64,000 nucleotides of DNA from Candidatus Nitrosocosmicus oleophilus (GTDB lineage: Archaea > Thermoproteota > Nitrososphaeria > Nitrososphaerales > Nitrososphaeraceae), in the NCBI RefSeq assembly GCF_000802205.1, contig NZ_CP012850.1, positions 2,692,587-2,756,586 on the forward strand, read 5' to 3'. Under the pieces are notes generated by a model. The model was given only the letters and a program-made list of their open reading frames with translations. It had not been told where the DNA came from and searched no databases. Positions 1 through 64,000 of the stretch are shown here, piece after piece (within the stretch, counting starts at the first letter, position 1; each line of letters opens with the position of its first letter). The translations under genes were made by a program, and so were the position numbers.

Positions 1-544
1 ATAACAATGATGCCAAAGGCTTTCCTACCAAATTACTTCGGTTAATAATCAATGAATGTGCCCCATCCAATTGAATACCATAAAACCTGAATAATTCCAT
101 TATCCCGAGAGGGGTACATGGTATTAGATTTGTTTTATTATTAAGTAACAAACCAGAATTGATATATGTTAAACCATCAACATCTTTCTTAGGATCCACT
201 TTGTTGATTATCTGATATTGATCCAGATGATCTGGTAATGGTAATTGTATTAATATGCCATGAACAGTAGAGTCTAGGTTAAGTTTTTCAATTAATGTGA
301 TCAATTCTTTCTGTGAGATTTCACCATCTAATCGATAATCAAGAGTCCGTATCCCTATCGAATTGGCAGCTTTTTGTTTGTTGTTAATATAAACCAATGA
401 AGGCGGATCGGATCCAACAATAATTGTAGCCAGACAAGGTATCACACCTTTGGTTGCTAGTCCAGATATTTCATTTCTTAGATTTTCTTTGACGTGATTA
501 GATACCGCTAATCCATCTATTATCTTAGCTGTCAATATATCCAT
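1..544 (-). CDS. folD: FolD, methylenetetrahydrofolate dehydrogenase/cyclohydrolase (3' end cut by window)
   Basis: Reverse-strand frame open from an ATG at 544 to the window edge, about 181 residues, lacking the C-terminal part. The reading frame gives the FolD folate-binding and active-site pattern: a conserved YINNKQKAA segment holding the catalytic Lys, then HGILIQLPLP, the DVDG motif, TPLG, and the start of the NAD(P)-binding segment (NRSNLVGKP). The enzyme oxidises 5,10-methylene-tetrahydrofolate and hydrolyses the methenyl product to 10-formyl-tetrahydrofolate in the cytosol, feeding purine and Met/Ser metabolism. The family is usually about 280-300 residues, so roughly 100 residues lie beyond the window. 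The upstream 97 bp to the thi4 stop contains an A/T-rich stretch that could hold its promoter. Identification is by motif and is firm. Confidence 0.93.
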   Translation of the reverse strand, partial: MDILTAKIIDGLAVSNHVKENLRNEISGLATKGVIPCLATIIVGSDPPSLVYINNKQKAANSIGIRTLDYRLDGEISQKELITLIEKLNLDSTVHGILIQLPLPDHLDQYQIINKVDPKKDVDGLTYINSGLLLNNKTNLIPCTPLGIMELFRFYGIQLDGAHSLIINRSNLVGKPLASLL

Positions 545-641
545 CTAAGTATAAAATTGATATAATTTTAGTTTTTTTATATAAAAATAATCACAGGACC
601 AAAAATTAGAATCAAAATAATAAAGCAAGCCCAGGATTTGC

Positions 642-1463
642 TTACTTGATTTTGACTTTGATTCTCGGAGAATCCGTTACGTTTTTCAATTTGGCTACTG
701 CTAATTCGCCTGCTTTTCGACCTGACAATAGCATTGATCCAAAAGTGGGGCCCATTCGCGGTAGTCCAAAAGTTTCAGTCACAGACATACCAGCAGCGAT
801 TAATCCTGGGTAGACTTCTCCTGTTGAATGAACAACTCCGTCTTCACCACCTTCTACCCACATTGGATTCATACCTTTCCAATCAACCAGACCTCTTTGC
901 ATTAATCGTTTTACTGCCACAGAATCGTGACCTGTAGCGTCGATTACTATCTTACTCTCAAAGGCGACTGGATCAACACAAGTAATATTTCTAGGCAGTG
1001 CAGATACTGGCATCCAGTTTATGACCACCCCACATACCTTTTTGTTTTTCAAAACAAGATCATCAAATTTGGTCAACTGCAAAAATCTTACTCCAGAATC
1101 ACAGGTTGCCGATATTAATTTAGAGCAGGCATCAGGACCCCAAGCGGCATACAAATTTTCATTGATTTTCCTATAGGGAACTCCTAATTCGTCCCAAACT
1201 TTTTGGGCTGGCGCTCTCACTGTGACTGGATTCATCATGTACCCACCTACCCAATAGCCACCCCCAAGATAATTATTTTGTTCAATTATCAGGGTTCTAG
1301 CTCCGCTTTTTGCGATTTCTCTCCCAGCTGATAACCCTGCTGGTCCTGCTCCCAAGATTATAACATCAGAATCGCTGTATTCTTGAATAGTTTCAAAAAA
1401 CATAGAAGCAATGGAACGAGTAATCTCCTTTTCACTCACATCTGCAAATATTTTCTTATCCAT
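642..1463 (-). CDS. thi4: Thi4-type thiamine thiazole synthase
   Basis: FAD/NAD-binding protein making the thiazole moiety of thiamine from NAD and glycine. It has an N-terminal Rossmann motif (GAGPAGLSAGREIA, about residues 38-51), the GGGYWVGG loop, a WMPVSA segment, and C-terminal GLPRMGPTFGSMLLSG typical of Thi4. I start it at the ATG at 1463 (273 residues). An in-frame start at 1577 exists, but the extra 38 residues look non-coding and would make the protein longer than its relatives. An A/T-rich TATA-like stretch lies about 25-30 nt upstream of 1463, consistent with a leaderless transcript. Cys162 (codon 978-980), in NITCVDP, sits where yeast Thi4 has its sulfur-donating Cys205. Family knowledge then suggests a single-turnover sulfur donor rather than the His-containing methanogen type. 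No riboswitch was recognised upstream. Confidence 0.93.
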   Translation of the reverse strand: MDKKIFADVSEKEITRSIASMFFETIQEYSDSDVIILGAGPAGLSAGREIAKSGARTLIIEQNNYLGGGYWVGGYMMNPVTVRAPAQKVWDELGVPYRKINENLYAAWGPDACSKLISATCDSGVRFLQLTKFDDLVLKNKKVCGVVINWMPVSALPRNITCVDPVAFESKIVIDATGHDSVAVKRLMQRGLVDWKGMNPMWVEGGEDGVVHSTGEVYPGLIAAGMSVTETFGLPRMGPTFGSMLLSGRKAGELAVAKLKNVTDSPRIKVKIK

Positions 1464-1661
1464 ATGACAAGTTCTGTATCGTAATATTAATACATTTTTC
1501 GACCACTGATTTTTCAGTAAATCCGATGTCCAAAAAGTGATCTCATGAAAATCTCCAGCTCTTTTGAAGATTATCAACCCAACTTGATTAATAGAATCAT
1601 GATTTGACTAGACGATAAGATTCAAAGGATCATTGAGAGGAAAAGAGGGTAAGACCTAATC

Positions 1662-2288
1662 TTAGTTTTTTATACCTTTCTTCCTTTTGCTGATAAGCAC
1701 ATAACATGTAATTACTATACCTATTGAGAGCAACGTAACAACAGAGATGATTGGAAAATACTTTGAAAGTGCTTCTGACAAGCTATCCCATGAATTTCCC
1801 AGAAAGTAACCTGAAAAAACCAATATTAAGCTCCATACGAGAGATCCAAGAAACGTAAAAATTACGAATTTTGCAAAAGGCATTCGAGCTATCCCGGCTG
1901 GGACACTAATTAATTCTCTAACCCCTGGAGCCATCCGCCCTAGGAATACAGCATAAATGCCATATTTTTCAAACCATTTTTCTGCAGATTCTATCTTTTT
2001 CTCACTTACGAAAACATACTTTCCAATCTTGATAATAGCAATTCTTCCTATTTTGAAAGAAATAAAATAAATGACTATAGCCCCGATTGTAGCACCTACA
2101 GCCCCCGCAGCAGCCATAAAGAATGTCTCCACATAAGTAAAATTAGATTGGAACCCTACGAATCCTGCAAGAGGAAATATTAGCTCACTTGGGATAGGTG
2201 GAAACATAGTTTCAGCAAATGCAGCTATGAATATTCCGAGATATCCATAAGAGGAAACAAGAGATGTTATAATATTAATGATATCCAC
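1662..2288 (-). CDS. DedA/VTT family membrane protein
   Basis: 208-residue membrane protein of the DedA (SNARE-associated, VTT) family, with a GTG start. The signature F-A-E-T-x-x-P-P-I-P-S-E at residues 23-34 and the G-R-M-A-P-G-V-R-E segment at about 116-124 are the conserved DedA motifs, with the Arg thought to act in proton-coupled transport. There are four to five hydrophobic segments (about 8-22, 37-47, 55-76, 139-160, 174-196) and a basic C-terminal tail. Family members are proposed lipid flippases or scramblases for undecaprenyl phosphate or phospholipids. In an archaeon the substrate would be an isoprenoid lipid, which is inference. The gene stands alone, with nearly 200 bp to each neighbour on the same strand. 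Confidence 0.85.
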   Translation of the reverse strand: MDIINIITSLVSSYGYLGIFIAAFAETMFPPIPSELIFPLAGFVGFQSNFTYVETFFMAAAGAVGATIGAIVIYFISFKIGRIAIIKIGKYVFVSEKKIESAEKWFEKYGIYAVFLGRMAPGVRELISVPAGIARMPFAKFVIFTFLGSLVWSLILVFSGYFLGNSWDSLSEALSKYFPIISVVTLLSIGIVITCYVLISKRKKGIKN

Positions 2289-2388
2289 CTTGACTCAAAA
2301 GAGAGTAGAATAATTAATTTAATTAATTTTTGGTATATTTGAAAATTTGAAAATAAGGTTAATAAGGTAATATCACTATGTGAACTTA

Positions 2389-2505
2389 TTGAGCGATAAG
2401 AGATGTGCTCTTTGTGCGATCGCCCTTTCCAAGGAATCACATGTAAGTATTTGCAGCGATTGTCTAAAGTGTGCTGATTGTTGTGTTGGTCTAGAAAAGT
2501 TGTAG
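2389..2505 (+). CDS. Very small Cys-rich (zinc-binding) protein
   Basis: 38-residue frame starting at TTG 2389 and ending just 7 nt before the convergent HTH-CBS gene. It has seven cysteines in CALC, CSDC and CADCC, a double zinc-knuckle arrangement with basic residues near the N-terminus. Nothing else in this short intergenic region is open on that strand, and the Cys spacing is too regular for chance. No function is assigned. Such 35-70 residue zinc proteins occur repeatedly in this window and are common in related archaea. The start is uncertain, because no ATG is available in the frame. Confidence 0.5.
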   Translation: MSDKRCALCAIALSKESHVSICSDCLKCADCCVGLEKL

Positions 2506-2512
2506 AATACGA

Positions 2513-3073
2513 TCAAGTTAGTTCTACAATCTTTAGTGTATCAGTTAATGTGATTATACCGATCACATTACCCTGCTCACTAACTAATACACATTTAGCA
2601 AATCGTACTAATGAAACTAGTGCTTTTGCAGGTGTAGATTCATCTACAAGAGGTGGTGGTGGCTCCATGACTGAGCCAATTTTTACCAAGTGTATGTCTT
2701 TATCATTATTTTCTATCATTATTTTGGCTAGATCATCCTCAGTTAATATGCCAACCAATCTAGTTCCATTGAAGACTGGCATTTGACTGATACTGTGATC
2801 ACGCATTTTTAGAATTGCTATACTCAATGATTCTTCACTTTGAATAGTTATGAGATCTCTATTGCATATATCGCCAGCTTTTATAGATGCATCGCTCTCC
2901 ATCGAGAGCAATATTTCAAATATTCTCTTGGCAGTATCGTAACTTGGCTTACATCTTCCTGACTCGATTTGATTTACCATAGAAGTACTTATCCCGCATA
3001 ATATAGCTAATTTCTTCTGGGTCACTCCTAATTTCAGTCTGGCCTGTTTGATATAATCAAGTCTAGGTAGCAT
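2513..3073 (-). CDS. HTH (Xre-type) transcriptional regulator with CBS domain pair
   Basis: 186 residues. The N-terminal part, residues 5-60, is an Xre/Cro helix-turn-helix (RLKLGVTQKKLAILCGIS, then MVNQIESGR as the recognition helix). Residues 65-185 form two CBS repeats, shown by the AILKMRDHSISQMPV and GILTEDDLAKI segments and then KALVSLVRFAKCVLV with GIITLTDTLK. This HTH-CBS architecture is widespread in archaea. The CBS pair probably binds an adenosyl ligand such as AMP, ATP or SAM and modulates DNA binding, but the ligand cannot be read from sequence. Its target may be its own divergent region or tRNA-proximal genes; nothing here decides it. Confidence 0.88.
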   Translation of the reverse strand: MLPRLDYIKQARLKLGVTQKKLAILCGISTSMVNQIESGRCKPSYDTAKRIFEILLSMESDASIKAGDICNRDLITIQSEESLSIAILKMRDHSISQMPVFNGTRLVGILTEDDLAKIMIENNDKDIHLVKIGSVMEPPPPLVDESTPAKALVSLVRFAKCVLVSEQGNVIGIITLTDTLKIVELT

Positions 3074-3158
3074 ATTTATCAGTATATTGTTATCATCGAC
3101 TAATAATTCTATAAAGTACTAAAAGATTTAGGAGGCCTTAGGGTCCAATAGTAATCAA

Positions 3159-3233
3159 TGCGACGGCCGGGATTTGAACCCGGGTTACCAGATTGGCAAT
3201 CTGATGTCCTAGACCAAACTGGACGACCGTCGC
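3159..3233 (-). tRNA. tRNA-Gly (GCC)
   Basis: 75-nt cloverleaf on the reverse strand. The acceptor stem GCGACGG pairs fully with CCGTCGC. The D arm closes with GTCC/GGAC, and the 5-bp anticodon stem carries the loop TTGCCAA with anticodon GCC. The T arm is CCGGG-TTCAAAT-CCCGG, and the discriminator is A. The anticodon arm is continuous, so there is no canonical intron. CCA is not encoded. It lies alone between the HTH-CBS gene and a hypothetical gene. Confidence 0.97.
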
Positions 3234-3445
3234 ATTCGTGACTTTTTATAAAAATCTAGGTTATATTAATTATATGGTAGGTCATATAGACATCCTCGTC
3301 TAACGAACATGATTATGTGTGTTTGAAAGATCGAATTCAACAAAAGAGATACAAATCGCAAAGCTTCGGGCTGTAAATGACAACATATTAGTTCACAATT
3401 AGATATTTTACAATTATTGGTAAGAATTTGGAAAACCTATAATTT

Positions 3446-3751
3446 TTACAGTTCTATCTCATGTGTAGGTTCTAAGATTTTTTCTGTACCAGTAGGTTTT
3501 TTCATTACATTGTACTCTTCAAAAAGTGCATCTAAAGTATCTTTCTTTACAAAAAATTCTTTTTCAATAAATTCAGATTCATGATTGTCATTATATTCAC
3601 GAATCAAGACTTTAAAAACCCCCTTCTTTATTTCCCTTACTAAGAAATCGGCATTTTCTCCTTCATAATTAAAGTAGGTCACATATTCAGAAATAGGTAC
3701 TTCCAATTTCTCCCAAATAAAGTCAAAAATTAACCAATATGAGTGTATCAA
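3446..3751 (-). CDS. Conserved-looking hypothetical protein, acidic, 101 aa
   Basis: Reverse-strand frame with a TTG start at 3751. The product is acidic and mixed alpha/beta in character, with no cysteines, no membrane segment and no motif I recognise. Aromatic residues cluster at the N-terminus (YWLIFDFIWEKL), followed by a strand-rich middle (FLVREIKKGVFKVLIREY) and a Lys/Glu-rich C-terminal half. It is divergently transcribed from the next hypothetical gene at 3853, with about 100 bp between them containing A/T-rich promoter-like DNA on both strands. Base composition and codon use match its neighbours, which supports a real gene. Function unknown. Confidence 0.6.
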   Translation of the reverse strand: MIHSYWLIFDFIWEKLEVPISEYVTYFNYEGENADFLVREIKKGVFKVLIREYNDNHESEFIEKEFFVKKDTLDALFEEYNVMKKPTGTEKILEPTHEIEL

Positions 3752-3852
3752 CTTTCAAATGATAAGGTATATAACCACCTCTTAATCTTAAACTAGATCA
3801 AAGTTTTTTGAAAGCGTTTAAATTTTAAATAGTAAATACGTTTTGTAAAAGT

Positions 3853-4266
3853 ATGCATAAAAAAGATGCTGAAAAACCACCAATGGTTTTAATTTCAGGA
3901 TCATGTCTCAATTTCAGAAAAGAAAGAGATTCAATTTTAGAATTAGTAGGACAACTAGAGTGGGGCTGCCATTATCAATCGAAGTTTGAATGCTCTTCGG
4001 TTGGAAAGACCATGGGTTGGGATTTCTTTAATTTATATTTTGAAATGGAATTTATAACTACATTATCTCAGGTACATCCAAAAATGCTTAAAGAAGAGGG
4101 AAACATTTTAGAACAACAGTTCTTGTTATGGCTTGAGAAGCAATTTAAGCGGATGAAAAAGGATTACCACCTAAAGCTTGTTGAAACCCCATTTGAGGTT
4201 TCGAAAGGGTTTAGAATAGATCCTGAATTCTATAGAACGGAAGAGACATTATGGGATTTGAGATAG
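3853..4266 (+). CDS. Hypothetical protein, 137 aa
   Basis: Forward gene with an ATG start; 30 nt separate it from the DHH phosphoesterase downstream, so the two are probably co-transcribed. The soluble product has a Cys-containing N-terminal half (SGSCLNF, GCHYQSKFEC), an aromatic centre (WDFFNLYFEMEF) and a basic amphipathic helix near residues 95-115 (WLEKQFKRMKKDY). No catalytic motif was recognised. The two Cys near residues 40-47 could be ligands or a disulfide. Its position next to a nucleic-acid or nucleotide phosphoesterase is the only functional hint. Function unknown. Confidence 0.65.
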   Translation: MHKKDAEKPPMVLISGSCLNFRKERDSILELVGQLEWGCHYQSKFECSSVGKTMGWDFFNLYFEMEFITTLSQVHPKMLKEEGNILEQQFLLWLEKQFKRMKKDYHLKLVETPFEVSKGFRIDPEFYRTEETLWDLR

Positions 4267-4295
4267 GAGATTTTTTGTTCTCTTCTTAGATACTT

Positions 4296-5288
4296 TTGAA
4301 TAGTACGCTCACTGGCAACAGATTGAACTCGATAATAGTTACTCATGAATCTGATGTAGACGGTATATTTTCTGCATCAATAGCACTCATGAGATACCCT
4401 CAGTCTAAACTAGTTTTTTCTTCATATGGAAGGGAGAACTTTTTGCGTATTTCAGATTTAATTTACAGGGAAGTTGTCTCAACTCATGGAAATGGTCTAG
4501 TCATTTTCACTGATTTGGGCCTAAATGATGATTCGATTTCCTCTATATCGGACACATTTAGTTTCCTTATATCAAACTCGTGGTCCGTACTTTGGATCGA
4601 TCACCATCCTTGGTCAGAGAGCGCTTTGAACTTATTTGACAAGAATAAAGCCCTTCAACTGGTCCTTGACAAAGGCGGGAACAAATGCGCTTCGGAATTG
4701 ATATACGAACACCTTTTATATGGGAATAGCAGAGCGAGTCAATTAGCAAGCATTGCACATACCTCAGACTATCTCTTAAAAGATCAAGAGATACCTCCCT
4801 TACCCGAATTGATAGTATATTACAGGACACTTCCAAATTTCTATCCAAAACTTACTTTACTATCCAAGCGAGTTTCTGATGGGGTATTGTGGGATACTGA
4901 CATGCAGGCAGACTATAATGTTTACGTCACCCTTCGGAACGATGCAAAATCAAACTCCCTAAAAATGGTTAGGATTCAAGAATTATCTGGTGGCCTTAAA
5001 ATGGCAGTAGTCCCAGTTTCACCCTTTATCCAAACAAGTTTGTTCTCAGAAGAAATATTCCAAAAAACTATAGCAGATGTGGCTTTCTTCTTTAATAAAG
5101 AAGCCAAAGTCAGTATTCGAAGAAATAATCCCTTAATCGAATGCAACAAGATAGCAAATGAACTCATTGAGGGAGGAGGTCACGAATATGCAGCAGGTGC
5201 AAAGATGAAATCTGATCCAGGGCAAATTGATGAGGTCTTAAAGGAGCTTGTAATGGCTACTGAATTATGGTTAAAAAAAAGAAAATAA
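4296..5288 (+). CDS. DHH-family phosphoesterase (RecJ-like)
   Basis: 330 residues from a TTG start. The DHH domain motifs appear in order: HESDVDGIFSA near residue 17 (metal ligands), VIFTDLGL near 67, and WIDHHPW near 99, the family's DHH signature. The C-terminal DHHA1-like region ends with EGGGHEYAAGAKM at about 293-305. The family hydrolyses phosphodiesters with two Mn ions and includes RecJ-type 5'-3' exonucleases, oligonucleotide-degrading nanoRNases and cyclic-dinucleotide phosphodiesterases. The motif set fits an archaeal RecJ-like or nanoRNase protein, but the substrate cannot be fixed here. It is convergent with rpsJ, the two stops being only 10 nt apart. Confidence 0.85.
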   Translation: MNSTLTGNRLNSIIVTHESDVDGIFSASIALMRYPQSKLVFSSYGRENFLRISDLIYREVVSTHGNGLVIFTDLGLNDDSISSISDTFSFLISNSWSVLWIDHHPWSESALNLFDKNKALQLVLDKGGNKCASELIYEHLLYGNSRASQLASIAHTSDYLLKDQEIPPLPELIVYYRTLPNFYPKLTLLSKRVSDGVLWDTDMQADYNVYVTLRNDAKSNSLKMVRIQELSGGLKMAVVPVSPFIQTSLFSEEIFQKTIADVAFFFNKEAKVSIRRNNPLIECNKIANELIEGGGHEYAAGAKMKSDPGQIDEVLKELVMATELWLKKRK

Positions 5289-5298
5289 GATAAAAAGA

Positions 5299-5610
5299 TT
5301 ACTGAGTTAAAGATACCTCAATATACACATCCTCTGGGATCTTTAGACGCATTAACTGCCTGATAGATCTATCATCTGCCCCTAGGTCAATCACACGTCT
5401 ATGAACTCTCAACTCATACTTATCCCAAGTATTAGTTCCTTGTCCGCATGGGGACTTGCGTGTAACGACTCGCATCTTTTTCGTAGGTAGTGGATGAGGT
5501 CCCTTTAGACGTATTCCGTTTTTTTCTCCAATATCCTTAATTTCGGTGCATACATTTTCCAATGTCAATAAGTTTGTGCTTGTGAGTTTAATTCTGGCTT
5601 CTTGAGGCAT
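5299..5610 (-). CDS. rpsJ: 30S ribosomal protein S10 (uS10)
   Basis: 103 residues, the normal archaeal length. The pattern is classic uS10: ARIKLTSTN at the N-terminus, GPHPLPTKKMRVVTRKSPCG in the head-domain loop, HRRVIDL, and PEDVYIEVS at the C-terminus. It lies 10 nt downstream of the EF-1 alpha gene on the same strand, the conserved archaeal and eukaryote-like tuf-rpsJ pair, so it is almost certainly co-transcribed and dosed with the elongation factor. It assembles in the 30S head. Confidence 0.97.
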   Translation of the reverse strand: MPQEARIKLTSTNLLTLENVCTEIKDIGEKNGIRLKGPHPLPTKKMRVVTRKSPCGQGTNTWDKYELRVHRRVIDLGADDRSIRQLMRLKIPEDVYIEVSLTQ

Positions 5611-5620
5611 CTATCGTCAC

Positions 5621-6934
5621 TTATTTCTTATTTGGATCGTGTTTTTCAGTAATGTTTTTCACGATTCCTGCTGCAATGGTTGTTCCCATATCTCTTAGCG
5701 CAAATCGCCCTATTTCAGGGAATTCCTTAAAGGTCTCTATTGCCAATGGTCTTACTGGCCTGATTTTCACTATTGCAGCATCACCTGTTTTCAAAAATTT
5801 TGGTTTTTCTTCGACAATTCCACCAGTTTTAGGATCAATCTTGGCTACAAATTCTGATATAGTAGCTGCAACTTGAGCTGTATGGGCATGCAATACCGGA
5901 GTGTACCCTGGTGCCATAGCTGTAGGATGATGAATTACAATAATTTGTGCTTCAAACTCTTTAGCAACACTAGGTGGGCTATCGATATTTCCTATTATAT
6001 CCCCCCTATGTATGGCCTTTTTGTCCACACCTCGCAGATTAAATCCAATGTTATCTCCAGCTTCGGCATAATCCATTTGGGTATGATGAGTTTCAATTGA
6101 CTTTATCTCACCGGGGACACCTGAGGGCATAACAATAACCTTCTCGTTTGTTTTCATTTTGCCCGTTTCTACCCGTCCGACAGGTACCGTACCTACACCA
6201 GTTATGGTATATACATCTTGAACTGGAATACGCAATGGTTTATTGATAGGTTTTTCAGGAGGAGTAAAAGAATCCAGTGCCTCTGCTAGTGTAGATCCCT
6301 TGTACCAGGGCATATTCTCAGATTTTTTTACAAGGTTATCACCTTTCCAGGCAGAAACTGGAATAAAACTTACTTTTGATGTATTATATCCTACCATTTT
6401 TAACATTTTCTCAACAATTTCCTTAACTTCATTATATCGAGCTTCTCCATAGTTAACATCATCCATTTTGTTTAAGGCAACTACTATTTGCCCTACACCG
6501 AGGGTTCTTGACAGAAAGGCATGCTCTCTTGCTTGACCACCTGGTTCAGTGGCTGCTTCTGTTTCTCCGGGCTTTACTGAAACTACTAGAATTGATGCAT
6601 CAGCTTCAGAAGCTCCAGTAATCATGTTCTTGATAAAATCTCTGTGCCCAGGTGCATCTATTAAGGTATAGAAGAATTTTGGAGTTTCAAACTTTTGAAA
6701 TGCCAAATCAATCGTGATGCCCCTTTCTCGCTCATCTTTTATGCTGTCCAAAACCCAAGCATATTTGAAGGTGTCACCCTTCCCCGTTGCTTCAGACTCC
6801 TTTGCAAAAGAATCAATAGTTCTTTGATCTATAACACCTAAATCGACCATTAAATGACCAACAGTAGTTGATTTACCATTATCGACATGTCCTGTAACCA
6901 CCAAATTCATATGTGGTTTTTTACTTGCGCTCAT
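5621..6934 (-). CDS. tuf: Translation elongation factor 1 alpha (EF-Tu)
   Basis: 437 residues. GTPase motifs in order: GHVDNGKST (G1, residues 15-23), the switch I region ending in ERERGITID, DAPGHRDF (G3) with its Arg, NKMD (G4) and a later VSAWKGDN segment (G5). Domains II and III follow, including VPVGRVETG and ALRDMGTTIAAG. It delivers aminoacyl-tRNA to the ribosomal A site. First gene of the tuf-rpsJ operon. The 289 bp upstream have no gene and should hold the promoter. Length and all motifs are normal. Confidence 0.98.
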   Translation of the reverse strand: MSASKKPHMNLVVTGHVDNGKSTTVGHLMVDLGVIDQRTIDSFAKESEATGKGDTFKYAWVLDSIKDERERGITIDLAFQKFETPKFFYTLIDAPGHRDFIKNMITGASEADASILVVSVKPGETEAATEPGGQAREHAFLSRTLGVGQIVVALNKMDDVNYGEARYNEVKEIVEKMLKMVGYNTSKVSFIPVSAWKGDNLVKKSENMPWYKGSTLAEALDSFTPPEKPINKPLRIPVQDVYTITGVGTVPVGRVETGKMKTNEKVIVMPSGVPGEIKSIETHHTQMDYAEAGDNIGFNLRGVDKKAIHRGDIIGNIDSPPSVAKEFEAQIIVIHHPTAMAPGYTPVLHAHTAQVAATISEFVAKIDPKTGGIVEEKPKFLKTGDAAIVKIRPVRPLAIETFKEFPEIGRFALRDMGTTIAAGIVKNITEKHDPNKK

Positions 6935-7223
6935 AGAAGATAAAAATCATTCAGGGGTTTATTTGTATTTCGCTATCTTATTTTTAATAACGTTTTGAAA
7001 TCATATTTACACTGTTATGGAACAGGTCTGGGAATCGCAAAAACAACAAAAATGGACAAAAATAATCTGATCCTTGATTCTGAATTAATCAGCCAATTAA
7101 CAACCAATTTGAAGATCTAGCAGAGTCCCTGACCTATCATAATAATAAACTATTGTTTGATAAAGAAACCAGGTGGGTCAAACTAATGGGATGAAAAGTT
7201 AGTGACTATTTATTGTGGCCGCC

Positions 7224-7568
7224 TTATTTTCTGTTATAGGCATCCTCTAGTCGAACTATGTCAGATTCTTCAAATTCGCCCATTGAGATTTCCAAAATGG
7301 TAGATGGGAATTGCAAATTCTTAACCCTGTGCTTTGAACCCTTACTAATGAAAATTATGTCGTTTTCCTCTAGTATACTTTTATTATCATCGAGTTCCAC
7401 AGAAATAGAGCCCTTTAGAACCTTCCACCATTCTTCTCTTTTATGGTGATACTGTAAACTGGTTTGAGAATGTGGATTCAAATGTAATAATTTGACAGTG
7501 CATTTTTCATTTTCGACAAATTTTTCAAATTTCCCCCAGGGTCGATTCTCCTCATAAACCTCTATCAT
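7224..7568 (-). CDS. Cupin, phosphomannose isomerase type II-like
   Basis: 114-residue single cupin. The conserved RPWGKFEKF start, the metal-binding pattern S-L-Q-Y-H-H-K-R-E-E-W-W and the C-terminal SMGEFEESDIVRLEDAY match the isomerase domain of type II mannose-6-phosphate isomerase/GDP-mannose pyrophosphorylase proteins. The nucleotidyltransferase domain of those fusions is absent here, as is usual for the short stand-alone archaeal versions. It probably interconverts fructose-6-phosphate and mannose-6-phosphate for surface glycans. That is a family-based inference, since short cupins of this kind have also been given only putative roles. Confidence 0.8.
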   Translation of the reverse strand: MIEVYEENRPWGKFEKFVENEKCTVKLLHLNPHSQTSLQYHHKREEWWKVLKGSISVELDDNKSILEENDIIFISKGSKHRVKNLQFPSTILEISMGEFEESDIVRLEDAYNRK

Positions 7569-7717
7569 GTTTCTAGATACTAATCTCTATCATGTTATTT
7601 AAAAATAAATTGCGCTTTTTCTGAGCCTTAGGATTTCATAGTTAATACCGTTGAAATGAGGGGAGCATCAAATACAAGGATGGCAATAAATCGATTAATC
7701 TAATTTCCAAAATAGTA

Positions 7718-8080
7718 CTAGCGGATTGATATCAATGAATCATCGAGTGTACCAAAACATTGGACAAAGAGATTATTACTTCTCTTAAAGATCCAAGTAG
7801 AGAATTCATCGAATGTGAAGACTCTCTGATGCTGAATTGCGATAGGAACATAGCCTCCAAAAGTAATAACTTGGATCACGACGAAATCCTCATTTACTAT
7901 TGCAAGTTCTTGTTCCCCATAATCACTTACCTCATCAAGAAGTGTAGTGTAAAGTATTACTGGTTTGCCTGTTTCAGCGACGGTCTGAGAAAGGTCCATC
8001 AACTTCTCTTTGAAATTGTCAATCAGGCAATCTTCAAAGGACATTTGTTTGCTTTCTTGTAATCTCCGCACCTTTTTCAA
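7718..8080 (-). CDS. Hypothetical protein, 120 aa
   Basis: Reverse-strand frame with an ATG start, chosen over a 100-codon antisense frame because its composition is more protein-like, with alternating hydrophobic strands and charged turns. It has a basic N-terminus (MKKVRRLQESK), an amphipathic helix around 20-40, and a beta-rich middle (PVILYTTLLDEV, ELAIVNEDFVVIQVITFGGY). It has no zinc, catalytic or membrane motif. The 398 bp upstream are gene-free. Function unknown. Confidence 0.5.
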   Translation of the reverse strand: MKKVRRLQESKQMSFEDCLIDNFKEKLMDLSQTVAETGKPVILYTTLLDEVSDYGEQELAIVNEDFVVIQVITFGGYVPIAIQHQRVFTFDEFSTWIFKRSNNLFVQCFGTLDDSLISIR

Positions 8081-8478
8081 GCAATCTTGTTCAACTAAAA
8101 GAATTTATCTACATTAAAGATCATTACATTTGACTCTTAACTAATAATCTTTACACATCATACGCAACTATTTTTTAATTACCGCTAAAAAACGCTTCCC
8201 GGCTAAAAATATGAAAATTATTGTATCGAATCAAGGCAACCGCCCCTCCTACAGATCCACTTGGGAATGACCCGATCTATCTAACATTCCTACCCTAGTT
8301 ATCATGATTGCTATTGTTTTTTTAAAAAATGGATAGTACATGATGTATAAAATTTATTTTGTTTACGCTTCCTCGGCAGAAAAAAATTTCTACATTCTAA
8401 AAGAGTAAACTTATTTTCTAAATCAGATTCTATCAGCAAATTGTGAGCTAACTGTAGTGATCCATGTTATGTATGATA
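8081..8478. other. Gene-free interval between a hypothetical gene and ileS
   Basis: 398 bp with no open frame of coding character on either strand and no tRNA or repeat that I can see. It is strongly A/T-rich apart from a short patch near 8235-8280. It should contain the promoter of the hypothetical gene at 7718 and the end of the ileS transcript. Confidence 0.5.
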
Positions 8479-11400
8479 CTAAAGTATATAAATTGAAATT
8501 TCTCTACCGTCTAGTTCTATTTTTTTAAATCCTTTTTCTTCATCAGTCTTATCTGAAAATTCAATCCTGTTTACCCGTACCAAATTCTTTAGATCTATTT
8601 CAAAATCACGTAATTTTGAAATTTCCTCAGGAGAAAAATTGGAAATATATGCGATATCAAGTATCTGGGTAGGAGAATATCCTAATTCTTTTCGAAGTTG
8701 CTGAATGTTTCGAGCCAAATCCTTCACCAAACCCTTTATTATTAATTCTTCGTTTCTAGAAGTATTTATCAAGAGAATTGTATTTTCCTTCTCCCCCATT
8801 ACATAACCACTTCTCGGGATAAATGTAAAATCCATGTCAGTCATAGTCAAATCTATTGATTTATTTGGTGAGTAATCTAAATGATAAAACCCCTTCACTT
8901 GTAAGTGATTAAGAATCTGTATTTTATCTTCATTTTCAAACTTGTCAACTAATATGCCAATATCGCTTTTAACAATCTTGGCAACACTTTTTCTGTTTAT
9001 GGCAATTGAAGGTATGATTGGAGCATCAAGGTTCAATAGATTTATTATTTTTTCAACGATGTTATTTGCCCTGAGTTTCTTAACTTCAATACTTTCAATG
9101 TTCATTTGTTCTTTTAACAATTCTTTTATCCCTCCCACTTTTAGAAATTCAATCTCATCAACGTAAATCTGTGCTGATTCTAGCGGCCACCTCCTTTTCA
9201 ACTTGTGTCGGTTTCTCAATGAAAATGATAAGGATGAGATCCCCTTGATCTTGTCAAACGCTGCTTCAACTTTTTTGTTAGCTATCGTGGCTAATTCTTC
9301 ACCTCCAGGCAGATTTTCCATCAAAATCGAATCAAACAGTTTAAAACATGATTGGTAAAGATATTCAGTAAAAAATGGACAAATAGGATGAAGTATGATA
9401 TCAATTGTCAATAAACATCGAGATAAGATTCTATATACAGTAAACCTCCTATTTTGGTTATCAAGATCATCACTCCAAAGGTCATATCTTATTAAAGGAA
9501 CATATGTTTGACTTAATGAGTTTATTATAAAGTCCTCAACCGCATGAGAAGCTTCATGAAACCTACAGTTATTTAACAAATGAGAGGATTCATCGATTAA
9601 GTCTTTAAGCTTTGTCAAGATCCAAACGTCTTGACTTCTCAATGAAAGATCCTTTGCCTTCCAACCCGACCTTGAGTACCACTCAGTGAATTTGAATTGA
9701 TCATAGTTCGCATTTTGCTGATAGTAAATATGTAAGAAAAAAAGTGTACTTAAAACCTGATGAGGTCTAGAAGACATTTCCCTAATGTCAAAATTTAACG
9801 GCTCTATTGGAGATGATTTCCATATGAAGTAAAGTCTTACCAGGTCCACAGAATTGCCAGTTAGTAGGGATTTTGCATCAACAACATTTCCTAAACTCTT
9901 GCTCATCTTGTTTCCTTTATCATCCAAAACATGCCCTGTGAACAGGAACGATTGAAATGGAGATTGGGGACTTTTTTTAAAAATAACATTTAGCATCAAT
10001 AATGTGTATGCCCAACCTCTGGTTTGGTCAATCCCCTCTGTTAAGAATTCAGCTGGAATTAATGTATCATATTCTGCATCGGAAAGTGATGAATAAGGGG
10101 CACTTCCGCTGTTATGCCATGTATCTAATACAAATAATTCTCTCTTCATTTTGTTTTGACATTTAGAACAATCGATTAGTACCTCATCTATCCAGGGCCT
10201 GTGTAATTCAAATGTTTCTCCATCAGGCAAATAAGATGCTCTTGCGATAATTGCCTTCCTGGAAAATAACCCTTCTTTAAAAGAGCATTTGGTACATTTC
10301 CAAATTGGAAGCGGTGTTCCCCATACTCGTTCTCGCGATATACACCAAGGGACCTTTTCTCTAATAATCTCTTGGAACCGATTTTTTGGTTGCTCGTAGA
10401 AATAGTTTACCTTTGATGCAGCAACTATAGGCTGATCTCCTAAAACATCAATCATATAGAAATATTCCTTCCTTGCCAACCAAACTATTTTGTGATGAGA
10501 TCGCCAACAAGTAGGGTACTTATGGGTTACCTTGCCTATCTTTACCACCGAATCTGTCAATTGCATGTCAGTAACAACTATTGGATCAACATCTCTTACG
10601 AATTGATTTTTGTACTTGCCGGCATCTTTAGTAAAGAATACCTTGTCATCAATGGGTACAAAGATTGGTAATTTACGTCTATTTGCTATTTCAAAGTCCT
10701 CCTCTCCATTGGCTGGTGATAAGTGAACAATTCCACTTCCGGTAGTAACATCCACAAAATTTTCTGCCACTACAAAATGGATTTTTCCTTGGGAAGAGAG
10801 ATCATTCAATCCCGGTATATTTTCTAGTAGGGGATGAATGTAATACTGACCTTCTAGTTTTATGCCCGAGAATGTATCGACTACTTCATAATTTTCAATC
10901 TTCAAGTCGGCCATTAATTCTTTAACTCTATTTTCGGAAACAATCCATTTTTCATTTTTGCCTTTAAAATCCACCTCTAAAGTTAAATATTGAGCCTCTG
11001 GATTTACACCCACCAATTCGTCAGTAATTAATGTAAAAGGCATTGTGGTCCATACCACTAGGAAAGTTGCTGATTCTTTTAGTCTTACCTTATAATAGAA
11101 TGAAGGATCTTCTACCTGTTCATAACTTTGATTGATTTCAGCATTACTTAAAGACGTTTGACAAGATGGACAATATGCTACAACTCGAAACCATTCTTTC
11201 AATATCCCATCTTCTAATGCTTTGCTGATGTATTTCCATTCTCTTTCAATATATGTATCTGTATAAGTCCAGTAGCCCTTATCATAATTGAAAGACATCC
11301 CAATCAAATTATCTACTTCTACCCATTTTTTGTTATATTCAAGAATTAATTTTTTACAAGTTTCGACGATCTTCTTGATTCCAACTTTTCGGAGATTATC

Positions 11401-11727
11401 TGATTTATTACCGGTTAACCCTAGAATCTTTTCTGCTTGCAGTTCGACCGGTAAACCCTGAGAATCCCAGCCTGGTTGAAACTCCATCTTCTTTTTTTCT
11501 AAGGTAGATTTTCTAAACCAGAGATCTTTAATTATTCTCCCTCTAATATGACCCAGGTGTGGCTCCCCATTCATAGTAGGTGGCCCTTCTACGTAGCCTA
11601 TCGTCTTTTTAAAATTTTCAGGATTTCTAAGATATTCGTTGATGTTTGTTTTTATTGTGGGATCATCATAATAGGCTCTAACTTGATTTTCAAATGTCTT
11701 TAGCTCAAATTTATCCCCCAATTTCAT
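8479..11727 (-). CDS. ileS: Isoleucyl-tRNA synthetase
   Basis: 1082 residues, full length for an archaeal IleRS. The class I signature HLGH (in PHLGHIRGRI) lies near residue 56 and KMSKSLGN near 610. Between them is the CP1 editing domain, with the WTTMPFTL and GSGIVHLSPANGEED patterns. Several CxxC pairs (CPSCQ, CTKCS, CSKCQ) could bind zinc. The C-terminal anticodon-binding and extension region is long and less conserved. It charges tRNA-Ile, and its cognate tRNA-Ile(GAT) gene is at 19912. It is a single-gene unit with a gene-free upstream interval. Nothing abnormal was seen. Confidence 0.98.
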   Translation of the reverse strand: MKLGDKFELKTFENQVRAYYDDPTIKTNINEYLRNPENFKKTIGYVEGPPTMNGEPHLGHIRGRIIKDLWFRKSTLEKKKMEFQPGWDSQGLPVELQAEKILGLTGNKSDNLRKVGIKKIVETCKKLILEYNKKWVEVDNLIGMSFNYDKGYWTYTDTYIEREWKYISKALEDGILKEWFRVVAYCPSCQTSLSNAEINQSYEQVEDPSFYYKVRLKESATFLVVWTTMPFTLITDELVGVNPEAQYLTLEVDFKGKNEKWIVSENRVKELMADLKIENYEVVDTFSGIKLEGQYYIHPLLENIPGLNDLSSQGKIHFVVAENFVDVTTGSGIVHLSPANGEEDFEIANRRKLPIFVPIDDKVFFTKDAGKYKNQFVRDVDPIVVTDMQLTDSVVKIGKVTHKYPTCWRSHHKIVWLARKEYFYMIDVLGDQPIVAASKVNYFYEQPKNRFQEIIREKVPWCISRERVWGTPLPIWKCTKCSFKEGLFSRKAIIARASYLPDGETFELHRPWIDEVLIDCSKCQNKMKRELFVLDTWHNSGSAPYSSLSDAEYDTLIPAEFLTEGIDQTRGWAYTLLMLNVIFKKSPQSPFQSFLFTGHVLDDKGNKMSKSLGNVVDAKSLLTGNSVDLVRLYFIWKSSPIEPLNFDIREMSSRPHQVLSTLFFLHIYYQQNANYDQFKFTEWYSRSGWKAKDLSLRSQDVWILTKLKDLIDESSHLLNNCRFHEASHAVEDFIINSLSQTYVPLIRYDLWSDDLDNQNRRFTVYRILSRCLLTIDIILHPICPFFTEYLYQSCFKLFDSILMENLPGGEELATIANKKVEAAFDKIKGISSLSFSLRNRHKLKRRWPLESAQIYVDEIEFLKVGGIKELLKEQMNIESIEVKKLRANNIVEKIINLLNLDAPIIPSIAINRKSVAKIVKSDIGILVDKFENEDKIQILNHLQVKGFYHLDYSPNKSIDLTMTDMDFTFIPRSGYVMGEKENTILLINTSRNEELIIKGLVKDLARNIQQLRKELGYSPTQILDIAYISNFSPEEISKLRDFEIDLKNLVRVNRIEFSDKTDEEKGFKKIELDGREISIYIL

Positions 11728-11997
11728 ACTATACTGAAAAACAAATGTCCATCCATTCTTATATTTTTGGAACTTGGGTTCCTATCAGGGCCAAAAAACA
11801 CAACCAGATTTCTGCTACATGCTTTGGGCGACCTGATGAGTAAATAAATTCAAATATTCGAGTGCGCGATTTTTGCGCATCCTAGCAACACACAGGAATG
11901 ACAGGAAATTATATAAAAATTGTTATAGTTCAGAAGCAATTTGACAAAGGATCCTCTCATAAATAGAATTATATTAAAATTGTAAAAATCTCTTAAT

Positions 11998-12531
11998 GTG
12001 AATAAATTCAGTCAAATTGGAGCAGGAAAGAATCCACCTGGTGACATTTACGTAGTAGTTGAAATACCTAAGAATAGTAACATCAAATATGAATTGGATG
12101 AAGAAACCGGAATTTTGTTTGTAGACAGAAAGCTACATACCTCCATGGTATATCCATTTAACTATGGATTTGTACCCCAAACTAAGGAAGAAGATGGGGA
12201 CCCAATAGATATCCTGATATTGAGTAACGATCAATTTTCTCCCCTTTCAGTGGTCAAAGCAAAGCCGATTGGTGTCTTGATCATGGAGGACGAAGAAGGG
12301 AAAGACTCCAAAATCATAGCCGTACCCAATGATAAGATTGATTTTGATTATGCCAGATACAATGAAATAGATCAATTGGATAGCCGAACTTTAGATAAAA
12401 TAAAGCACTTCTTTGAGCACTATAAGGAGTTAGAAAAAGGTAAGTTTGTAAAAGTCACCGGCTGGGAGAATAGTAAGATAGCTGAACGGATAATTAATGA
12501 GGGAATTGATAGGTTTAAGAAGGAATCATAG
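11998..12531 (+). CDS. ppa: Inorganic pyrophosphatase (family I)
   Basis: 177 residues from a GTG start. Family I soluble pyrophosphatase signature: YPFNYGFVPQT near residue 50, the metal-binding EDGDPIDILI at about 61-70, and the later DKIDFDYARYNEIDQ region. It hydrolyses pyrophosphate, pulling tRNA charging and nucleic-acid synthesis forward; the large IleRS gene is its divergent neighbour. Its last 6 nt (12526-12531) overlap the end of cdvC on the opposite strand. Normal length and motifs. Confidence 0.96.
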   Translation: MNKFSQIGAGKNPPGDIYVVVEIPKNSNIKYELDEETGILFVDRKLHTSMVYPFNYGFVPQTKEEDGDPIDILILSNDQFSPLSVVKAKPIGVLIMEDEEGKDSKIIAVPNDKIDFDYARYNEIDQLDSRTLDKIKHFFEHYKELEKGKFVKVTGWENSKIAERIINEGIDRFKKES

Positions 12532-13827
12532 GGCTTTGAATTGTTCACTCCAACGCATATAAGCCCTAATCATATCTGAGCTCACACTAGGTTTTCTAAC
12601 TTTAAACATTTCTTTAAAGTCGGCCAAATTCAATTCCCTGGGCAGATCATCATCTACTAATGGTTCACTTTTTTCAAAGAGTTCATTTACGACCCTTAGC
12701 TGTGCAGATTGACAAATGTCTTTGATGTCACTAGCACTGTAAGCTTCGGATAATCTAGCCAATTCATCTACCTTCAGTGAGGGGTCTTTTGTAAGCTTTG
12801 AAACATATTGTTTGAAAAGGTTCCGTCTGGAAGCCATATCAGGAAGGGTCACATAGATCCTCTTTTGAAACCTTCTCAAAAATCCAGATTCAAGACTCCA
12901 AGGTTTGTTGGTTGCACCTATTACATAGAGGAAGGATTCCTTAGATTTTCCATTAATTCCATCCATTTCGGTCAAGAATTGATTCTTTACACGAACTTCT
13001 CCACCAACTTCTCCGTTCCTGGTCCCCAAAAGGGAATCTATTTCATCAATAAATAACAAAATAGGAATTTTTTCTTTCTGGTGCAAAGCTCTGGCAAAGG
13101 TAAATAGTTTTGAAATATTTTTTTCTGCTTCTCCCAACCATTTGCTCATCATTGAGGCCGCATCAATATTTATGAAGTAACCATGAATTTCGGCGGCGGC
13201 GGCGGCGGCAAGTAAAGTTTTTCCGCAACCAGGGGGTCCAAAAAGCAAAATACCTCTGGGCCAACCCAATGGGAATAAATCGGCACGTCTTGTTGGGTAT
13301 ACAATGGATTCACGAATGGCTCTTTTGGCATCTTCAAGCCCCACTACTTCTTTCCAACTCACCAGAGGTTTTTCCTTCAGTATCAGGTTTGCTAGCTCTG
13401 AACCTAACTCTTGAATTTTGTCTGAATCTGTAGACTGTGGGTTATTCCGTCCATTCTGAATATCATTGTGCAAATTTGTCTTATTTGGAGGAATAACGTT
13501 ATTAATTCTGGAGTTCATCTTTGGCACCGGATTTTCCATGATACTATTTCGCTTTAAATCGGGCTCGGCTGAAGGCTTCCTATCCTCCCCTAGTATTCCA
13601 TTTGCCATTTGTATAGCTTTAATCCTATTCTGATAGGCACCTGCCCTTTCTAGATACACTCTATTTAACTTGTATTCTGGATAGATTTGAACTAACTTTA
13701 TTAATGCTTCACTAGCCCTTTGATAAGAGTTTATTGCTGATGAATGTGATCCTTGAGAATCCAGTTTGATAGCTTCGGCGGCAAATTTGCTTGCAGTATT
13801 CTCTAATTCCTGTGGCGCAAGTGTCAT
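12526..13827 (-). CDS. cdvC: CdvC, Vps4-like AAA ATPase of the archaeal ESCRT division system
   Basis: 433 residues. An N-terminal three-helix MIT domain (about 5-80) is followed by a disordered Asn/Pro-rich linker (about 82-135). A single AAA module then has Walker A GPPGCGKT (197-204), Walker B with FIDEID (about 259-264), and a sensor/arginine finger region with GATNKPW and LRRFQKR. The C-terminus has the Vps4-like helix. MIT plus AAA is the Vps4/CdvC architecture, which remodels CdvB (ESCRT-III) polymers at mid-cell in Nitrososphaerota and Sulfolobales. cdvA and cdvB are not in the window, as is usual for Nitrososphaerota, where the cdv genes are scattered. A run of six Ala codons (207-212) made of GCC repeats follows Walker A. 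Confidence 0.93.
   Translation of the reverse strand: MTLAPQELENTASKFAAEAIKLDSQGSHSSAINSYQRASEALIKLVQIYPEYKLNRVYLERAGAYQNRIKAIQMANGILGEDRKPSAEPDLKRNSIMENPVPKMNSRINNVIPPNKTNLHNDIQNGRNNPQSTDSDKIQELGSELANLILKEKPLVSWKEVVGLEDAKRAIRESIVYPTRRADLFPLGWPRGILLFGPPGCGKTLLAAAAAAEIHGYFINIDAASMMSKWLGEAEKNISKLFTFARALHQKEKIPILLFIDEIDSLLGTRNGEVGGEVRVKNQFLTEMDGINGKSKESFLYVIGATNKPWSLESGFLRRFQKRIYVTLPDMASRRNLFKQYVSKLTKDPSLKVDELARLSEAYSASDIKDICQSAQLRVVNELFEKSEPLVDDDLPRELNLADFKEMFKVRKPSVSSDMIRAYMRWSEQFKAL
13191..13209. repeat. (CGG)6 trinucleotide run inside cdvC
   Basis: Six CGG units plus a C on the forward strand, read as GCC codons in cdvC, encode a stretch of alanines in the helix after Walker A. A pure GC triplet run is striking in this A/T-rich genome and is a potential site of slippage in units of three, which would keep the frame. 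Confidence 0.85.
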
Positions 13828-14021
13828 AGTATTACGTTCTCATGGTATATTTCTAATTTGTTTGATAGGATATGAAGTAAATAGTTTTAAGCAAAAGAAT
13901 AAAAAAAAATAAACCTGTTTTGCATTAGTCGAAAAGGACTTGTGGTTGTCTTTTTTTAATTATTAATACAATAATTTTGACACACGTTCTTACTATCCTT
14001 TATGCAAAATTATTATTTGTC

Positions 14022-14813
14022 ATGTCAACTGATGGTAGTGTAAATAACGAAATTCTTGGTGGTCTAGAAGAGTTAGGATTAACAAAATACGAGGCATCAG
14101 CTTATTATAGTCTGCTTGGCAAGGGCATGATTTCAGCAACTGAAATAGCGTATTACTCAAATTTGCCAAGGACGAAAATCTACTTTATTCTAAAAAAGCT
14201 GGAAAAAAAGAACCTGGTTTTTATAAACTACCAAAAGCCATTAATGTTTAGGGCCCTTTCTCCCAAGGATTCCTTTGACAACATATTAAGTGAGTATGAA
14301 AGCAGGATTACCAGTTTAAAAAAAATAATAGATACACTTCAGCAAATTAATGAAAACGGACTAAAGAATAAGGGAATTGAGGAGAAAAGATACCTAGTCC
14401 TAAATCAATTCTGCACGGATAGCAAGATTACTGAATTGTTAAAAAATACAAATGAATCAATTGCCATATCTTTAAATCATTGGGGTAACGTGATTTTAAA
14501 TGCCTCTAAGGAAGAAATATTGAAGGCCATATATAGAGGCGTAAAAGTAAGAATACTGTTTGATTTTCTGTGCCAGGCGGATTCAATAATTTTACCTAAC
14601 GCGATAGATAAGAAAAGTGCTAAAATTAGTACAAATATGTTTATCTTTGATAATAATAGTATGATTATTATTAATAACGATGGCACAAAATCAGCCTATT
14701 TTGATTCTCATGAAATTTTTGTTCCCACTTTAGTTAGTCAATTCAATGACACTTGGGCCAAGATGGAAACAACCCCTTTGGAGAATAATAAAATAGACCC
14801 TATCAATATGTGA
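14022..14813 (+). CDS. TrmB-family transcriptional regulator
   Basis: 263 residues from the ATG at 14022. A TTG at 13977 would add 15 hydrophobic residues with no family support, although it lies closer to a TATA-like stretch. The N-terminal winged helix, about residues 12-85, has the TrmB pattern GLTKYEASAYYSLL, ATEIAYYSNLPRTKIYFILKKLE and the wing LVFINYQKPLMFRALSP. A helical linker (SRITSLKKIIDTL) follows. The C-terminal half resembles the phospholipase-D-like sensor domain of TrmB proteins (KEEILKAIYRGVKVRILFDF). Relatives sense sugars or other small ligands. The ligand and targets here are unknown. It is convergent with nnrD. Confidence 0.85.
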   Translation: MSTDGSVNNEILGGLEELGLTKYEASAYYSLLGKGMISATEIAYYSNLPRTKIYFILKKLEKKNLVFINYQKPLMFRALSPKDSFDNILSEYESRITSLKKIIDTLQQINENGLKNKGIEEKRYLVLNQFCTDSKITELLKNTNESIAISLNHWGNVILNASKEEILKAIYRGVKVRILFDFLCQADSIILPNAIDKKSAKISTNMFIFDNNSMIIINNDGTKSAYFDSHEIFVPTLVSQFNDTWAKMETTPLENNKIDPINM

Positions 14814-14841
14814 TTTGTCGGTAAATTAGTTCATAATGTTA

Positions 14842-15705
14842 TCAGTTGATAGTATCATATTCCTTCATTACGAAGGGTAACTCGCTTAAAAGATCAGAAG
14901 CTAGCATGTGAAATCCTATCTTACTCGATAACCGTGATGCTGCCTTCCCGTTAAAAAATAAACCAAGTAAACAAGAATGTAATGATCCATATTTTGTCCT
15001 GAATCCCGTTATTAGACCTGAAAGCACATCTCCTGTCCCCCCTACAGTCATTGATGGGGTGGACCTTTCCAAAACAAAAGTGCTCACCCCGTCAGAGACT
15101 ATATTCTGATATCCCTTCAATACAATTACCAAGCCGAATTCCTTTGCTTTTCTCGATACCAGTTCGATCTGCTCAGATAACTTTGTAGTAGGGCTATCAC
15201 CAAAAAGCCGTTTGAATTCTCCAGCATGTGGGGTAACTATGGTGTCATTCTTGGATATATTTGGTAATATCTCAGGAAGGAGAGCCCCAGCGTCTATTAC
15301 TAGATGAGAATTAGCCCCCAAAAGATCCTGGATAAGCAAAATCAAAGGTTGCGATTTGGATACATTCAATCCCATCCCAATCGCTGCAGCATTAATTTTT
15401 TTCGGTAGGGTGTTTAATAGTCTTCTAACTGATCCAGTAGTCAACTTGTCATCTGGAAATGGTAAGATTATAAGATCCGGTGAAAAAATTCGAGATGAAA
15501 TTAAGTTGATCTTTGGAATAGCAGTATAGACCAAGTCAGTCCCACTCCTTAAAGCAGCTAAGGAAGTTAGTAGAGGAGCTCCATGATAGATTCGGCTCCC
15601 CCCAACCACTAGGGCTATACCGTTTTCCCCTTTTCTCGACAAGATACTTCGCGGCTTTATAATTTTTCTAATAAGGTCATCATTAACTAAAGAGTAGTCT
15701 TTCAT
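14842..15705 (-). CDS. nnrD: ADP/ATP-dependent NAD(P)H-hydrate dehydratase
   Basis: 287 residues of the ribokinase-like YjeF C-terminal family. Diagnostic segments: GSRIYHGAP near residue 36, LVIDAGAL near 135, TPHAGEFKRLFG near 158, IVLKGYQNIVSDG, and GGTGDVLSGLITG near 222. The last contains the catalytic Asp and phosphate-binding glycines. It repairs hydrated NADH and NADPH. The N-terminal epimerase domain (NnrE) often fused to it is absent, so the epimerase must be elsewhere or missing. Its cofactor link to the nadK gene 3 kb away is suggestive but they are not in one operon. Confidence 0.92.
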   Translation of the reverse strand: MKDYSLVNDDLIRKIIKPRSILSRKGENGIALVVGGSRIYHGAPLLTSLAALRSGTDLVYTAIPKINLISSRIFSPDLIILPFPDDKLTTGSVRRLLNTLPKKINAAAIGMGLNVSKSQPLILLIQDLLGANSHLVIDAGALLPEILPNISKNDTIVTPHAGEFKRLFGDSPTTKLSEQIELVSRKAKEFGLVIVLKGYQNIVSDGVSTFVLERSTPSMTVGGTGDVLSGLITGFRTKYGSLHSCLLGLFFNGKAASRLSSKIGFHMLASDLLSELPFVMKEYDTIN

Positions 15706-15797
15706 CTTGGATTAATAACATAGAGGATCCTCATAATAATTAGTTTTAACGACAATTAAATAGAAATAGGGGATTGCCTTCTATAATAACTTGAGTA

Positions 15798-16001
15798 TTG
15801 AATAAAAAGGATAAGGGTTCAATTAAAGATCCCCAGTCAGAGAACACAGATCAGAAATTTACTGTTCCTTTAGAAATCGATACACATTATCAACTATATG
15901 GCAAACACATGTGGGAGGTCAACTACTTTGAAAAATGTCCCCGGTGTGATAAACGGATAGACGAATTTGGCTATTGTGCATGTACAGGTTTTGCAGATTA
16001 A
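15798..16001 (+). CDS. Small CxxC protein, 67 aa
   Basis: TTG start, with a hydrophilic N-terminal 25 residues, then a compact C-terminal half with FEKCPRCDKR and GYCACTG, giving four cysteines suited to one zinc. An aromatic His/Tyr-rich segment (THYQLYGKHMWEV) precedes it. No function known. It lies upstream of rpoP on the same strand, separated by 139 bp with a separate promoter. Confidence 0.62.
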   Translation: MNKKDKGSIKDPQSENTDQKFTVPLEIDTHYQLYGKHMWEVNYFEKCPRCDKRIDEFGYCACTGFAD

Positions 16002-16106
16002 TCATTTGTTCATATTCACGGTATTCTCAACCAATTTGACCAAAATAATAGCCAAATTAGTGAGAAAGAACAGGTAGGTGTTTTACTTTACATCTATTGT
16101 TTGGAT

Positions 16107-16119
16107 AATAATTATATAG
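16107..16119 (+). promoter_or_regulatory. TATA-like box for rpoP
   Basis: A/T-rich element (core aattatata) centred about 27 nt before the rpoP ATG at 16141. The spacing fits an archaeal promoter with a leaderless or nearly leaderless transcript. Inferred from position and composition only. Confidence 0.5.
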
Positions 16120-16140
16120 CTGTTCGGAGAGATATTACGT

Positions 16141-16305
16141 ATGAGTAACGAAGTTATGGGTGCGGTAACGTATGAATGTATGTCATGTGGCACTAACGTA
16201 ACAGCAGAAGAATTGTCATACTTACCAGAGATAAAATGTATTTGCGGGTTCAGGGTATTTAGAAAGGTAAGACAGCCAATCATAAAACAACTAAAAGCGA
16301 TTTAA
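16141..16305 (+). CDS. rpoP: DNA-directed RNA polymerase subunit P (Rpo12)
   Basis: 54 residues, too short for most gene callers. It has the Rpo12/RpoP zinc ribbon: YECMSCG near residue 11, then KCICGFRVFRKVRQP, where the basic C-terminal stretch is the conserved R-x-x-x-K-x-R-x-P motif of the archaeal/eukaryotic RNA polymerase subunit. It contacts Rpo3 and Rpo2 in the assembly platform. Its stop codon is followed without a gap by the GTG of the next zinc-ribbon gene, so the two are an operon and probably translationally coupled. Confidence 0.88.
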   Translation: MSNEVMGAVTYECMSCGTNVTAEELSYLPEIKCICGFRVFRKVRQPIIKQLKAI

Positions 16306-16470
16306 GTGAAAATAAGATGTCCTGATTGTAAAGAGGCGGCATTTCTTAGCGATGATTTTTCTATAGTCAAGTGTGATAATTGCGGTTTTGATAAGACCTA
16401 TGGAGAATATGTTAAATACGTTGCATACAAGGATCCAAGATACTCAGACATACTAAGCGATTATAAGTAG
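16306..16470 (+). CDS. Zinc-ribbon protein coupled to rpoP
   Basis: 54-residue frame whose GTG directly abuts the rpoP stop. It has RCPDCKEAAF near the N-terminus and KCDNCGFDKTYGEY in the middle, a canonical four-Cys zinc ribbon, followed by a Tyr-rich acidic tail (DPRYSDILSDYK). It is similar in style to transcription or RNA-binding zinc ribbons. Its position makes a transcription or translation role plausible, but that is inference. ahcY starts 48 nt downstream on the same strand. Confidence 0.72.
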   Translation: MKIRCPDCKEAAFLSDDFSIVKCDNCGFDKTYGEYVKYVAYKDPRYSDILSDYK

Positions 16471-16518
16471 AAAATGGAACTATTGCCACCAGATCATTTA
16501 GAATGAGATGAAATTTGG

Positions 16519-17748
16519 ATGGCAATCAGTACTGAGGTTAAGGAGGAAGATGAGGTAGGAAAATCCGAATACTTGTGGGCAAAGAAGCACATGCCCGTTC
16601 TAGACCGTTTAACTCGTAGATTCGTATCTAAAAAGTCCTTGCAAAATTTTAGACTGGGTATTTGCCTACACATAACAAAAGAAACATCGGTATTGCTCAT
16701 GGCACTGAAAGAAGCTGGTGCAGAGGTTAATTTGTGCCCTGCCAATCCACTCTCAATTCAGGATCCCGTCAAATCATTTTTGATAAAAAATGACATTAAG
16801 ATTTTTTCTAAAAAGGATGATACCCTCTTAGATTTTTACAGCAATATGGAAGGCGTACTAGATACCAAGCCTAACATTATTACCGATGATGGAGGAGAGC
16901 TTCACAAAAGGGCATTGTGTAGAAAGTTCAACGTTATGGGCGGAACTGAGGAAACTACTTCTGGAGTTAACAGACTCATGGCATGGGGTAAAGAAGGTTT
17001 GTTGATGTACCCGATCATCGCAGTAAATCGTTCAAGGACAAAATATCTGTTTGATAATAGATATGGAACAGGACAGAGTACAATAGAAGGGATACTAAAA
17101 ACTACAGGGATACTATTGTCTAGTAAGAGGATTGTAATTTGCGGCTATGGATGGGTTGGAAAGGGAGTAGCAAAGTGTGCTAACGGGATGGGAGCCAAAG
17201 TTACAATTACAGAGGTCAATCCACTGAAAGCATTGGAGGCATATTTTGATGGCTTTGAAGTAAAGCCGTTAGATGAAGTAATATCAAATGGAGATATTTT
17301 CATAACTTGTACTGGTCAAGTAAATGTTATTGGCCAAGATCAATTTGAAAAAATTAACGAGGGGGCAATATTATGCAATGCTGGCCATTTTGACGTAGAA
17401 ATCGACATAAATTATTTGAATTCTATAGACCAGAATCACTTCTCTCCAAGAATGAATATCGAATGCTATAGGGTCGGAGAGAAAAAAAAGAAAATTTACT
17501 TGTTAGCGAAAGGGAGGGTCATCAATTTGGTAGGTGCAGAAGGTAACTCTCCAGAAGTAATGAGTATTTCTTTTGCAAATCAGTTCTTGTCTATTGTTTA
17601 CCTTTCTCAATTTCATGAAAAATTAGATAACCAAATCTATAATACACCAAAAAAAATTGAAAGAAAGATAATATTGGCTGCAATGGATTCATTTGGTTTA
17701 AAGATAGACAGGTTAACTCCTCAGCAAAATGATTACTTTAAGAAATGA
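16519..17748 (+). CDS. ahcY: Adenosylhomocysteinase
   Basis: 409 residues, archaeal length. Motifs: ALKEAGAEVNLCPANPLS (substrate domain), NIITDDGGELH, GGTEETTSGV, the NAD-binding GYGWVGKGVA near residue 212, the LCNAGHFDVEID region, and a C-terminal region with NLVGAEGNSPEVM. It cleaves S-adenosylhomocysteine to adenosine and homocysteine, relieving product inhibition of methyltransferases. It uses an internally bound NAD. Probably the last gene of the rpoP/zinc-ribbon unit. Confidence 0.97.
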   Translation: MAISTEVKEEDEVGKSEYLWAKKHMPVLDRLTRRFVSKKSLQNFRLGICLHITKETSVLLMALKEAGAEVNLCPANPLSIQDPVKSFLIKNDIKIFSKKDDTLLDFYSNMEGVLDTKPNIITDDGGELHKRALCRKFNVMGGTEETTSGVNRLMAWGKEGLLMYPIIAVNRSRTKYLFDNRYGTGQSTIEGILKTTGILLSSKRIVICGYGWVGKGVAKCANGMGAKVTITEVNPLKALEAYFDGFEVKPLDEVISNGDIFITCTGQVNVIGQDQFEKINEGAILCNAGHFDVEIDINYLNSIDQNHFSPRMNIECYRVGEKKKKIYLLAKGRVINLVGAEGNSPEVMSISFANQFLSIVYLSQFHEKLDNQIYNTPKKIERKIILAAMDSFGLKIDRLTPQQNDYFKK

Positions 17749-17786
17749 TTTTATCGACCAGTATATCAATCATTTTTTCTTGATTG

Positions 17787-17993
17787 TCAATGTTGACTAA
17801 AACGTAATCGCTGTTTAGAAAATGAATTATGCGGTCTACTCCTCAGAATAGTGTTACAACATGGACATTTAAATCCCTGCCATTCAAGAAACAATTCACA
17901 TTCTTTGCATAATTTATAACCTTGACTGTAGTAACTAAAAGAGTCGTTAGTCTTGTATGCTTTATACTTTTTGCAGATTGATCTACAATACAT
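17787..17993 (-). CDS. Small zinc-finger protein, 68 aa
   Basis: Reverse-strand frame with an ATG start. Cysteines are arranged as YCRSICKKYK, then YKLCKECELF, then KCPCCNTILRSRP, in a basic, Tyr-rich background. The second half (C-x2-C then C-P-C-C-x3-L-R) resembles a small zinc-finger family I recall as abundant in soil Nitrososphaerota. It is convergent with ahcY. No function known; nucleic-acid binding is plausible because the pI is high. Confidence 0.7.
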   Translation of the reverse strand: MYCRSICKKYKAYKTNDSFSYYSQGYKLCKECELFLEWQGFKCPCCNTILRSRPHNSFSKQRLRFSQH

Positions 17994-18248
17994 CTCTTAA
18001 AAAATAATTAACCATATTTGTCATTCTCCTATGTGTGAAACTTAAATTATTTTTCATATACCACAATTACATCAATTACTTAAGAACTTAACTGTCTATT
18101 CTTATAAGAAATTTGCCTAAATTCAATCAGTAAGAACCGAAACGATATCTAAGGACAAGAAATCTATTTTCAAAAATTCATGATAAAAGAATAGTTGCAA
18201 ACTTGGCTGATGTATCATTAGTAAGTTAGATCGCAATATGAATTTTTA

Positions 18249-18743
18249 CTAGCGAATCTTTTCTTTTCTGAGTACTAAGGAGTTACCACACTTGTTACAA
18301 AAACTTGATTTTAAATCAAAAAAAGTCTTACATATACTGCAATACTTTGTTGTTTTTTTTGCCACAAATTTATTTTTCCCGGGCGTCAAAACGTTTATAG
18401 AAAAATATTTTGCAGCATTGGCCAGAGCATAATCGGACGATAAAATGGGTAAATGGAGCTGTAAGCTAAGTGCAATTACAGAACGATCAGCTTTTGATAA
18501 TTCCATTTGGCCCAAATCTATACATTTTCGTTTGACGATAGAATGCACAATGTTATCGGGTTCATGAATTATTACCTTTCCTGCAGTTATCAATAAATTT
18601 AAGCCATCAATTCGTCTCTTAATGTGATTTATTTCTTCCTGAATAGCAGGTGTTATGTAATAAACATAATCTGAGGTGGTTTGAAATGGTATTCCACTGT
18701 AAAAAATATTGGAATCTGTTACAAATTCTTTTCTAGAATCCAA
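18249..18743 (-). CDS. nob1: rRNA maturation endonuclease Nob1 (PIN domain plus zinc ribbon)
   Basis: 164 residues. The PIN nuclease core is seen as VTDSNIFYSG (Asp10), the acidic IQEEINH (about Glu36), SKADRSVIAL (Asp86) and LSSDYALANAA (Asp104), the four acidic ligands expected for a PIN active site. The C-terminus has a zinc ribbon with Cys135, Cys138, Cys149 and Cys152. This order is the Nob1 architecture, which cleaves pre-16S rRNA at the 3' end in late 30S maturation. Its start overlaps the end of nadK by 11 nt, so the two are co-transcribed. Confidence 0.9.
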   Translation of the reverse strand: MDSRKEFVTDSNIFYSGIPFQTTSDYVYYITPAIQEEINHIKRRIDGLNLLITAGKVIIHEPDNIVHSIVKRKCIDLGQMELSKADRSVIALSLQLHLPILSSDYALANAAKYFSINVLTPGKNKFVAKKTTKYCSICKTFFDLKSSFCNKCGNSLVLRKEKIR

Positions 18744-19533
18744 GTTTGTTCATCTGTCGAGTATCATTCTTATTGAATCTGAGAAAAACTGCATCATACC
18801 GATATTTTGAAATCTTTATATGCTGGTTCTCCGGGATTTCCTTAACAAGCTGTCCATCCATGATTAATTTGAGATCATGATTCGCGCTAATAGTAACTGC
18901 TATCAAAGGTAACACAAAAGAAGGCAGTCTATTAACGGATCCTATTGGAGTAATCAACATACAATCCAAATGTTCTTGAAGTATGGGCCCGCCATTGGAT
19001 AGGGAATGCCCTGTAGATCCAGTAGGAGTTGAAACTATCATTCCATCCATCTTTTGACTGTATCCATCGTCATTGATAGAGAGATAAAACAAAGGTGTTT
19101 TCGTAAGATCAGATCGCATTATGACGTAATCGTTTAAAACAGGAACCGTAGTATCATCACCAATCTGTGCTACTATTCTTATCCTTCTATCGAGAAAATA
19201 ATGGCCATTCAAGAGCGGGTCCACTATCGAATCTACCGAATCTTTTGATACCTCCGATAAAATTCCGCGAGTACCACCTGCGTTTATACAAAGTACTGGT
19301 ATATCCGGAGGTAACGTTCTAAAAGTCTTGATGGTAGTTCCGTCGCCCCCGATAGCTATAGCCAAATCAACATCTATACCCATTTCTGGCCGATGTGAAT
19401 CATAGTCCCTCCTAAAGTCTATGACATTAATCCCTTGCTGAGCCAACTTTTCTCTTAACAAGTAAGAAACTTTTCTAGATTCTTCATTATTTCTTTTGGT
19501 AAAAATGGCAATACATCGGATTCGATTACTCAA
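18733..19533 (-). CDS. nadK: NAD kinase
   Basis: 266 residues. It has the NAD kinase GGDGTTIKTFR motif near residue 78 and the conserved SVNRLPSFVLP-like C-terminal region, with DGMIVSTPTGSTGHSLSNGGP near 163-183 forming the second substrate motif. It phosphorylates NAD to NADP. Upstream gene of a two-gene unit with nob1, sharing an 11-nt overlap. Confidence 0.95.
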   Translation of the reverse strand: MSNRIRCIAIFTKRNNEESRKVSYLLREKLAQQGINVIDFRRDYDSHRPEMGIDVDLAIAIGGDGTTIKTFRTLPPDIPVLCINAGGTRGILSEVSKDSVDSIVDPLLNGHYFLDRRIRIVAQIGDDTTVPVLNDYVIMRSDLTKTPLFYLSINDDGYSQKMDGMIVSTPTGSTGHSLSNGGPILQEHLDCMLITPIGSVNRLPSFVLPLIAVTISANHDLKLIMDGQLVKEIPENQHIKISKYRYDAVFLRFNKNDTRQMNKLGF

Positions 19534-19911
19534 GCAGTTAATGATAAAACACGGTAGTATATTTTTTTACTTATTTTATTTAGAATACCAGAATGGTTAT
19601 TGAATTTTTGACGGAATTTTTAGTTAAATCTAGAACAAAATACTAGAATACTATATCCGAAAGCAAATGCTAAATATGATAGTAAAAAATGAAACTTTCA
19701 AATTGGAAATATATAACTTTGGTCTAAATTAGTTCATATTTTCAGCTTGGTAAAGAGTAATAGAGGTAAGGATAATTAAATTTAAGAGATTGAGCGTCGT
19801 TTACTATTTACAATGTAAGTCAAGCTTGAGTATTTGGCAAAAACTAGCCTTTGGAATACAATAAATTACATTTATATTACAAAAATAAAGCCTTTAGAAA
19901 ATAGAAAAAAA
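19534..19911. other. Gene-free interval with the tRNA-Ile promoter region
   Basis: 378 bp of A/T-rich DNA without a credible gene. An atttatatta-type box near 19869-19880 lies about 35 nt before the tRNA and probably serves it. The region upstream of nadK also falls here. Confidence 0.5.
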
Positions 19912-19985
19912 GGGCCGATAGCTCAGCTTGGTGGAGCGTTCGACTGATAATCGAAAGGCCGAGGGTTCAAATCCCTTTCGGCCCA
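19912..19985 (+). tRNA. tRNA-Ile (GAT), integration target
   Basis: 74-nt cloverleaf. The acceptor GGGCCGA pairs with TCGGCCC and the D arm is GCTC/GAGC. The perfect anticodon stem TTCGA/TCGAA holds the loop CTGATAA, anticodon GAT. The T arm is GAGGG-TTCAAAT-CCCTT and the discriminator A; CCA is not encoded. No intron. Its 3' end is the left attachment site of the integrated element that follows, and the gene is kept intact because the element restores the same 3' sequence. Confidence 0.97.
19969..19985 (+). repeat. attL, 3' end of tRNA-Ile
   Basis: 17 nt AAATCCCTTTCGGCCCA at the end of the tRNA T arm and acceptor stem, repeated exactly at 31089-31105 and for its first 14 nt at 29209-29222. 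The position just before the integrase gene is typical of tRNA-targeting archaeal integrative elements. Confidence 0.88.
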
Positions 19986-20137
19986 TAAGGTATACGGGTT
20001 GAAATACTTCTTTATCAATAGTACACTTTCAAAGGAGTTGATTTAAGGTTCCAATTAAACTAGATACACTATTAGCAAAGGTACAAGATTTATCGATAAT
20101 AGAGAAGACAGATTTAATTAATCAATTCCACAACTTC

Positions 20138-21559
20138 ATGAGGAACAACAATTCCAGTGAAAGGCACATAATTAATAATATTAAAGTCATTTTGAATTTT
20201 GATAATTTCTTTCATCCTCTTAAGATTTTATCAGAAGCAAGTGAGAAAGATATTCACAACTTCTTGGATAGCAAGATAAAACCTGTTGGAATAGATCCAG
20301 AAAAGAAATGGATCACCACATGGAATCACTATCTGAATCATTTGAAGTTCTTCTTTAGGTGGCTGTATAATACAAAAGCAAAAAACGATGAAAATAACAG
20401 GAACTTTCCTGAATGGATAACTCCTGATTTTTTAAGAATAAAAATGAAAAGAACCAATAGACTTAGTCCTTATTCTCAGAATGATATATGGGATAGGGAA
20501 GAACTATTGACGATTATAAACTACGAGCCCTCAAAACGGAATAAAGCCGCTTTAGCGTTATTCTGGGACTTGGATGCAAGAAATCATGAAGTAACATTGT
20601 TAAAAATTAAAAATATTCGACTTAGAGAAAAATATGGAGAAGGCGAAGTTCCTCATGAGGCTAAGACAGGGACAGGTCCTATACTATTGACGCTTTCATT
20701 CCCTTATGTCAGAGACTGGCTCAATGAACACCCCTTTAAGAACGAATTAGATGCACGATTAATATGTAACCGAGTAACGGGAGCACCTATAAAATCAGAT
20801 GCGATGTGGACGATGATGAAACAACTTCAATCAAGAATTAGCAGAATAGTAAAATCAAATGAGATAAGAAATGTAGAAGAAAGGGAAAAACTAGAGTATC
20901 TTCTAAGAACCAAGAAATGGAATCCTTATTGTATCAGACATTCAGCAATAACAGCGGACAGCGATTACTTACCAGAGTATGCTTTAAAGAAAAAAGTAAG
21001 ATGGTCCATGAATTCAAAGCAAGGATCTAGATATATAAAAACAAGGATGGGTAACGAATTGAAGATTAAAATTTTAGAACATAATGGTATCATTTATGAT
21101 GATATGCAAAAGCAGAAATCATGTATAATAAATTGCCCTTGGAAAGAGCGCAATAGAACAAAAAGTCTAATCGGAGCAACAACAATGTATATTACTATAT
21201 GTTCCAATATTGAGAAAACAAAAGAGACATTATATAAGCATTCAAATCGATGCTATGTTTATTTCATCTCAACTAAAAATCCTAAGAATTGGATTGTTTT
21301 ATCTCAAAAAGGTAACTCCAACTATTTAAGCTACAGTATATCCGAAGAAAAGATAAAGAACTTAAGCAAACTACAGGTAACATCCAAATACCTCTGCCTT
21401 AAAGTCGTCCCGTCACTCAAGATATACGCACCACATTACATGTATTCCCTACTTTTTACATCTACTTCAAGCAAAATGGTTACCAATTTCACAAAAGCCG
21501 TTGATTGCTTTTCCGATTACAAGCATTATGAATTAAAAAGGTATCTTCTATGGTCATAG
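20138..21559 (+). CDS. Tyrosine recombinase (integrase), abnormal at both ends
   Basis: 473 residues from the ATG at 20138. The catalytic tyrosine-recombinase residues are present: Arg in LDARNHEV near residue 147, the R-H-S box in YCIRHSAIT near 267, a Trp in KVRWSM replacing the second His position, and Tyr in SRYIKT near 302. Two oddities. Upstream, 32 in-frame sense codons (20042-20137) read like more N-terminal protein but contain no ATG, GTG or TTG. After about residue 335 the usual C-terminal Cys-pair tail is replaced by an unrelated basic, aromatic segment of some 125 residues with its own internal Met. The protein probably catalyses integration at tRNA-Ile if still active. Its end overlaps the next gene by 10 nt. 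Confidence 0.82.
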   Translation: MRNNNSSERHIINNIKVILNFDNFFHPLKILSEASEKDIHNFLDSKIKPVGIDPEKKWITTWNHYLNHLKFFFRWLYNTKAKNDENNRNFPEWITPDFLRIKMKRTNRLSPYSQNDIWDREELLTIINYEPSKRNKAALALFWDLDARNHEVTLLKIKNIRLREKYGEGEVPHEAKTGTGPILLTLSFPYVRDWLNEHPFKNELDARLICNRVTGAPIKSDAMWTMMKQLQSRISRIVKSNEIRNVEEREKLEYLLRTKKWNPYCIRHSAITADSDYLPEYALKKKVRWSMNSKQGSRYIKTRMGNELKIKILEHNGIIYDDMQKQKSCIINCPWKERNRTKSLIGATTMYITICSNIEKTKETLYKHSNRCYVYFISTKNPKNWIVLSQKGNSNYLSYSISEEKIKNLSKLQVTSKYLCLKVVPSLKIYAPHYMYSLLFTSTSSKMVTNFTKAVDCFSDYKHYELKRYLLWS

Positions 21560-22713
21560 AGGATACCAATAAAGAATCTCTCATTAATAGTAAATCAAAG
21601 GACGAACTTTCCTATGCTAATTCGTCGTCATCCTCCTATCCATCCAGCCCCGCGTCCTATTCGGACGCGGCGGATAGTGCCATCAACCATTGGGAATCAA
21701 TCACCAAGATCAAACTTTCAAAGGGGCTCAAAAGAATAGCCAGGCTTGCATATAACATACATTTCAAAGAAAATAGAGGTCTTATCAGGCAGGACATTAT
21801 AGACCTAAAATATACATACACATACGCAAAGAAAATTTTGTATGAATGCCAAAGTAAAAAGCTTTTGATTCCCTTAAATGGATACAAAAAGGGAAGGTTC
21901 AATGAATACTTTTTGTCTACTATAATAGAAAGGTTCCTGGAGAAACAATCGGAGTCAAAAGGCAATGGTCAGATCGTAGATTCCAAGAATCCACCACTTT
22001 CAGTCATCCAGATATTGATTAATGAGATTACAGGAAGGAAGCCCCAGTTTCACAAATTTTTTATACACATTAAGATGTATGATCCTCTAACAGCAACAGT
22101 TGAACAAGTCGAAGACATTAAACAAATCTATTTGTCACTTACCAAGACTAAAGAATGGATTATAAAAAGCTCAAAGAATAAAGCCAAGGTAAAACAGTTT
22201 AGACTGGAACATAAGAGAAGTTGCACAGTCAAAGTTTATCCTAACGGAAAAGTAATAGTCGCAGTCGAATGTTCATACAGACAATTCAACTTATATGATA
22301 CTGGTGGTTGCCAGGAATTTTTTGAAACAGTGGGAAAGATTTCCTACATTCTAAGCCAGGAGTTTTATGGATCCTCTGTGGTGCCGCCGACAGGTGAATG
22401 GCTTCTAAAGCAATATGACCGAGATGTCACCCTCATCACATCGGAGTTGGAGAAAAAATATCCTCACATTTCACATTGGTATAGCAAGGAAGGTATCAAG
22501 ATAAGGGCTTTGGGTCGAGTGTTTCAGATCTACGGTAAGATTATGCCTATATGTGGAAGGTGTTTGCGAATAGAGGAGGATGTAAGTACCAAAGAAGACG
22601 TACCACTAGAAAAGGGCATAAAGGAAGCGATTGAAAGGCCTTTTGAAATAGCAAGTGCATTTGAGTTACTTCGTAGAGATAAAGATGATTCCGAAGGCAA
22701 AACTACCAAATAG
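21550..22713 (+). CDS. Integrase-coupled protein of unknown function, 387 aa
   Basis: ATG start inside the last codons of the integrase, implying one transcript and coupled translation. The N-terminus is Ser-rich and disordered (residues 1-45). Residues about 50-120 look like a winged helix (IARLAYNIHF, RQDIIDLKYTYTYAKKILYECQSKKLLIPL). A central mixed domain (about 150-290) holds VKVYPNGKVIVAVECSYRQF and EWLLKQYDRD. The C-terminus has a CGRC pair. No known catalytic motif. Its fixed place behind an integrase suggests a role in element replication, excision or regulation, which is inference. A GC-rich hairpin lies within its early codons and another 45 nt after its stop. Confidence 0.7.
   Translation: MVIEDTNKESLINSKSKDELSYANSSSSSYPSSPASYSDAADSAINHWESITKIKLSKGLKRIARLAYNIHFKENRGLIRQDIIDLKYTYTYAKKILYECQSKKLLIPLNGYKKGRFNEYFLSTIIERFLEKQSESKGNGQIVDSKNPPLSVIQILINEITGRKPQFHKFFIHIKMYDPLTATVEQVEDIKQIYLSLTKTKEWIIKSSKNKAKVKQFRLEHKRSCTVKVYPNGKVIVAVECSYRQFNLYDTGGCQEFFETVGKISYILSQEFYGSSVVPPTGEWLLKQYDRDVTLITSELEKKYPHISHWYSKEGIKIRALGRVFQIYGKIMPICGRCLRIEEDVSTKEDVPLEKGIKEAIERPFEIASAFELLRRDKDDSEGKTTK
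21650..21670. repeat. GC-rich hairpin 1 (8-bp stem, loop TATTC), inside a gene
   Basis: CCGCGTCC-TATTC-GGACGCGG, a perfect 8-bp inverted repeat with a 5-nt loop. It lies in the Ser-rich N-terminal coding part of the integrase-coupled gene. It resembles three other hairpins in this element in GC content, stem length and loop size. Confidence 0.85.
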
Positions 22714-22757
22714 TCTCAATATTTTACAGATTTCGGGTTTCTGATTTATTAGATTTC

Positions 22758-22778
22758 GCGCCGCCTACGCGGCGGCGC
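22758..22778. repeat. GC-rich hairpin 2 (8-bp stem, loop TACGC)
   Basis: GCGCCGCC-TACGC-GGCGGCGC, perfect 8-bp stem, 45 nt after the stop of the integrase-coupled gene. It could act as a transcript terminator or RNA-stability element, though it lacks a following T-run. Near-identical to hairpin 3 at 23331. Confidence 0.9.
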
Positions 22779-23093
22779 AATAACTATTGACCACATGCTA
22801 AAAGTATTTGTTATAAGTTGAATTCAGGTTAAACTTATTACTTGTTTATATGATAAGACTAGCAACCTGATACGACAATACCTGGAATCATAATCATGCT
22901 TTTGCTTCTCCTATCTCTTTTTCTTCAAAAACTGACTTGTTAGATTCTTGTGGAGACTGTGAATGAATGTTGTTCTAACTCTAATGCTATTTGTTTATAC
23001 TAATTGTGGAGTATGAGCAAGATGTTGCCAGGGTGAAGATGGAGTAATAATATGCTGTTGCCCAGGTAACCCTACCTGACTTTCAGATTCCCT

Positions 23094-23258
23094 TTGTTGA
23101 GAGCCTTTCGGGCCTATGTCAAGCCCATTGGGGAGAAGGTCTTTTATCGTGTCGAGTGGTCACTTGAGCCAAATAAGCCCATCAAAGAAGCCTTGGAGAC
23201 GATTAGGAAAGAAGTTAGGTTAAATAGAGAATATTTGATGGAATTTTTATTGACTTAA
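23094..23258 (+). pseudogene. Protein remnant, about 54 codons
   Basis: Open frame from TTG 23094 to TAA 23256-23258, with codon use richer in G/C than its surroundings and protein-like content (AFRAYVKPIGEKVFYRVEW, then EALETIRKEVRLNREYLMEF). It has no recognisable promoter or better start and sits between two GC-rich hairpins. It looks like the C-terminal piece of a larger gene brought in from elsewhere. Family not recognised; a short real gene is the alternative. Confidence 0.4.
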
Positions 23259-23330
23259 TGTTTTGTTACTTTTTTCGTAATTAGATTTTATTGAAGTTGC
23301 CCTGTATGATTCTTTCTTCGCTAGTGTTAT

Positions 23331-23351
23331 GCACCGCCTACTCGGCGGCGC
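23331..23351. repeat. GC-rich hairpin 3 (8-bp stem, one mismatch, loop TACTC)
   Basis: GCACCGCC-TACTC-GGCGGCGC, same as hairpin 2 except for one A/C mismatch in the stem and one loop base. It lies between the gene remnant and the convergent histidine kinase, 93 nt past the kinase stop. Confidence 0.88.
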
Positions 23352-23443
23352 TACACTCTTTCATAGTTTGTACAAGATGAAAACAATCGAGATATTTTAT
23401 AATTCTAGTTTAGTATCATATGAGAGTATGATGTCGACTTTAT

Positions 23444-24481
23444 TCAGTTGGTATCTGTATAACTTGATCGCTCATTTAATGGCAAACTAAACGAGAAGGT
23501 TGCTCCTTTTTCATTCTTGTTGTTTTGAGCAGAGATTCGACCCCCATGTGCTTCAATAATGGCTTTGCAGATATAAAGACCAAGCCCTATTCCACCAGTT
23601 TCAGTTCCAGTAAAGAATTTTTCGAAGATTCTAGAAATAAATTCAGGGTTTAAACCCTTGCCAGAATCTTTTACCTTGATAATTATTTCTTTAGTATGGT
23701 TAAAATTGTCCGTATCTGTATTAGTTACGTTTGTACTAATAGTAATAACTATCTTACCACTGTCGGTAAATTTAATTGCATTATCCACAAGGTTGATGAG
23801 TACTTGAGCAATTCTATCCTTGTCAGCTTCTACAATTACATCTTTGCTTACTTCCTTAGGGTTAGATCTAGTATCATCATACAGTAAATCCACATTTCCT
23901 TTACTGGCTCGAGTCCGATTTCTGAAATCTTGAACAACTGTCGATATCAGGGTGGGTAAACTGAATTGCTCTTTGTACAATTGAATAGTAAGATTATCTA
24001 TTGTTGCCATGTCTAATATGTTGGAAATAAGCTTTTGAATTCGAGTTGCGTTTCTGACTATGATTTTAATATATTCGATATTAGTGTTTGGTTCAGATAT
24101 TATCATCTCACTGTACCCTAATATTGATTGAGTGGGGGTTCTTAATTCATGAGCTGTGATATCTATAAACTCTTTTTGCTTCAATGCTAACTGCTTTATC
24201 TGTTCGTTAGCCATAGCAAGATCTTTAGTTACCTCTATCATTTCGTTATTCATATTTATGAGGTTCTGGTTTGTTTCAATCAGTTTATTATTGGCTCTAA
24301 TAAGACTCTGCTCCGTTTCTGTTAGATCTTTTTTATATCTTTTTATATCTTTTACCTTTTGGTCGATATCGACATTTGCAAGACGAAGAGACTCGTTTGC
24401 TTCTCTGAGGTCTTCGGTCTTTGCTATTAATTCTCCCGTTTTTATTTCAAGAAGTTCTTTTAAGGATAATCTTTTACTCAA
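23444..24481 (-). CDS. Soluble histidine kinase
   Basis: 345 residues, TTG start. Residues about 10-105 form a long coiled coil rich in Leu, Asn and Lys with heptad-like repeats and no membrane segment. The HisKA box KEFIDITAHELRTP has the phospho-accepting His111. The ATPase part has an N box (LINLVDNAIKFT), the G1 box DSGKGL, the F box FEKFF and the G2 box GGIGLGLYI. It looks catalytically complete. Without an input domain, the coiled coil may receive a signal from a partner. No response regulator is adjacent; the nearest is at 30622. Genes of this type are numerous in soil Nitrososphaerota. Confidence 0.9.
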   Translation of the reverse strand: MSKRLSLKELLEIKTGELIAKTEDLREANESLRLANVDIDQKVKDIKRYKKDLTETEQSLIRANNKLIETNQNLINMNNEMIEVTKDLAMANEQIKQLALKQKEFIDITAHELRTPTQSILGYSEMIISEPNTNIEYIKIIVRNATRIQKLISNILDMATIDNLTIQLYKEQFSLPTLISTVVQDFRNRTRASKGNVDLLYDDTRSNPKEVSKDVIVEADKDRIAQVLINLVDNAIKFTDSGKIVITISTNVTNTDTDNFNHTKEIIIKVKDSGKGLNPEFISRIFEKFFTGTETGGIGLGLYICKAIIEAHGGRISAQNNKNEKGATFSFSLPLNERSSYTDTN

Positions 24482-24949
24482 TTTTTGCTCCCTTTCCTCT
24501 ATAGATATGGCTAATCGGTAGATATTATGAAAACAACTTTATATAATTAATAAATCATAAAAACAGGCAGGTTGTAATTGTAACCCATGCTTATACTAGA
24601 ATGAAGTCATACAATAAACCTCTATATCACTAGGGGTTTGCCCTCTAATTATGTGGTTTTTATCAAATATTCATATGGAAAAAAACATCGCGATAATTTA
24701 TTATTTATTTCAGTTTAGCATCTAATGTCGTCTTCGATATAAGGTATATTATACTTGTATGATATGGACTCTATTTCTAAAAATATTACTCCGTTGGCTA
24801 ACAAAATTGTCACCATTATAAGGACTTTTTTTAATGTCAAATTTGTTTCACAAACCTATTGTTAGTGAACCTACTGTTAGCATGAATGGGATAAATACTA
24901 AAAATATGGAAGATGAATTCTTAAAATGACGACCTAAGCAACGAATTCA
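24482..24949. other. Gene-free interval
   Basis: 468 bp of A/T-rich DNA between the histidine kinase start and the end of the ferritin-like gene. I see no coding frame, hairpin or repeat. It should hold the kinase promoter. Confidence 0.45.
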
Positions 24950-25447
24950 TTATGAAACTGCCGCTTTTGCCATATCGATACATTGAGTAAGATGTCTTTG
25001 TTCTTCTTTTAGGATAGATTTTACTGTTGATAACGCCTTTTTATTATCAAAGTTTCCACAAATAGCCTGCAGCACTTCATAATGAGTCACCTCTCCACCT
25101 TCAGCTAAACACAAGAATTCTAATGCTTCTGGTGTATCAGGCTCTTCACCAAGATAGGTTTTCATAATTTTAGTTGCTTTCTCTTCTGTTTCTTTAGCAC
25201 TTTCCTCTACTTTTCCAATATCCAATCGGACATCTTTATCATCAGAAAAAATACTTACCACTTCTTGAATTTTTTCCTCATGTGTACTTGCCTCTTCTTG
25301 GATTTCTTCTGCTTCAGTTTTGGAATTAGATTTTAGTAATTTCATCGATACTAGTTCAGTAACTGCTTTTTGAGCTGCTCGTTCCAATCCTAGAACTTCA
25401 CCCAATTTCTTTTGAAGATTTTCTATGTTTTCTTTTTTGTTTGGCAC
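24950..25447 (-). CDS. Ferritin-like helical protein (DUF892/YciE-like)
   Basis: 165 residues, all-alpha. The sequence begins with an amphipathic helix (NIENLQKKLGEVLGLERAAQKAVTEL) and has regularly placed Glu and His residues, including STHEEKIQEV, EGGEVTHYEVLQAICG and KEEQRHLTQCIDMA. Paired Glu/His positions on four helices are what a di-iron ferritin-like fold such as DUF892 would show. Relatives are stress-associated. Metal binding is inferred from the pattern and not certain. Single gene in the element, probably cargo. Confidence 0.6.
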   Translation of the reverse strand: MPNKKENIENLQKKLGEVLGLERAAQKAVTELVSMKLLKSNSKTEAEEIQEEASTHEEKIQEVVSIFSDDKDVRLDIGKVEESAKETEEKATKIMKTYLGEEPDTPEALEFLCLAEGGEVTHYEVLQAICGNFDNKKALSTVKSILKEEQRHLTQCIDMAKAAVS

Positions 25448-25522
25448 TGGACTCTCATATGTATAAAAATTTAAATAACTCCACTGTGAATTTATTTTTT
25501 GTCCAAGTATAATGCTATCAGT

Positions 25523-25764
25523 CTAATATCTTGAGTTTTCTGAGATGGCTCCAGTAACTATGTGCATTCCAATGCCTAGAATCAAATTGAGATAATAATT
25601 ATCATTGATCTTACTTATTGCCATTCCTCTCGCTATGGATAAGTCATCTAAAGGAATTCCCACCACACATGTTGTAAGAAAAGGAAAGGATACATGAGGA
25701 TGCTTGCAATGACTCCTCCTGACGCTCCAAGCAATATGGTTCTGACTATTCTTTGATGTATCAT
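25523..25764 (-). pseudogene. Frameshifted small membrane protein gene
   Basis: Reading from ATG 25764 gives 38 hydrophobic codons (TILLGASGGVIASILMYPFLFL) and then a stop. Shifting frame near 25655 continues with VVGIPLDDLSIARGMAI and NLILGIGMHIVTGAIS to a stop at 25523. The 242-nt span is not a multiple of three, so one indel explains it. The two pieces together resemble a small polytopic membrane protein. Inactive unless the indel is an assembly error. Confidence 0.6.
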
Positions 25765-26305
25765 AGAAATACCACTTTCATTTTTAAATGTCCTTTCCGC
25801 AGATTTGCCTTATAGTTAATCTAAAATTCTTTCTATTTTATCTTCAATACTTTCAATCAGTTAATTATGCAATGTTTCATATTTTGCCATTTCAAAATTG
25901 GTACTAAATTGGTTAGCTTATTGGAATCCTGCCACCACTATGAACTTAATCCTTCCGGATAAGAAACGTTACTGATAAACTTTACTTAGGTAATTAGATA
26001 ATCTTGCTTTTAAAAAAAAATATTTCATTATTCTTCTCTTGACTAGTAGTGTATTTAAAATCAAAGATGTAAAATTGTTTATATGATTTGAACTTTATTA
26101 TAAATATTACAATAAATAAATTCTACCTTCTAAAAGTATTAATAAATTTTATACCAACGTATATAAAATGATTATCTGGATTGTATAGCGTTGGCAAGGA
26201 AAATAAAACTCGAAGTCATCATTCCAATAAACAAAAAGAACAAAAGCAATACACAGTCATTGTTAAGATAATAATCGGGATAACAGTGGGACGTGCTAAT
26301 TATTA
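25765..26305. other. Gene-free, decayed interval
   Basis: About 540 bp between two pseudogenes, extremely A/T-rich (near 26010-26160 almost only A and T). No intact frame is supported. It may contain the worn-down 5' part of the zinc-finger pseudogene that follows. Confidence 0.4.
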
Positions 26306-26467
26306 GACCCCGTTTTTGCTTTTGGATATGGCAGTAAACTCCGATCCAATACTAAGAATAAACATGGTACAAAGCATTTTAAGAGCACCTCACATCCAGT
26401 TATAAAATCGTATGAACCCGGTGAATCTTGGAAATGGTGTTATGTGGATGAGTTATTTATAGAGTAG
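26306..26467 (+). pseudogene. 3' remnant of a UBP-type zinc-finger protein gene
   Basis: Forward frame without a start codon, ending at TAG 26465-26467. The last 38 residues follow the C-terminal half of UBP-type zinc-finger proteins: NKHGTKHF, SHPVIKSYEPGESWKWCYVDEL. The N-terminal half with the first Cys pairs is missing upstream, and the GHVGCCD-like part is eroded to GYGSKLRS. A truncated, non-functional copy is the simplest reading. Confidence 0.6.
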
Positions 26468-26568
26468 AAGTTATAGTATATATGATTAACGAAGTTGATA
26501 TTGAAGCAATAGAATGGTAACAAATATTGAATCCTGCCCGATTAGGCTGTTTTTACTTCTGGTATCAA

Positions 26569-26847
26569 TTATTCAAAATCAAACATATCATCAAGTCTTT
26601 CATTTTCCTTAAATGGCTTTTTATAATAATAATAATCATTTTCAAGTTTATTGTCCTGATTTTCGTCAACTGTATCTTGAAAATCCTTGACCTCTTGTAT
26701 TTTTATGTCTCCACGATCAGTAAAGTCAAATATAGTATCTGAATTATCTTTACCTAACCAAATGCCTTCACATTTTGGACATTGATCTATTTCTTTGTCA
26801 TACTGTGATGTCATTCTCAATTCCAAAAAACAGTGGGGACATTTCAT
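26569..26847 (-). CDS. zf-TFIIB-type zinc-ribbon protein, 92 aa
   Basis: The N-terminal MKCPHCFLEL and IDQCPKCEGIWLGKDNSD form the zf-TFIIB zinc ribbon found in many small archaeal and bacterial proteins. The remaining 50 residues are acidic and low complexity with a YYYYKK run, probably disordered. ATG start at 26847. Function unknown; likely nucleic-acid or protein binding. Stand-alone in the element. Confidence 0.78.
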   Translation of the reverse strand: MKCPHCFLELRMTSQYDKEIDQCPKCEGIWLGKDNSDTIFDFTDRGDIKIQEVKDFQDTVDENQDNKLENDYYYYKKPFKENERLDDMFDFE

Positions 26848-27188
26848 AGGGGAACTAATTAATATTTAGTTCATTCTTTATTACACTTTCTAATAGTCAA
26901 TAGCAATAAACAAGACGATCTAAATCTTTTATATTTCTTGATAATTCTTGGAGTTATTTACCAAATTAACTAGAAAATTACACTAAAGTAAATAGATTAA
27001 TCGTTCGATCTTCTTCAGTTAGAGATTTTGATTTGTAAAAAGATTGGCTAACTTTTTAGAACAGGTTTTGGATTTGTTATTCCTCTATACACACAATGTG
27101 TCTCTGCACTAGCACTTTTGGCGACAATACTATAGTGATAGTAAGAATGGTATCAAGTAGTTAGATAGCCTCCCCACCTGACTTGTAT
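26848..27188. other. Gene-free interval
   Basis: 341 bp, A/T-rich, with no supported frame. It contains the upstream region of the zinc-ribbon gene and the 3' end of the next operon. Confidence 0.4.
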
Positions 27189-27632
27189 TCAATCGTAACT
27201 ATTCTGCGCCGAAGCGTCTTGACTTTCTTCATTATTATTAGTACTGGTGGAATCTTCAATTTCACTAGTTGAATTGGTCTCATCCTCTTCTTCTTTTTTC
27301 TTAAATGTAAACCATTTATCTTTATCTGCTATATCGTCTTTGACTAGACCCTTTCCGATACCTGATATAATGCCCGTAATTTCTGGACTAAAATCCTTAA
27401 AAGTGTCGGCTATACCCATTGATGTTCCAACCTCGCCATGGTGGACCCGTCTATTCTTGATGTACACTTTGCCTGGTTTTTTTTGAGAATTCCACCTTGA
27501 TGTTATTGCATCTCCTATCGATTCACCTAAAGTGACATATTTTTCGTAATCAGATGATGAAGTTGAGGAGGATTTTACATCATCCTTATCCTTTAAAGAT
27601 TTATCTTTGTTGGGGTCTTTTGGTTTATTCAT
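27189..27632 (-). CDS. Hypothetical protein with disordered ends, 147 aa
   Basis: ATG at 27632 overlaps the stop of the upstream PRC-like gene (ATGA), so the pair is translationally coupled. A hydrophilic, Lys/Ser-rich N-terminus (1-30) and an acidic Glu/Ser/Thr/Asn-rich C-terminus (110-147) flank a folded middle with YIKNRRVHHGEVG, a hydrophobic ITGIISGIGKGLVKDD segment and WFTFKK. I recall similar PRC-barrel-linked proteins in related archaea, but no function is known. Confidence 0.65.
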   Translation of the reverse strand: MNKPKDPNKDKSLKDKDDVKSSSTSSSDYEKYVTLGESIGDAITSRWNSQKKPGKVYIKNRRVHHGEVGTSMGIADTFKDFSPEITGIISGIGKGLVKDDIADKDKWFTFKKKEEEDETNSTSEIEDSTSTNNNEESQDASAQNSYD

Positions 27633-27877
27633 TTCTTTATTTCACGACATTGTAGACTTTCAGATTCTTCCTTTGTCATCCTAAACAATATGTTATAGCA
27701 GTCAATCTTTTCAGTTAGAATTCTTTGTATAGCATATGCTACTTTGCCAACCACACCTGATTGTGTAATTACTTTATCTCTTAGCACATCTTGGACATCA
27801 CCTAAGCCCGTATCATCAATTCCTCTAGTCTCTTTCCTAATTACATTTTTCCAATCAATGCTATCCTTATGAGCCAT
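27629..27877 (-). CDS. PRC-barrel-like small protein, 82 aa
   Basis: Residues 6-55 follow the PRC-barrel pattern: IDWKNVIRKETRGIDDTGLGDVQDV, then a strand with VITQSGVVGKVAYAI, resembling small archaeal PRC-barrel proteins that bind partners through a six-stranded barrel. The C-terminal part is divergent and ends early for the family. ATG at 27877. The first gene of a coupled pair with the downstream 147-residue protein (4-nt ATGA overlap). Confidence 0.6.
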   Translation of the reverse strand: MAHKDSIDWKNVIRKETRGIDDTGLGDVQDVLRDKVITQSGVVGKVAYAIQRILTEKIDCYNILFRMTKEESESLQCREIKK

Positions 27878-28032
27878 ATTTGTTTATGTTTAACATGTAA
27901 TAAAAGAATGGACACATCTTTTTGAATAGATATGGAATTATCTGTCCTACACATATTCTCTAATCTTATCGAATTTCGATCTTTGAATTAATTGTCCCCA
28001 AACAGTCAACGGAACACATCTCATTTACCTCA

Positions 28033-28055
28033 GCGCCGCGCTTTAGGCGCGGCGC
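28033..28055. repeat. GC-rich hairpin 4 (9-bp stem, loop TTTAG)
   Basis: GCGCCGCGC-TTTAG-GCGCGGCGC, a perfect 9-bp stem, 11 nt past the stop of the PriCT-like gene (reverse strand) and between two reverse-strand transcripts. The strongest of the four hairpins. It may stop transcription from the PriCT-like gene. Confidence 0.9.
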
Positions 28056-28066
28056 AACTAATCAGA

Positions 28067-28417
28067 TTAAGCCATTTGGATTATCTCGTACTTTACTAAT
28101 AGACTATATAATTCGGGTTGTTCTTTTTTCAAGGTTTCTTTTGATGATGGTAAGAATGATTTGACATTCTTTAGTCGAATATTAACTTCTCTTTGAGGAT
28201 TAAATTCTAATTTTCTTAGTTTATCACATTTTTCTAACCAGTCTTTCAGTATAATGCTCGCCTCCTCTTTTGACATTTTTCTGATTTTAATAAGATAGGG
28301 ACATAGAATCCGCCACAGGCAATACTTTCTGTAGTCATCAAGAGGTTCTAAATCTGTAATTAGCGATTGAATTTCAATATAAATTATGATCGCTTGATTA
28401 TTATCGTAACAGGTCAT
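28067..28417 (-). CDS. PriX/PriCT-like replication protein, 116 aa
   Basis: Helical protein with the pattern YRKYCLWRILCPYLIKIRKMSKEEASIILKDWL in pieces: an aromatic-basic helix (YRKYCLWRIL), then CPYLIKI, then KEEASIILKDWLEKC, and a C-terminal RLKNVKSF and KKEQPELYSLL. This order matches the PriCT-type helical domain found at the C-terminus of plasmid primases and as the stand-alone PriX subunit of some archaeal primases. Without a primase catalytic subunit nearby, its role here is inferred to be element replication. Its ATG overlaps the stop of the broken coiled-coil gene upstream. Confidence 0.55.
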   Translation of the reverse strand: MTCYDNNQAIIIYIEIQSLITDLEPLDDYRKYCLWRILCPYLIKIRKMSKEEASIILKDWLEKCDKLRKLEFNPQREVNIRLKNVKSFLPSSKETLKKEQPELYSLLVKYEIIQMA

Positions 28418-28549
28418 ATATTTTGATTTTTTTCTATCAGCCTTACATTATATTGTTCTAATTCCTTTAACGCTTCTTCAATCTCTTTTTCCAATCTGCT
28501 CGCATATCTTTAACTCCTCTTCATCAAGCCTTGTAAATCTACCAGCCAT
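28414..28549 (-). pseudogene. Frameshifted small coiled-coil gene upstream of the PriCT-like gene
   Basis: From ATG 28549 the frame reads MAGRFTRLDEEELKICE, then hits a stop. The next frame continues with SRLEKEIEEALKELEQY and ends in TGA overlapping the ATG of the PriCT-like gene (ATGA). The 136-nt span is not a multiple of three, so one indel near 28500 breaks it. The retained ATGA coupling shows that the two once formed an operon. Confidence 0.55.
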
Positions 28550-29182
28550 TCCTGTGAACCTCAATATTGCGTTTTTGGTATCTAAACTTTTTTATGTCAA
28601 TAGTTGATCACATCAATAAAGACTTGCTTTCACGGGGCACATATGTTCCTCAAACATTCATAAAGAATTTTTGCCATACATAGAATATATTTGGTTAATT
28701 ATGGATAGTCTTGTGTCTCAAGAGACACGCTCTAATTCTTGCAAAAAAATGTTTAAAGAAACTAAACAGACAATGTTAATTAATTGCTAACAGTATATAG
28801 CCAACTCAGGTTTAAAAGATCTATACCTGTAGACTCACAGAGGATGTATTACCATTAAGTACATCGAGTTAAAACCCTGTAAATAACGAAGGCAACATTT
28901 TGATCTTGATGATCCAATATACCTTATGGATTCGAAGCCCCCTGACTCCGTCTCCGATCTGATAAAAAATCAGTATTCATATCCTAGCTATTATACCATC
29001 CTAAACATAATCCAGACCAACCCTTGCAATATTACATTTTTACTTTGCGAAGGCCTAAAAATTTAAAACTAACTTTTATAATAACAGTTCTATTGAACCC
29101 TTTTACCTACCCTACTCAAACCCCCTTGGGCCTGCGACTTCATTGTCGATTATTTGACCTATCGCGATAAGCCTTCACTAAT
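28550..29182. other. Gene-free interval with a short palindrome
   Basis: About 630 bp with no supported gene. At 28713-28728 there is a perfect palindrome GTGTCTC-AA-GAGACAC that could be an operator for a dimeric regulator. Patches with higher G/C near 28940-28970 and 29100-29150 do not read as protein. Confidence 0.4.
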
Positions 29183-29222
29183 ATGTGAACCCCCTACTAT
29201 AATATTTTAAATCCCTTTCGGC
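29183..29222 (+). repeat. Internal attachment-like repeat (att2)
   Basis: ATGTGAACC followed 26 nt later by AAATCCCTTTCGGC. Both parts recur at 31062-31105 with the intervening bases also similar. The last 14 nt equal the tRNA-Ile 3' end but then diverge (ATCC rather than CCA). It marks the junction of two elements or an older right border. Confidence 0.75.
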
Positions 29223-29333
29223 ATCCGATCAAAATGTGACTTTTTAATGGCTTTAGTATTTAATTTTGACTTATGATCTTTTGGTCTATACTTCTCTTAA
29301 AAATTGTAATAACAACACTTTACTTCTATCCGC

Positions 29334-29426
29334 AATTGACATCATTTGGAGATAAAAGACTATGAATGTTCTTTTTATGGAATACTAGATATATGTTTAT
29401 ATAAACAAGTGAGTAGTAGAAAACTG
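29334..29426 (+). promoter_or_regulatory. Conserved upstream region of a secreted-protein gene
   Basis: 93 nt that align without gaps, with 7 mismatches, to the region before the paralogous gene at 34945. It contains AATTGAC-TCATTTGGAGATAAAAGACT-type blocks and the palindromic TATA box TTTATATAAA at 29396-29405, 21 nt before the ATG. That spacing predicts a leaderless transcript starting at or near 29427. Confidence 0.8.
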
Positions 29427-29675
29427 ATGGATACTAAAATCAGTTTAGCGGTAATTACAATCGTTGCCGTATCAATGGCATTATTTCCATTGATAGTAAA
29501 TCAATCTGCAAACGCAGTAACTAAGTGTGAAGACGAAAGTGGAAAGTCCCATCCATGGATAGAAGGATGTAAACAAGGTTGGTATGATCATGACCATTGC
29601 AAGACTTATAATGGAGGGACCGGCGAGGTAGCCAAGGGATACAAAGTAGGTTGGTCAAAGGGTAGTTGCAAATAA
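29427..29675 (+). CDS. Small secreted Cys protein, paralogue 1
   Basis: 82 residues from the ATG at 29427, set by the TATA box at 29396. An upstream TTG frame from 29346 runs through the promoter and is rejected. The N-terminus is a signal peptide (MDTKISLAVITIVAVSMALF, cleavage probably after the NAVT or SANA region). The mature part has four cysteines in KCEDESGK, GCKQGWYDHDHC and KGSCK, plus a repeated G-Y/W-K-V-G-W-type motif. Likely an extracellular or cell-envelope protein with disulfides. It shares roughly 60% identity with the protein at 34697. No function known. Confidence 0.8.
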   Translation: MDTKISLAVITIVAVSMALFPLIVNQSANAVTKCEDESGKSHPWIEGCKQGWYDHDHCKTYNGGTGEVAKGYKVGWSKGSCK

Positions 29676-29839
29676 CTAAATCCATATTATTTTCTATTTA
29701 TTCAAATTTTATAACTTGAAGATCGCAATTGGGATTAAATGGATTGTAAGCTTGTATGGTATATGCATTCAAATTTAGATTTCTTTTAGCATAATCTAAT
29801 AAATGAAATAGACAGAAAACTCCTAAAAAAAGAATAGGT

Positions 29840-30115
29840 TTATCGTTGACCTGCTGCGTTGTTGCCGTCATTTAGCTTCAATAACAAAGCAACGTTATTA
29901 CATGATGCTAATGTGTTATTATTGGAAAAAAATTCTGCATTCTCACCTGTAAAACTTTCTTGAGTGATATCTTGGAAAGGATCATTTGATTTCTTTTTTG
30001 TTGCAAAGGCTGCCTTGTTATCTCCAACAATGGCTACTATAGAATCAATCATTGCCGCTGCTACGAACATGATTCCAAATATACCAACTTTTTGATTTTT
30101 TGTTTGGTAGGACAT
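29840..30115 (-). CDS. Small secreted protein, SCNN family-like, 91 aa
   Basis: ATG at 30115. The N-terminus has a charged start and a hydrophobic stretch (VGIFGIMFVAAAMIDSIVAIV) followed by AFATKK, a plausible signal peptide cleavage region. The mature part contains NTLASCNNVALLLKLNDGNNAAGQ, a pattern I recall from a family of small Nitrososphaerota surface proteins with SCNN and GNNA motifs. This copy is shorter and lacks the more N-terminal Cys seen in such proteins. Probably extracellular. Confidence 0.65.
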   Translation of the reverse strand: MSYQTKNQKVGIFGIMFVAAAMIDSIVAIVGDNKAAFATKKKSNDPFQDITQESFTGENAEFFSNNNTLASCNNVALLLKLNDGNNAAGQR

Positions 30116-30321
30116 TTTTATTACAAATCATAACTAAAATCATATTTATCATAGTTGGACACTCCAAGCCCTGCGGTTTTAATAATGGATAAAATTCGGT
30201 ATAGTTTAACGTCTTGATAATTCTATAACAAAAGGTCAGAAAATATATAGTCAAATTTGACTACAAATTGGAGTTCAAATCATAACAGGAGGTAGAAGGA
30301 ATTTGTAAGTTACTCTAGTAA

Positions 30322-30559
30322 TATTTAATCCGACAAATTTTATTTAATTTTATAAATATAATAAAATTAAACCTGGGTTCGATGATATACTTGATTATTA
30401 AACGCATCTAAAAATTCGGATGATTTTTTTACTTGACAACTCAATCTCTTTTTGTCATAATTTGCATAGTAATGCTTCGACCTATTCTTTATATTCCTCA
30501 ATTCCAGGAGACTCAATAATTATATTTGAAAATTAAAATAAAATTTGTCGGATTAAATA
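30322..30559. repeat. Inverted-repeat-bounded segment (MITE-like)
   Basis: A terminal arm of about 30 nt at 30322-30351 (TATTTAATCCGACAAATTTT core) is repeated in inverted orientation at 30529-30559 with a single one-base gap. The 238-bp segment has no gene. This is the structure of a miniature inverted-repeat transposable element or of an IS remnant. Alternatively it could be a large dyad regulating the response-regulator gene 63 nt downstream. Confidence 0.7.
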
Positions 30560-30621
30560 GTTTCTTTTAATATTTAAATTTTGATTAATATTTATAAGTT
30601 TGTTCAATAATACGATTTACA

Positions 30622-31014
30622 TTGAAATTACTGGCAATCGATGACAACATCGACATTACTAGGTTAGTGGCGGAGTATTGTAAGAGGGAGAAAATTGATT
30701 GTAAGGAGATCAACGATGGTGAAAAGGGATTGTTTGAGATCCAAAAGCGGCATTATGATTTAATACTTTTGGATGTTGCAATGCCATTTTACACAGGATT
30801 TGATATATTAAGGCAATTGAAAAAACAAGGTGTGCGTCATAAACGCATAGTAATATTAACTGGCTACAATTTGAAGATAGAGGGTATCGCAGACTATATG
30901 GACGTTGGAGTAAGAGAAATTCTTAAAAAACCAATAGGATTTGACCGCTTTGATATGGTTGTGAAAAGTTATTTGACTAACGAGAAGAGGCCGATCCATC
31001 AAGAACACAAATGA
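30622..31014 (+). CDS. Single-domain response regulator (CheY-like)
   Basis: 130 residues; a receiver domain only. Acid pair Asp7/Asp8, phospho-accepting Asp51 (in LILLDVAMP), Thr80 (ILTGY) and Lys103 (KKP) are all present, so it should be phosphorylatable. There is no output domain; the C-terminal tail is short and basic/His-rich. The TTG start at 30622 follows A/T-rich DNA. The cognate kinase is unknown; the complete kinase of the same array, at 23444, is a candidate, which is inference. Confidence 0.92.
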   Translation: MKLLAIDDNIDITRLVAEYCKREKIDCKEINDGEKGLFEIQKRHYDLILLDVAMPFYTGFDILRQLKKQGVRHKRIVILTGYNLKIEGIADYMDVGVREILKKPIGFDRFDMVVKSYLTNEKRPIHQEHK

Positions 31015-31061
31015 TCTATTTTGACTTTGATAAGACACTGCAATAATACACTTCAAATTAC

Positions 31062-31105
31062 ATGTGAACCCGCTTACCATAAGGATTTAAATCCCTTTCG
31101 GCCCA
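31062..31105 (+). repeat. attR, right border of the element
   Basis: ATGTGAACC at 31062-31070 and the 17-nt AAATCCCTTTCGGCCCA at 31089-31105, the latter an exact copy of the tRNA-Ile 3' end. It shares the ATGTGAACC part with the internal copy at 29183, which the tRNA lacks. Confidence 0.85.
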
Positions 31106-31150
31106 CTACTAAGTTGTCCCTTTATTTACGCGCAATGATCGTAACATTAT

Positions 31151-31387
31151 GTGATCTTAGAGGTTAAATGGATCCAAGAATTTAGTACTAATCCTGTGGA
31201 ATTATTTACAAATGCTTCAAAATCTCCTGAATCACAGAAGCAGTATCCAAGAACCTTTAAGATGTTTCTGGATTTTATTGAATTAGGAGGTATTAATATT
31301 GAGGAACAACCCATATCTACTTTTTCTCGTCACAACATATTGGAAGCAATTGAGGGACGACAACGATACCAGGGTCAGATGAAATGA
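31151..31387 (+). pseudogene. N-terminal fragment of a second integrase
   Basis: 78-residue frame (GTG start) that resembles the SAM-like N-terminal core-binding domain of a tyrosine recombinase: WIQEFSTNPVELF, then SKSPESQKQYPRTFKMFLDFIEL. It ends 250 codons short of a catalytic domain. It lies 46 nt after attR, the place where an integrase stands behind tRNA-Ile in the intact element, so it is probably the left end of an older element. Not similar to the intact integrase. Confidence 0.55.
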
Positions 31388-31560
31388 ACCCTAATTTGGG
31401 TATGATGATTAATTATTTAAGAATCGAGTACCACAAGAGATTCTATTACCTGACATCTACCTTTTACTGTCATACCATATGCCGACTTTCCTGTGGCATC
31501 AAACATTAAGGAAAGCATATAAAAGCTTCATAATTTATGGTTTTGAGATTTAGATCAAAA

Positions 31561-33279
31561 CTAATTTATCGGGAGACTGAATCGAATTGTTGCTCCTTTG
31601 CCATTTTCGTTATTTTCGGCCCACATTTCTCCACCATGCCTTTCAATAATATTTTTAGCCAAGTATAAGCCCAATCCTAAACCATCTCGAGAATCGGCAA
31701 CAAATTTAGAAAACAATCTTGGAAGAATCATTCTATCTATTCCAGTTCCATCATCCATTATAGTTACGATAACAAAACATTGATTCTTGTCACCATTTTG
31801 ACTACTACTTGATCTGGTCGTCTCAACTAAAATCTTAATATTATTAGAATTTGGTATGTCTACTGCGTTAGTGATCACGTTTTCAATCGTGAATTTTATT
31901 CGATTTTTGTCTGCGTTTATCATCATGCTATCAACATTCGTAGAAATGCTCAAATTTTTTTTGGTAATGGATAAGATATTTTTTTTGATTTGTTTAGTAA
32001 TGTCTCTTATCAATTTCACCAGATCAAATGTTTCTTTATTTAGGATGAAGGTTTCATTTTCTATTTCTGTAATAGCGATCATATTATTCACATGTTTAGC
32101 AAGTTTTTGCGCACATGCATTAATTATGTCAAAAACGTCACCGTATCTACTGAATTCTTCCTTCTTCTCAACTAATATCTCGGAAAACCCTAAAATCGGT
32201 TGCAATGGGTTTCTCAACCCGTTGGCAAAATTATGAACGAATTCCTTTTGCAACTTATCTTGTAATTTCAGTTGGGTGATTGCCATTTCTGATTTCTTGT
32301 AAATTTCATCCTGACGCCACAACATTTCAAGAATTGTATTATAAGTAGAAACGACTGAACCACTATTAGAATGGATAGTAAAATTAATATCATTTTCAAA
32401 TATACAGCGAGATATATCCTCAAAATTTTTGAGTTCTGAAATAAATAATTCTTTTCTATCTACAGTCAAAATCATCAGGTCTCGAGATAATTGGAAGTTT
32501 ACCGCTTCTTTAGTCATATATTTTATTCTTACATCATAATCTTGACTGATGTGGCTAAACCCTGTTAAAGGAGCCGTTCCATTAATCGAACCATTGGTAA
32601 GAACTATTATTATTATTTTTATATCTTTTAATTTACTCTTAGAAATATGTATTATGATTTCTGAAATTTTTTGCACTATCCTTTCATTAGGAACATCGCC
32701 TTCCGATGCAGAGTAAAAAATACATAGCTCCTTAACTAACGACCTTAGGGCCTGTTCATATTTTGTCGTAATGCTATTTTCATCAGTTATAAGCTCACAA
32801 ACATCTCTTTCAAGTCCCTGCTCAATCTGTTTAACCCTAATCTTTGCTGGAATTGCCTTTTCCCACAACATGTCAAAAATGAGTCTCTGTTGTTCTACCA
32901 GCCACTTATTCTTGCTATAAATATGAATCGGATTGGAGTTGGGGCCATCATTTCTCGATTCTAAGAGACCTAAATATTCAAAATCATTTATAATTATTCC
33001 GCCTTGAATGTTGTCTAAGTGTCTTAACTCTACAATTTCAGATATCTTCTTACAACTTCCTATGTTTGCATCTTCTATATTTGTAATGTATCTGACTCTT
33101 TTACCCAGATTTCTTAAATTTCTGATGCAGCCTCGAATTACTTCTGACTCTAAAATCAACGGTGTTCGGTCGGTAATTCCAAAACCATCTAAATGATTCA
33201 CTGCGTTATAGAGCAACCGAGTAAAACTCTTGGTGATATCCTTTTGGTTATCAAGAATCCTAAAAGAAGACAATATCAC
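31561..33279 (-). CDS. Histidine-kinase-like protein lacking the phospho-accepting His
   Basis: 572 residues, GTG start. An N-terminal region (1-320) of alpha/beta sensor type resembles archaeal regulators that bind ligands (LESEVIRGCIRNL, GGIIINDFEYLGLLES). A HisKA-like helix has FANGLRNP at 351-358, where the canonical pattern is H-E-L-R-T-P. The His (Asn353) and the Glu (Gly354) are both changed. The ATPase part keeps G1 (MDDGTGI), the F-box region and G2 (DGLGLGLYL), so ATP could still be bound. His349, four residues upstream, is the only nearby alternative acceptor. Probably an ATP-binding sensor or pseudokinase; ligand unknown. Confidence 0.82.
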   Translation of the reverse strand: MILSSFRILDNQKDITKSFTRLLYNAVNHLDGFGITDRTPLILESEVIRGCIRNLRNLGKRVRYITNIEDANIGSCKKISEIVELRHLDNIQGGIIINDFEYLGLLESRNDGPNSNPIHIYSKNKWLVEQQRLIFDMLWEKAIPAKIRVKQIEQGLERDVCELITDENSITTKYEQALRSLVKELCIFYSASEGDVPNERIVQKISEIIIHISKSKLKDIKIIIIVLTNGSINGTAPLTGFSHISQDYDVRIKYMTKEAVNFQLSRDLMILTVDRKELFISELKNFEDISRCIFENDINFTIHSNSGSVVSTYNTILEMLWRQDEIYKKSEMAITQLKLQDKLQKEFVHNFANGLRNPLQPILGFSEILVEKKEEFSRYGDVFDIINACAQKLAKHVNNMIAITEIENETFILNKETFDLVKLIRDITKQIKKNILSITKKNLSISTNVDSMMINADKNRIKFTIENVITNAVDIPNSNNIKILVETTRSSSSQNGDKNQCFVIVTIMDDGTGIDRMILPRLFSKFVADSRDGLGLGLYLAKNIIERHGGEMWAENNENGKGATIRFSLPIN

Positions 33280-33446
33280 TCTCCGATGTTAAATAAATCG
33301 TGATTTTAATAAGTGGGTTTACTTGCATATTTTTAACTGACAAATGATGTTGTTAATATTATTTATTAATTAAACATCGACATTTTTGAAAACCAAATTG
33401 TTTTTGTTTCTTAAAATTCATAGATCAATAGTTCATGGGTGTTTTC

Positions 33447-33635
33447 TCAATTGTCTTCTACTTTCTGCATCTTACTTCTTATATTATCAATTAGTGATGG
33501 TGTGAAATCATTTGAATTTAGATTATGGTCTCTTTTTCCATGCTCCATAACTTTTTTTATTATTTCTGTATCATTATCTTCCACTACTACATAATCACAA
33601 TCAAATCCTACATCACGGCATTTGAAACTTAGCAT
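33447..33635 (-). CDS. DUF1059 family protein, 62 aa
   Basis: ATG at 33635. The sequence follows the DUF1059 pattern closely: MLSFKCRDVGFDCDY at the N-terminus, VMEHGKRDH in the middle and TPSLIDNIRSKM at the end. Members are small cytosolic proteins of unknown function, often in signalling-rich archaeal and bacterial loci. It is upstream of, and in the same direction as, the kinase-like gene (167 bp gap). Confidence 0.85.
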   Translation of the reverse strand: MLSFKCRDVGFDCDYVVVEDNDTEIIKKVMEHGKRDHNLNSNDFTPSLIDNIRSKMQKVEDN

Positions 33636-34696
33636 TCGTTAACTTAGGAAACGCATTTAAAATGTTTATGGTTTAATCATGATTAACATCATATAAACAA
33701 AACTTAAATTAACTCAAATAGACCAGAAAACTAAATTCCACTATATTTTTGAAATCCCTTTCCTTGTCTTTTCGCCCAATTTTATGAATGATCAAACAAT
33801 CAAAGAAATAGATAGAAAATATTGCAATAGTAACCAAAATTTATCCCAATTTTGTATTGGATACCTTTCGACCCTTTGAAGAAAAAATATAGTGTTCTCG
33901 TATCTAGTTAGTACGATTAAAAGCTAGTATGAATATGTATTTAGAATTTCAAGATTGCCCTTAATTGGACAAATTCTAATTCGGGTAGAAAATAGATGTA
34001 ATAACTCAGTTGCATTTAGTATAGAAAACCAATTGTCATAGTGAAAAGTAAAGTAAGTGAAATTGACAAAGTTATTCTATTTAGGAAATTCTTTGGATCC
34101 TGTAGAAAATTCTCTAAACCAGAGATTTGAATATGAAAAATTATGTAATTTATGTAATTCCAAATGATAAGGACCATCGATGAGAATCAAATCCTAGGAA
34201 CCTCTTAACCACACTAGACGCAGTGATATTGAAAATAATAGAGGAATGAATGAAAAAAGTTATTTTGGACAATTTGCAAATAGATAAACAAGATAAAAAA
34301 AATTAAGTAATGCACGGATGAAATTTAAAATGCTTTTAGGATTGGATATAAGTTGGATTTTCCTGACGCTAAAAGATAGCAAACTGAACCTGAATGTCTA
34401 AATGAAATGGAGAGACAGGGGTTCATAATCTTGAAATTCAGACTGCAACAACGTAAAGCGGTATTGGTATTGTTTATAGTGTGGAAGAAATGAGAATCAG
34501 CTGAATTAATAACAGTACTCAGTCAAAAGAGAAATAACATTTCTTGCGAACCAATTTTCATCCATTTGGCTGAGATCGACATTGGCAACACTTTAATCGT
34601 GATGCATTGTTTTCAGATCCAACTAGAGAAACTTCAAAAACACGATTTAGTACTTATTTTATGAAAAAAAACAAAAAAGATTTTAGTGATATGTGA
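33636..34696. other. Gene-free kilobase with a possible degraded att copy
   Basis: 1061 bp without a supported gene. At about 33740-33762 the text CCACTATATTTTTG and AAATCCCTTTC resembles the internal att2 region, though the match stops before GGCCC. Around 34170-34220 there is a weak tRNA-like string that does not fold. The rest is A/T-rich and looks decayed. Confidence 0.4.
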
Positions 34697-34945
34697 TTAG
34701 CAGCTACCCTTTGCCCAACCTACTTTATATCCTTTAGCATAGTCGCCAGATCCTGGTGAATATGATAAGCAATGGTCATGATCGTACCATCCATCTTTAC
34801 AACCGGTAATCCATGCATGGGGTTTACCTGACTGGTTCTCACATTTAAATGATGCAGCATCTGCATTTTGAATCATTATCAATGGGGTCAGTGCCATTGA
34901 TGCGACTGCTAATGCAATTACTAATGAACTTATTTTAGTATCCAT
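34697..34945 (-). CDS. Small secreted Cys protein, paralogue 2
   Basis: 82 residues from the ATG at 34945, chosen by the TATA box TTTATATAAA at 34967-34976. The signal peptide has the hydrophobic LVIALAVASMALTPLI with NADAAS at its end. The mature domain repeats the layout of the 29427 gene: KCENQSGK, GCKDGWYDHDHC, GYKVGWAKGSC. It lies outside the att-bounded element and in opposite orientation to its paralogue. Probably extracellular; no known function. Confidence 0.8.
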   Translation of the reverse strand: MDTKISSLVIALAVASMALTPLIMIQNADAASFKCENQSGKPHAWITGCKDGWYDHDHCLSYSPGSGDYAKGYKVGWAKGSC

Positions 34946-35038
34946 CAGTTTTCTACTATGCACATGTTTATATAAACATATATCCAGTATTCCAGAAAAG
35001 GAACATTCATAGTCTTTTATCTCCAAATGACGTCAATT
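34946..35038 (-). promoter_or_regulatory. Conserved upstream region of paralogue 2
   Basis: 93 nt that match the 29334-29426 region with 7 differences and no gaps, including the TATA box at 34967-34976. DNA identity here (about 92%) exceeds protein identity of the two products, which points to selection on regulatory sequence or to recent copying of the upstream part. Confidence 0.8.
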
Positions 35039-35602
35039 ACAAATGTTTTTACTATATTATCATATGGCTGTTCCCCAAACAAAAATTAGTTTCACGGTAC
35101 TGACATCATTTAACTAAAAGTACAGATTCCATTCATGTAATGAAAGAACATTTGATCGTTTAGCAGTTTTGACCTAGAAAATATCTTCATGTAAGTTATC
35201 AATTTCAAAATTAGCAAATAAAAAAAATAACACAGACAGATCATAGTTCATTTTCTGATACCGCAACCCTCATTGTTACATCTAGACAAGTTTGTTATTT
35301 GACCATATATATTGAAAACTGACTCATGACTAATATGTTCCAAAACTAGATTCTCAAAAAATAGTCCAAATCGTATAATGATACCTTATGGATTTTATTT
35401 ACATTAAATGGAAAATTATATAAGAACTATACAATAACATTCGAATCAATAGTTTTTGTAATAGGTATTTTATTAACAATCACTTCAAATTCGAGAATCT
35501 TAATGAAAAGTAATTATGTTGTATGAAATTCGAATTCTCAGGGTGTGTTATAATTCCCGATTTCAAAGTCAATATTTTATGTATTATTTGTATATGGGAT
35601 GC
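35039..35602. other. Gene-free interval
   Basis: 564 bp, A/T-rich, without a credible frame or repeat. A tgacatcattt string at 35100 recalls the motif in the conserved upstream region just described but is isolated. Confidence 0.4.
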
Positions 35603-35851
35603 TCATGAAAGGTAACCTGTGATATCTAATCCAGAATTGCTAAATGGTTTCTGAATCAAGCTCCTAATTGGTCTGTGTTCATCCAGATAATAAATAAGAA
35701 CATGATGGAGGCCATCATCAATCTTTAAGAAGAGCTTAACCATCTGAATCAAATATGTATGTCGTCTCATCGATGCGAAGTAATTGATGTAATGTAATCC
35801 TATTATGAGGACCCAATTATCAAATACCATTCCATATGAGTGGCCTGTCAT
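35603..35851 (-). CDS. Doubtful 82-codon frame
   Basis: Reverse-strand frame with an ATG start. It has a hydrophobic N-terminal half (MVFDNWVLIIGLHYINY) and a His-rich basic middle. No motif, and no neighbour supports it; it is shorter than the surrounding gene-free DNA would suggest for a real gene. It might be a remnant, or a small gene transcribed with the membrane protein upstream (69-bp gap, same strand). Low confidence. Confidence 0.3.
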   Translation of the reverse strand: MTGHSYGMVFDNWVLIIGLHYINYFASMRRHTYLIQMVKLFLKIDDGLHHVLIYYLDEHRPIRSLIQKPFSNSGLDITGYLS

Positions 35852-35920
35852 TATACCCTTTCAATATTATTCTGGCTCTTAATTTTCGCAAGTTGGAGGA
35901 ATAATTGGTTGCTCGGTTAG

Positions 35921-36700
35921 TCAATCATTCCTGCTATGAATGTTCAAATAAGAAATCCGGGTTAATACTGCAAATCCAAGCATCAGATATCCGATATTGA
36001 AGAAAAGATCGAACAGATGGTTATCTTGAGTAAACCCAAATAAATCATCAAATCCAAAAATTACATCTGCAAGGAAGAAGAAAAAACCACAGGCGGAAAA
36101 GAGTAACCAGGAGAGATAGCCCTTATTCAACGAAATCTCCTTTTCTCTAAAGTAGTATAGAACACCGCTTATAAGAATAAGCAAATCAAAGATAGGGTAA
36201 GCAAAAACAAGCATAAAGTCGAGATAACTCCCGCTTAGGGAATACACATTGAAAATGAAAACAGAGACATATAATACATAAAAAGCTATGAGGGAAAATG
36301 TGACTAGTAAGCTAATAAAGATGCTTAGCTCAATTTTATATGTCTTATTTAAACTCCACAGTAACAAAACAAAAAAAACATACCCCGCAAGATAAAATAT
36401 ATCTGCAATAGAAGGATAAGGGTCAGTGTTTAGAACACCACTATAGAACCCATACATTGCTTCCGCTGAAAACCAACTTAGAAATGACAACAACAGAAAC
36501 AATTGCACCCTGTCCATGTGGAGTATTGTATTTCCTGTTCTATGAATCAGGAAGAAAATTAAGTATACTACAATTCCGCTGGATATTATATTTGGAATGT
36601 TATAATAACCAAGATAAGACTCTGCAAAATAAAAAAGGAAGGATATTATTCCGAAGGCAACAATTACCAAAATAAGAGATTTTAAAGATAAACTAAACAT
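35921..36700 (-). CDS. Polytopic membrane sensor-like protein, 259 aa
   Basis: Seven or eight hydrophobic segments (about 5-25, 35-52, 64-83, 98-117, 124-147, 158-178, 195-215, 228-246). The central TDPYPSIADIFYLAGYVFF motif recurs in N-terminal membrane domains of bacterial and archaeal signalling proteins and is probably the ligand-sensing core. No cytosolic output domain follows, unlike in those multidomain sensors. It is divergent from the kinase-like gene at 36850, with 149 bp between the starts, so the two may share a control region and form a split receptor. That pairing is inference. Confidence 0.7.
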   Translation of the reverse strand: MFSLSLKSLILVIVAFGIISFLFYFAESYLGYYNIPNIISSGIVVYLIFFLIHRTGNTILHMDRVQLFLLLSFLSWFSAEAMYGFYSGVLNTDPYPSIADIFYLAGYVFFVLLLWSLNKTYKIELSIFISLLVTFSLIAFYVLYVSVFIFNVYSLSGSYLDFMLVFAYPIFDLLILISGVLYYFREKEISLNKGYLSWLLFSACGFFFFLADVIFGFDDLFGFTQDNHLFDLFFNIGYLMLGFAVLTRISYLNIHSRND

Positions 36701-36849
36701 GAAATGAAAGGTCAGAGATCATATTAATGATAAGTTACATATTACTTTTTATCAGACAATAGTAATTGAAAAAATGTCCGTTTAGAAATCTATTTAATAT
36801 TTCTAGTGCTATTTGGATTTGAATTAACACGAAAGTAGCAACTAATATT

Positions 36850-38760
36850 TTGATTTTAATTATACCATTAATCATAGGATCGATAGTAATTACCTCCATC
36901 ATTTCACTCCAAAATATCTCTGGAGTTCGAGCAAAATTTTATGATATTTATGAATTGTCTGGAATCCAACTCATGAACAAACTCTCAGTTGAGGTAAATG
37001 AGATTGCTAAAGATCTTAACAGTTTGGCTACCCACCCTGTATTAGCAAATTCTACCGCCCCATTAAATGACCAAATCAATTTACTTCAAAGACACCTTAA
37101 TTTTAGTAACTCGGAATATCTAGCAGTATCTGTTTATGATAGAAATGGGACTGCGATCATTGATACATCAGACAAATCTCCAGATGGAAATGCCTTGCAG
37201 GAAGAATTTTTTAAACAAGCATTGGCAGGAGGAACGTATTTTGATAAGAATCCAGATGAAATCGCATTCAATCAAACCGGTTTCCATTTTTCAGCTCCCA
37301 TTTATGATGCTAACAAGGTCATAAAAAGTATAATGGATCTTGAAGTTTCAATAAGTTTTATTGACAACATAGTCAATAACACCCTCTTTCAAAATGATAT
37401 CGAAAATGGCTCGTTGAACTTTACTTCAAGATTAATTCATAGTGACGGCTCAGTAATTTATGCTGCAAGCCAAGAAAATGGGTCCCATGATCAGAATGGC
37501 CAACCTGATATGAAAGTCCCTCTTCCAGGAGCTCCGATCACCGAGTATGATAAAAGAAAGTCACAAGACTCTGTCGTGATTGTGGTCCCTGAATCTGAGA
37601 ACGCAGATGGATATCGATCTGACGGGAATTGGACACTCCTCCTTGAGGGAAATTTGGCCCCAATAATGAGTGATTATAACAAAACAGTAAATGGTTTTCT
37701 AATTTCTTCAACGGTGATTTTGTTAATCGCGATAGTAGTTACTATCATTGCTGTAAAGAAAATCATATCTCCAATTACTTATTTGAAGAATTCGGCCTTA
37801 GAATTAAGTAAGGGCAATTTTGGGAAGGAAATAGTGGTTGGCGGATCAAATGAGGTAAAAGATCTTTCTATTAGCCTTGAGGCTATGAGAAGAAATATGG
37901 AGAATTCTAAAAAGAATTTGATTCGTAAAGTTAGAGAAAGGACAAAAGATCTTGAACGGGCTAATGAAGAATTAAGAACCAAGGAAATTCAAGTTAACTC
38001 AATTAATAACGAATTAAAGATATCAAATAGAGCTAGGGAAGAATTTCTTTCAATGGTAATTCAAGAACTCAAGAACCCTATCACTCCCATGAAGCATTAT
38101 ATCGAAATGATGCAAAAAGAAAATAAATCAGATGCAGACGATTTCAATAGAAAAGCACTCATTATTATTAGTAGAAACATATCGAAGCTAGAGACCATTA
38201 TAGATGACTTTTTTGCATTGTATAAGTTAGAATTGAATAGTTTTCCCATCAACAATGAGGTTACCAATATTGTAGATTTGGTTAAGAAAAACATCTTAAG
38301 ATTATCCCCCCTAATGGAAGACAAAAACATCAGGCTTAATCCGATAGTTAATGCCAGTGGTAGTGTATTATGCGACCCAGTGAGAGTTAATCAAGTATTG
38401 TTCCACCTTGTAAATAATGCAGTTAATCACGTCCCTGAACAAGGTGGGGAAATTACCATTCGAGTCGATGAAGAAGCCGAAATTCCTAGTAAAATGAGCA
38501 ATTATGATAATGTCAACAAACATCACAAATCAATCATATTTACAGTTGAAGACAATGGCATTTGGATACAACCAGAAAATACGGAAGGACTACCAAACAA
38601 ATTATGCCAAATAGATTCGAGTCTGGTAAGAAAAATTGGGGGGACCGGGTTGGGGTTGATAATATGTAAAGTTATTATAGAATCCCAGGGAGGCAAAATT
38701 TGGATCGATTTGTCTTATCGCGATGGAGCTTCATTCAAGTTTACCCTTGATGCGGTTTGA
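36850..38760 (+). CDS. Membrane histidine-kinase homologue with altered His and G1 boxes
   Basis: 636 residues, TTG start at the first hydrophobic residues. It has TM1 (1-20), an extracellular Cache-type domain (about 30-275; YLAVSVYDRNGTAIID and ISAP-like IYDANKVIKSIMD), TM2 (about 283-302), HAMP (303-355), coiled coil, a HisKA-like helix, and an ATPase domain ending at 636. In the HisKA motif VIQELKNP, Gln405 replaces the phospho-accepting His. The G1 box reads DNGIW instead of DxGxG, while the N box (LVNNAVNH) and G2 (GGTGLGLI) are kept. It is thus unlikely to be a normal autokinase. It may act as a dimerising sensor or phosphatase. Divergent from the membrane protein at 36700. Confidence 0.85.
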   Translation: MILIIPLIIGSIVITSIISLQNISGVRAKFYDIYELSGIQLMNKLSVEVNEIAKDLNSLATHPVLANSTAPLNDQINLLQRHLNFSNSEYLAVSVYDRNGTAIIDTSDKSPDGNALQEEFFKQALAGGTYFDKNPDEIAFNQTGFHFSAPIYDANKVIKSIMDLEVSISFIDNIVNNTLFQNDIENGSLNFTSRLIHSDGSVIYAASQENGSHDQNGQPDMKVPLPGAPITEYDKRKSQDSVVIVVPESENADGYRSDGNWTLLLEGNLAPIMSDYNKTVNGFLISSTVILLIAIVVTIIAVKKIISPITYLKNSALELSKGNFGKEIVVGGSNEVKDLSISLEAMRRNMENSKKNLIRKVRERTKDLERANEELRTKEIQVNSINNELKISNRAREEFLSMVIQELKNPITPMKHYIEMMQKENKSDADDFNRKALIIISRNISKLETIIDDFFALYKLELNSFPINNEVTNIVDLVKKNILRLSPLMEDKNIRLNPIVNASGSVLCDPVRVNQVLFHLVNNAVNHVPEQGGEITIRVDEEAEIPSKMSNYDNVNKHHKSIIFTVEDNGIWIQPENTEGLPNKLCQIDSSLVRKIGGTGLGLIICKVIIESQGGKIWIDLSYRDGASFKFTLDAV

Positions 38761-39496
38761 TCAAAGGGAGTATCTATATGAAAAGTATGAATAACTCCTT
38801 GTTGATAATGAAGTGTCCTTAAGTAGTGATGATAAAGATATTACCTAAACTTAAAGGGTTTTTTAGAATATGAAAATACTATATGCAATACAATGAATGA
38901 AAGTTGGTTTGGAAATTCAAAGACGAAAATCAAAAATTAGAATTGTTTGGATTGATATGGTCATTCAGAGCTATACTGATATTAAGGACTTAATGAATGC
39001 AAAAGACCGCGAATTGTAAATCAGAATACGGTAATTTTGGCAGCATAAGTCTTCAAATCCGAACAGATTGTTGAATTATTGAATTAGAATCAAGTATTTT
39101 GATAAAGCCACTTCCATTTGACAAATCAGAAAATATGAAATGAAATTAAGTGAAAAGGCAACGTATGTCATAATCTTGCGTTGAAATGGAGGCCCTTTCT
39201 TTAAGATATGAACGTGATTTAGTTGCACTTGGCTACAATGATGAATGTTTTTGCTCGGTGATATTACTTAACTAGGATATTAAAAGTATCAGCTTTATTT
39301 TTCGCATCTATTTCTAAATCATGATTATTTTTTATCTCTATCCCTAGTGTTAGCCATTACTATCAATTAGTAGAATGGTATGTTCAGGAACTAAAAATGG
39401 TATATGGATTTATACATGAATTTCCATCTTTTTAATCCTGCATTGCATCTAAAAAATGGGCCTGTAAGCAAGATTCATTAAGACAAGAAAAAAAAA
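38761..39496. other. Mostly gene-free interval
   Basis: 736 bp between the kinase-like gene and the convergent DsbA-like gene. Apart from the 40-codon frame at 38897, no credible gene or repeat was seen. Confidence 0.4.
38897..39019 (+). CDS. Small 40-residue frame, protein-like
   Basis: ATG 38897 to TAA 39017-39019. It encodes a compact sequence with a charged N-terminus (MKVGLEIQRRKSKIRIVWID) and a helix-like end (YTDIKDLMNAKDREL). The tail resembles the linker regions of archaeal sensor kinases, which suggests a small fragment. No start signal is evident. Could be a remnant. Confidence 0.3.
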   Translation: MKVGLEIQRRKSKIRIVWIDMVIQSYTDIKDLMNAKDREL

Positions 39497-40252
39497 TTAA
39501 AGGGTATTATTCAAAAATTGAGCAATTACATCGTCAAAGACTTTGATTGGCTGAGCACCCTCCAACGCCGCTATTTTTGTTGAATTATCCTTGAGAATAA
39601 GGAAGGTAGGAGTACTTCCCAGTCCGAGACCTTTAGCAAACATATCATTTTGTGCCACAAGCTGGTTGAATTTATGTGAATTCAAGCACTCTGTGAATTG
39701 AGAAATGTTGGGCATGTGTACATTTTTGGCAAATCCTACTAGGCTGTCAATACTAATCCAACCAGTGTTTTCCCCTCTTGAGTTTCTATAAACTTCATCA
39801 TGATAATCCCAATACTTGTTCTGTTCAGCTGCACAATAAGAGGCCTCTGCACCAAGTGTAGATAGTTTATCTTTGGGTAAGTCGTTGATTACCAGATCTT
39901 TAAAGCCAAATCTCACTATGCCTGTATCAACGTATTTCGAAACTAGCTGATCCTTAGTTTCTTGATTGAATCTAGCACAAAATGGACATTGATAATCACC
40001 AAACTCAATAATATTTAGGGTTGCATTGTCATTGCCAATTGCTTCAGCACCTGGAATAACAGGGGCAGTTAGATTTGAAATCAATTGTTGGGTATCAGCA
40101 GGGTTAGAAGAGGACGATTTATTCTTGCCTCCAAAATTAGAAAATGCTGTAATTGAGCCTCCGATTAAAAGTGCCCCGAACAGAACTGCCATAATTAGTA
40201 GCTTGCGATAATTAGTTTTATTACCGCGAGGTTTCCTATTTCTATGCTTCAA
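39497..40252 (-). CDS. Membrane-anchored DsbA-like thioredoxin-fold protein
   Basis: 251 residues. A basic N-terminus and a single TM (LLIMAVLFGALLIGGSITAF, about 18-37) suggest anchoring with the main domain outside. The thioredoxin-fold catalytic motif CPFC lies in EFGDYQCPFCARFNQ (about 94-97), and the cis-Pro loop GSTPTFLILKD is near 216-226. Two more Cys (SYCAAE, FTECLN) may form the second disulfide common in archaeal DsbA-like proteins. It introduces or isomerises disulfides in exported proteins. Substrates could include the four-Cys secreted proteins encoded nearby, which is inference. Confidence 0.88.
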   Translation of the reverse strand: MKHRNRKPRGNKTNYRKLLIMAVLFGALLIGGSITAFSNFGGKNKSSSSNPADTQQLISNLTAPVIPGAEAIGNDNATLNIIEFGDYQCPFCARFNQETKDQLVSKYVDTGIVRFGFKDLVINDLPKDKLSTLGAEASYCAAEQNKYWDYHDEVYRNSRGENTGWISIDSLVGFAKNVHMPNISQFTECLNSHKFNQLVAQNDMFAKGLGLGSTPTFLILKDNSTKIAALEGAQPIKVFDDVIAQFLNNTL

Positions 40253-40360
40253 GTTAGAACAATTATTGAAAAACCAATCGGTTATTTAAAATAAATATAT
40301 AGAAAATACAAATGACTACATCTGTGTTCATAAAGTTAAAATAAGAAAAACATTCCTACA

Positions 40361-40780
40361 TTAATTGATTTTTGATTTGATTAGCTCAAATGCTTTTTCG
40401 GCCCGATCTTTTTTGGGTAATTGAACGAAAAAAATATTACTGCTTTTAGATTCATGAGGAGCAATACCTAACATTCCAGCCGTTGAAAGGAATCTAAAAA
40501 AATCGATACTTTCATTTGCGAATAGTAAGAAATCAAATTCAAGATCTGCATTAATAAAATTTATGTTCAAATTTACAAAGACATGGTGTCCATCATCATA
40601 AATATTTAAGTTAGTATCGATCAAGCTAGGTTTGCCGTATGATTTACTAACAATATTTTCGAATTGAACATTTTCGAGGAGTAAGCAAGGAACCTTAGTC
40701 CCATTATAGTCGATTATCGAAAAACCCAGCTTATGAACATTGGCTAGGAAATCTTCAAGGGAATTCAAGTTTTTCTTCAA
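40361..40780 (-). CDS. Hypothetical protein, 139 aa
   Basis: TTG start at 40780. Mixed alpha/beta: HKLGFSIIDYNGTKVPCLLL, then VNLNINFINADLEFDFLLFAN, and FFRFLSTAGMLGIA. A Lys-rich C-terminal helix (KDRAEKAFELIKSKIN) ends it. It has no transmembrane segment or known motif. It lies 75 nt downstream of the ATPase gene on the same strand and could be the third member of that unit. Confidence 0.6.
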   Translation of the reverse strand: MKKNLNSLEDFLANVHKLGFSIIDYNGTKVPCLLLENVQFENIVSKSYGKPSLIDTNLNIYDDGHHVFVNLNINFINADLEFDFLLFANESIDFFRFLSTAGMLGIAPHESKSSNIFFVQLPKKDRAEKAFELIKSKIN

Positions 40781-40855
40781 GTTTACATAACAACTTGAAA
40801 ATTATTAAAATATAAACTAGATCATTGTGAGATACTGAGGATTAGTATTTACTAG

Positions 40856-42484
40856 TCAGCAGATTTGAATTGACTTTGCGAGTAATATTGCCTTTTGTGG
40901 ATCCTCTGATTTGATTTCGTTACTATCGTATTTTTTGCTAAAGTAGAGCAAATCAGCTAATTTCCATTTATCAATTGTTACTAGAGTAGTACCATTTCTT
41001 TTTATGTTTGTAATATTGGTAGTCAAAATTACCAATTTATCAACTACTGAATTCTTTTTAGTGCTCTTAACAATCTTGTCAAAGTTTTTGTTTTTATCAG
41101 AATCGACTGCAATCGATATACCAACCTTTTTTCCCATTTGATCGTTATATATTGCATCTAAATAATCGGTTTCGATCTTTTCTTCATATTTTTTTACAGT
41201 TCCCAATTCATCAAAATAACTAATTAAATTTCTGACGGCGTCTTTTACATTCGATTCTACAATATCTTTATCAACTGATATTTTTCTCATTTTAATAAAA
41301 TCCGATATCGGTATTCCCATGATACTTCCTCTCAAACGCAACCCGGGATAGACTTTTTTGATCGTCTCTTCTATTGATTGCTCATCTATATTTGAAGAAT
41401 TCTTCTTTACAGACATTTCAAAGGCATGGTACAAGACATTTAAGATGGATCTAATGTTCCGAAAATCTGGAAATTCATCGTAAATTATTTTTATTTTTGA
41501 TGAAAGATCTTTCCTTTCTGATGATGAAAGTTCACTGTTATAATGCAGCACATATTGAAGAACAATGCTATTTATTTCATCGAAGGAATTGGATCCTGCT
41601 AAATCAATTTTATAATTTGCCTTTTCAAGACGATCGAAAAGTGATGGATTGATCTTTGAAATATCTGCATACAAGGAAGGGGTAGTCACTATCATAAACA
41701 ACGCATACGGAACGTGAGAATTAATTAATCCCTTCAGATAATCCAAGGAATTTATGTTGGTGTCAAACTCATCAATCTGAAAAATGGTAATTTTTTTGAA
41801 CAGTTTATAGTTGATCATTGCCAAGTTGGTTAAGACCATTGTAAGATTTTCAAATGTTTTTAAATCGGAATAGTTTAATGTTCCTGTCTTTATGATTTCA
41901 GTAATTAGATGTGTCTCTATTTTGGTAAAATCACTTGACATTAATTCAAATAAATGTTCGTAAGATATTTTTATTTTTTTTTCACCCATTTGTTCTATCT
42001 TGTCAGATATTGAGTTCCCATTGAGTGAATCAAAAAATCCGTATTTGACTATCTTCTTTACTAACTTTGGATTCTGTACATAACTGTCTTTTATGTAATC
42101 AATTAGCTTTATCTTTATAGAGTCATAGTATTCTTTTCCAAATCCCCTTACAATAGAATGAAAGAAATTATCAATCTCTCTGGGTTGAACTTGAGTTAAG
42201 TCGACGTATGAAATAATTGATTTATCATTGATTTCAGGTAAAGTCCTCATATGCAGCGTTAAATGTGTTTTACCTGATCCCACATCCTGGATTACAGAAA
42301 CTATCTTGAAAAGATCTTCATTTAGAGGCTCCGTATTATTTAATTTCAAGTTCAATTCGTCCAAGCAATCCTTAATTGAATTTAATGCTGCGATGTGCCT
42401 TTTCCCCCCAAGTATATTGGCATTGGATAGAGTGGGTGTGGGACTACTAGGAAAAGGATTGACGGTTACATTATATGGTGCCAT
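40856..42484 (-). CDS. P-loop ATPase of unknown system, 542 aa
   Basis: I start it at the ATG (42482-42484) that overlaps the TGA of the upstream wHTH gene (ATGA); an in-frame ATG three codons earlier exists. Walker A is VGSGKTHLT near residue 74, and Walker B with IFQIDEFD near 243. IVTTPSLY and LFDRL suggest the sensor-1 and arginine-finger regions, so this is a AAA/STAND-like or ORC-like ATPase. The C-terminal 130 residues (after about 410) form a separate domain, with TDYLDAIYND and VGISIAVDSDK, possibly nuclease-like but without a clear active site. The tight coupling to a DNA-binding protein suggests a two-protein DNA-handling machine. Confidence 0.75.
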   Translation of the reverse strand: MAPYNVTVNPFPSSPTPTLSNANILGGKRHIAALNSIKDCLDELNLKLNNTEPLNEDLFKIVSVIQDVGSGKTHLTLHMRTLPEINDKSIISYVDLTQVQPREIDNFFHSIVRGFGKEYYDSIKIKLIDYIKDSYVQNPKLVKKIVKYGFFDSLNGNSISDKIEQMGEKKIKISYEHLFELMSSDFTKIETHLITEIIKTGTLNYSDLKTFENLTMVLTNLAMINYKLFKKITIFQIDEFDTNINSLDYLKGLINSHVPYALFMIVTTPSLYADISKINPSLFDRLEKANYKIDLAGSNSFDEINSIVLQYVLHYNSELSSSERKDLSSKIKIIYDEFPDFRNIRSILNVLYHAFEMSVKKNSSNIDEQSIEETIKKVYPGLRLRGSIMGIPISDFIKMRKISVDKDIVESNVKDAVRNLISYFDELGTVKKYEEKIETDYLDAIYNDQMGKKVGISIAVDSDKNKNFDKIVKSTKKNSVVDKLVILTTNITNIKRNGTTLVTIDKWKLADLLYFSKKYDSNEIKSEDPQKAILLAKSIQIC

Positions 42485-43140
42485 CAAATGCACCTCACAA
42501 ATCCATGGACTATTCCTCTTAACACTACCCCTTCATAACCTCCAGATGATAATTCATATTTTTCTGGATACAACTCAATGAGTTCACTTACAAGGGTGTA
42601 GAATTCATTACTGGAAAGATCGCATGATTCACACAGCTCATCCTTAACCGAAGACAGTTCTACCCAGCCAATTGAAGTTGAACGATTTACTATTGCTCTA
42701 TCAAAGTGTTCTTTGAATGTATCAATAGATATTTGATTATTATCATAATCAATGTTACTGGAATCAACTTTTATGTTATTTATTTTATCCTCGATTCTAT
42801 TGAAGGAATTCTTAACTTCTACTAATTCGCAGTCAATTTTTTCTACATATTTAAATATGCTATCAGAGTAGTTGTTTAGTTTCTGCTGAATACCTATTAT
42901 AGAATCGTATAGATATTTGAATTTTATATCTGATAAGAGTAGGTGATCAAGGTAATACTCCTTAGCCCAGCAATATACATATGTTCCTTTTTTAGATATG
43001 CATATTTTATCCTGTGATGCTAGTTCATTTAAGGTATTCTCAAAATTATCCTCAGGATATTTTTTTTTTAATTCAGATTTCTTGACTCCTGTAGATCCAA
43101 AAGAATTAATATCATTATAGATCATATCAAAATCGGACAT
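42484..43140 (-). CDS. Winged-helix and coiled-coil protein coupled to the ATPase
   Basis: 218 residues, ATG at 43140. The N-terminal 60 residues form a winged helix (GVKKSELKKKYPEDNFENTLNELAS and KICISKKGTYVYC). A long coiled coil follows, about 68-125 (YLYDSIIGIQQKLNNYSDSIF, LVEVKNSFNRIEDKINNI). A C-terminal alpha/beta part (about 140-218) reads GWVELSSVKDELCE and YPEKYELSSGGYEGVVLRG and may be a second winged helix. The stop overlaps the ATPase start by 1 nt (ATGA). It probably targets or dimerises on DNA while the ATPase acts. Function unknown. Confidence 0.72.
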   Translation of the reverse strand: MSDFDMIYNDINSFGSTGVKKSELKKKYPEDNFENTLNELASQDKICISKKGTYVYCWAKEYYLDHLLLSDIKFKYLYDSIIGIQQKLNNYSDSIFKYVEKIDCELVEVKNSFNRIEDKINNIKVDSSNIDYDNNQISIDTFKEHFDRAIVNRSTSIGWVELSSVKDELCESCDLSSNEFYTLVSELIELYPEKYELSSGGYEGVVLRGIVHGFVRCI

Positions 43141-43394
43141 ACTAGCAAAATAAAAAAATAAGTTAAAAAAAAGATAGTGAATAAAAAATAATTAGGCTGT
43201 AAAAAAAAATAAACAAATATAAGAATTAATTCATATGATTGAGATCCATGGGAATGATGATACATTTGTCTGATAAAATAATGATGAGAGCACTAGGGTA
43301 TCTGACCTAAATCACAAATATTAGGACCGTTCGATGTTCGATTTGTTATATATACATTAATAAATATTCTTCTGACAATAATTGTACAGCTAAG

Positions 43395-43709
43395 TTGTTC
43401 GACAATGATAAGAGGTATGAAGATATCGTCGGTATAGATGAAATAACCAAAAGAACTAATAGATTACTTGATGAATTTAAGGAGAATTATTTAAAGAACA
43501 ATAAAAATGATTTTATCAATGACGCAATAACAAATATGGTTGTTTGTTGCAAAACATATGAAAAAATTTTTGCAGGCTTCATAATTGTATCTCAAAGAAA
43601 TAATATGCCTCAAGAATTGATAGAAGGATTTGTAAAATGGTCTACCGGTCAACTAGAAGACCTCAAGGAAAAAATCCAAGAAATTGATAAAAAAAGAGAT
43701 ATGCGATAA
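43395..43709 (+). CDS. Hypothetical helical protein, 104 aa
   Basis: TTG start at 43395, divergent from the wHTH/ATPase unit with 254 bp between the starts. Mainly helical and charged (RTNRLLDEFKENYLK, WSTGQLEDLKEKIQEIDKKRD), with a hydrophobic core segment containing VVCCKTYEKIFAGFIIV. No motif was recognised. It could be a regulator of the divergent unit, but nothing proves this. Confidence 0.6.
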   Translation: MFDNDKRYEDIVGIDEITKRTNRLLDEFKENYLKNNKNDFINDAITNMVVCCKTYEKIFAGFIIVSQRNNMPQELIEGFVKWSTGQLEDLKEKIQEIDKKRDMR

Positions 43710-43784
43710 TTGTGCCCTATATTCAATTTATTTGTGCATCGAATGAGTTAAATTCAGGATTGGAGTCTTTAATATTGAAAACCT

Positions 43785-44699
43785 GTGTCATTGAGTGGTC
43801 GAGTAGAATCTTCTGCGATTAAAGATTATATCGAGGTTTCAAAGCCGCGAATTGTAATTGTACTTGTCATTACTGCGGTAACTTCTATGCTTGCAGCGAC
43901 TAGATTCGACGGTACACCAAACACAGCATGGGATATTTCTGGATGGAAATTATTGTTTTTAATTATTAGTGGATCCCTTTCTTCAATGGGAGCAAGCGCA
44001 ATAAATCAATTTTATGATAAGAATATCGACAATTTGATGGGAAGAACAGCCAAGAGGCCTATTCCATCAGGCAGATTGAGGGCAAATAATGTATTGATAT
44101 ATGGTTTGGCTCTGTGTGTGATATCAGTCGTCCTCGCATGGTTCACATTAAATCCAATGGCAACTTTTATGATAGGGCTCGGAATTTTTTTCTACGTAGT
44201 TATTTACACATTACTTCTTAAGAGAAGGACTGTCTGGAATATCGTAATTGGAGGATTCGCAGGAAGTGCAGCTGCCATGGCAGGTTGGGCAACGACCACA
44301 AATAGTATAGATGTTTTAGGATTTTTGGTAGGATGGATTGTATTTATGTGGACACCTCCTCATTTCTGGTGCTTGGCCATCAAACAAAGAGAAGAATATT
44401 CAAAAGCTAAAGTACCCATGCTTCCGGTTATATATGGTAACCAAGTAACGGCTAAATATATTTTCATAAACTCTTTGATATTAATTCCCTATTCACTTTC
44501 ATTGTATTTTTTTGGATTAGGAGTTTTATATTTAGGTGTAGCAGCAGTGTCTGGATCACTAATGACATTGTACCATTACAAACTTTTAAAGAATCCAACT
44601 CCAGAATTAGCATGGAAGGCATACAAGGTAACAGCACCCTATCTAGTAATAATTTTTGTCGCAATAGCCCTTGACTCATTATGGTACTTTAGATTTTAG
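43785..44699 (+). CDS. ctaB: Protoheme IX farnesyltransferase (heme O synthase)
   Basis: 304-residue UbiA-family membrane protein with a GTG start. Motif 1 NQFYDKNIDNLMGRTAKRP (about residues 75-93) has the Asp-rich prenyl-diphosphate site, and the second site reads CLAIKQREEYSKAKVPMLP. Eight to nine TM segments alternate with short loops. It farnesylates heme B to heme O for heme-copper oxidases, consistent with aerobic respiration. It stands alone and is convergent with a small wHTH gene. Confidence 0.95.
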   Translation: MSLSGRVESSAIKDYIEVSKPRIVIVLVITAVTSMLAATRFDGTPNTAWDISGWKLLFLIISGSLSSMGASAINQFYDKNIDNLMGRTAKRPIPSGRLRANNVLIYGLALCVISVVLAWFTLNPMATFMIGLGIFFYVVIYTLLLKRRTVWNIVIGGFAGSAAAMAGWATTTNSIDVLGFLVGWIVFMWTPPHFWCLAIKQREEYSKAKVPMLPVIYGNQVTAKYIFINSLILIPYSLSLYFFGLGVLYLGVAAVSGSLMTLYHYKLLKNPTPELAWKAYKVTAPYLVIIFVAIALDSLWYFRF

Positions 44700-44737
44700 C
44701 CAGATTCGAACCCTTGGAGAATAGCTCAGCTAAATAT

Positions 44738-44971
44738 TTATTCGGTTAATTCGATTCTCTTTTTATCCTTTGTCAACCAACTGACCCTAATAAGACCATA
44801 AATTTCCAGGTCCAATAATACTTTGTTGAATTCGTCTTCTAATACACTAACACCATCCTTAGACAGAGAATTAAGCAAATCTTGGTCGGTAGTAGCACCT
44901 AGCTGTTTAATCTTTTCAAATATAATATTTCGTATAGGATAGTTCACAATATCATTTTTAACTTGGAGCAT
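44738..44971 (-). CDS. Small wHTH-like protein, 77 aa
   Basis: ATG at 44971. It has the shape of a winged helix: NIIFEKIKQL, TTDQDLLNSLSKDGVSVLEDEFNKVLLDLE as the helix pair, then a wing (IYGLIRVSW, DKKRIEL). It is probably a compact DNA- or RNA-binding protein. It is in line with cdc48 on the reverse strand (40-bp gap to the cdc48 stop) and may be co-transcribed. Confidence 0.6.
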   Translation of the reverse strand: MLQVKNDIVNYPIRNIIFEKIKQLGATTDQDLLNSLSKDGVSVLEDEFNKVLLDLEIYGLIRVSWLTKDKKRIELTE

Positions 44972-45011
44972 ATTATAGGTTTAGAAATAAAATATTTTTC
45001 TCTAAATCTAA

Positions 45012-47216
45012 TTAACCATAAAATATCTTATCATGAAATTTTGGAATTGCAGTAGTCAATTTTTTTTCTATTGATGAATACCAGTTATGTATGTCATTTG
45101 TTATTGATGGTTTTACAGTGTTTAGTGCCTCTTCGAAATCGACATTAAAAATCATCTCCGAATTCTTGTGAATTGCATTAATTGCAGCAAATCTACAAAG
45201 GGCCACTAGATCTGCTCCACTAAATCCTTTGGTTAGCGACGATATCTTCTTCAAATCTACGTCAGAAGATATGGGCATAGCAGTGGTAATTTTCAACAAG
45301 ATATCGTTCCGAGAAATCTCATCCGGTGGGTTGACAAATATTATGAGGTCAAATCTTCCTGGTCTCAGTAGCGAGGTATCCAAGAGATCTGGTCTGCTAG
45401 TTATCCCAATTACTATTACTCCAAAGTTACCAGAATCATCCATTTCAGACAAGATTTGAGATAAAACTCTTTCATTTCCTGAAACATCATCAGAGGTACG
45501 TGGTCTACCAAGAGAATCCAACTCATCGAAAACAACTATGCACGGAGAAGAGGATCGAGCTTTTCTAAATATTTCTCTTATGGCCTTTTCTGATTCTCCT
45601 ACCCATTTTGATAACACTTCTGGTCCTCGAACAAAAATGATATTCATGGATCCTTCATTCGCAAAGGACTTGGCTAGTAGGGTCTTTCCGCATCCAGATG
45701 GACCAAAAATTAACGCCCCTTTAGCTGGCTTTATTCCCATCTTCAAAAATTTTTCAGGAGAGATGATTGGATATAACAGGTTTTCCCTTAGCAAGCTTTT
45801 CTCCTTAACTAGACCCCCAACCTCATCCCAAGTTATGTTTGTTGGTTCAACATAGAATTCCCTTAATGCGGTTGGTATGATTTCTTTCATAGCGTTGATA
45901 AAATCTTGTTGATTAATTCTTATGCTGTTTAAAATTTCAGAAGGTACTTGATTTTGATTCTCTAAATCAAAATCGGTTAGTGTTCTTCTTATAGATTTCA
46001 TTGCAGCTTCCCGGGAGAGAGCCTTTATGTCCGCACCTGTATATCCATTTAATAATTTGGCCAAGTCTCTGAGTTCAATGTCTGAATCAAGCGGCATCTC
46101 ATGGGTGTGGATTTTTAATATTTCGAATCTTCCATCCACATTATGAATCCCTATTTCTATTTCACGATCAAACCGGCCCGGTCTTCTTAAAGCTGGATCC
46201 AAACTATCGGGCCTATTTGTAGCACCTAATACAACCACATTTCCTCTATCAGACATTCCATCCATTAGAGCCAATAATTGCGCTACAACCCTTTTTTCTA
46301 CATCCCCAAATGTATCCTCTCTTTTAGGTGCAATAGCATCAATTTCATCGATGAAAATAATGCTAGGAGCAGATTCTTTGGCTTTTTGAAAAATCTCTCT
46401 TAGTTTGCTTTCAGTTTCGCCATAATACTTGTTCACAATTTCGGGTCCATTAATGATATAAAAATTTGCCTTTGATTCAGCTGCCAACGCTTTGGCAATG
46501 AGAGTTTTTCCGCATCCAGGAGGACCAAAAAGGAGAATACCTTTATGAGGTTCGATTCCGATTTTTGAAAATACTTCTGGATGCCTGAGTGGAAGTTCTA
46601 CTATTTCCCTCAAACGTGTGATTTGATTTTTCAGGCCCCCGATTTGCTCGTACGTAACGTGGTAGCTATCGTGGTAGAGTTTTTCGATTCCAGTTTTGAT
46701 TACTATTTTGGTAAACTTAGTAATTTTTACCACCTCTCTGGGGATTGAACTAGAGACTTTAAACTCCAAAGATGTCCCTAAAAAATTTAGGGTGAATTGT
46801 TCACCTTTTGTTACTGGATATCCTTCAAATCGATTATTTAGATATAAATTAAACTCATCGGAAAAATTCTTGGAAGTATTGCATGACAATACTATTCTTT
46901 CAGCAGGTCTAGGGTCAGTCTTTTTAACCAACACGTAATCATTAAGGCTAATACCTGCATTTTGTCGAGTCTGGCCATCAATATGAATCCAGCCGTTTTT
47001 TTTATTCTTATCCTCAAAACCAAAAACAGATACGGTAGTTATTTTCTTCCCGGCAATTTCTATTACATCACCGTCAGTAACGCCCAATTTCTCCATTGAA
47101 ATACGATCTAGGATCGCTTTTTTCTTTCCTACATCCTTAATTCGGCACTCTGCAACCTTCATCTTAATAGTTGTTGCCTTGTGGGAACCAGTGAGAGATT
47201 TATCTTTTTTTTTCAA
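45012..47216 (-). CDS. cdc48: Cdc48/VCP-type AAA ATPase
   Basis: 734 residues. The N domain (about 20-185) includes [10 protein letters not shown] and [10 protein letters not shown]1 has Walker A GPPGCGKT near residue 230 and Walker B FIDEIDA near 285. D2 has Walker A GPSGCGKT near 507 with a Ser in place of Pro, and Walker B VFDELDS near 562. An R-P-G-R-F-D motif follows each D domain. It unfolds ubiquitin-like-tagged or proteasome-bound proteins. I place the start at the TTG 47216; a Met at residue 19 (47162) is equally possible. It is the last gene of a reverse-strand cluster with aEF1B and the zinc protein. The C-terminus lacks the HbYX motif, so proteasome docking by that route is not supported. 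Confidence 0.95.
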
Positions 47217-47243
47217 ATCTAACCGGATGCTAATTATTAGATA

Positions 47244-47525
47244 TTATTTCATCTTTACAGACTGTCTGCTAATATTGATGACTTGTATTTCTCCAGCACC
47301 TTCAACTTTTTTTATGGATTCTTCTAGCTTTTCCATTTCTCCCTCGGCATCATCTAATAAGAAATCTCCCACAAGCGCATTTAAGCCAAATGCTATCGGC
47401 TCTTTAGCGTGTGCCTTCAATTCCATTCCCTCAGGAACATTTGATTTTAGAACATTTGCTAACGATTCCATATCAGTTTCTGAATCTGCTGGAAGAATTT
47501 TGATCCGTGCAACGAGTCTAGTCAT
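47244..47525 (-). CDS. ef1b: Translation elongation factor 1-beta (aEF1B)
   Basis: 93 residues from the ATG at 47525; a longer frame from 47561 overlaps the upstream zinc gene and is rejected. It has the aEF1B features LVARIKILPADSETDME, KAHAKEPIAFGLNALVG and a C-terminal Gln/Ser-rich strand. It exchanges GDP for GTP on EF-1 alpha. It follows the zinc gene by 5 nt, and this pair is conserved in archaea, so they are co-transcribed. Confidence 0.93.
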   Translation of the reverse strand: MTRLVARIKILPADSETDMESLANVLKSNVPEGMELKAHAKEPIAFGLNALVGDFLLDDAEGEMEKLEESIKKVEGAGEIQVINISRQSVKMK

Positions 47526-47530
47526 ATTAA

Positions 47531-47710
47531 TTACGGTCCCTCGAATCCACACCCTACGCATTTATAAGGTCTGGCAAATTCTCTACAACTCTGACATCTC
47601 CAGATGATAACATACCCACAATTTGGACAATAAAACCTTACACATGCATCGTTAGGCATGATAGGTCTGTTGCAAGAGGTACAAACAGGTAATTGTAACT
47701 GCTTAGACAT
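47531..47710 (-). CDS. Small zinc-finger protein upstream of aEF1B, 59 aa
   Basis: ATG at 47710. Four CxxC motifs (VCTSC, YCPNC, RCQSC, KCVGC) form two zinc ribbons in 59 residues. This is the archaeal zinc-ribbon RNA-binding-type protein family that commonly precedes aEF1B. It is thought to act in translation or RNA metabolism, though mechanistic data are scarce. Just under the length most gene callers report. Confidence 0.85.
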   Translation of the reverse strand: MSKQLQLPVCTSCNRPIMPNDACVRFYCPNCGYVIIWRCQSCREFARPYKCVGCGFEGP

Positions 47711-47736
47711 GTTATCTAAAGGCTTGCAAACCGCAT

Positions 47737-48927
47737 TTATATCTTGCTTAAATCCTTAACTATTTTGCGATATTCATTTCCCATAAGAGTACGCATCAAA
47801 TTTATGGTCATCCGAGTATTCATGAAACGTTTAAGAGCGGAAGAGTGGAAGTCAAAATCTCCTGTAGAAGAGATCTTTTCCAATGTGTTTTTTGATATGT
47901 CGGAAAATATTTTGTCCAAAGCCTTATTGTCTAAACGTTCAAGTATTCGTCTAAATAAGAGCAACCTATCAAACTCATTTCCAAATCGAGTCAACCAATT
48001 ATTCTCATACTGGTCCAAATTCAAAGTATCACCGCCATCTAAAATAGATTCGGATATGGCACGACCAGCATAAATTCCTCCCATGCCTCCCGTATAAATT
48101 CCTCCGGCAGTTGTAGGTTTGGTCTGCCCTGCAGCATCTCCTACAACTACGGTTCTACCGTTAAAAAATGGCTTGACATATCCACTAATCCATATAGGGG
48201 CATAAATTTTTCTAATGATTGAATATGGTTTGCCCCGAGATTCCAGGAATTTTTCTATTGATAAATTTGGATTTATGTTTTTACCTGCTACACCTACCTT
48301 ACCTTTTCCTTCACCAGTTGGAATAATCCAGGCAAAAAAGCCTGGGTATAGGTCTGAATCAAAAATTACTTCTATTGTGTCTTTCATTATCCATGGAGCA
48401 TAAACTTCAAACTGGCCTGATGGGATTATGTTCCTTTTTCCTTTATTGACTAATGTTCCAACTCCACGAGCATCAACAAAAAATTTGCTACCGAATACTT
48501 TTCCCCCTTGGATCTTAATTTTGAACTGATTCTCTTCTAAACTAACGGAAACAATAGTACTCCTAGTGTTAATCTCAGCTCCATTTTTCTGAGCTTGAAG
48601 TGCTATCTCCTTATCAAAAGACCTTCTATCTATCACTATTACTCTTTGATTTTCAGAATTCATGTCAAATGAGCTATTCCGGGACCGAATTATGGCGCTC
48701 TTTATTTCATTATCTACTGTTTTTAATCTAGGTATAATTCCGAGACCTTCGAGCGCTTTTTGGCTGACAACTCCTCCACAATGTTCTGGGGTTCCAATTT
48801 CATGATCTTCTTCTAGGACTAGAACTTTAAGACCTCTAGACGACATTTCGCGGGCCGCCATTAGTCCAGAAACACTCCCACCTCCGACTATGGCATCGTA
48901 ATAGTCTGCTATTAATGCTGAAGTCAA
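47737..48927 (-). CDS. Geranylgeranyl reductase family FAD protein
   Basis: 396 residues, TTG start. The FAD-binding Rossmann start is AIVGGGSVSGLMAAREMSS near residue 12. HCGGVVSQKALEGLG and the second FAD motif GDAAGQTKPTTAGGIYTGG near 263 are typical of geranylgeranyl reductases, and a PWIMKD segment is near 189. It probably saturates geranylgeranyl chains of archaeol lipids. The C-terminal part is helical. Upstream neighbour of the aEF1B unit on the same strand (26-nt gap to the zinc gene). Confidence 0.9.
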   Translation of the reverse strand: MTSALIADYYDAIVGGGSVSGLMAAREMSSRGLKVLVLEEDHEIGTPEHCGGVVSQKALEGLGIIPRLKTVDNEIKSAIIRSRNSSFDMNSENQRVIVIDRRSFDKEIALQAQKNGAEINTRSTIVSVSLEENQFKIKIQGGKVFGSKFFVDARGVGTLVNKGKRNIIPSGQFEVYAPWIMKDTIEVIFDSDLYPGFFAWIIPTGEGKGKVGVAGKNINPNLSIEKFLESRGKPYSIIRKIYAPIWISGYVKPFFNGRTVVVGDAAGQTKPTTAGGIYTGGMGGIYAGRAISESILDGGDTLNLDQYENNWLTRFGNEFDRLLLFRRILERLDNKALDKIFSDISKNTLEKISSTGDFDFHSSALKRFMNTRMTINLMRTLMGNEYRKIVKDLSKI

Positions 48928-49351
48928 AATTAATGAATAATATTAACTTGACAATTATTTATTCTATAGAGTATCATTTATTCTATGGATTATTGATATC
49001 AAAAAAATGATTTACCAGTCATTTTACAATTTGAATTACAACTCAAATGAACATCAGAGTTGGACCTGATCTGAATGAATGAAAAACGAAGCCTTTTAGA
49101 ATATGATCATTATCGTAAGAATTCTAGTCAAATTAGTTGATGTGAATGAAAAAGAATATCAACAGGGTACTTGACAAAAAAGATCAATTCGTCCATATCG
49201 TTCATATATTCAAAATTGTATGTTATTATCTTGATCAGTGATTACATTTAACAAAAAATGTAAACTCGATTTATCTTGATCGGATGCCATATGAAACTGA
49301 ACTTGTAATGGTTTCCTGACCAGTGGGGTCTATCAGACTCGCTATATTTTA
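48928..49351. other. Gene-free interval
   Basis: 424 bp, A/T-rich, with no frame or repeat I can support. Contains the geranylgeranyl reductase promoter region. Confidence 0.4.
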
Positions 49352-50554
49352 TCAATTGCGTAAAATATCTATTCCAGGCATTTCATCTCCCGCTAAAAAT
49401 CTCAGAGTAGCACCACCTCCAGTGGACACATGAGTTACTTCCTTCTCTGACACCCCAGATATCTTCATGGCCTCGAGGGTATCACCTCCTCCAATCAAAG
49501 TCTTAACCCCTCTCCAATATGCCAAAGCCATGCTTACAGCAACACTCTTTGTTCCGTTAGAAAATATTTCTTTTTCAAAATAACCCATTGGTCCATTCCA
49601 AAAAATTGTACCCAATCCATTATTATGAATTTCAAAACTAAACTTTTGAATTGTCTTATCCCCAATGTCAAATCCCTTCATATTTTTTGGAATATCCGCT
49701 TCTACAATATGGTATTGACTACTATTATCCGAAGTAGCCACCTTATGATCAATTGGTAGAATTATCTTGTCGCTATGATCCCCTAAAGCCTTAGTGGCCC
49801 ATGGTAAATAGTTTTCTTCAATAAGAGAATCCCCAACAGAATAACCTTTTGCTTTAAGGAAGGTATACGAAGCAGCCCCACCTATGAGAACCTTATTAGC
49901 TTTGGGTAAAAGATGATTCAGAGCTCCAATTTTATCCTTGATCTTCACACCCCCGATTACCAGAGTAAAGGGGATTGAAGGATTTTCTCTCAATACGGAT
50001 AAGTATTGTAACTCTTGGGTAAGATTAAAACCAGCAATCCTAGTGTCGAAATACTTCGCAGTTCCATAAGTAGAAGAGTGTTTCCTATGGGAAGTACTAA
50101 ATGCATCGTTTACATAAATATCAGCGTAATTGGCAAGTTTTTCAGAAAAAACAGGATCATTCTTTTCCTCTTCAGAGTAAAATCTTAAATTCTCAAGTAA
50201 TAACACATCACCATTTTTCAACCCGTTTATCAGGTCAATAGTATCCTTGCCTATACAATCATCAGAAAAAGTAACTCCGGCATTGAAGGAGGATAACATT
50301 TCACCCAGTTTTTTTGATACAGGTCGTAATGAATATCTCAAGTCCTTGCCAGAAGGTCTGTCTAGATGGGATGCCAGAATAACTTTGGCACCCCGTTTTA
50401 CTAAATATTCTATAGTTGGAATCGCAGATCTTATTCTATAATCTTCACTAACAGCATTATCTTTAACCTTTACATTAAAATCAACCCGAACAAATATTCT
50501 CTTACTAAGATAAAACTGATCATCAAAATCTGTAATGAATTTTATCTGTCCCAT
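49352..50554 (-). CDS. pgk: Phosphoglycerate kinase
   Basis: 400 residues, ATG start. Substrate-binding motifs RVDFNVKVK near residue 22 and LASHLDRPSG near 60, and YVNDAFSTSHRKHSST near 148-163. The nucleotide-binding domain has LVIGGVKIKDKI near 199-211 and GGGDTLEAM near 355. It interconverts 1,3-bisphosphoglycerate and 3-phosphoglycerate; in autotrophic ammonia oxidisers it works in gluconeogenesis. Stand-alone, with the large gene-free region upstream. Confidence 0.96.
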   Translation of the reverse strand: MGQIKFITDFDDQFYLSKRIFVRVDFNVKVKDNAVSEDYRIRSAIPTIEYLVKRGAKVILASHLDRPSGKDLRYSLRPVSKKLGEMLSSFNAGVTFSDDCIGKDTIDLINGLKNGDVLLLENLRFYSEEEKNDPVFSEKLANYADIYVNDAFSTSHRKHSSTYGTAKYFDTRIAGFNLTQELQYLSVLRENPSIPFTLVIGGVKIKDKIGALNHLLPKANKVLIGGAASYTFLKAKGYSVGDSLIEENYLPWATKALGDHSDKIILPIDHKVATSDNSSQYHIVEADIPKNMKGFDIGDKTIQKFSFEIHNNGLGTIFWNGPMGYFEKEIFSNGTKSVAVSMALAYWRGVKTLIGGGDTLEAMKISGVSEKEVTHVSTGGGATLRFLAGDEMPGIDILRN

Positions 50555-51228
50555 AAAAGAGATAAAAATTATTGGTTATAAAATATTTGTTGTGAAATTT
50601 TGCTACAGAGCAAATAATTGAATCCATCAGTTCAAAAACATAACCAATTTCCTTCAAAATTAGAACTGCCTCCACGAAACGTCTTACAATCTATAGGTAT
50701 TGCCTTGAGGTCATCGAACCTAAGGATGCATTCAAACCCTTAACCCTCCCCATCCCTAAGACACTGATCTATAGAAATACAGTGTTATTCGGGCAATAAT
50801 ACTAACCTAAATCCCGAAACACCTGTAATTTTTGGTATGAAATCGCTTTATGAAATATACATGGTAAAGCGTTATAGAGCCTTGATCGATAACACAATAG
50901 TGAACAACCGATTGAATCGATTAGAGATTAACAAATTCGAAATTATTCATATATCTAAGAAATAAAACCCCTAAGGCAATTCCGTCCTTTAAAAAGAGGA
51001 ACATTGTAAGATCTTTAAGATGTATTTGATATCATGATATCATTCCTTTTGGGCATGATTAGAACTAAAGGACATTCATATCATATTTGCACTGGCGAGT
51101 CTAAAACTCAAATAAGCCAAAATAGTCAAGACGCTAGATTACTTATAGTATATATCCACAATGTCTTAAGTATAGCATTTTCCCGGCTAATATCCCTACT
51201 AATTATTTAATTGCAAAAGCGACACCAT

Positions 51229-51256
51229 GTATACAAAAAAGTATACAAAGGTATAC
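51229..51256. repeat. Three GTATAC palindromes, 12 and 10 bp apart
   Basis: GTATAC at 51229-51234, 51241-51246 and 51251-51256, close to helical phasing, flanked by an outer dyad CGACA (51220-51224) and TGTCG (51263-51267). This arrangement resembles an iterated binding site for a dimeric protein. Confidence 0.75.
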
Positions 51257-51265
51257 ACATACTGT

Positions 51266-51298
51266 CGTAAATTTCCAATATATGTCTGTACATTTACG
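51266..51298. repeat. Inverted repeat CGTAAAT / ATTTACG
   Basis: A 7-bp stem at 51266-51272 and 51292-51298 with a 19-nt loop, overlapping the end of the GTATAC dyad by two bases. A TATA-like string follows at 51304-51313. Confidence 0.6.
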
Positions 51299-51315
51299 AA
51301 TATGCTTATATAACA

Positions 51316-51358
51316 TTAGTTCATGCCATCATCTAATGCATGGGTTGGCCCAGACTAA
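51316..51358. repeat. Nested dyads after a TATA-like box
   Basis: TTAGT (51316-51320) pairs with ACTAA (51354-51358) and encloses CATGC (51322-51326) with GCATG (51338-51342), plus a small GG-TTGG-CC hairpin (51343-51350). It would fold into a branched structure if transcribed. Could be the start of a small RNA. Confidence 0.45.
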
Positions 51359-51677
51359 AATCTTACATCTCTAATTTAACTTCACAGATCTTTAGCATAA
51401 CAGTAATGATATAAATATTTCCATAAAGGATGTATTGAAGTCCATAATTTACATATTTTATTCCTACTATTACTGTAAATCATAAAATTTGCGACTATAT
51501 TGTGGTTTTATTCAAGTCCCATTAGAATTATCTTATGAAAATACTCAAAAGTTATAAACCAACACCCTTAGTCAAATAACCTAATTGACGTGTCTTTGTA
51601 TATTGCTGCATAAAAAATATACTAGTGATGAATTTGACTTTGACAATAGAATTTACTCATCCAATTAGGTGGTGGTG

Positions 51678-51694
51678 GGTTGTCGTAGACAACC
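51678..51694. repeat. Hairpin GGTTGTC-GTA-GACAACC
   Basis: A perfect 7-bp stem with a 3-nt loop, preceded by a GGTGGTGGTG run. About 190 nt beyond the 3' end of rpl10e, on which strand it acts is unknown. Confidence 0.6.
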
Positions 51695-51884
51695 AAATTC
51701 ATCAATTCATTGAGAACGAATAAATAATCTGGTTTCATGTCCAAATTCTTTAGAACCGGGCACAAATACAGACCACAACCAAATCAAAGTGAGGGTTCTG
51801 TCCCCTGTTATTGTTAGTAGACTAAAAGATTTAGGATCCTTGAGCTACTACTTTTGTGTGACTGAACAGACCCAAGTTCGGCCA

Positions 51885-52400
51885 TCATTTGCCTTGGATT
51901 GTATCCTTCTTAATAGGAGTTATTTTAGTAATAGTTGGACACCCCACCTTACTTGAAGCTACTTTGAATGCCTTTTTGGCTAATTCCAGGTTTTCCTTCG
52001 TAACATGTGCTTCATAGATGGTTCTTCCTCGCTCAACTCGTGCAGCCAAGCCTGTGGCTTTACCAAATGCACGTCTCATACCCTCCTGAAGACGATCTGC
52101 ACCAGCTGTAGCGATCATCTTATTTTCCCTTAAGATTACGTGCGGATAGACCCTTAGTCGTGAAAAAAAGCTCATATCGCCTGCTTGAGCCATTGTTTTA
52201 TTGCCCGCGAGTCTTGCAGCTTCAAGAGAGTTATGACGAATTTGAATTCGTTCTGTAACAGTTAGTTCAACTAAATAATCATAATTTCCTTTTGCTTGGC
52301 CAGATGCAAACCTGGCAATCTTAATTTGAGGTTTACCTTTAATATACTCACGCCTTACATAAGGCATACCACGAATTTCTCTATAATTTACACCTTTCAC
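51885..52400 (-). CDS. rpl10e: 50S ribosomal protein L10e (uL16)
   Basis: 171 residues, archaeal/eukaryotic uL16 length. Conserved pieces: YVRREYIKGKPQIKI near the N-terminus, QIRHNSLEAARLAGNK, RVYPHVILRENKM, AGADRLQEGMRRAFGK and the C-terminal KVGCPT. It binds near the A site of 23S rRNA and is needed for subunit joining. It is divergent from endA (54 bp between the starts). Confidence 0.96.
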   Translation of the reverse strand: MKGVNYREIRGMPYVRREYIKGKPQIKIARFASGQAKGNYDYLVELTVTERIQIRHNSLEAARLAGNKTMAQAGDMSFFSRLRVYPHVILRENKMIATAGADRLQEGMRRAFGKATGLAARVERGRTIYEAHVTKENLELAKKAFKVASSKVGCPTITKITPIKKDTIQGK

Positions 52401-52454
52401 AAATATTCCTCTCTTTAATAAATAAATGAGGCTGTTGGCTGTGATTTATTTGTT

Positions 52455-53147
52455 ATGTCCTCAGGAAATAATTCTCACAATGACCCTACCGAATCCTCTC
52501 AAACCGGTGAACCCACAGATCTAGATTTGTCATCATTTCCTACAGAAAATTCCAATGATATGAAAACTAGTAACGAAGAGAATATTGATTCGAATTTCAT
52601 GATAGAGGCAGTTCACCATGCGAAGGAAGGAAAAATAGTTGTTCCTGAGGCAAAACAGCAAGATCAATTACGGAACAAGGGGTTTGGAGAGATTTTTAAT
52701 AAAGAATACGTTTTAAACAGTCTTGAAAGCTTATATTTACTTCAAAATAATAAAATTAAGATTTACAGAAGCAAAATAGAATATGATTTTTCTACATTTT
52801 TGAAGACATTGATCAAAAAAGACAAAAAGATCTTGACAAAATATCTGATTTTTAGGGATTTGAGAAGCAAAGGGTATGTAATCAAAGACGGCTTTGGATT
52901 CGGAACAGATTTTAGAATCTACGAAAGAGGAGAATACAATAAGAAAACATCAAAATACATATCTATTGGATTAAATGAGGGAACCAACATCAAAGCGTCG
53001 GAATTTGCCGATGCTATTGAACAGGTTGAAAATATGGGCAAGTCTGTTGTTATAGCGGTTGTAGAGCGGCGAGGTGAAGTAATATATTACAAGACTTCAA
53101 AGATGACTTTTTTTGACAACAAGAAATCAAAGAAATTGGTCACCTAA
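52455..53147 (+). CDS. endA: tRNA-splicing endonuclease (EndA) with altered catalytic triad
   Basis: 230 residues. A long disordered N-terminus (1-45, Ser/Asn/Glu-rich) is followed by the EndA N-terminal fold (about 48-120) and the catalytic domain (about 128-225) with KYLIFRDLRSKGYVIKDGFGFGTDFRIYERG. The general acid/base set in other EndA proteins is Tyr, His, Lys. Here Tyr156 (RIYERG) and Lys196 (NMGKSVVIAVV) are present, but the His of the usual HSKY motif is Thr165 (KTSKY). It cleaves introns from pre-tRNA at bulge-helix-bulge sites. The change could make it a structural partner subunit or a variant active enzyme. Neither tRNA in the window has an intron. Confidence 0.85.
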   Translation: MSSGNNSHNDPTESSQTGEPTDLDLSSFPTENSNDMKTSNEENIDSNFMIEAVHHAKEGKIVVPEAKQQDQLRNKGFGEIFNKEYVLNSLESLYLLQNNKIKIYRSKIEYDFSTFLKTLIKKDKKILTKYLIFRDLRSKGYVIKDGFGFGTDFRIYERGEYNKKTSKYISIGLNEGTNIKASEFADAIEQVENMGKSVVIAVVERRGEVIYYKTSKMTFFDNKKSKKLVT

Positions 53148-53195
53148 ATAAAGATCTAAATATATATTCTCCTCACAAAAGTGATAGATATAGAA

Positions 53196-53573
53196 ATGTC
53201 CAAGAAAAATGATCTTCAAGACCGATTGACTAAGGATATTTGCAATGATATATTTGCAATTGATAAAAACGTAAGGTTTGTTGGAATCGTAAATAGGGAA
53301 GGTGAAGTTATAGAAGGCGGATTCCGAAAAGGAATTGAGCCATTACTTGATCAAAACGAAGAACAGGATATGTATCTGCAGTCTCTCTCCAATATCAGCT
53401 TTTTTCAATCATTCTCAGCAAAATTTGGCCCGGTAGACTACTTATTGATTAGACAAAAGAAAATCACCATGATAACCATTCCATACAAGGCAGATATTTT
53501 GTGTATATCCGCTTCTTCTCAATCGGATATTGACCGTATTAGGGATGAAGCAATCAAAATAGTTTCACTTTAA
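53196..53573 (+). CDS. Small alpha/beta signalling-like protein (DUF6659-type)
   Basis: 125 residues from the ATG at 53196, selected because a TATA-like box (53156-53167) gives a short or absent leader; a GTG at 53181 is the alternative. Helix-strand pattern: LTKDICNDIFAIDKNVRFVGIVNREGEVIEGGF, then MYLQSLSNISFFQSF and FGPVDYLLIRQKKITMITIP, which resembles a roadblock/profilin-like sensor fold. I recall similar proteins in Nitrososphaerota as DUF6659. Role unknown. Follows endA by 48 nt on the same strand. Confidence 0.7.
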   Translation: MSKKNDLQDRLTKDICNDIFAIDKNVRFVGIVNREGEVIEGGFRKGIEPLLDQNEEQDMYLQSLSNISFFQSFSAKFGPVDYLLIRQKKITMITIPYKADILCISASSQSDIDRIRDEAIKIVSL

Positions 53574-53636
53574 GAGATATCCAGCGGTATAATAAACTAT
53601 TAAATAAAGTATTATATCCACATACTAATGACTTAG

Positions 53637-53786
53637 ATGGAAAAAGTAGTTTGCGAAATTTGTTTTTATAAAGGAAATAAAATGGAGTTTGAGGAAAGCA
53701 GTGATTACTGTATAGAATGTGTGTGTGATCATGCTATGTGTCCAAAGTGCAAGAAACCTTACCATGCGGCCATAATTACTGAGTAG
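53637..53786 (+). CDS. Small Cys-rich protein, 49 aa
   Basis: ATG at 53637, preceded by a TATA-like attatat element near 53610, so probably leaderless. Cys pattern: VCEICF, YCIECVC, MCPKCKKPYH, seven Cys and two His in 49 residues, enough for two zinc sites. Acidic/basic mixture; no known function. Too short for routine gene calling. Confidence 0.62.
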   Translation: MEKVVCEICFYKGNKMEFEESSDYCIECVCDHAMCPKCKKPYHAAIITE

Positions 53787-54281
53787 CTTATGTACCAGAG
53801 CAGAACTTATGGTTAGACCTAAAGAATATATTCATAGAATGTAAATACAGACGTTACAAGACGATGATGAATAAGATAGTCCCCCTATTACATTGAATTA
53901 ATTTCAATTAAAATGAAGAGAATAAACCGGACTTCCGAGTTTTGTGACATTTTCATGTAATGAAATGCCCCGAGTAAAATATTACTGTTAGATACGAGCA
54001 TTTTGACAGCGATATGCGTTTGCCTTAAACTATTTGCAGAGAATATAGGCGAGTAATAGAATGGAAAAACTTAAAAAAAATCATCTCCATGTTTGTTACA
54101 GCCGTTTTACTGATTTTGATCCCCCTAGTTAGAAAAATTGTTTAGTAACAAAGTATAATAAGTTTTGAACTATAGTTAATTACTAACGAAATATTCAAAT
54201 TATGTGTTAAATCAATATAATTTTTATAAAATGTGTTGTAATATTTATATAGCCTAAAAACCCAATTAAGGTAGATAATTA
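53787..54281. other. Gene-free interval with promoter of the next small gene
   Basis: 495 bp, A/T-rich. A TATA-like tttatatag at 54244-54252 lies about 30 nt before the ATG at 54282. No other frame or repeat is supported. Confidence 0.45.
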
Positions 54282-54473
54282 ATGTTTAATGAAGATTCTT
54301 GCAGAAGGTGTGGTTTGGTGCTAACTGCAATGTGGAGATGTAATAATTGCTTAGAGACTTCTTCTTGGATTTGCAAAAATTGTAACTCCTCTATAGATCG
54401 CATACACTCTCATGGATTTGAAAGGTCCAATCAAGGATCAGATAAGATTCACCTCGAAATTTATTCCTCCTGA
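54282..54473 (+). CDS. Small zinc-binding protein, 63 aa
   Basis: ATG start. CRRCGLVL, RCNNCLE and ICKNCNS place six cysteines in three pairs in the first 40 residues, with Trp residues between them (AMWRC, SSWIC). The tail is His/Ser-rich. No family assigned; one of at least eight such small zinc proteins in the window. Confidence 0.65.
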   Translation: MFNEDSCRRCGLVLTAMWRCNNCLETSSWICKNCNSSIDRIHSHGFERSNQGSDKIHLEIYSS

Positions 54474-54513
54474 CTCTCCTCAAAACTTATTCATTTAGGT
54501 GGGACAAAACCGT

Positions 54514-55866
54514 TCAATAATTAATAGACCGCATAAAGATTTCATGATTACCAGGAGTATAATCTTCCCAGGATACTGAAACAATATTGTCCACCGCATT
54601 AATTGTAATAGAAGGACATTCTGATATACCAGAATTCAAACTCAAATTATAGATTGTATATTCCCCGGTTTGATCATAGTCCCTCATAAACTGAAAGATC
54701 TCCTTATTGAATGTTGGTTCAGTACCTTCGCTATTATTAAATCCAGGTTCTATGAGACTGCCCTCAAATGAGGTGAATAATTTATCCTGATAAGCGAATG
54801 TATCTAAATTAGCCGCATCAAGGATTTGGTCCTCAGAAATAGGAATTTGATCGGTTGTAAAATTCTGACCACCATCAGAACTTTTTGCAGTAAACAGATT
54901 TCCTAATTTATTTACCGAGTCCCTCTGAACCCATGTTACGTATACATAATTATCAAAAGCGGACACTTGTGATTTACCGTTAGCGAAGCTATCTTCATAA
55001 TCGAATCTAACTGGGCCGCTAAAACTTTTTCCAAGGTCTTCGCTCTTAATGAAATATATTCCAGGCTTATTGCCTGTTAACCCCTCTTGTTCTTGAATGA
55101 CTCTGGGATGAAACCGATTATTTGCGTCTACATTCCAGGAAACATACACATTATGCTCATCTGCAAACACCTTTGGATAGGAATCTCTACTATAATCTGA
55201 AAGAATTTTCTCACTACCAAATGATTTACCCAGATTATCACTGACTCGCAGGGCAACAGAAGAGTGAGTAGAATTTGTTTGTTGCCAGACAACGAATACA
55301 TGTTTATCATTTGAATAAACATCAACATTAGATGCATTGACATAATCGTTACTCAATAAATGACTTTCACCGAATGTCTTACCGCCGTTATCACTGGTTC
55401 GGAGGAATACTTGCTTATGACCATTGGAGTTGTCAACCCACGTCAAATAGACATTGTTTCCTGACGAGGAGATATGTGGATGTTCTGAAAACCCAGAATT
55501 ATTGCTGATGTTAATGGTTTCACCACTTGAAATATTACCTAAATTAACGTTTTTAAAAAAAATATCGTAATTTCTATCCTGTAAATTTGATGCTTGTGTC
55601 TTAAAGTTTGAATCCTGCCATACAAGTGACAAGTTATTTTTATCAATGCTTTGAATCTGTCCATATACGGAATCGTTCTTGTTATTGCTGAGGTTATATA
55701 ACTCAGAAAATCCAGAGTCATCAGTTTGATTTACTACTTTGGAGAAAACAAGAATACTTTTGTCGTTGTTTGAGTAGAGGATAATATTAGATAAGGGAAT
55801 TATGAGCAGAAATATGAATATCGTCATTATGCTTTTAACTGGTGTACTAACCATGATTTTTGTCAA
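54514..55866 (-). CDS. Secreted Asp-box (sialidase-like) repeat protein
   Basis: 450 residues. An N-terminal signal or anchor segment (SIMTIFIFLLIIPLSNIILY, about 12-31) predicts export. At least four Asp-box motifs of S-x-D-x-G-x-x-F type lie at roughly equal spacing (SDNGGKTF, SDNLGKSF, SEDLGKSF, SSDGGQNF), each followed by beta strands such as NVYVSW or YVYVTWVQ, indicating a six-bladed sialidase-like propeller. Catalytic Arg triads of true sialidases are not evident, so a binding or surface role is more likely than glycan cleavage. Asn-rich with many NxS/T sites. Single gene. Confidence 0.8.
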   Translation of the reverse strand: MTKIMVSTPVKSIMTIFIFLLIIPLSNIILYSNNDKSILVFSKVVNQTDDSGFSELYNLSNNKNDSVYGQIQSIDKNNLSLVWQDSNFKTQASNLQDRNYDIFFKNVNLGNISSGETINISNNSGFSEHPHISSSGNNVYLTWVDNSNGHKQVFLRTSDNGGKTFGESHLLSNDYVNASNVDVYSNDKHVFVVWQQTNSTHSSVALRVSDNLGKSFGSEKILSDYSRDSYPKVFADEHNVYVSWNVDANNRFHPRVIQEQEGLTGNKPGIYFIKSEDLGKSFSGPVRFDYEDSFANGKSQVSAFDNYVYVTWVQRDSVNKLGNLFTAKSSDGGQNFTTDQIPISEDQILDAANLDTFAYQDKLFTSFEGSLIEPGFNNSEGTEPTFNKEIFQFMRDYDQTGEYTIYNLSLNSGISECPSITINAVDNIVSVSWEDYTPGNHEIFMRSINY

Positions 55867-55939
55867 TAATGGTACTTCATGGATTATTTTATATATTTTA
55901 CTTAGGATTCTAATTTAATCTAAAGATTAATCCTTCCCA

Positions 55940-56340
55940 TCAGGAAGGATTAATCTTCTTCTTGAAATCTAGCGACAAGGAATTAATGCAATACCTCAAT
56001 CCAGTTGGTTTGGGACCATCATCAAATAGATGGCCCAAGTGGCATCCACATTTTGAACAAACTACTGCTTTCCTAATCATACCATAATCATAGTCGATTT
56101 TTTCTCTAATATTCTCATTATTTGATGGAGCCCAAAAACTTGGCCAACCAGACTTCGAATCATACTTACTATCAGAATCAAACAAAATAGAACCGCAGCA
56201 CTTACACGTATAGACGCCATCTTCTTTATTGTACAAAAGGTTCCCAGAAAATGGTGGCTCAGTCCCACGATTTACACATACCTCAAATTCCTCAGAAGTT
56301 AATTTTTTTTTAAATTTGATTTAGAATATTCTTCTGACAT
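55940..56340 (-). pseudogene. msrB: Methionine-R-sulfoxide reductase MsrB gene with a poly-A frameshift
   Basis: The downstream 98 codons give a clear MsrB: zinc sites CKCCG and CSKCG, SGWPSFW and the catalytic RYCINS. The family's N-terminus (KLTSEEFEVCVNRGTEPPFSG) reads in the same frame further upstream, but no start codon lies in that frame before a stop. An ATG at 56340 (MSEEYSKSN) is in the wrong frame by one base, separated by a run of nine A (complement of 56303-56311). Ten A would give a continuous 133-residue MsrB. So this is a frameshifted gene, a sequencing or assembly error in a homopolymer, or a gene rescued by slippage on the A-run. It reduces free or protein Met-R-sulfoxide. 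Confidence 0.75.
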
Positions 56341-56647
56341 TTATCAACATAATGTTTGACTACATTATTTAAAAATTTAACGATTCAGGAAATCGTTTTT
56401 ATCTCAAAATTATGTTCGTTGCCAAATGCAAGGTTGAATTGCGTTTTACTGTAATGAAAGTCTACTTTTCAAAATTGCAGACGGCGGTTCCAAACCTGTC
56501 GTAAAATAATATGCCATTTACAAGTAAAAATCAATTTTCGTTCATTTAATCAATGATAAATGGCTAAAAATAAAAGTTTTTATTTAATCCTGGGCCACTA
56601 ACCATTGATTAGAAATAGGCAAACGTAAAGTTTTAAACGAAGCTCAC
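56341..56647. other. Gene-free interval between msrB and aIF1A
   Basis: 307 bp, A/T-rich, divergent promoters for both neighbours expected; nothing else seen. Confidence 0.4.
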
Positions 56648-56926
56648 TTGAAGGAACTGGTCATGCCCCAGGAAGGAGAGTTATTTGGAAGAGTAATTAA
56701 ATTGGTAGGCGGTGATAATATCATTGTAAAAAGTTCTGACGGAAAAATTAGGACTTGTAGGATTAGAGGGAAGATAAAAAGAAGGATGTGGATACGGGAT
56801 AATGACCTAGTTTTAATTGCACCTTGGGATTTCCAATCAGATAAAGCAGACATAATTTGGAGATACATCAGTGCACACGCAGACAAGTTAGAGCAAGAAG
56901 GACATCTCGAGGGTTTGAATAGATAG
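56648..56926 (+). CDS. eif1A: Translation initiation factor aIF1A
   Basis: 92 residues, TTG start at 56648; an ATG five codons later (MPQEGE) may be the true start. OB-fold of IF1A: GELFGRVIKLVGGDNIIVKSSDGKIRTCRI in pieces, then RIRGKIKRRMWIRDNDLVLIAPWDF. Its helix-rich C-terminus (KADIIWRYISAHADKLEQEG) matches archaeal aIF1A. It binds the 30S A site during start-codon selection. Confidence 0.95.
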   Translation: MKELVMPQEGELFGRVIKLVGGDNIIVKSSDGKIRTCRIRGKIKRRMWIRDNDLVLIAPWDFQSDKADIIWRYISAHADKLEQEGHLEGLNR

Positions 56927-57247
56927 AAATCACCAAATATTATTGTGTTGTACCCCGCCACTGACCCACAGCAAAATCATAGTTAGCCTTACACTCCGTG
57001 TATAACTCATTGCGCACTCTCTGACGGGGATTAATGATTATAAAATTAAACAGCTATATATCGTTTAACTAGTAGGGTCACAGTTGGAAAAAAGCCACTT
57101 GAGCAATAAATGGTCATTATTATCTCTAGATTCATAAAGCTGCCAAGACACTTTAGAATTCGGAAGTAAAGCTTAGTTGAAGATGGGTATTTGAATTATT
57201 CATGGATCTTTTATTAAGTAGATTTGTATTCGCAAGACTACAAATCC
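56927..57247. other. Gene-free interval
   Basis: 321 bp between aIF1A and the end of pheT. No frame, hairpin or tRNA seen. Confidence 0.4.
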
Positions 57248-58945
57248 TTATACTATACGAATTTGGTCGAGATTCAAAATATTAACTACTGTCGATAAAT
57301 TGAATTCGAAAACAGTTATCAAAGTACGCAAGTTAAGATTTTCCAAAACTTGAGGATGAATTTCACCTATCTCCCCAATTTTCTGATCCTTAAGGAGAAT
57401 TCTTGCAGAATGACCTGTTAGAAAATAATTAGTGTCATATCTGGGTGTAGTAACAATCGCATTGAAACAATACTTCATAAGAGATTCTAAATTGGATTTA
57501 ATTTCTGTATAGTCTGTGGTATTATGTGCAATTGAAACACAAAGTAACCAATCTTCTCTGATTTCATTTTCTGTTGCAGAAAATGTCTTACCAATCTCAA
57601 ATAATTTCTGAGGATATTTTTCATGAATGTTTTTAGAAAAAGTATTGATGATAGAAGGAATTAAACTGTTTCTTAGTAACTCAAATTCAGTATTTTTTGA
57701 ATCACCTAAAGTAACTAATTTTTTATCGGAATGACCATCTTCCAAAAAAACATCTCTGACCAAGCTTTTAGATATTATATCAGGATTAATAATTTCCATA
57801 AATCCAAGACCAATTAATATGTCACGTACTTTATCAAAAACAATCGATTGATTATTCTTGCGACCAGGAAAATAAGTGCTGGGGTGTAATGGTTCTAAAT
57901 TGAAGATCCCATAACCAATAGCAACCTCTTCGCATACGTCTACTTTGTCAAACAAATCTATTCTATAACTAGGTATTATGCATTCCAGTTTACCGCTACC
58001 TTTGTCTATACCTTCACATCTACTTCTCTGAAGACATACCAAGATTTCCTCATGAGTTAATTCGAGACCTAACATTCTATTAACATAGTTAAAATCTAAT
58101 TGTAGTTTGTACGGTTTTAAGATTGGTGTAACAATTTTTTTATGAAAAGTAGAATCGACTATTACAGAATACAGATCAAACCCCATATCGCTTAACTCAA
58201 ACGATAATATTGAAAGTATATCTTTAGCAGACTTGGGATTCACTGATGTAACTTCTATGAATAGATTGCTAGTTGCTTGGTCTACTCTTGTTGTGTTTCC
58301 ATTTATAATAGGTGGAAACGAGATGATTTTATCCTTTGAGTCAAGCAAAATAGGGACGAATTCAAACTTTTCCAAGATGTGACCATACTTTTTTCCGACG
58401 TCAAAATCTGAAAGGATTTCGGCTAGGCTACATTCTTTTTTTCCATCTAATGGTATGAATTTGACCTGCCTGGAAACCCCTTTATATAAAAGGGGAAAGG
58501 TCAACGCATCATAATTATGCAGTCCTATTGAAGCCTTTTTCCTGTTTCTACCGATTCCATTATGCAAATCTTCTTGCATGGATATCAATTGTGTTAATTC
58601 TTCATTATCTATTGGAAAAGCCCGCTTTGCAACTAATCCATATATGATGGGCCTTACATTTTTCAATTGTTCATCTACCATTATTGAACTTGAAGAGGTT
58701 CTAAGATCGTGTATACTTGGACATCCTAATTCTACATCCAATATTCCTTTTAGAGCACGTACAATCCCATTCTCAGAAGAAAAATCTGGTCGATTGGGAT
58801 TGAACTCTATTCTAATTTTATCATTAGCCTCGTCAAGTCCTTCAATATCGAGACCCAAGTATGGTAATTTTTCAATAATTTCTTCCAGAGTCATCTCAGA
58901 AAAGATTTTTGAGAGTAAGGATGTTCGAACGTTTACTACAGGCAT
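57248..58945 (-). CDS. pheT: Phenylalanyl-tRNA synthetase beta subunit, archaeal type
   Basis: 565 residues, ATG start. It shows the B-domain features of archaeal PheT: the N-terminal LPYLGLDIEG, EFNPNRPDFSSENGIVRALKG near 48-68, a B3/B4-like tRNA editing and binding region, and the B5 region, with a NSLIPSIINTFSKN segment and SARILLKDQKIGEIGEIHPQV in the class II core-like B7 part. It pairs with the alpha subunit to make (alpha-beta)2. Its start overlaps the pheS end by 10 nt, so the pair is translated from one message. Confidence 0.95.
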   Translation of the reverse strand: MPVVNVRTSLLSKIFSEMTLEEIIEKLPYLGLDIEGLDEANDKIRIEFNPNRPDFSSENGIVRALKGILDVELGCPSIHDLRTSSSSIMVDEQLKNVRPIIYGLVAKRAFPIDNEELTQLISMQEDLHNGIGRNRKKASIGLHNYDALTFPLLYKGVSRQVKFIPLDGKKECSLAEILSDFDVGKKYGHILEKFEFVPILLDSKDKIISFPPIINGNTTRVDQATSNLFIEVTSVNPKSAKDILSILSFELSDMGFDLYSVIVDSTFHKKIVTPILKPYKLQLDFNYVNRMLGLELTHEEILVCLQRSRCEGIDKGSGKLECIIPSYRIDLFDKVDVCEEVAIGYGIFNLEPLHPSTYFPGRKNNQSIVFDKVRDILIGLGFMEIINPDIISKSLVRDVFLEDGHSDKKLVTLGDSKNTEFELLRNSLIPSIINTFSKNIHEKYPQKLFEIGKTFSATENEIREDWLLCVSIAHNTTDYTEIKSNLESLMKYCFNAIVTTPRYDTNYFLTGHSARILLKDQKIGEIGEIHPQVLENLNLRTLITVFEFNLSTVVNILNLDQIRIV

Positions 58946-60501
58946 TTGGGGACACTCTTTAACCAGGTTAAATTGTTTGAATATAATTCGCGTATATCAT
59001 CAAGATTAAAGCGTAACATAGCCAATCTTTCAAAGCCTCCTCCCCAGGCTAAAACAGGATTTTTGATACCCAATGGTTTTGTTACCTCAGGCCTAAAAAT
59101 CCCCATACCAAACAATTCAATCCATTTATCGAATTTCTCATTATACACCATTGATTGAAGAGAAGGTTCGGTATAAGGGAAAAAGGTGGGCCAGAACTTT
59201 ATCTTCTTTATCCCAAGTTTAGAATAAAACTCGGATTGAATTCCGATTAGTTGCCTTAAATTGGCATCTTCATTCACGTAAATCCCTTCAACTTGATGAA
59301 ATTCAACTAGATGCTTGAATGTAACTTTTTCGTTCCTAAATACACGTCCTATCAGAAAAACTTTATCTTTCTCAGGTTTACCTTCAGACAAATATTGGAG
59401 TGTGACTGGAGTGGTATGAGTCCGCAATACGTATGGTTTAGAATCTGCAATATTCCAATCATATTGCCAATTTTCCCTATGAATTTTTGACACATATTCC
59501 AGTAATTGAGTATTTTTTGGTAAAGGAGAATATAGGTCCTTTTGGGATTTCAGATAAAATGTATCTTGCATATCCCTAGCTGGATGATCTTGAGGGATAA
59601 ATAATGCATCAAAATTCCAAAAACATGACTGCGTTAAGTTTCCTTCGATCTCGCTAAAACCCATACCTACCAAAATTTCTTTGACTTCATCTATGAAATC
59701 GACCAAAGGATTCTTCTTTCCATAGTTTAGCAATGGCAATGGAGCCTCTACATCAATCTGTTCAAAAATTAGATCCTTCCATTTTCCAGAAACCAAAACC
59801 TCTTGAGTCAAATTTCTAACAACTTTCTCGCCGGTTAATAGCAATGAATCAATAATAGGAACACTAATTTGGGCAATTCTGTATTTCTTGTCTACCAACT
59901 TCTCTGTAATCAGGATATTATGTCGTTTTTTCAATGATTCGAATGCCTTTTTATCTTCATTATCAAAGTGAGATTCTAAAACTGATCCTTTAATTCTTAA
60001 TTTGGCCATGAAATTCTCCTCACTTGATGGTTTATGCGAATCGGGGAGAAGAGTTACCTTGTCATCAATTATGCTAATCCAGTTATTTTTTTTGCAATAC
60101 CGAATCGCTCCAAAAACTTCCTTGTCATTGCCTCTAAACTCTTCACTCTTTATGATTTCTGACAATTTGTTTATTCCCTTACTTACAATATCGACAAGTT
60201 TCCTTTCTGGGAGAACAAGGTGTTCCATAGCAGACATATCAGGATGCAAATCGATTTTAGAGTCCGTATCCTCAGTGATTAGAACCAAGTCTTTGTACCT
60301 TAACCATTCAACCCCTCTGCGCACTTGGTCTGATGTCAATTCTGACCTTCTTACAATCTCAGATTCGGTTACCCAATCAGCCTCTACCAATCGCATTACG
60401 GTCAGAAGCTTCTTCTCTATGGGATGCAATGATGAAATCGAAAGATTGGAGTTATTTTCAAACTTCGATGTATCCCTGCCTGGTACTTCATCCTTATCCA
60501 A
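58936..60501 (-). CDS. pheS: Phenylalanyl-tRNA synthetase alpha subunit
   Basis: 521 residues, TTG start. An N-terminal DNA-binding-like winged-helix segment (HPIEKKLLTVM, ESEIVRRSELTSDQVRRGVEWLRYKDLV), typical of archaeal/eukaryotic PheS, is followed by the class II core: motif 2-like FRNEKVTFKHLVEFHQVEG near 380 and motif 3 GWGFGFERL-like AWGGGFERLAM near 490. It attaches Phe to the 2'-OH of tRNA-Phe. First gene of the pheST operon. Confidence 0.95.
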   Translation of the reverse strand: MDKDEVPGRDTSKFENNSNLSISSLHPIEKKLLTVMRLVEADWVTESEIVRRSELTSDQVRRGVEWLRYKDLVLITEDTDSKIDLHPDMSAMEHLVLPERKLVDIVSKGINKLSEIIKSEEFRGNDKEVFGAIRYCKKNNWISIIDDKVTLLPDSHKPSSEENFMAKLRIKGSVLESHFDNEDKKAFESLKKRHNILITEKLVDKKYRIAQISVPIIDSLLLTGEKVVRNLTQEVLVSGKWKDLIFEQIDVEAPLPLLNYGKKNPLVDFIDEVKEILVGMGFSEIEGNLTQSCFWNFDALFIPQDHPARDMQDTFYLKSQKDLYSPLPKNTQLLEYVSKIHRENWQYDWNIADSKPYVLRTHTTPVTLQYLSEGKPEKDKVFLIGRVFRNEKVTFKHLVEFHQVEGIYVNEDANLRQLIGIQSEFYSKLGIKKIKFWPTFFPYTEPSLQSMVYNEKFDKWIELFGMGIFRPEVTKPLGIKNPVLAWGGGFERLAMLRFNLDDIRELYSNNLTWLKSVPKCL

Positions 60502-60570
60502 TATAACTAGAAAACTTGTGCAAGTATTTTTAAACGTTTAAACTTTGGTTATTTAAAGAATAATTTAAGG

Positions 60571-61821
60571 ATGCCAAGTGAAGAGGACAGCATTTCATTT
60601 GAGAAAAGTAACATGACGATAGATTCTAATGAAATAGAGACGGATAATGATTCAGAATCAGATCCTAATAGAGTTAAAGATTTTGTCGTTACTCCCTGGG
60701 AAGTAGAGGGAGATATTGACTACTCAAAGTTGATCGAAAAATTTGGTACCCGTGCCATAGATGATACTTTAATTGAAAAAATCAAAAATTTTACTGGGGA
60801 AATACACCCATTTCTCAAAAATAAATATTTTTTTTCCCACAGAGATCTAGATGTGGTTCTTGATGAGTATAAGAGAGGCAACAAGTTTTATCTCTATACA
60901 GGAAGAGGTCCTTCAGGCTTAGTTCATCTCGGACATTTGATGCCATGGTTATTCACAAAATATTTACAAGAAAAATTCAATGTTAACCTAATATTCCAAT
61001 TGACAGACGATGAAAAATTTCTGTTTAATAGTAATTTGGATATGGAAGCCATTCAAAAATATACATATGAAAACATATTAGACATTATTTCGATAGGATT
61101 TGATCCAAAAAGAACCAAGATAATTGTTGATACCAAACATATCAAATATTTGTACCCGTTATCTATAGAAATAGCAAAGAAAATCACTTACTCCACAGCA
61201 AAGGCTGTTTTTGGATTTTCTAATTCTTCTAACATTGGAATGATAGGATTTCCACCTGTTCAGGGTGCACCTTGCTTCCTGCCATCAATATTTGAGAACA
61301 AACCTACCCCTGTGCTTATACCAGCTGCAATTGATCAGGATCCCTATTGGAGAGTGACCAGAGACGTAGCAGAAAAATTGGGCTACCCCAAACCAGCCCA
61401 GATCCATAGTAAATTTATTCCAGGACTTACTAGCCTAGGGAAAATGTCATCCTCAAGGCCCGAAACTGCATTGTTTACTGTGGACGAGCCCGAGATCCTT
61501 GAGACTAAAATCAAAAATACCTTTACCGGGGGTCAACCAACAATAGCCCTCCAACGTAAATTAGGTGGAAATGCCAATATTTGTCCAGTATATTGGTATC
61601 TAAATTATCTCTTCGATACCGAAAAGGAATCTCAGGAGAGATATAATGATTGTACTGGTGGTAATTTGCTATGTGGAGAATGTAAGGGCGATATGATAAA
61701 AAAGGTAAAACCATTTATTAAAGATATTCAAATAAAGAGGGATAAGGCACAAAATTTGATCAAGGATTTTATGATTGATGGAAAAGATTTTTTTGAAGAT
61801 GATAATGCTGGTTCTAATTAA
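60571..61821 (+). CDS. trpS: Tryptophanyl-tRNA synthetase, archaeal type
   Basis: 416 residues, ATG start. The HIGH motif is HLGH in GPSGLVHLGHLMPW near 112-125, and the KMSSS motif is in SLGKMSSSRP near 291. FQLTDDEKFLF (about 148-158) and AAIDQDPYWRVTRD (about 251-264) are conserved archaeal/eukaryotic TrpRS segments. The C-terminal part has a zinc-like CxxC pair (LLCGEC). It begins 69 bp from the divergent pheS start. Confidence 0.95.
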   Translation: MPSEEDSISFEKSNMTIDSNEIETDNDSESDPNRVKDFVVTPWEVEGDIDYSKLIEKFGTRAIDDTLIEKIKNFTGEIHPFLKNKYFFSHRDLDVVLDEYKRGNKFYLYTGRGPSGLVHLGHLMPWLFTKYLQEKFNVNLIFQLTDDEKFLFNSNLDMEAIQKYTYENILDIISIGFDPKRTKIIVDTKHIKYLYPLSIEIAKKITYSTAKAVFGFSNSSNIGMIGFPPVQGAPCFLPSIFENKPTPVLIPAAIDQDPYWRVTRDVAEKLGYPKPAQIHSKFIPGLTSLGKMSSSRPETALFTVDEPEILETKIKNTFTGGQPTIALQRKLGGNANICPVYWYLNYLFDTEKESQERYNDCTGGNLLCGECKGDMIKKVKPFIKDIQIKRDKAQNLIKDFMIDGKDFFEDDNAGSN

Positions 61822-61841
61822 ACGCTGTTTTTGAATTCAAG

Positions 61842-62138
61842 TTGAAATTTAAATTCATTTGTCAAGACAGTTATGAAGCGGAAAAGTTAACAAGCATTTT
61901 TACCCCACAAAAGGATAATTCACTATTTGTTAGCAATGTAGTAAAAACAATCGACAATGAGGTCGTCGTAAGGCTCAAAGATGGTTCCCATCATAGCATT
62001 ATGTTCAGGGATGAAATTAATTCACACAAATTGGAACAATTTTTTGAGGAACTTTTATCGCGAAAGGGGCAAGTTACTGATACAAAATATGTAGGGGATG
62101 TGGTCATCATCAGTTTAAATGAAGCAGTAGCTCAATAG
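61842..62138 (+). CDS. Conserved hypothetical protein, 98 aa
   Basis: TTG start, 20 nt after trpS on the same strand, so probably co-transcribed. Beta-rich, with a helix near 65-78 (SHKLEQFFEELLSRK). It has N-terminal KFKFICQDSYEAEKL and a strand pair LFVSNVVKTI/EVVVRLKDGS. A faint likeness to the small Pcc1 subunit of KEOPS exists in size and layout only. No catalytic residues. Function unknown. Confidence 0.65.
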   Translation: MKFKFICQDSYEAEKLTSIFTPQKDNSLFVSNVVKTIDNEVVVRLKDGSHHSIMFRDEINSHKLEQFFEELLSRKGQVTDTKYVGDVVIISLNEAVAQ

Positions 62139-62160
62139 TCCAAATTATAAAAAAATTGTT

Positions 62161-62493
62161 TCACACATAATCCCTATTGAACTCATCAAGAATGAGTTGA
62201 TAGACTTTCTCAAAATACAAGGCCGTCGCGTATGGCATCAAAGGCATAAAATCTCTTATGGTTTCAAGAACCAAAGGAACTGCACGCTTTGACAATTTAA
62301 TTTCAAACTTCATCCAAAGAATTCGATTCTGAGTAAATACTATTTTTTCACCTAACTCTTTACTACAAACTTCCTTAGCTTTGTCCTCAACGCGTTTGTA
62401 CCAATACGCAAGTACCTCCGGGTCCAATCCACCGCCAAGATTTGTAATATTATTACAATAATCTAGTATTAGATCGTCAGTTCCATTCTTCAT
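62161..62493 (-). CDS. Hypothetical helical protein, 110 aa
   Basis: ATG at 62493, convergent with the previous gene (22 bp between stops). It has long helices (LAYWYKRVEDKAKEVCSKEL, RILWMKFEIKLSKRAVPLVLETIRDFM, TALYFEKVYQLILDEF). No membrane segment or motif; a helical bundle or adaptor is likely. It lies downstream of coaD on the same strand, with 66 bp between. Function unknown. Confidence 0.65.
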   Translation of the reverse strand: MKNGTDDLILDYCNNITNLGGGLDPEVLAYWYKRVEDKAKEVCSKELGEKIVFTQNRILWMKFEIKLSKRAVPLVLETIRDFMPLMPYATALYFEKVYQLILDEFNRDYV

Positions 62494-62559
62494 TTTATGA
62501 AACTAATTTCAACTTAAAAAATTTATCACTGGGTATTAAATTTATTTGATAAAATAAGA

Positions 62560-63051
62560 TTATTTTTTATTTTTTATTGTATTGCCCATCTGATCAATCT
62601 CATTTGCTCTTATACGACTGGAAGAAATTGGTAAGCCATCTTGGGCCAATTTCAATTCAACTGAAACTATATCAATTACAGGAAGACCCATTCTTGTCCT
62701 GACTTCATTAACATGTTTTCCTTTGTAACTCGTTTCAGTACTTGCTACCATACAATCAACTTTTTCGGAAAACATTAACGGTCCAAATACATCCTCAAGT
62801 TTTGTAATTTCGTAGAAGTTGGACCCAACTTCCATCTCAATGATTTTGACTAGATTTTGTTTTCGTACTTCATATGAATTGTTTATTTTTTTCATTAATC
62901 TTTCTTTTACTAAATTATCTGATGATAAACCTATTATGACGAATTTTCCTATCTCAAATGATTTTTTCAACAGTTCAATATGTCCAATGTGTAAAATATC
63001 AAACGTACCGCCCATGGCTACGCATTCATATTTTTTCAATAGAGGTGTCAT
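62560..63051 (-). CDS. coaD: Phosphopantetheine adenylyltransferase, archaeal type
   Basis: 163 residues from the ATG at 63051; a longer frame from 63105 has a poor N-terminus and is rejected. The nucleotidyltransferase signature GGTFDILHIGH is near residue 14, SSDNLVKERLMKK forms the substrate loop, and ISSSRIR near 145-151 is the second ATP motif. It makes dephospho-CoA from 4'-phosphopantetheine and ATP. In archaea this enzyme is unrelated in detail to bacterial CoaD, but the motifs here are clear. Confidence 0.93.
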   Translation of the reverse strand: MTPLLKKYECVAMGGTFDILHIGHIELLKKSFEIGKFVIIGLSSDNLVKERLMKKINNSYEVRKQNLVKIIEMEVGSNFYEITKLEDVFGPLMFSEKVDCMVASTETSYKGKHVNEVRTRMGLPVIDIVSVELKLAQDGLPISSSRIRANEIDQMGNTIKNKK

Positions 63052-63138
63052 ATAAAAAAATAATATAAAATTATTGATTTCACAGTCAAACCCAGGTTTT
63101 GACAAATTTATAAATACCTAATTGAGGATAGATAACTA

Positions 63139-63789
63139 TTGTCATCTACAGTTGCAGAATATATCTGTGAAGATTGTGGTTCTTTACTAATTCATTTGAA
63201 TCCAACTACGCTGCAGAGCATAATAGAGGTTCACTCGCAATTATGTCCCATAAAAAGACAAAAAATTCTTGCTAATGCAGAAGCTGAGAAACTAAAGAAA
63301 GTCTCCGGTACACGGAATGCAAACATCCCAGTTCAAGCTACCCAGATAGTAAGTGGTGCCCCACCAAGTGCTGCATCCATACCTCAACAAGTTGTAGCAC
63401 CCAGTATGAGTGAGGGCGGTGCCAATTCATCCCTACCATTGACAGGCACTGGAACAGACTACCAGGCAGCAGAAGGTCCAATAGATACTGGCTTTAAGTC
63501 AAAGAGACAATCTGCAGGGAAGTTTCACGGAATCCAAGTATGGGGTCCATACGATGCACCTGGACAGCTCGGGATCTGGGGTACTGATGTGTGCGTTGAT
63601 TTTGACATTTGTATTTCAGATGGTGCTTGTATTGATGCATGCCCTGTAAATGTTTATGAATGGCTTGATACACCAGGACATCCTGCTTCAGAGAGGAAAC
63701 CATTTATGATTAGAGAAAAGGATTGTATTTTTTGTTTGGCGTGCGAAAATGTCTGTCCTCCTCAAGCGATTAAAATATTTGTAAAATAG
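63139..63789 (+). CDS. 7Fe-type ferredoxin with N-terminal zinc-finger-like extension
   Basis: 216 residues, TTG start. The C-terminal 100 residues match archaeal zinc/7Fe ferredoxins: first cluster site CISDGACIDACP, in which Asp replaces the second Cys (C-x2-D-x2-C-x3-CP), typical of a [3Fe-4S] centre, followed by NVYEWLDTPGHPASE. The second site CIFCLACENVCPP is a normal [4Fe-4S] ligand set. The N-terminal 45 residues carry CEDCG and His/Cys positions that could bind zinc, and residues about 55-110 are a Ser/Pro/Ala/Gln-rich linker. It shuttles electrons between oxidoreductases. The long N-terminal extension is unusual. Confidence 0.9.
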   Translation: MSSTVAEYICEDCGSLLIHLNPTTLQSIIEVHSQLCPIKRQKILANAEAEKLKKVSGTRNANIPVQATQIVSGAPPSAASIPQQVVAPSMSEGGANSSLPLTGTGTDYQAAEGPIDTGFKSKRQSAGKFHGIQVWGPYDAPGQLGIWGTDVCVDFDICISDGACIDACPVNVYEWLDTPGHPASERKPFMIREKDCIFCLACENVCPPQAIKIFVK

Positions 63790-63814
63790 TATAGTACGAT
63801 CTAAACTGTTAGAT

Positions 63815-64000
63815 TTAACTATCCTCTTTGATATATTTATAAATTCTATAGTTTAATTTGCTATTGTACTTCATGGCAGTATCCCACTTTGAATTTCGTT
63901 CTTCATATAGAGCAACAAAATATTTCTTTTGGCTCAAATCAAGATTATGAAAAATGTTTTGACCTACAATAACTTCCCCAGGAAATGATAATGATGTAAT
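63815..64000 (-). CDS. Partial gene at window end, C-terminal 61 residues
   Basis: The reverse-strand frame runs from the window edge to a TAA at 63815 and has no start inside. The readable part is SFPGEVIVGQNIFHNLDLS, then KKYFVALYEERNSKWDTAMK and a basic, Tyr-rich end (NYRIYKYIKED). Not recognised. It is convergent with the ferredoxin gene. Confidence 0.6.
   Translation of the reverse strand: MTSLSFPGEVIVGQNIFHNLDLSQKKYFVALYEERNSKWDTAMKYNSKLNYRIYKYIKEDS

Follow-up and report, generated by a model that had tools for sequence, protein, structure and literature searches.

The analysis of the window, the whole 64,000-nucleotide stretch of DNA from the soil ammonia-oxidising archaeon Candidatus Nitrosocosmicus oleophilus (positions 2692587-2756586 of a single 3.43-Mb contig), supported the serial insertion of at least three mobile elements behind one tRNA-Ile gene, where they are now decaying. 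The locus was interpreted as integrated elements accreted in tandem against the tRNA-Ile 3' end, with unrelated types re-using one tRNA, at a probability of approximately 0.8. The target, the attachment-site (att) copies and the layers were located as follows (G numbers denote other genomes of the genus):

19912..19985, forward strand: tRNA-Ile(GAT), the integration target (ARAGORN; Rfam tRNA, 72 bits)
19969-19985, forward strand: copy L1, the last 17 nt of tRNA-Ile (repeat search)
19986..29222, forward strand: E_A, 9,237 bp, with a type-A tyrosine integrase; missing in G012 and G002
29183..29222, forward strand: L2, right arm ATGTGAACC and tRNA-Ile core TTTAAATCCCTTTCGGC, the E_A/E_B junction
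29223..31105, forward strand: E_B, 1,883 bp, without an integrase
31062..31105, forward strand: L3, right arm and perfect tRNA-Ile core, the right end of an 11,120-bp insertion
31106..33875, forward strand: E_C, a 2,770-bp older remnant with a type-C left arm; common to G012 and partly to G002
33861..33875, forward strand: L4, a decayed fourth copy ATACCTTTCGACCCT; the chromosome resumes at 33876, as in the empty sites of G005 and G007

The last 17 nt of tRNA-Ile are repeated exactly at 31089-31105, and 14 nt are repeated at 29209-29222, as the initial annotation had reported. The core TTTAAATCCCTTTCGGC is common to both downstream copies, L2 and L3. The ATGTGAACC block, which was said to precede both downstream cores and to be missing from the tRNA, was confirmed by repeat comparison; it starts at 29183 and 31062, 26 and 27 nt before the core. 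A search of the 3.43-Mb genome for TTTAAATCCCTTTCGGC with no more than one mismatch returned only the three copy sites and a reversed control returned zero, so the repeats are not common elsewhere in the genome. A chance origin of the repeats was ruled out by this genome-wide count and the empty control. The initial description of three att copies and two tandem segments was accurate as to the copies, but the array is longer, with a fourth copy (33861-33875) and a third layer. The copies do not form the graded series proposed, as there is no simple age gradient: L2, the nearest to the tRNA, has lost the end of its core, whereas the L3 core is perfect and its right arm near-consensus. Counterparts of L4 are present in G012 and G002.

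The locus was located in 14 other genomes of the genus via the NAD kinase adjoining tRNA-Ile. In the closest relative, G012, the DNA before tRNA-Ile directly adjoins the counterpart of 31106 onwards. The joined window flanks 19985/31106 aligned with G012 (519/582) and G002 (404/508), and the joined flanks 19985/33876 aligned with G005 (432/527) and G007 (392/500). As the flank junctions are joined in G012 and G002, 19986-31105 represents an 11,120-bp insertion missing in these two genomes; as the tRNA joins 33876 in G005 and G007, 31106-33875 represents an older insertion missing there. The comparison of occupied and empty sites, suggested with the initial annotation, thus showed sites empty up to 31106 in one pair of relatives and up to 33876 in the other. 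None of the E_A or E_B genes follow tRNA-Ile in these relatives, and no genome without the integrase was found to carry the same genes past the tRNA. The 11.1 kb may alternatively have been excised precisely from G012, instead of never having been there.

The left arm differs in type from copy to copy, matching A behind L1, D (degenerate) behind L2 and C behind L3. The proposal that different elements had used one tRNA gene repeatedly was borne out by these different arms, by the empty and partly empty sites and by a tandem junction on one contig of G013. The tyrosine integrase of each element would recombine attP of the element with the 3' end of the tRNA, so that the last ~17-20 nt of the tRNA also remain on the right-hand side. 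As integration would restore the tRNA, it would be usable again. The first arrival would be a type-C element that entered before the lineage separated from G012 and of which 2.8 kb (31106-33875) is left. Next would come, in one step or two, the 11,120 bp between the tRNA and E_C, consisting of the 1.9-kb E_B with its type-D-like left arm and the 9.2-kb E_A with its type-A integrase. The core and a common right-arm motif are shared by different integrase types, which would allow unrelated elements to stack. The layers, the empty sites, the att copies and the gene damage are observed, whereas the order of arrivals inside the 11.1 kb, binding of integrases to the arms and any present-day excision are matters that we infer.

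E_A contained the following features:

19986..20008, forward strand: type-A left arm TAAGGTATACGGGTTGAAATACT; integrase-A loci have it conserved after the tRNA 3' end
20048..21559, forward strand: type-A integrase gene (weak XerA_Arch match; PHROG integrase)
21550..22713, forward strand: orf387, conserved in other type-A elements (54-58% in loci L124 and L151)
23444..24481, reverse strand: histidine kinase (HisKA and HATPase_c), cargo
28067..28438, reverse strand: 116-aa protein with a PriX domain, the C-terminal stub of a 360-400-aa primase-like protein
29094..29132, forward strand: right attachment module of tRNA-Met type, in which 16 nt match the tRNA-Met 3' end exactly

The start codon of the E_A integrase is GTT, compared to GTG in G013, and the C-terminal zinc ribbon is disrupted; the catalytic part is alignable to relatives. 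The primase-like protein is whole in L126 and L131, and the L139 copy reaches the contig end; in E_A, no trace of it was found beyond the PriX domain. E_A was considered probably defective because the integrase lacks a start codon and an intact zinc ribbon and the primase is cut to its PriX domain, and judging from these lesions it has probably lost mobility by its own means. A winged helix at the orf387 N-terminus is suggested only; the N-terminus gave a weak MarR-like match, and the predicted structure was of low confidence (mean pLDDT of 58) with poor fold matches. E_A encodes an integrase, although the gene is damaged, and is bounded by att direct repeats, consistent with a cryptic integrated element. 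No viral structural or conjugation genes were detected in E_A by Pfam, PHROGs and NCBIfam scans; as conjugation genes were absent from the Pfam/NCBIfam results, E_A was not classed as an integrative-conjugative element. An SSV-type (suicidal) integrase element was ruled out, as the gene lies entirely downstream of the tRNA and its alignment to relatives is continuous. No defence systems were found in E_A, E_B or E_C.

E_B contained the following features:

29227..29245, forward strand: degenerate type-D left arm GATCAAAATGTGACTTTTT behind L2 (position weight matrix (PWM) score)
29346-29675: secreted-protein gene
29840-30115, reverse strand: small 91-aa protein
30322-30559: inverted repeat
30622-31014: response regulator

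E_B lacks integration and transfer genes and has kept its attR (L3). On the attL side, the L2 core is shortened and the type-D-like arm is degenerate; a type-D matrix trained without this arm gives an equal or higher score at a fraction of 0.0008 of random window positions. The match is suggestive, as the arm types were drawn up after the sequences had been inspected. E_B is most likely a relic resembling a cis-mobilizable element (CIME), which lost its integrase, kept its att ends and could be moved only together with a neighbour or by a helper integrase. The genes of E_B are host-like, and relatives of the response regulator occur at places that look chromosomal. The secreted-protein gene region (29334-29676) is a diverged inverted copy, upstream region included, of the region 34693-35038; the related gene there (34697-35026) is part of the ancestral tRNA-Ile flank. 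The E_B copy was not placed by a secreted-protein gene tree. The inverted repeat, initially annotated as MITE-like, is real, but MITE identity was rejected: it calls for multiple copies, and with no other copy in the genome nothing supports it.

E_C contained the following features:

31151-31387: N-terminal fragment of an integrase
31561-33279, reverse strand: histidine kinase

The integrase N-terminus begins 46 nt past L3, where a truncated and unrelated integrase had been noted, and resembles an integrase family other than that of E_A. In G002, the integrase of the equivalent element is a pseudogene. A two-component signalling gene is present in each of the three layers (23444-24481, 30622-31014 and 31561-33279).

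Because L2, nearer the tRNA, is more decayed than L3, E_A and E_B may represent one composite arrival of 11,120 bp, extending from L1 to L3, in which L2 would be the vestigial internal att site of an earlier fusion. The observed decay is the reverse of the age order expected for E_A after E_B, and counts against that sequence of events. The joint absence of both segments from G012 and G002 is also consistent with a composite, as is the combination of an intact core and near-consensus arm at L3 with a lost core end at L2. However, like other element ends, that of E_A at L2 comes with a complete right module and a tRNA-Met module, and a degenerate left arm follows directly after L2, although either point would still be compatible with a composite. 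We thus regard a single composite arrival as possible but somewhat doubtful.

E_B could also be a non-autonomous mini-element moved in trans by the integrases of co-resident elements. E_B is flanked on each side by an att core plus arm and has no integrase, its right arm is common to several element types, and integrase-less att-bounded segments of 2.0 kb and 4.8 kb are present in G002 and G010, respectively. However, none of the 15 Nitrosocosmicus genomes yielded a second copy of E_B as a unit, the short segments are unrelated in gene content, and the left arm of E_B is degenerate. Deletion of an integrase would yield the same picture, and the segment is explained at least equally well as a relic without its former integrase; trans-mobilisation was thus considered unlikely. 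The host-like genes of E_B, one of them a diverged copy of the flank gene, would accord with repeats that arose through chance or host rearrangements and no mobile array at all, but this is highly improbable given att copies unique genome-wide with a control of zero, exact empty-site junctions that contradict it, and an integrase adjoining the tRNA.

The suggested comparison of the ATGTGAACC block with other att sites identified a right-end motif found genus-wide. The motif, TGAACCC-NN-TTACC (TGAACCCNNTTACC), had 44 matches in the 15 Nitrosocosmicus genomes compared to one in the reversed control, and after most matches comes a tRNA-Met- or tRNA-Ile-like core. In G013:C74, reverse-complementing the right arm ATATGAACCC gives exactly the common left-arm core GGGTTCATAT, so the left arm probably has its mirrored counterpart in the ATGTGAACC block, where the integrase would bind. 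The type-A integrase family is present in 52/70 Nitrososphaeraceae genomes and in 12/12 genera, behind Ile, Arg, Lys, Ser and Met tRNAs. At several type-A loci, the core, left arm and integrase occur without a preceding tRNA; in their arrangement, such loci would be as expected for internal att sites or free attP. The search for far att copies at other tRNA loci found one, an internal copy in L153. Integrase relatives were absent from viral contigs, and plasmids gave one distant match.

The tRNA-Met module of E_A is perfect, sits 90 bp before L2, and is the sole genomic copy besides tRNA-Met itself. Met-type and Ile-type modules are likewise ~90 bp apart in G002:C1, with weaker pairs in G008 and G013. 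One right-end module (the motif plus a tRNA core) might serve several unrelated integrases, so that E_B-like cargo spreads in trans, and right ends with two modules (Met and Ile, ~90 bp apart) might allow a switch of target; we offer this tentatively and consider it rather improbable. If the motif is indeed recognised by several integrases, this would explain the spread of integrase-less cargo and signalling genes in soil ammonia oxidisers. The motif can also serve to locate element ends throughout the genus.

Cryptic integrated elements (CIE) of Thaumarchaeota have been surveyed (Krupovic et al. 2019, PMC6563490), and that survey included strain MY3 (ThaMY3-E2), probably of the same species. 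E_A resembles the CIE described there in its tyrosine integrase by a tRNA 3' end, direct-repeat att sites, signalling cargo and lack of recognised virus or conjugation genes; it differs in its damaged integrase and primase and in the stack of three layers. Tandem accretion with CIMEs has been reviewed for bacteria (PMC5704250). The present locus similarly has an integrase-less, att-ended segment beside an integrase element at one tRNA, and a target common to distantly related integrases. In contrast, it is archaeal, conjugation genes were not seen, the left att of E_B is degenerate, and mobilisation of E_B is putative. Archaeal tandem proviruses and arrays formed by re-use of one site are described in two reports (PMC6563490, PMC8371274), and this locus has in common with them that several elements used a single site repeatedly. 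The thaumarchaeal tandem examples named there are near-identical proviruses or casposons, whereas three different left-arm types are present here. Stacking is itself a known habit of such elements, and the array is ordinary in kind but unusually well resolved via relatives lacking each layer; its less usual points are the right module common to the elements and the pairing of modules. Successive integrations at one archaeal tRNA can be read here layer by layer, and two of the steps have empty sites in relatives.

Comparable stacks were found at tRNA-Met and tRNA-Ile in other Nitrosocosmicus species. On a single contig of G013, a right arm and tRNA-Ile core occur without a tRNA, and an open type-C integrase ORF of 468 aa comes next; the same ancestral flank TTGAAGAT adjoins a second attR. 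As several comparison genomes are fragmented, the full G013 stack would be one pieced together from separate contigs. A tRNA-Met stack in G002 (L225, G002:C3, 3278-12343), which closely parallels the present array, comprises an element with an open type-C integrase, followed by the 2.0-kb integrase-less att-bounded segment. The 4.8-kb segment in G010 (L227, G010:C11, 185-4984) lies between two tRNA-Met-type att modules, without an integrase, and encodes receiver-like, histidine-kinase-like and sensor-like proteins. In G004 (G004:C1:1449503-1470862), tRNA-Ile and an attR-like site are ~21 kb apart, and the distal end of this interval carries a type-C-like integrase.
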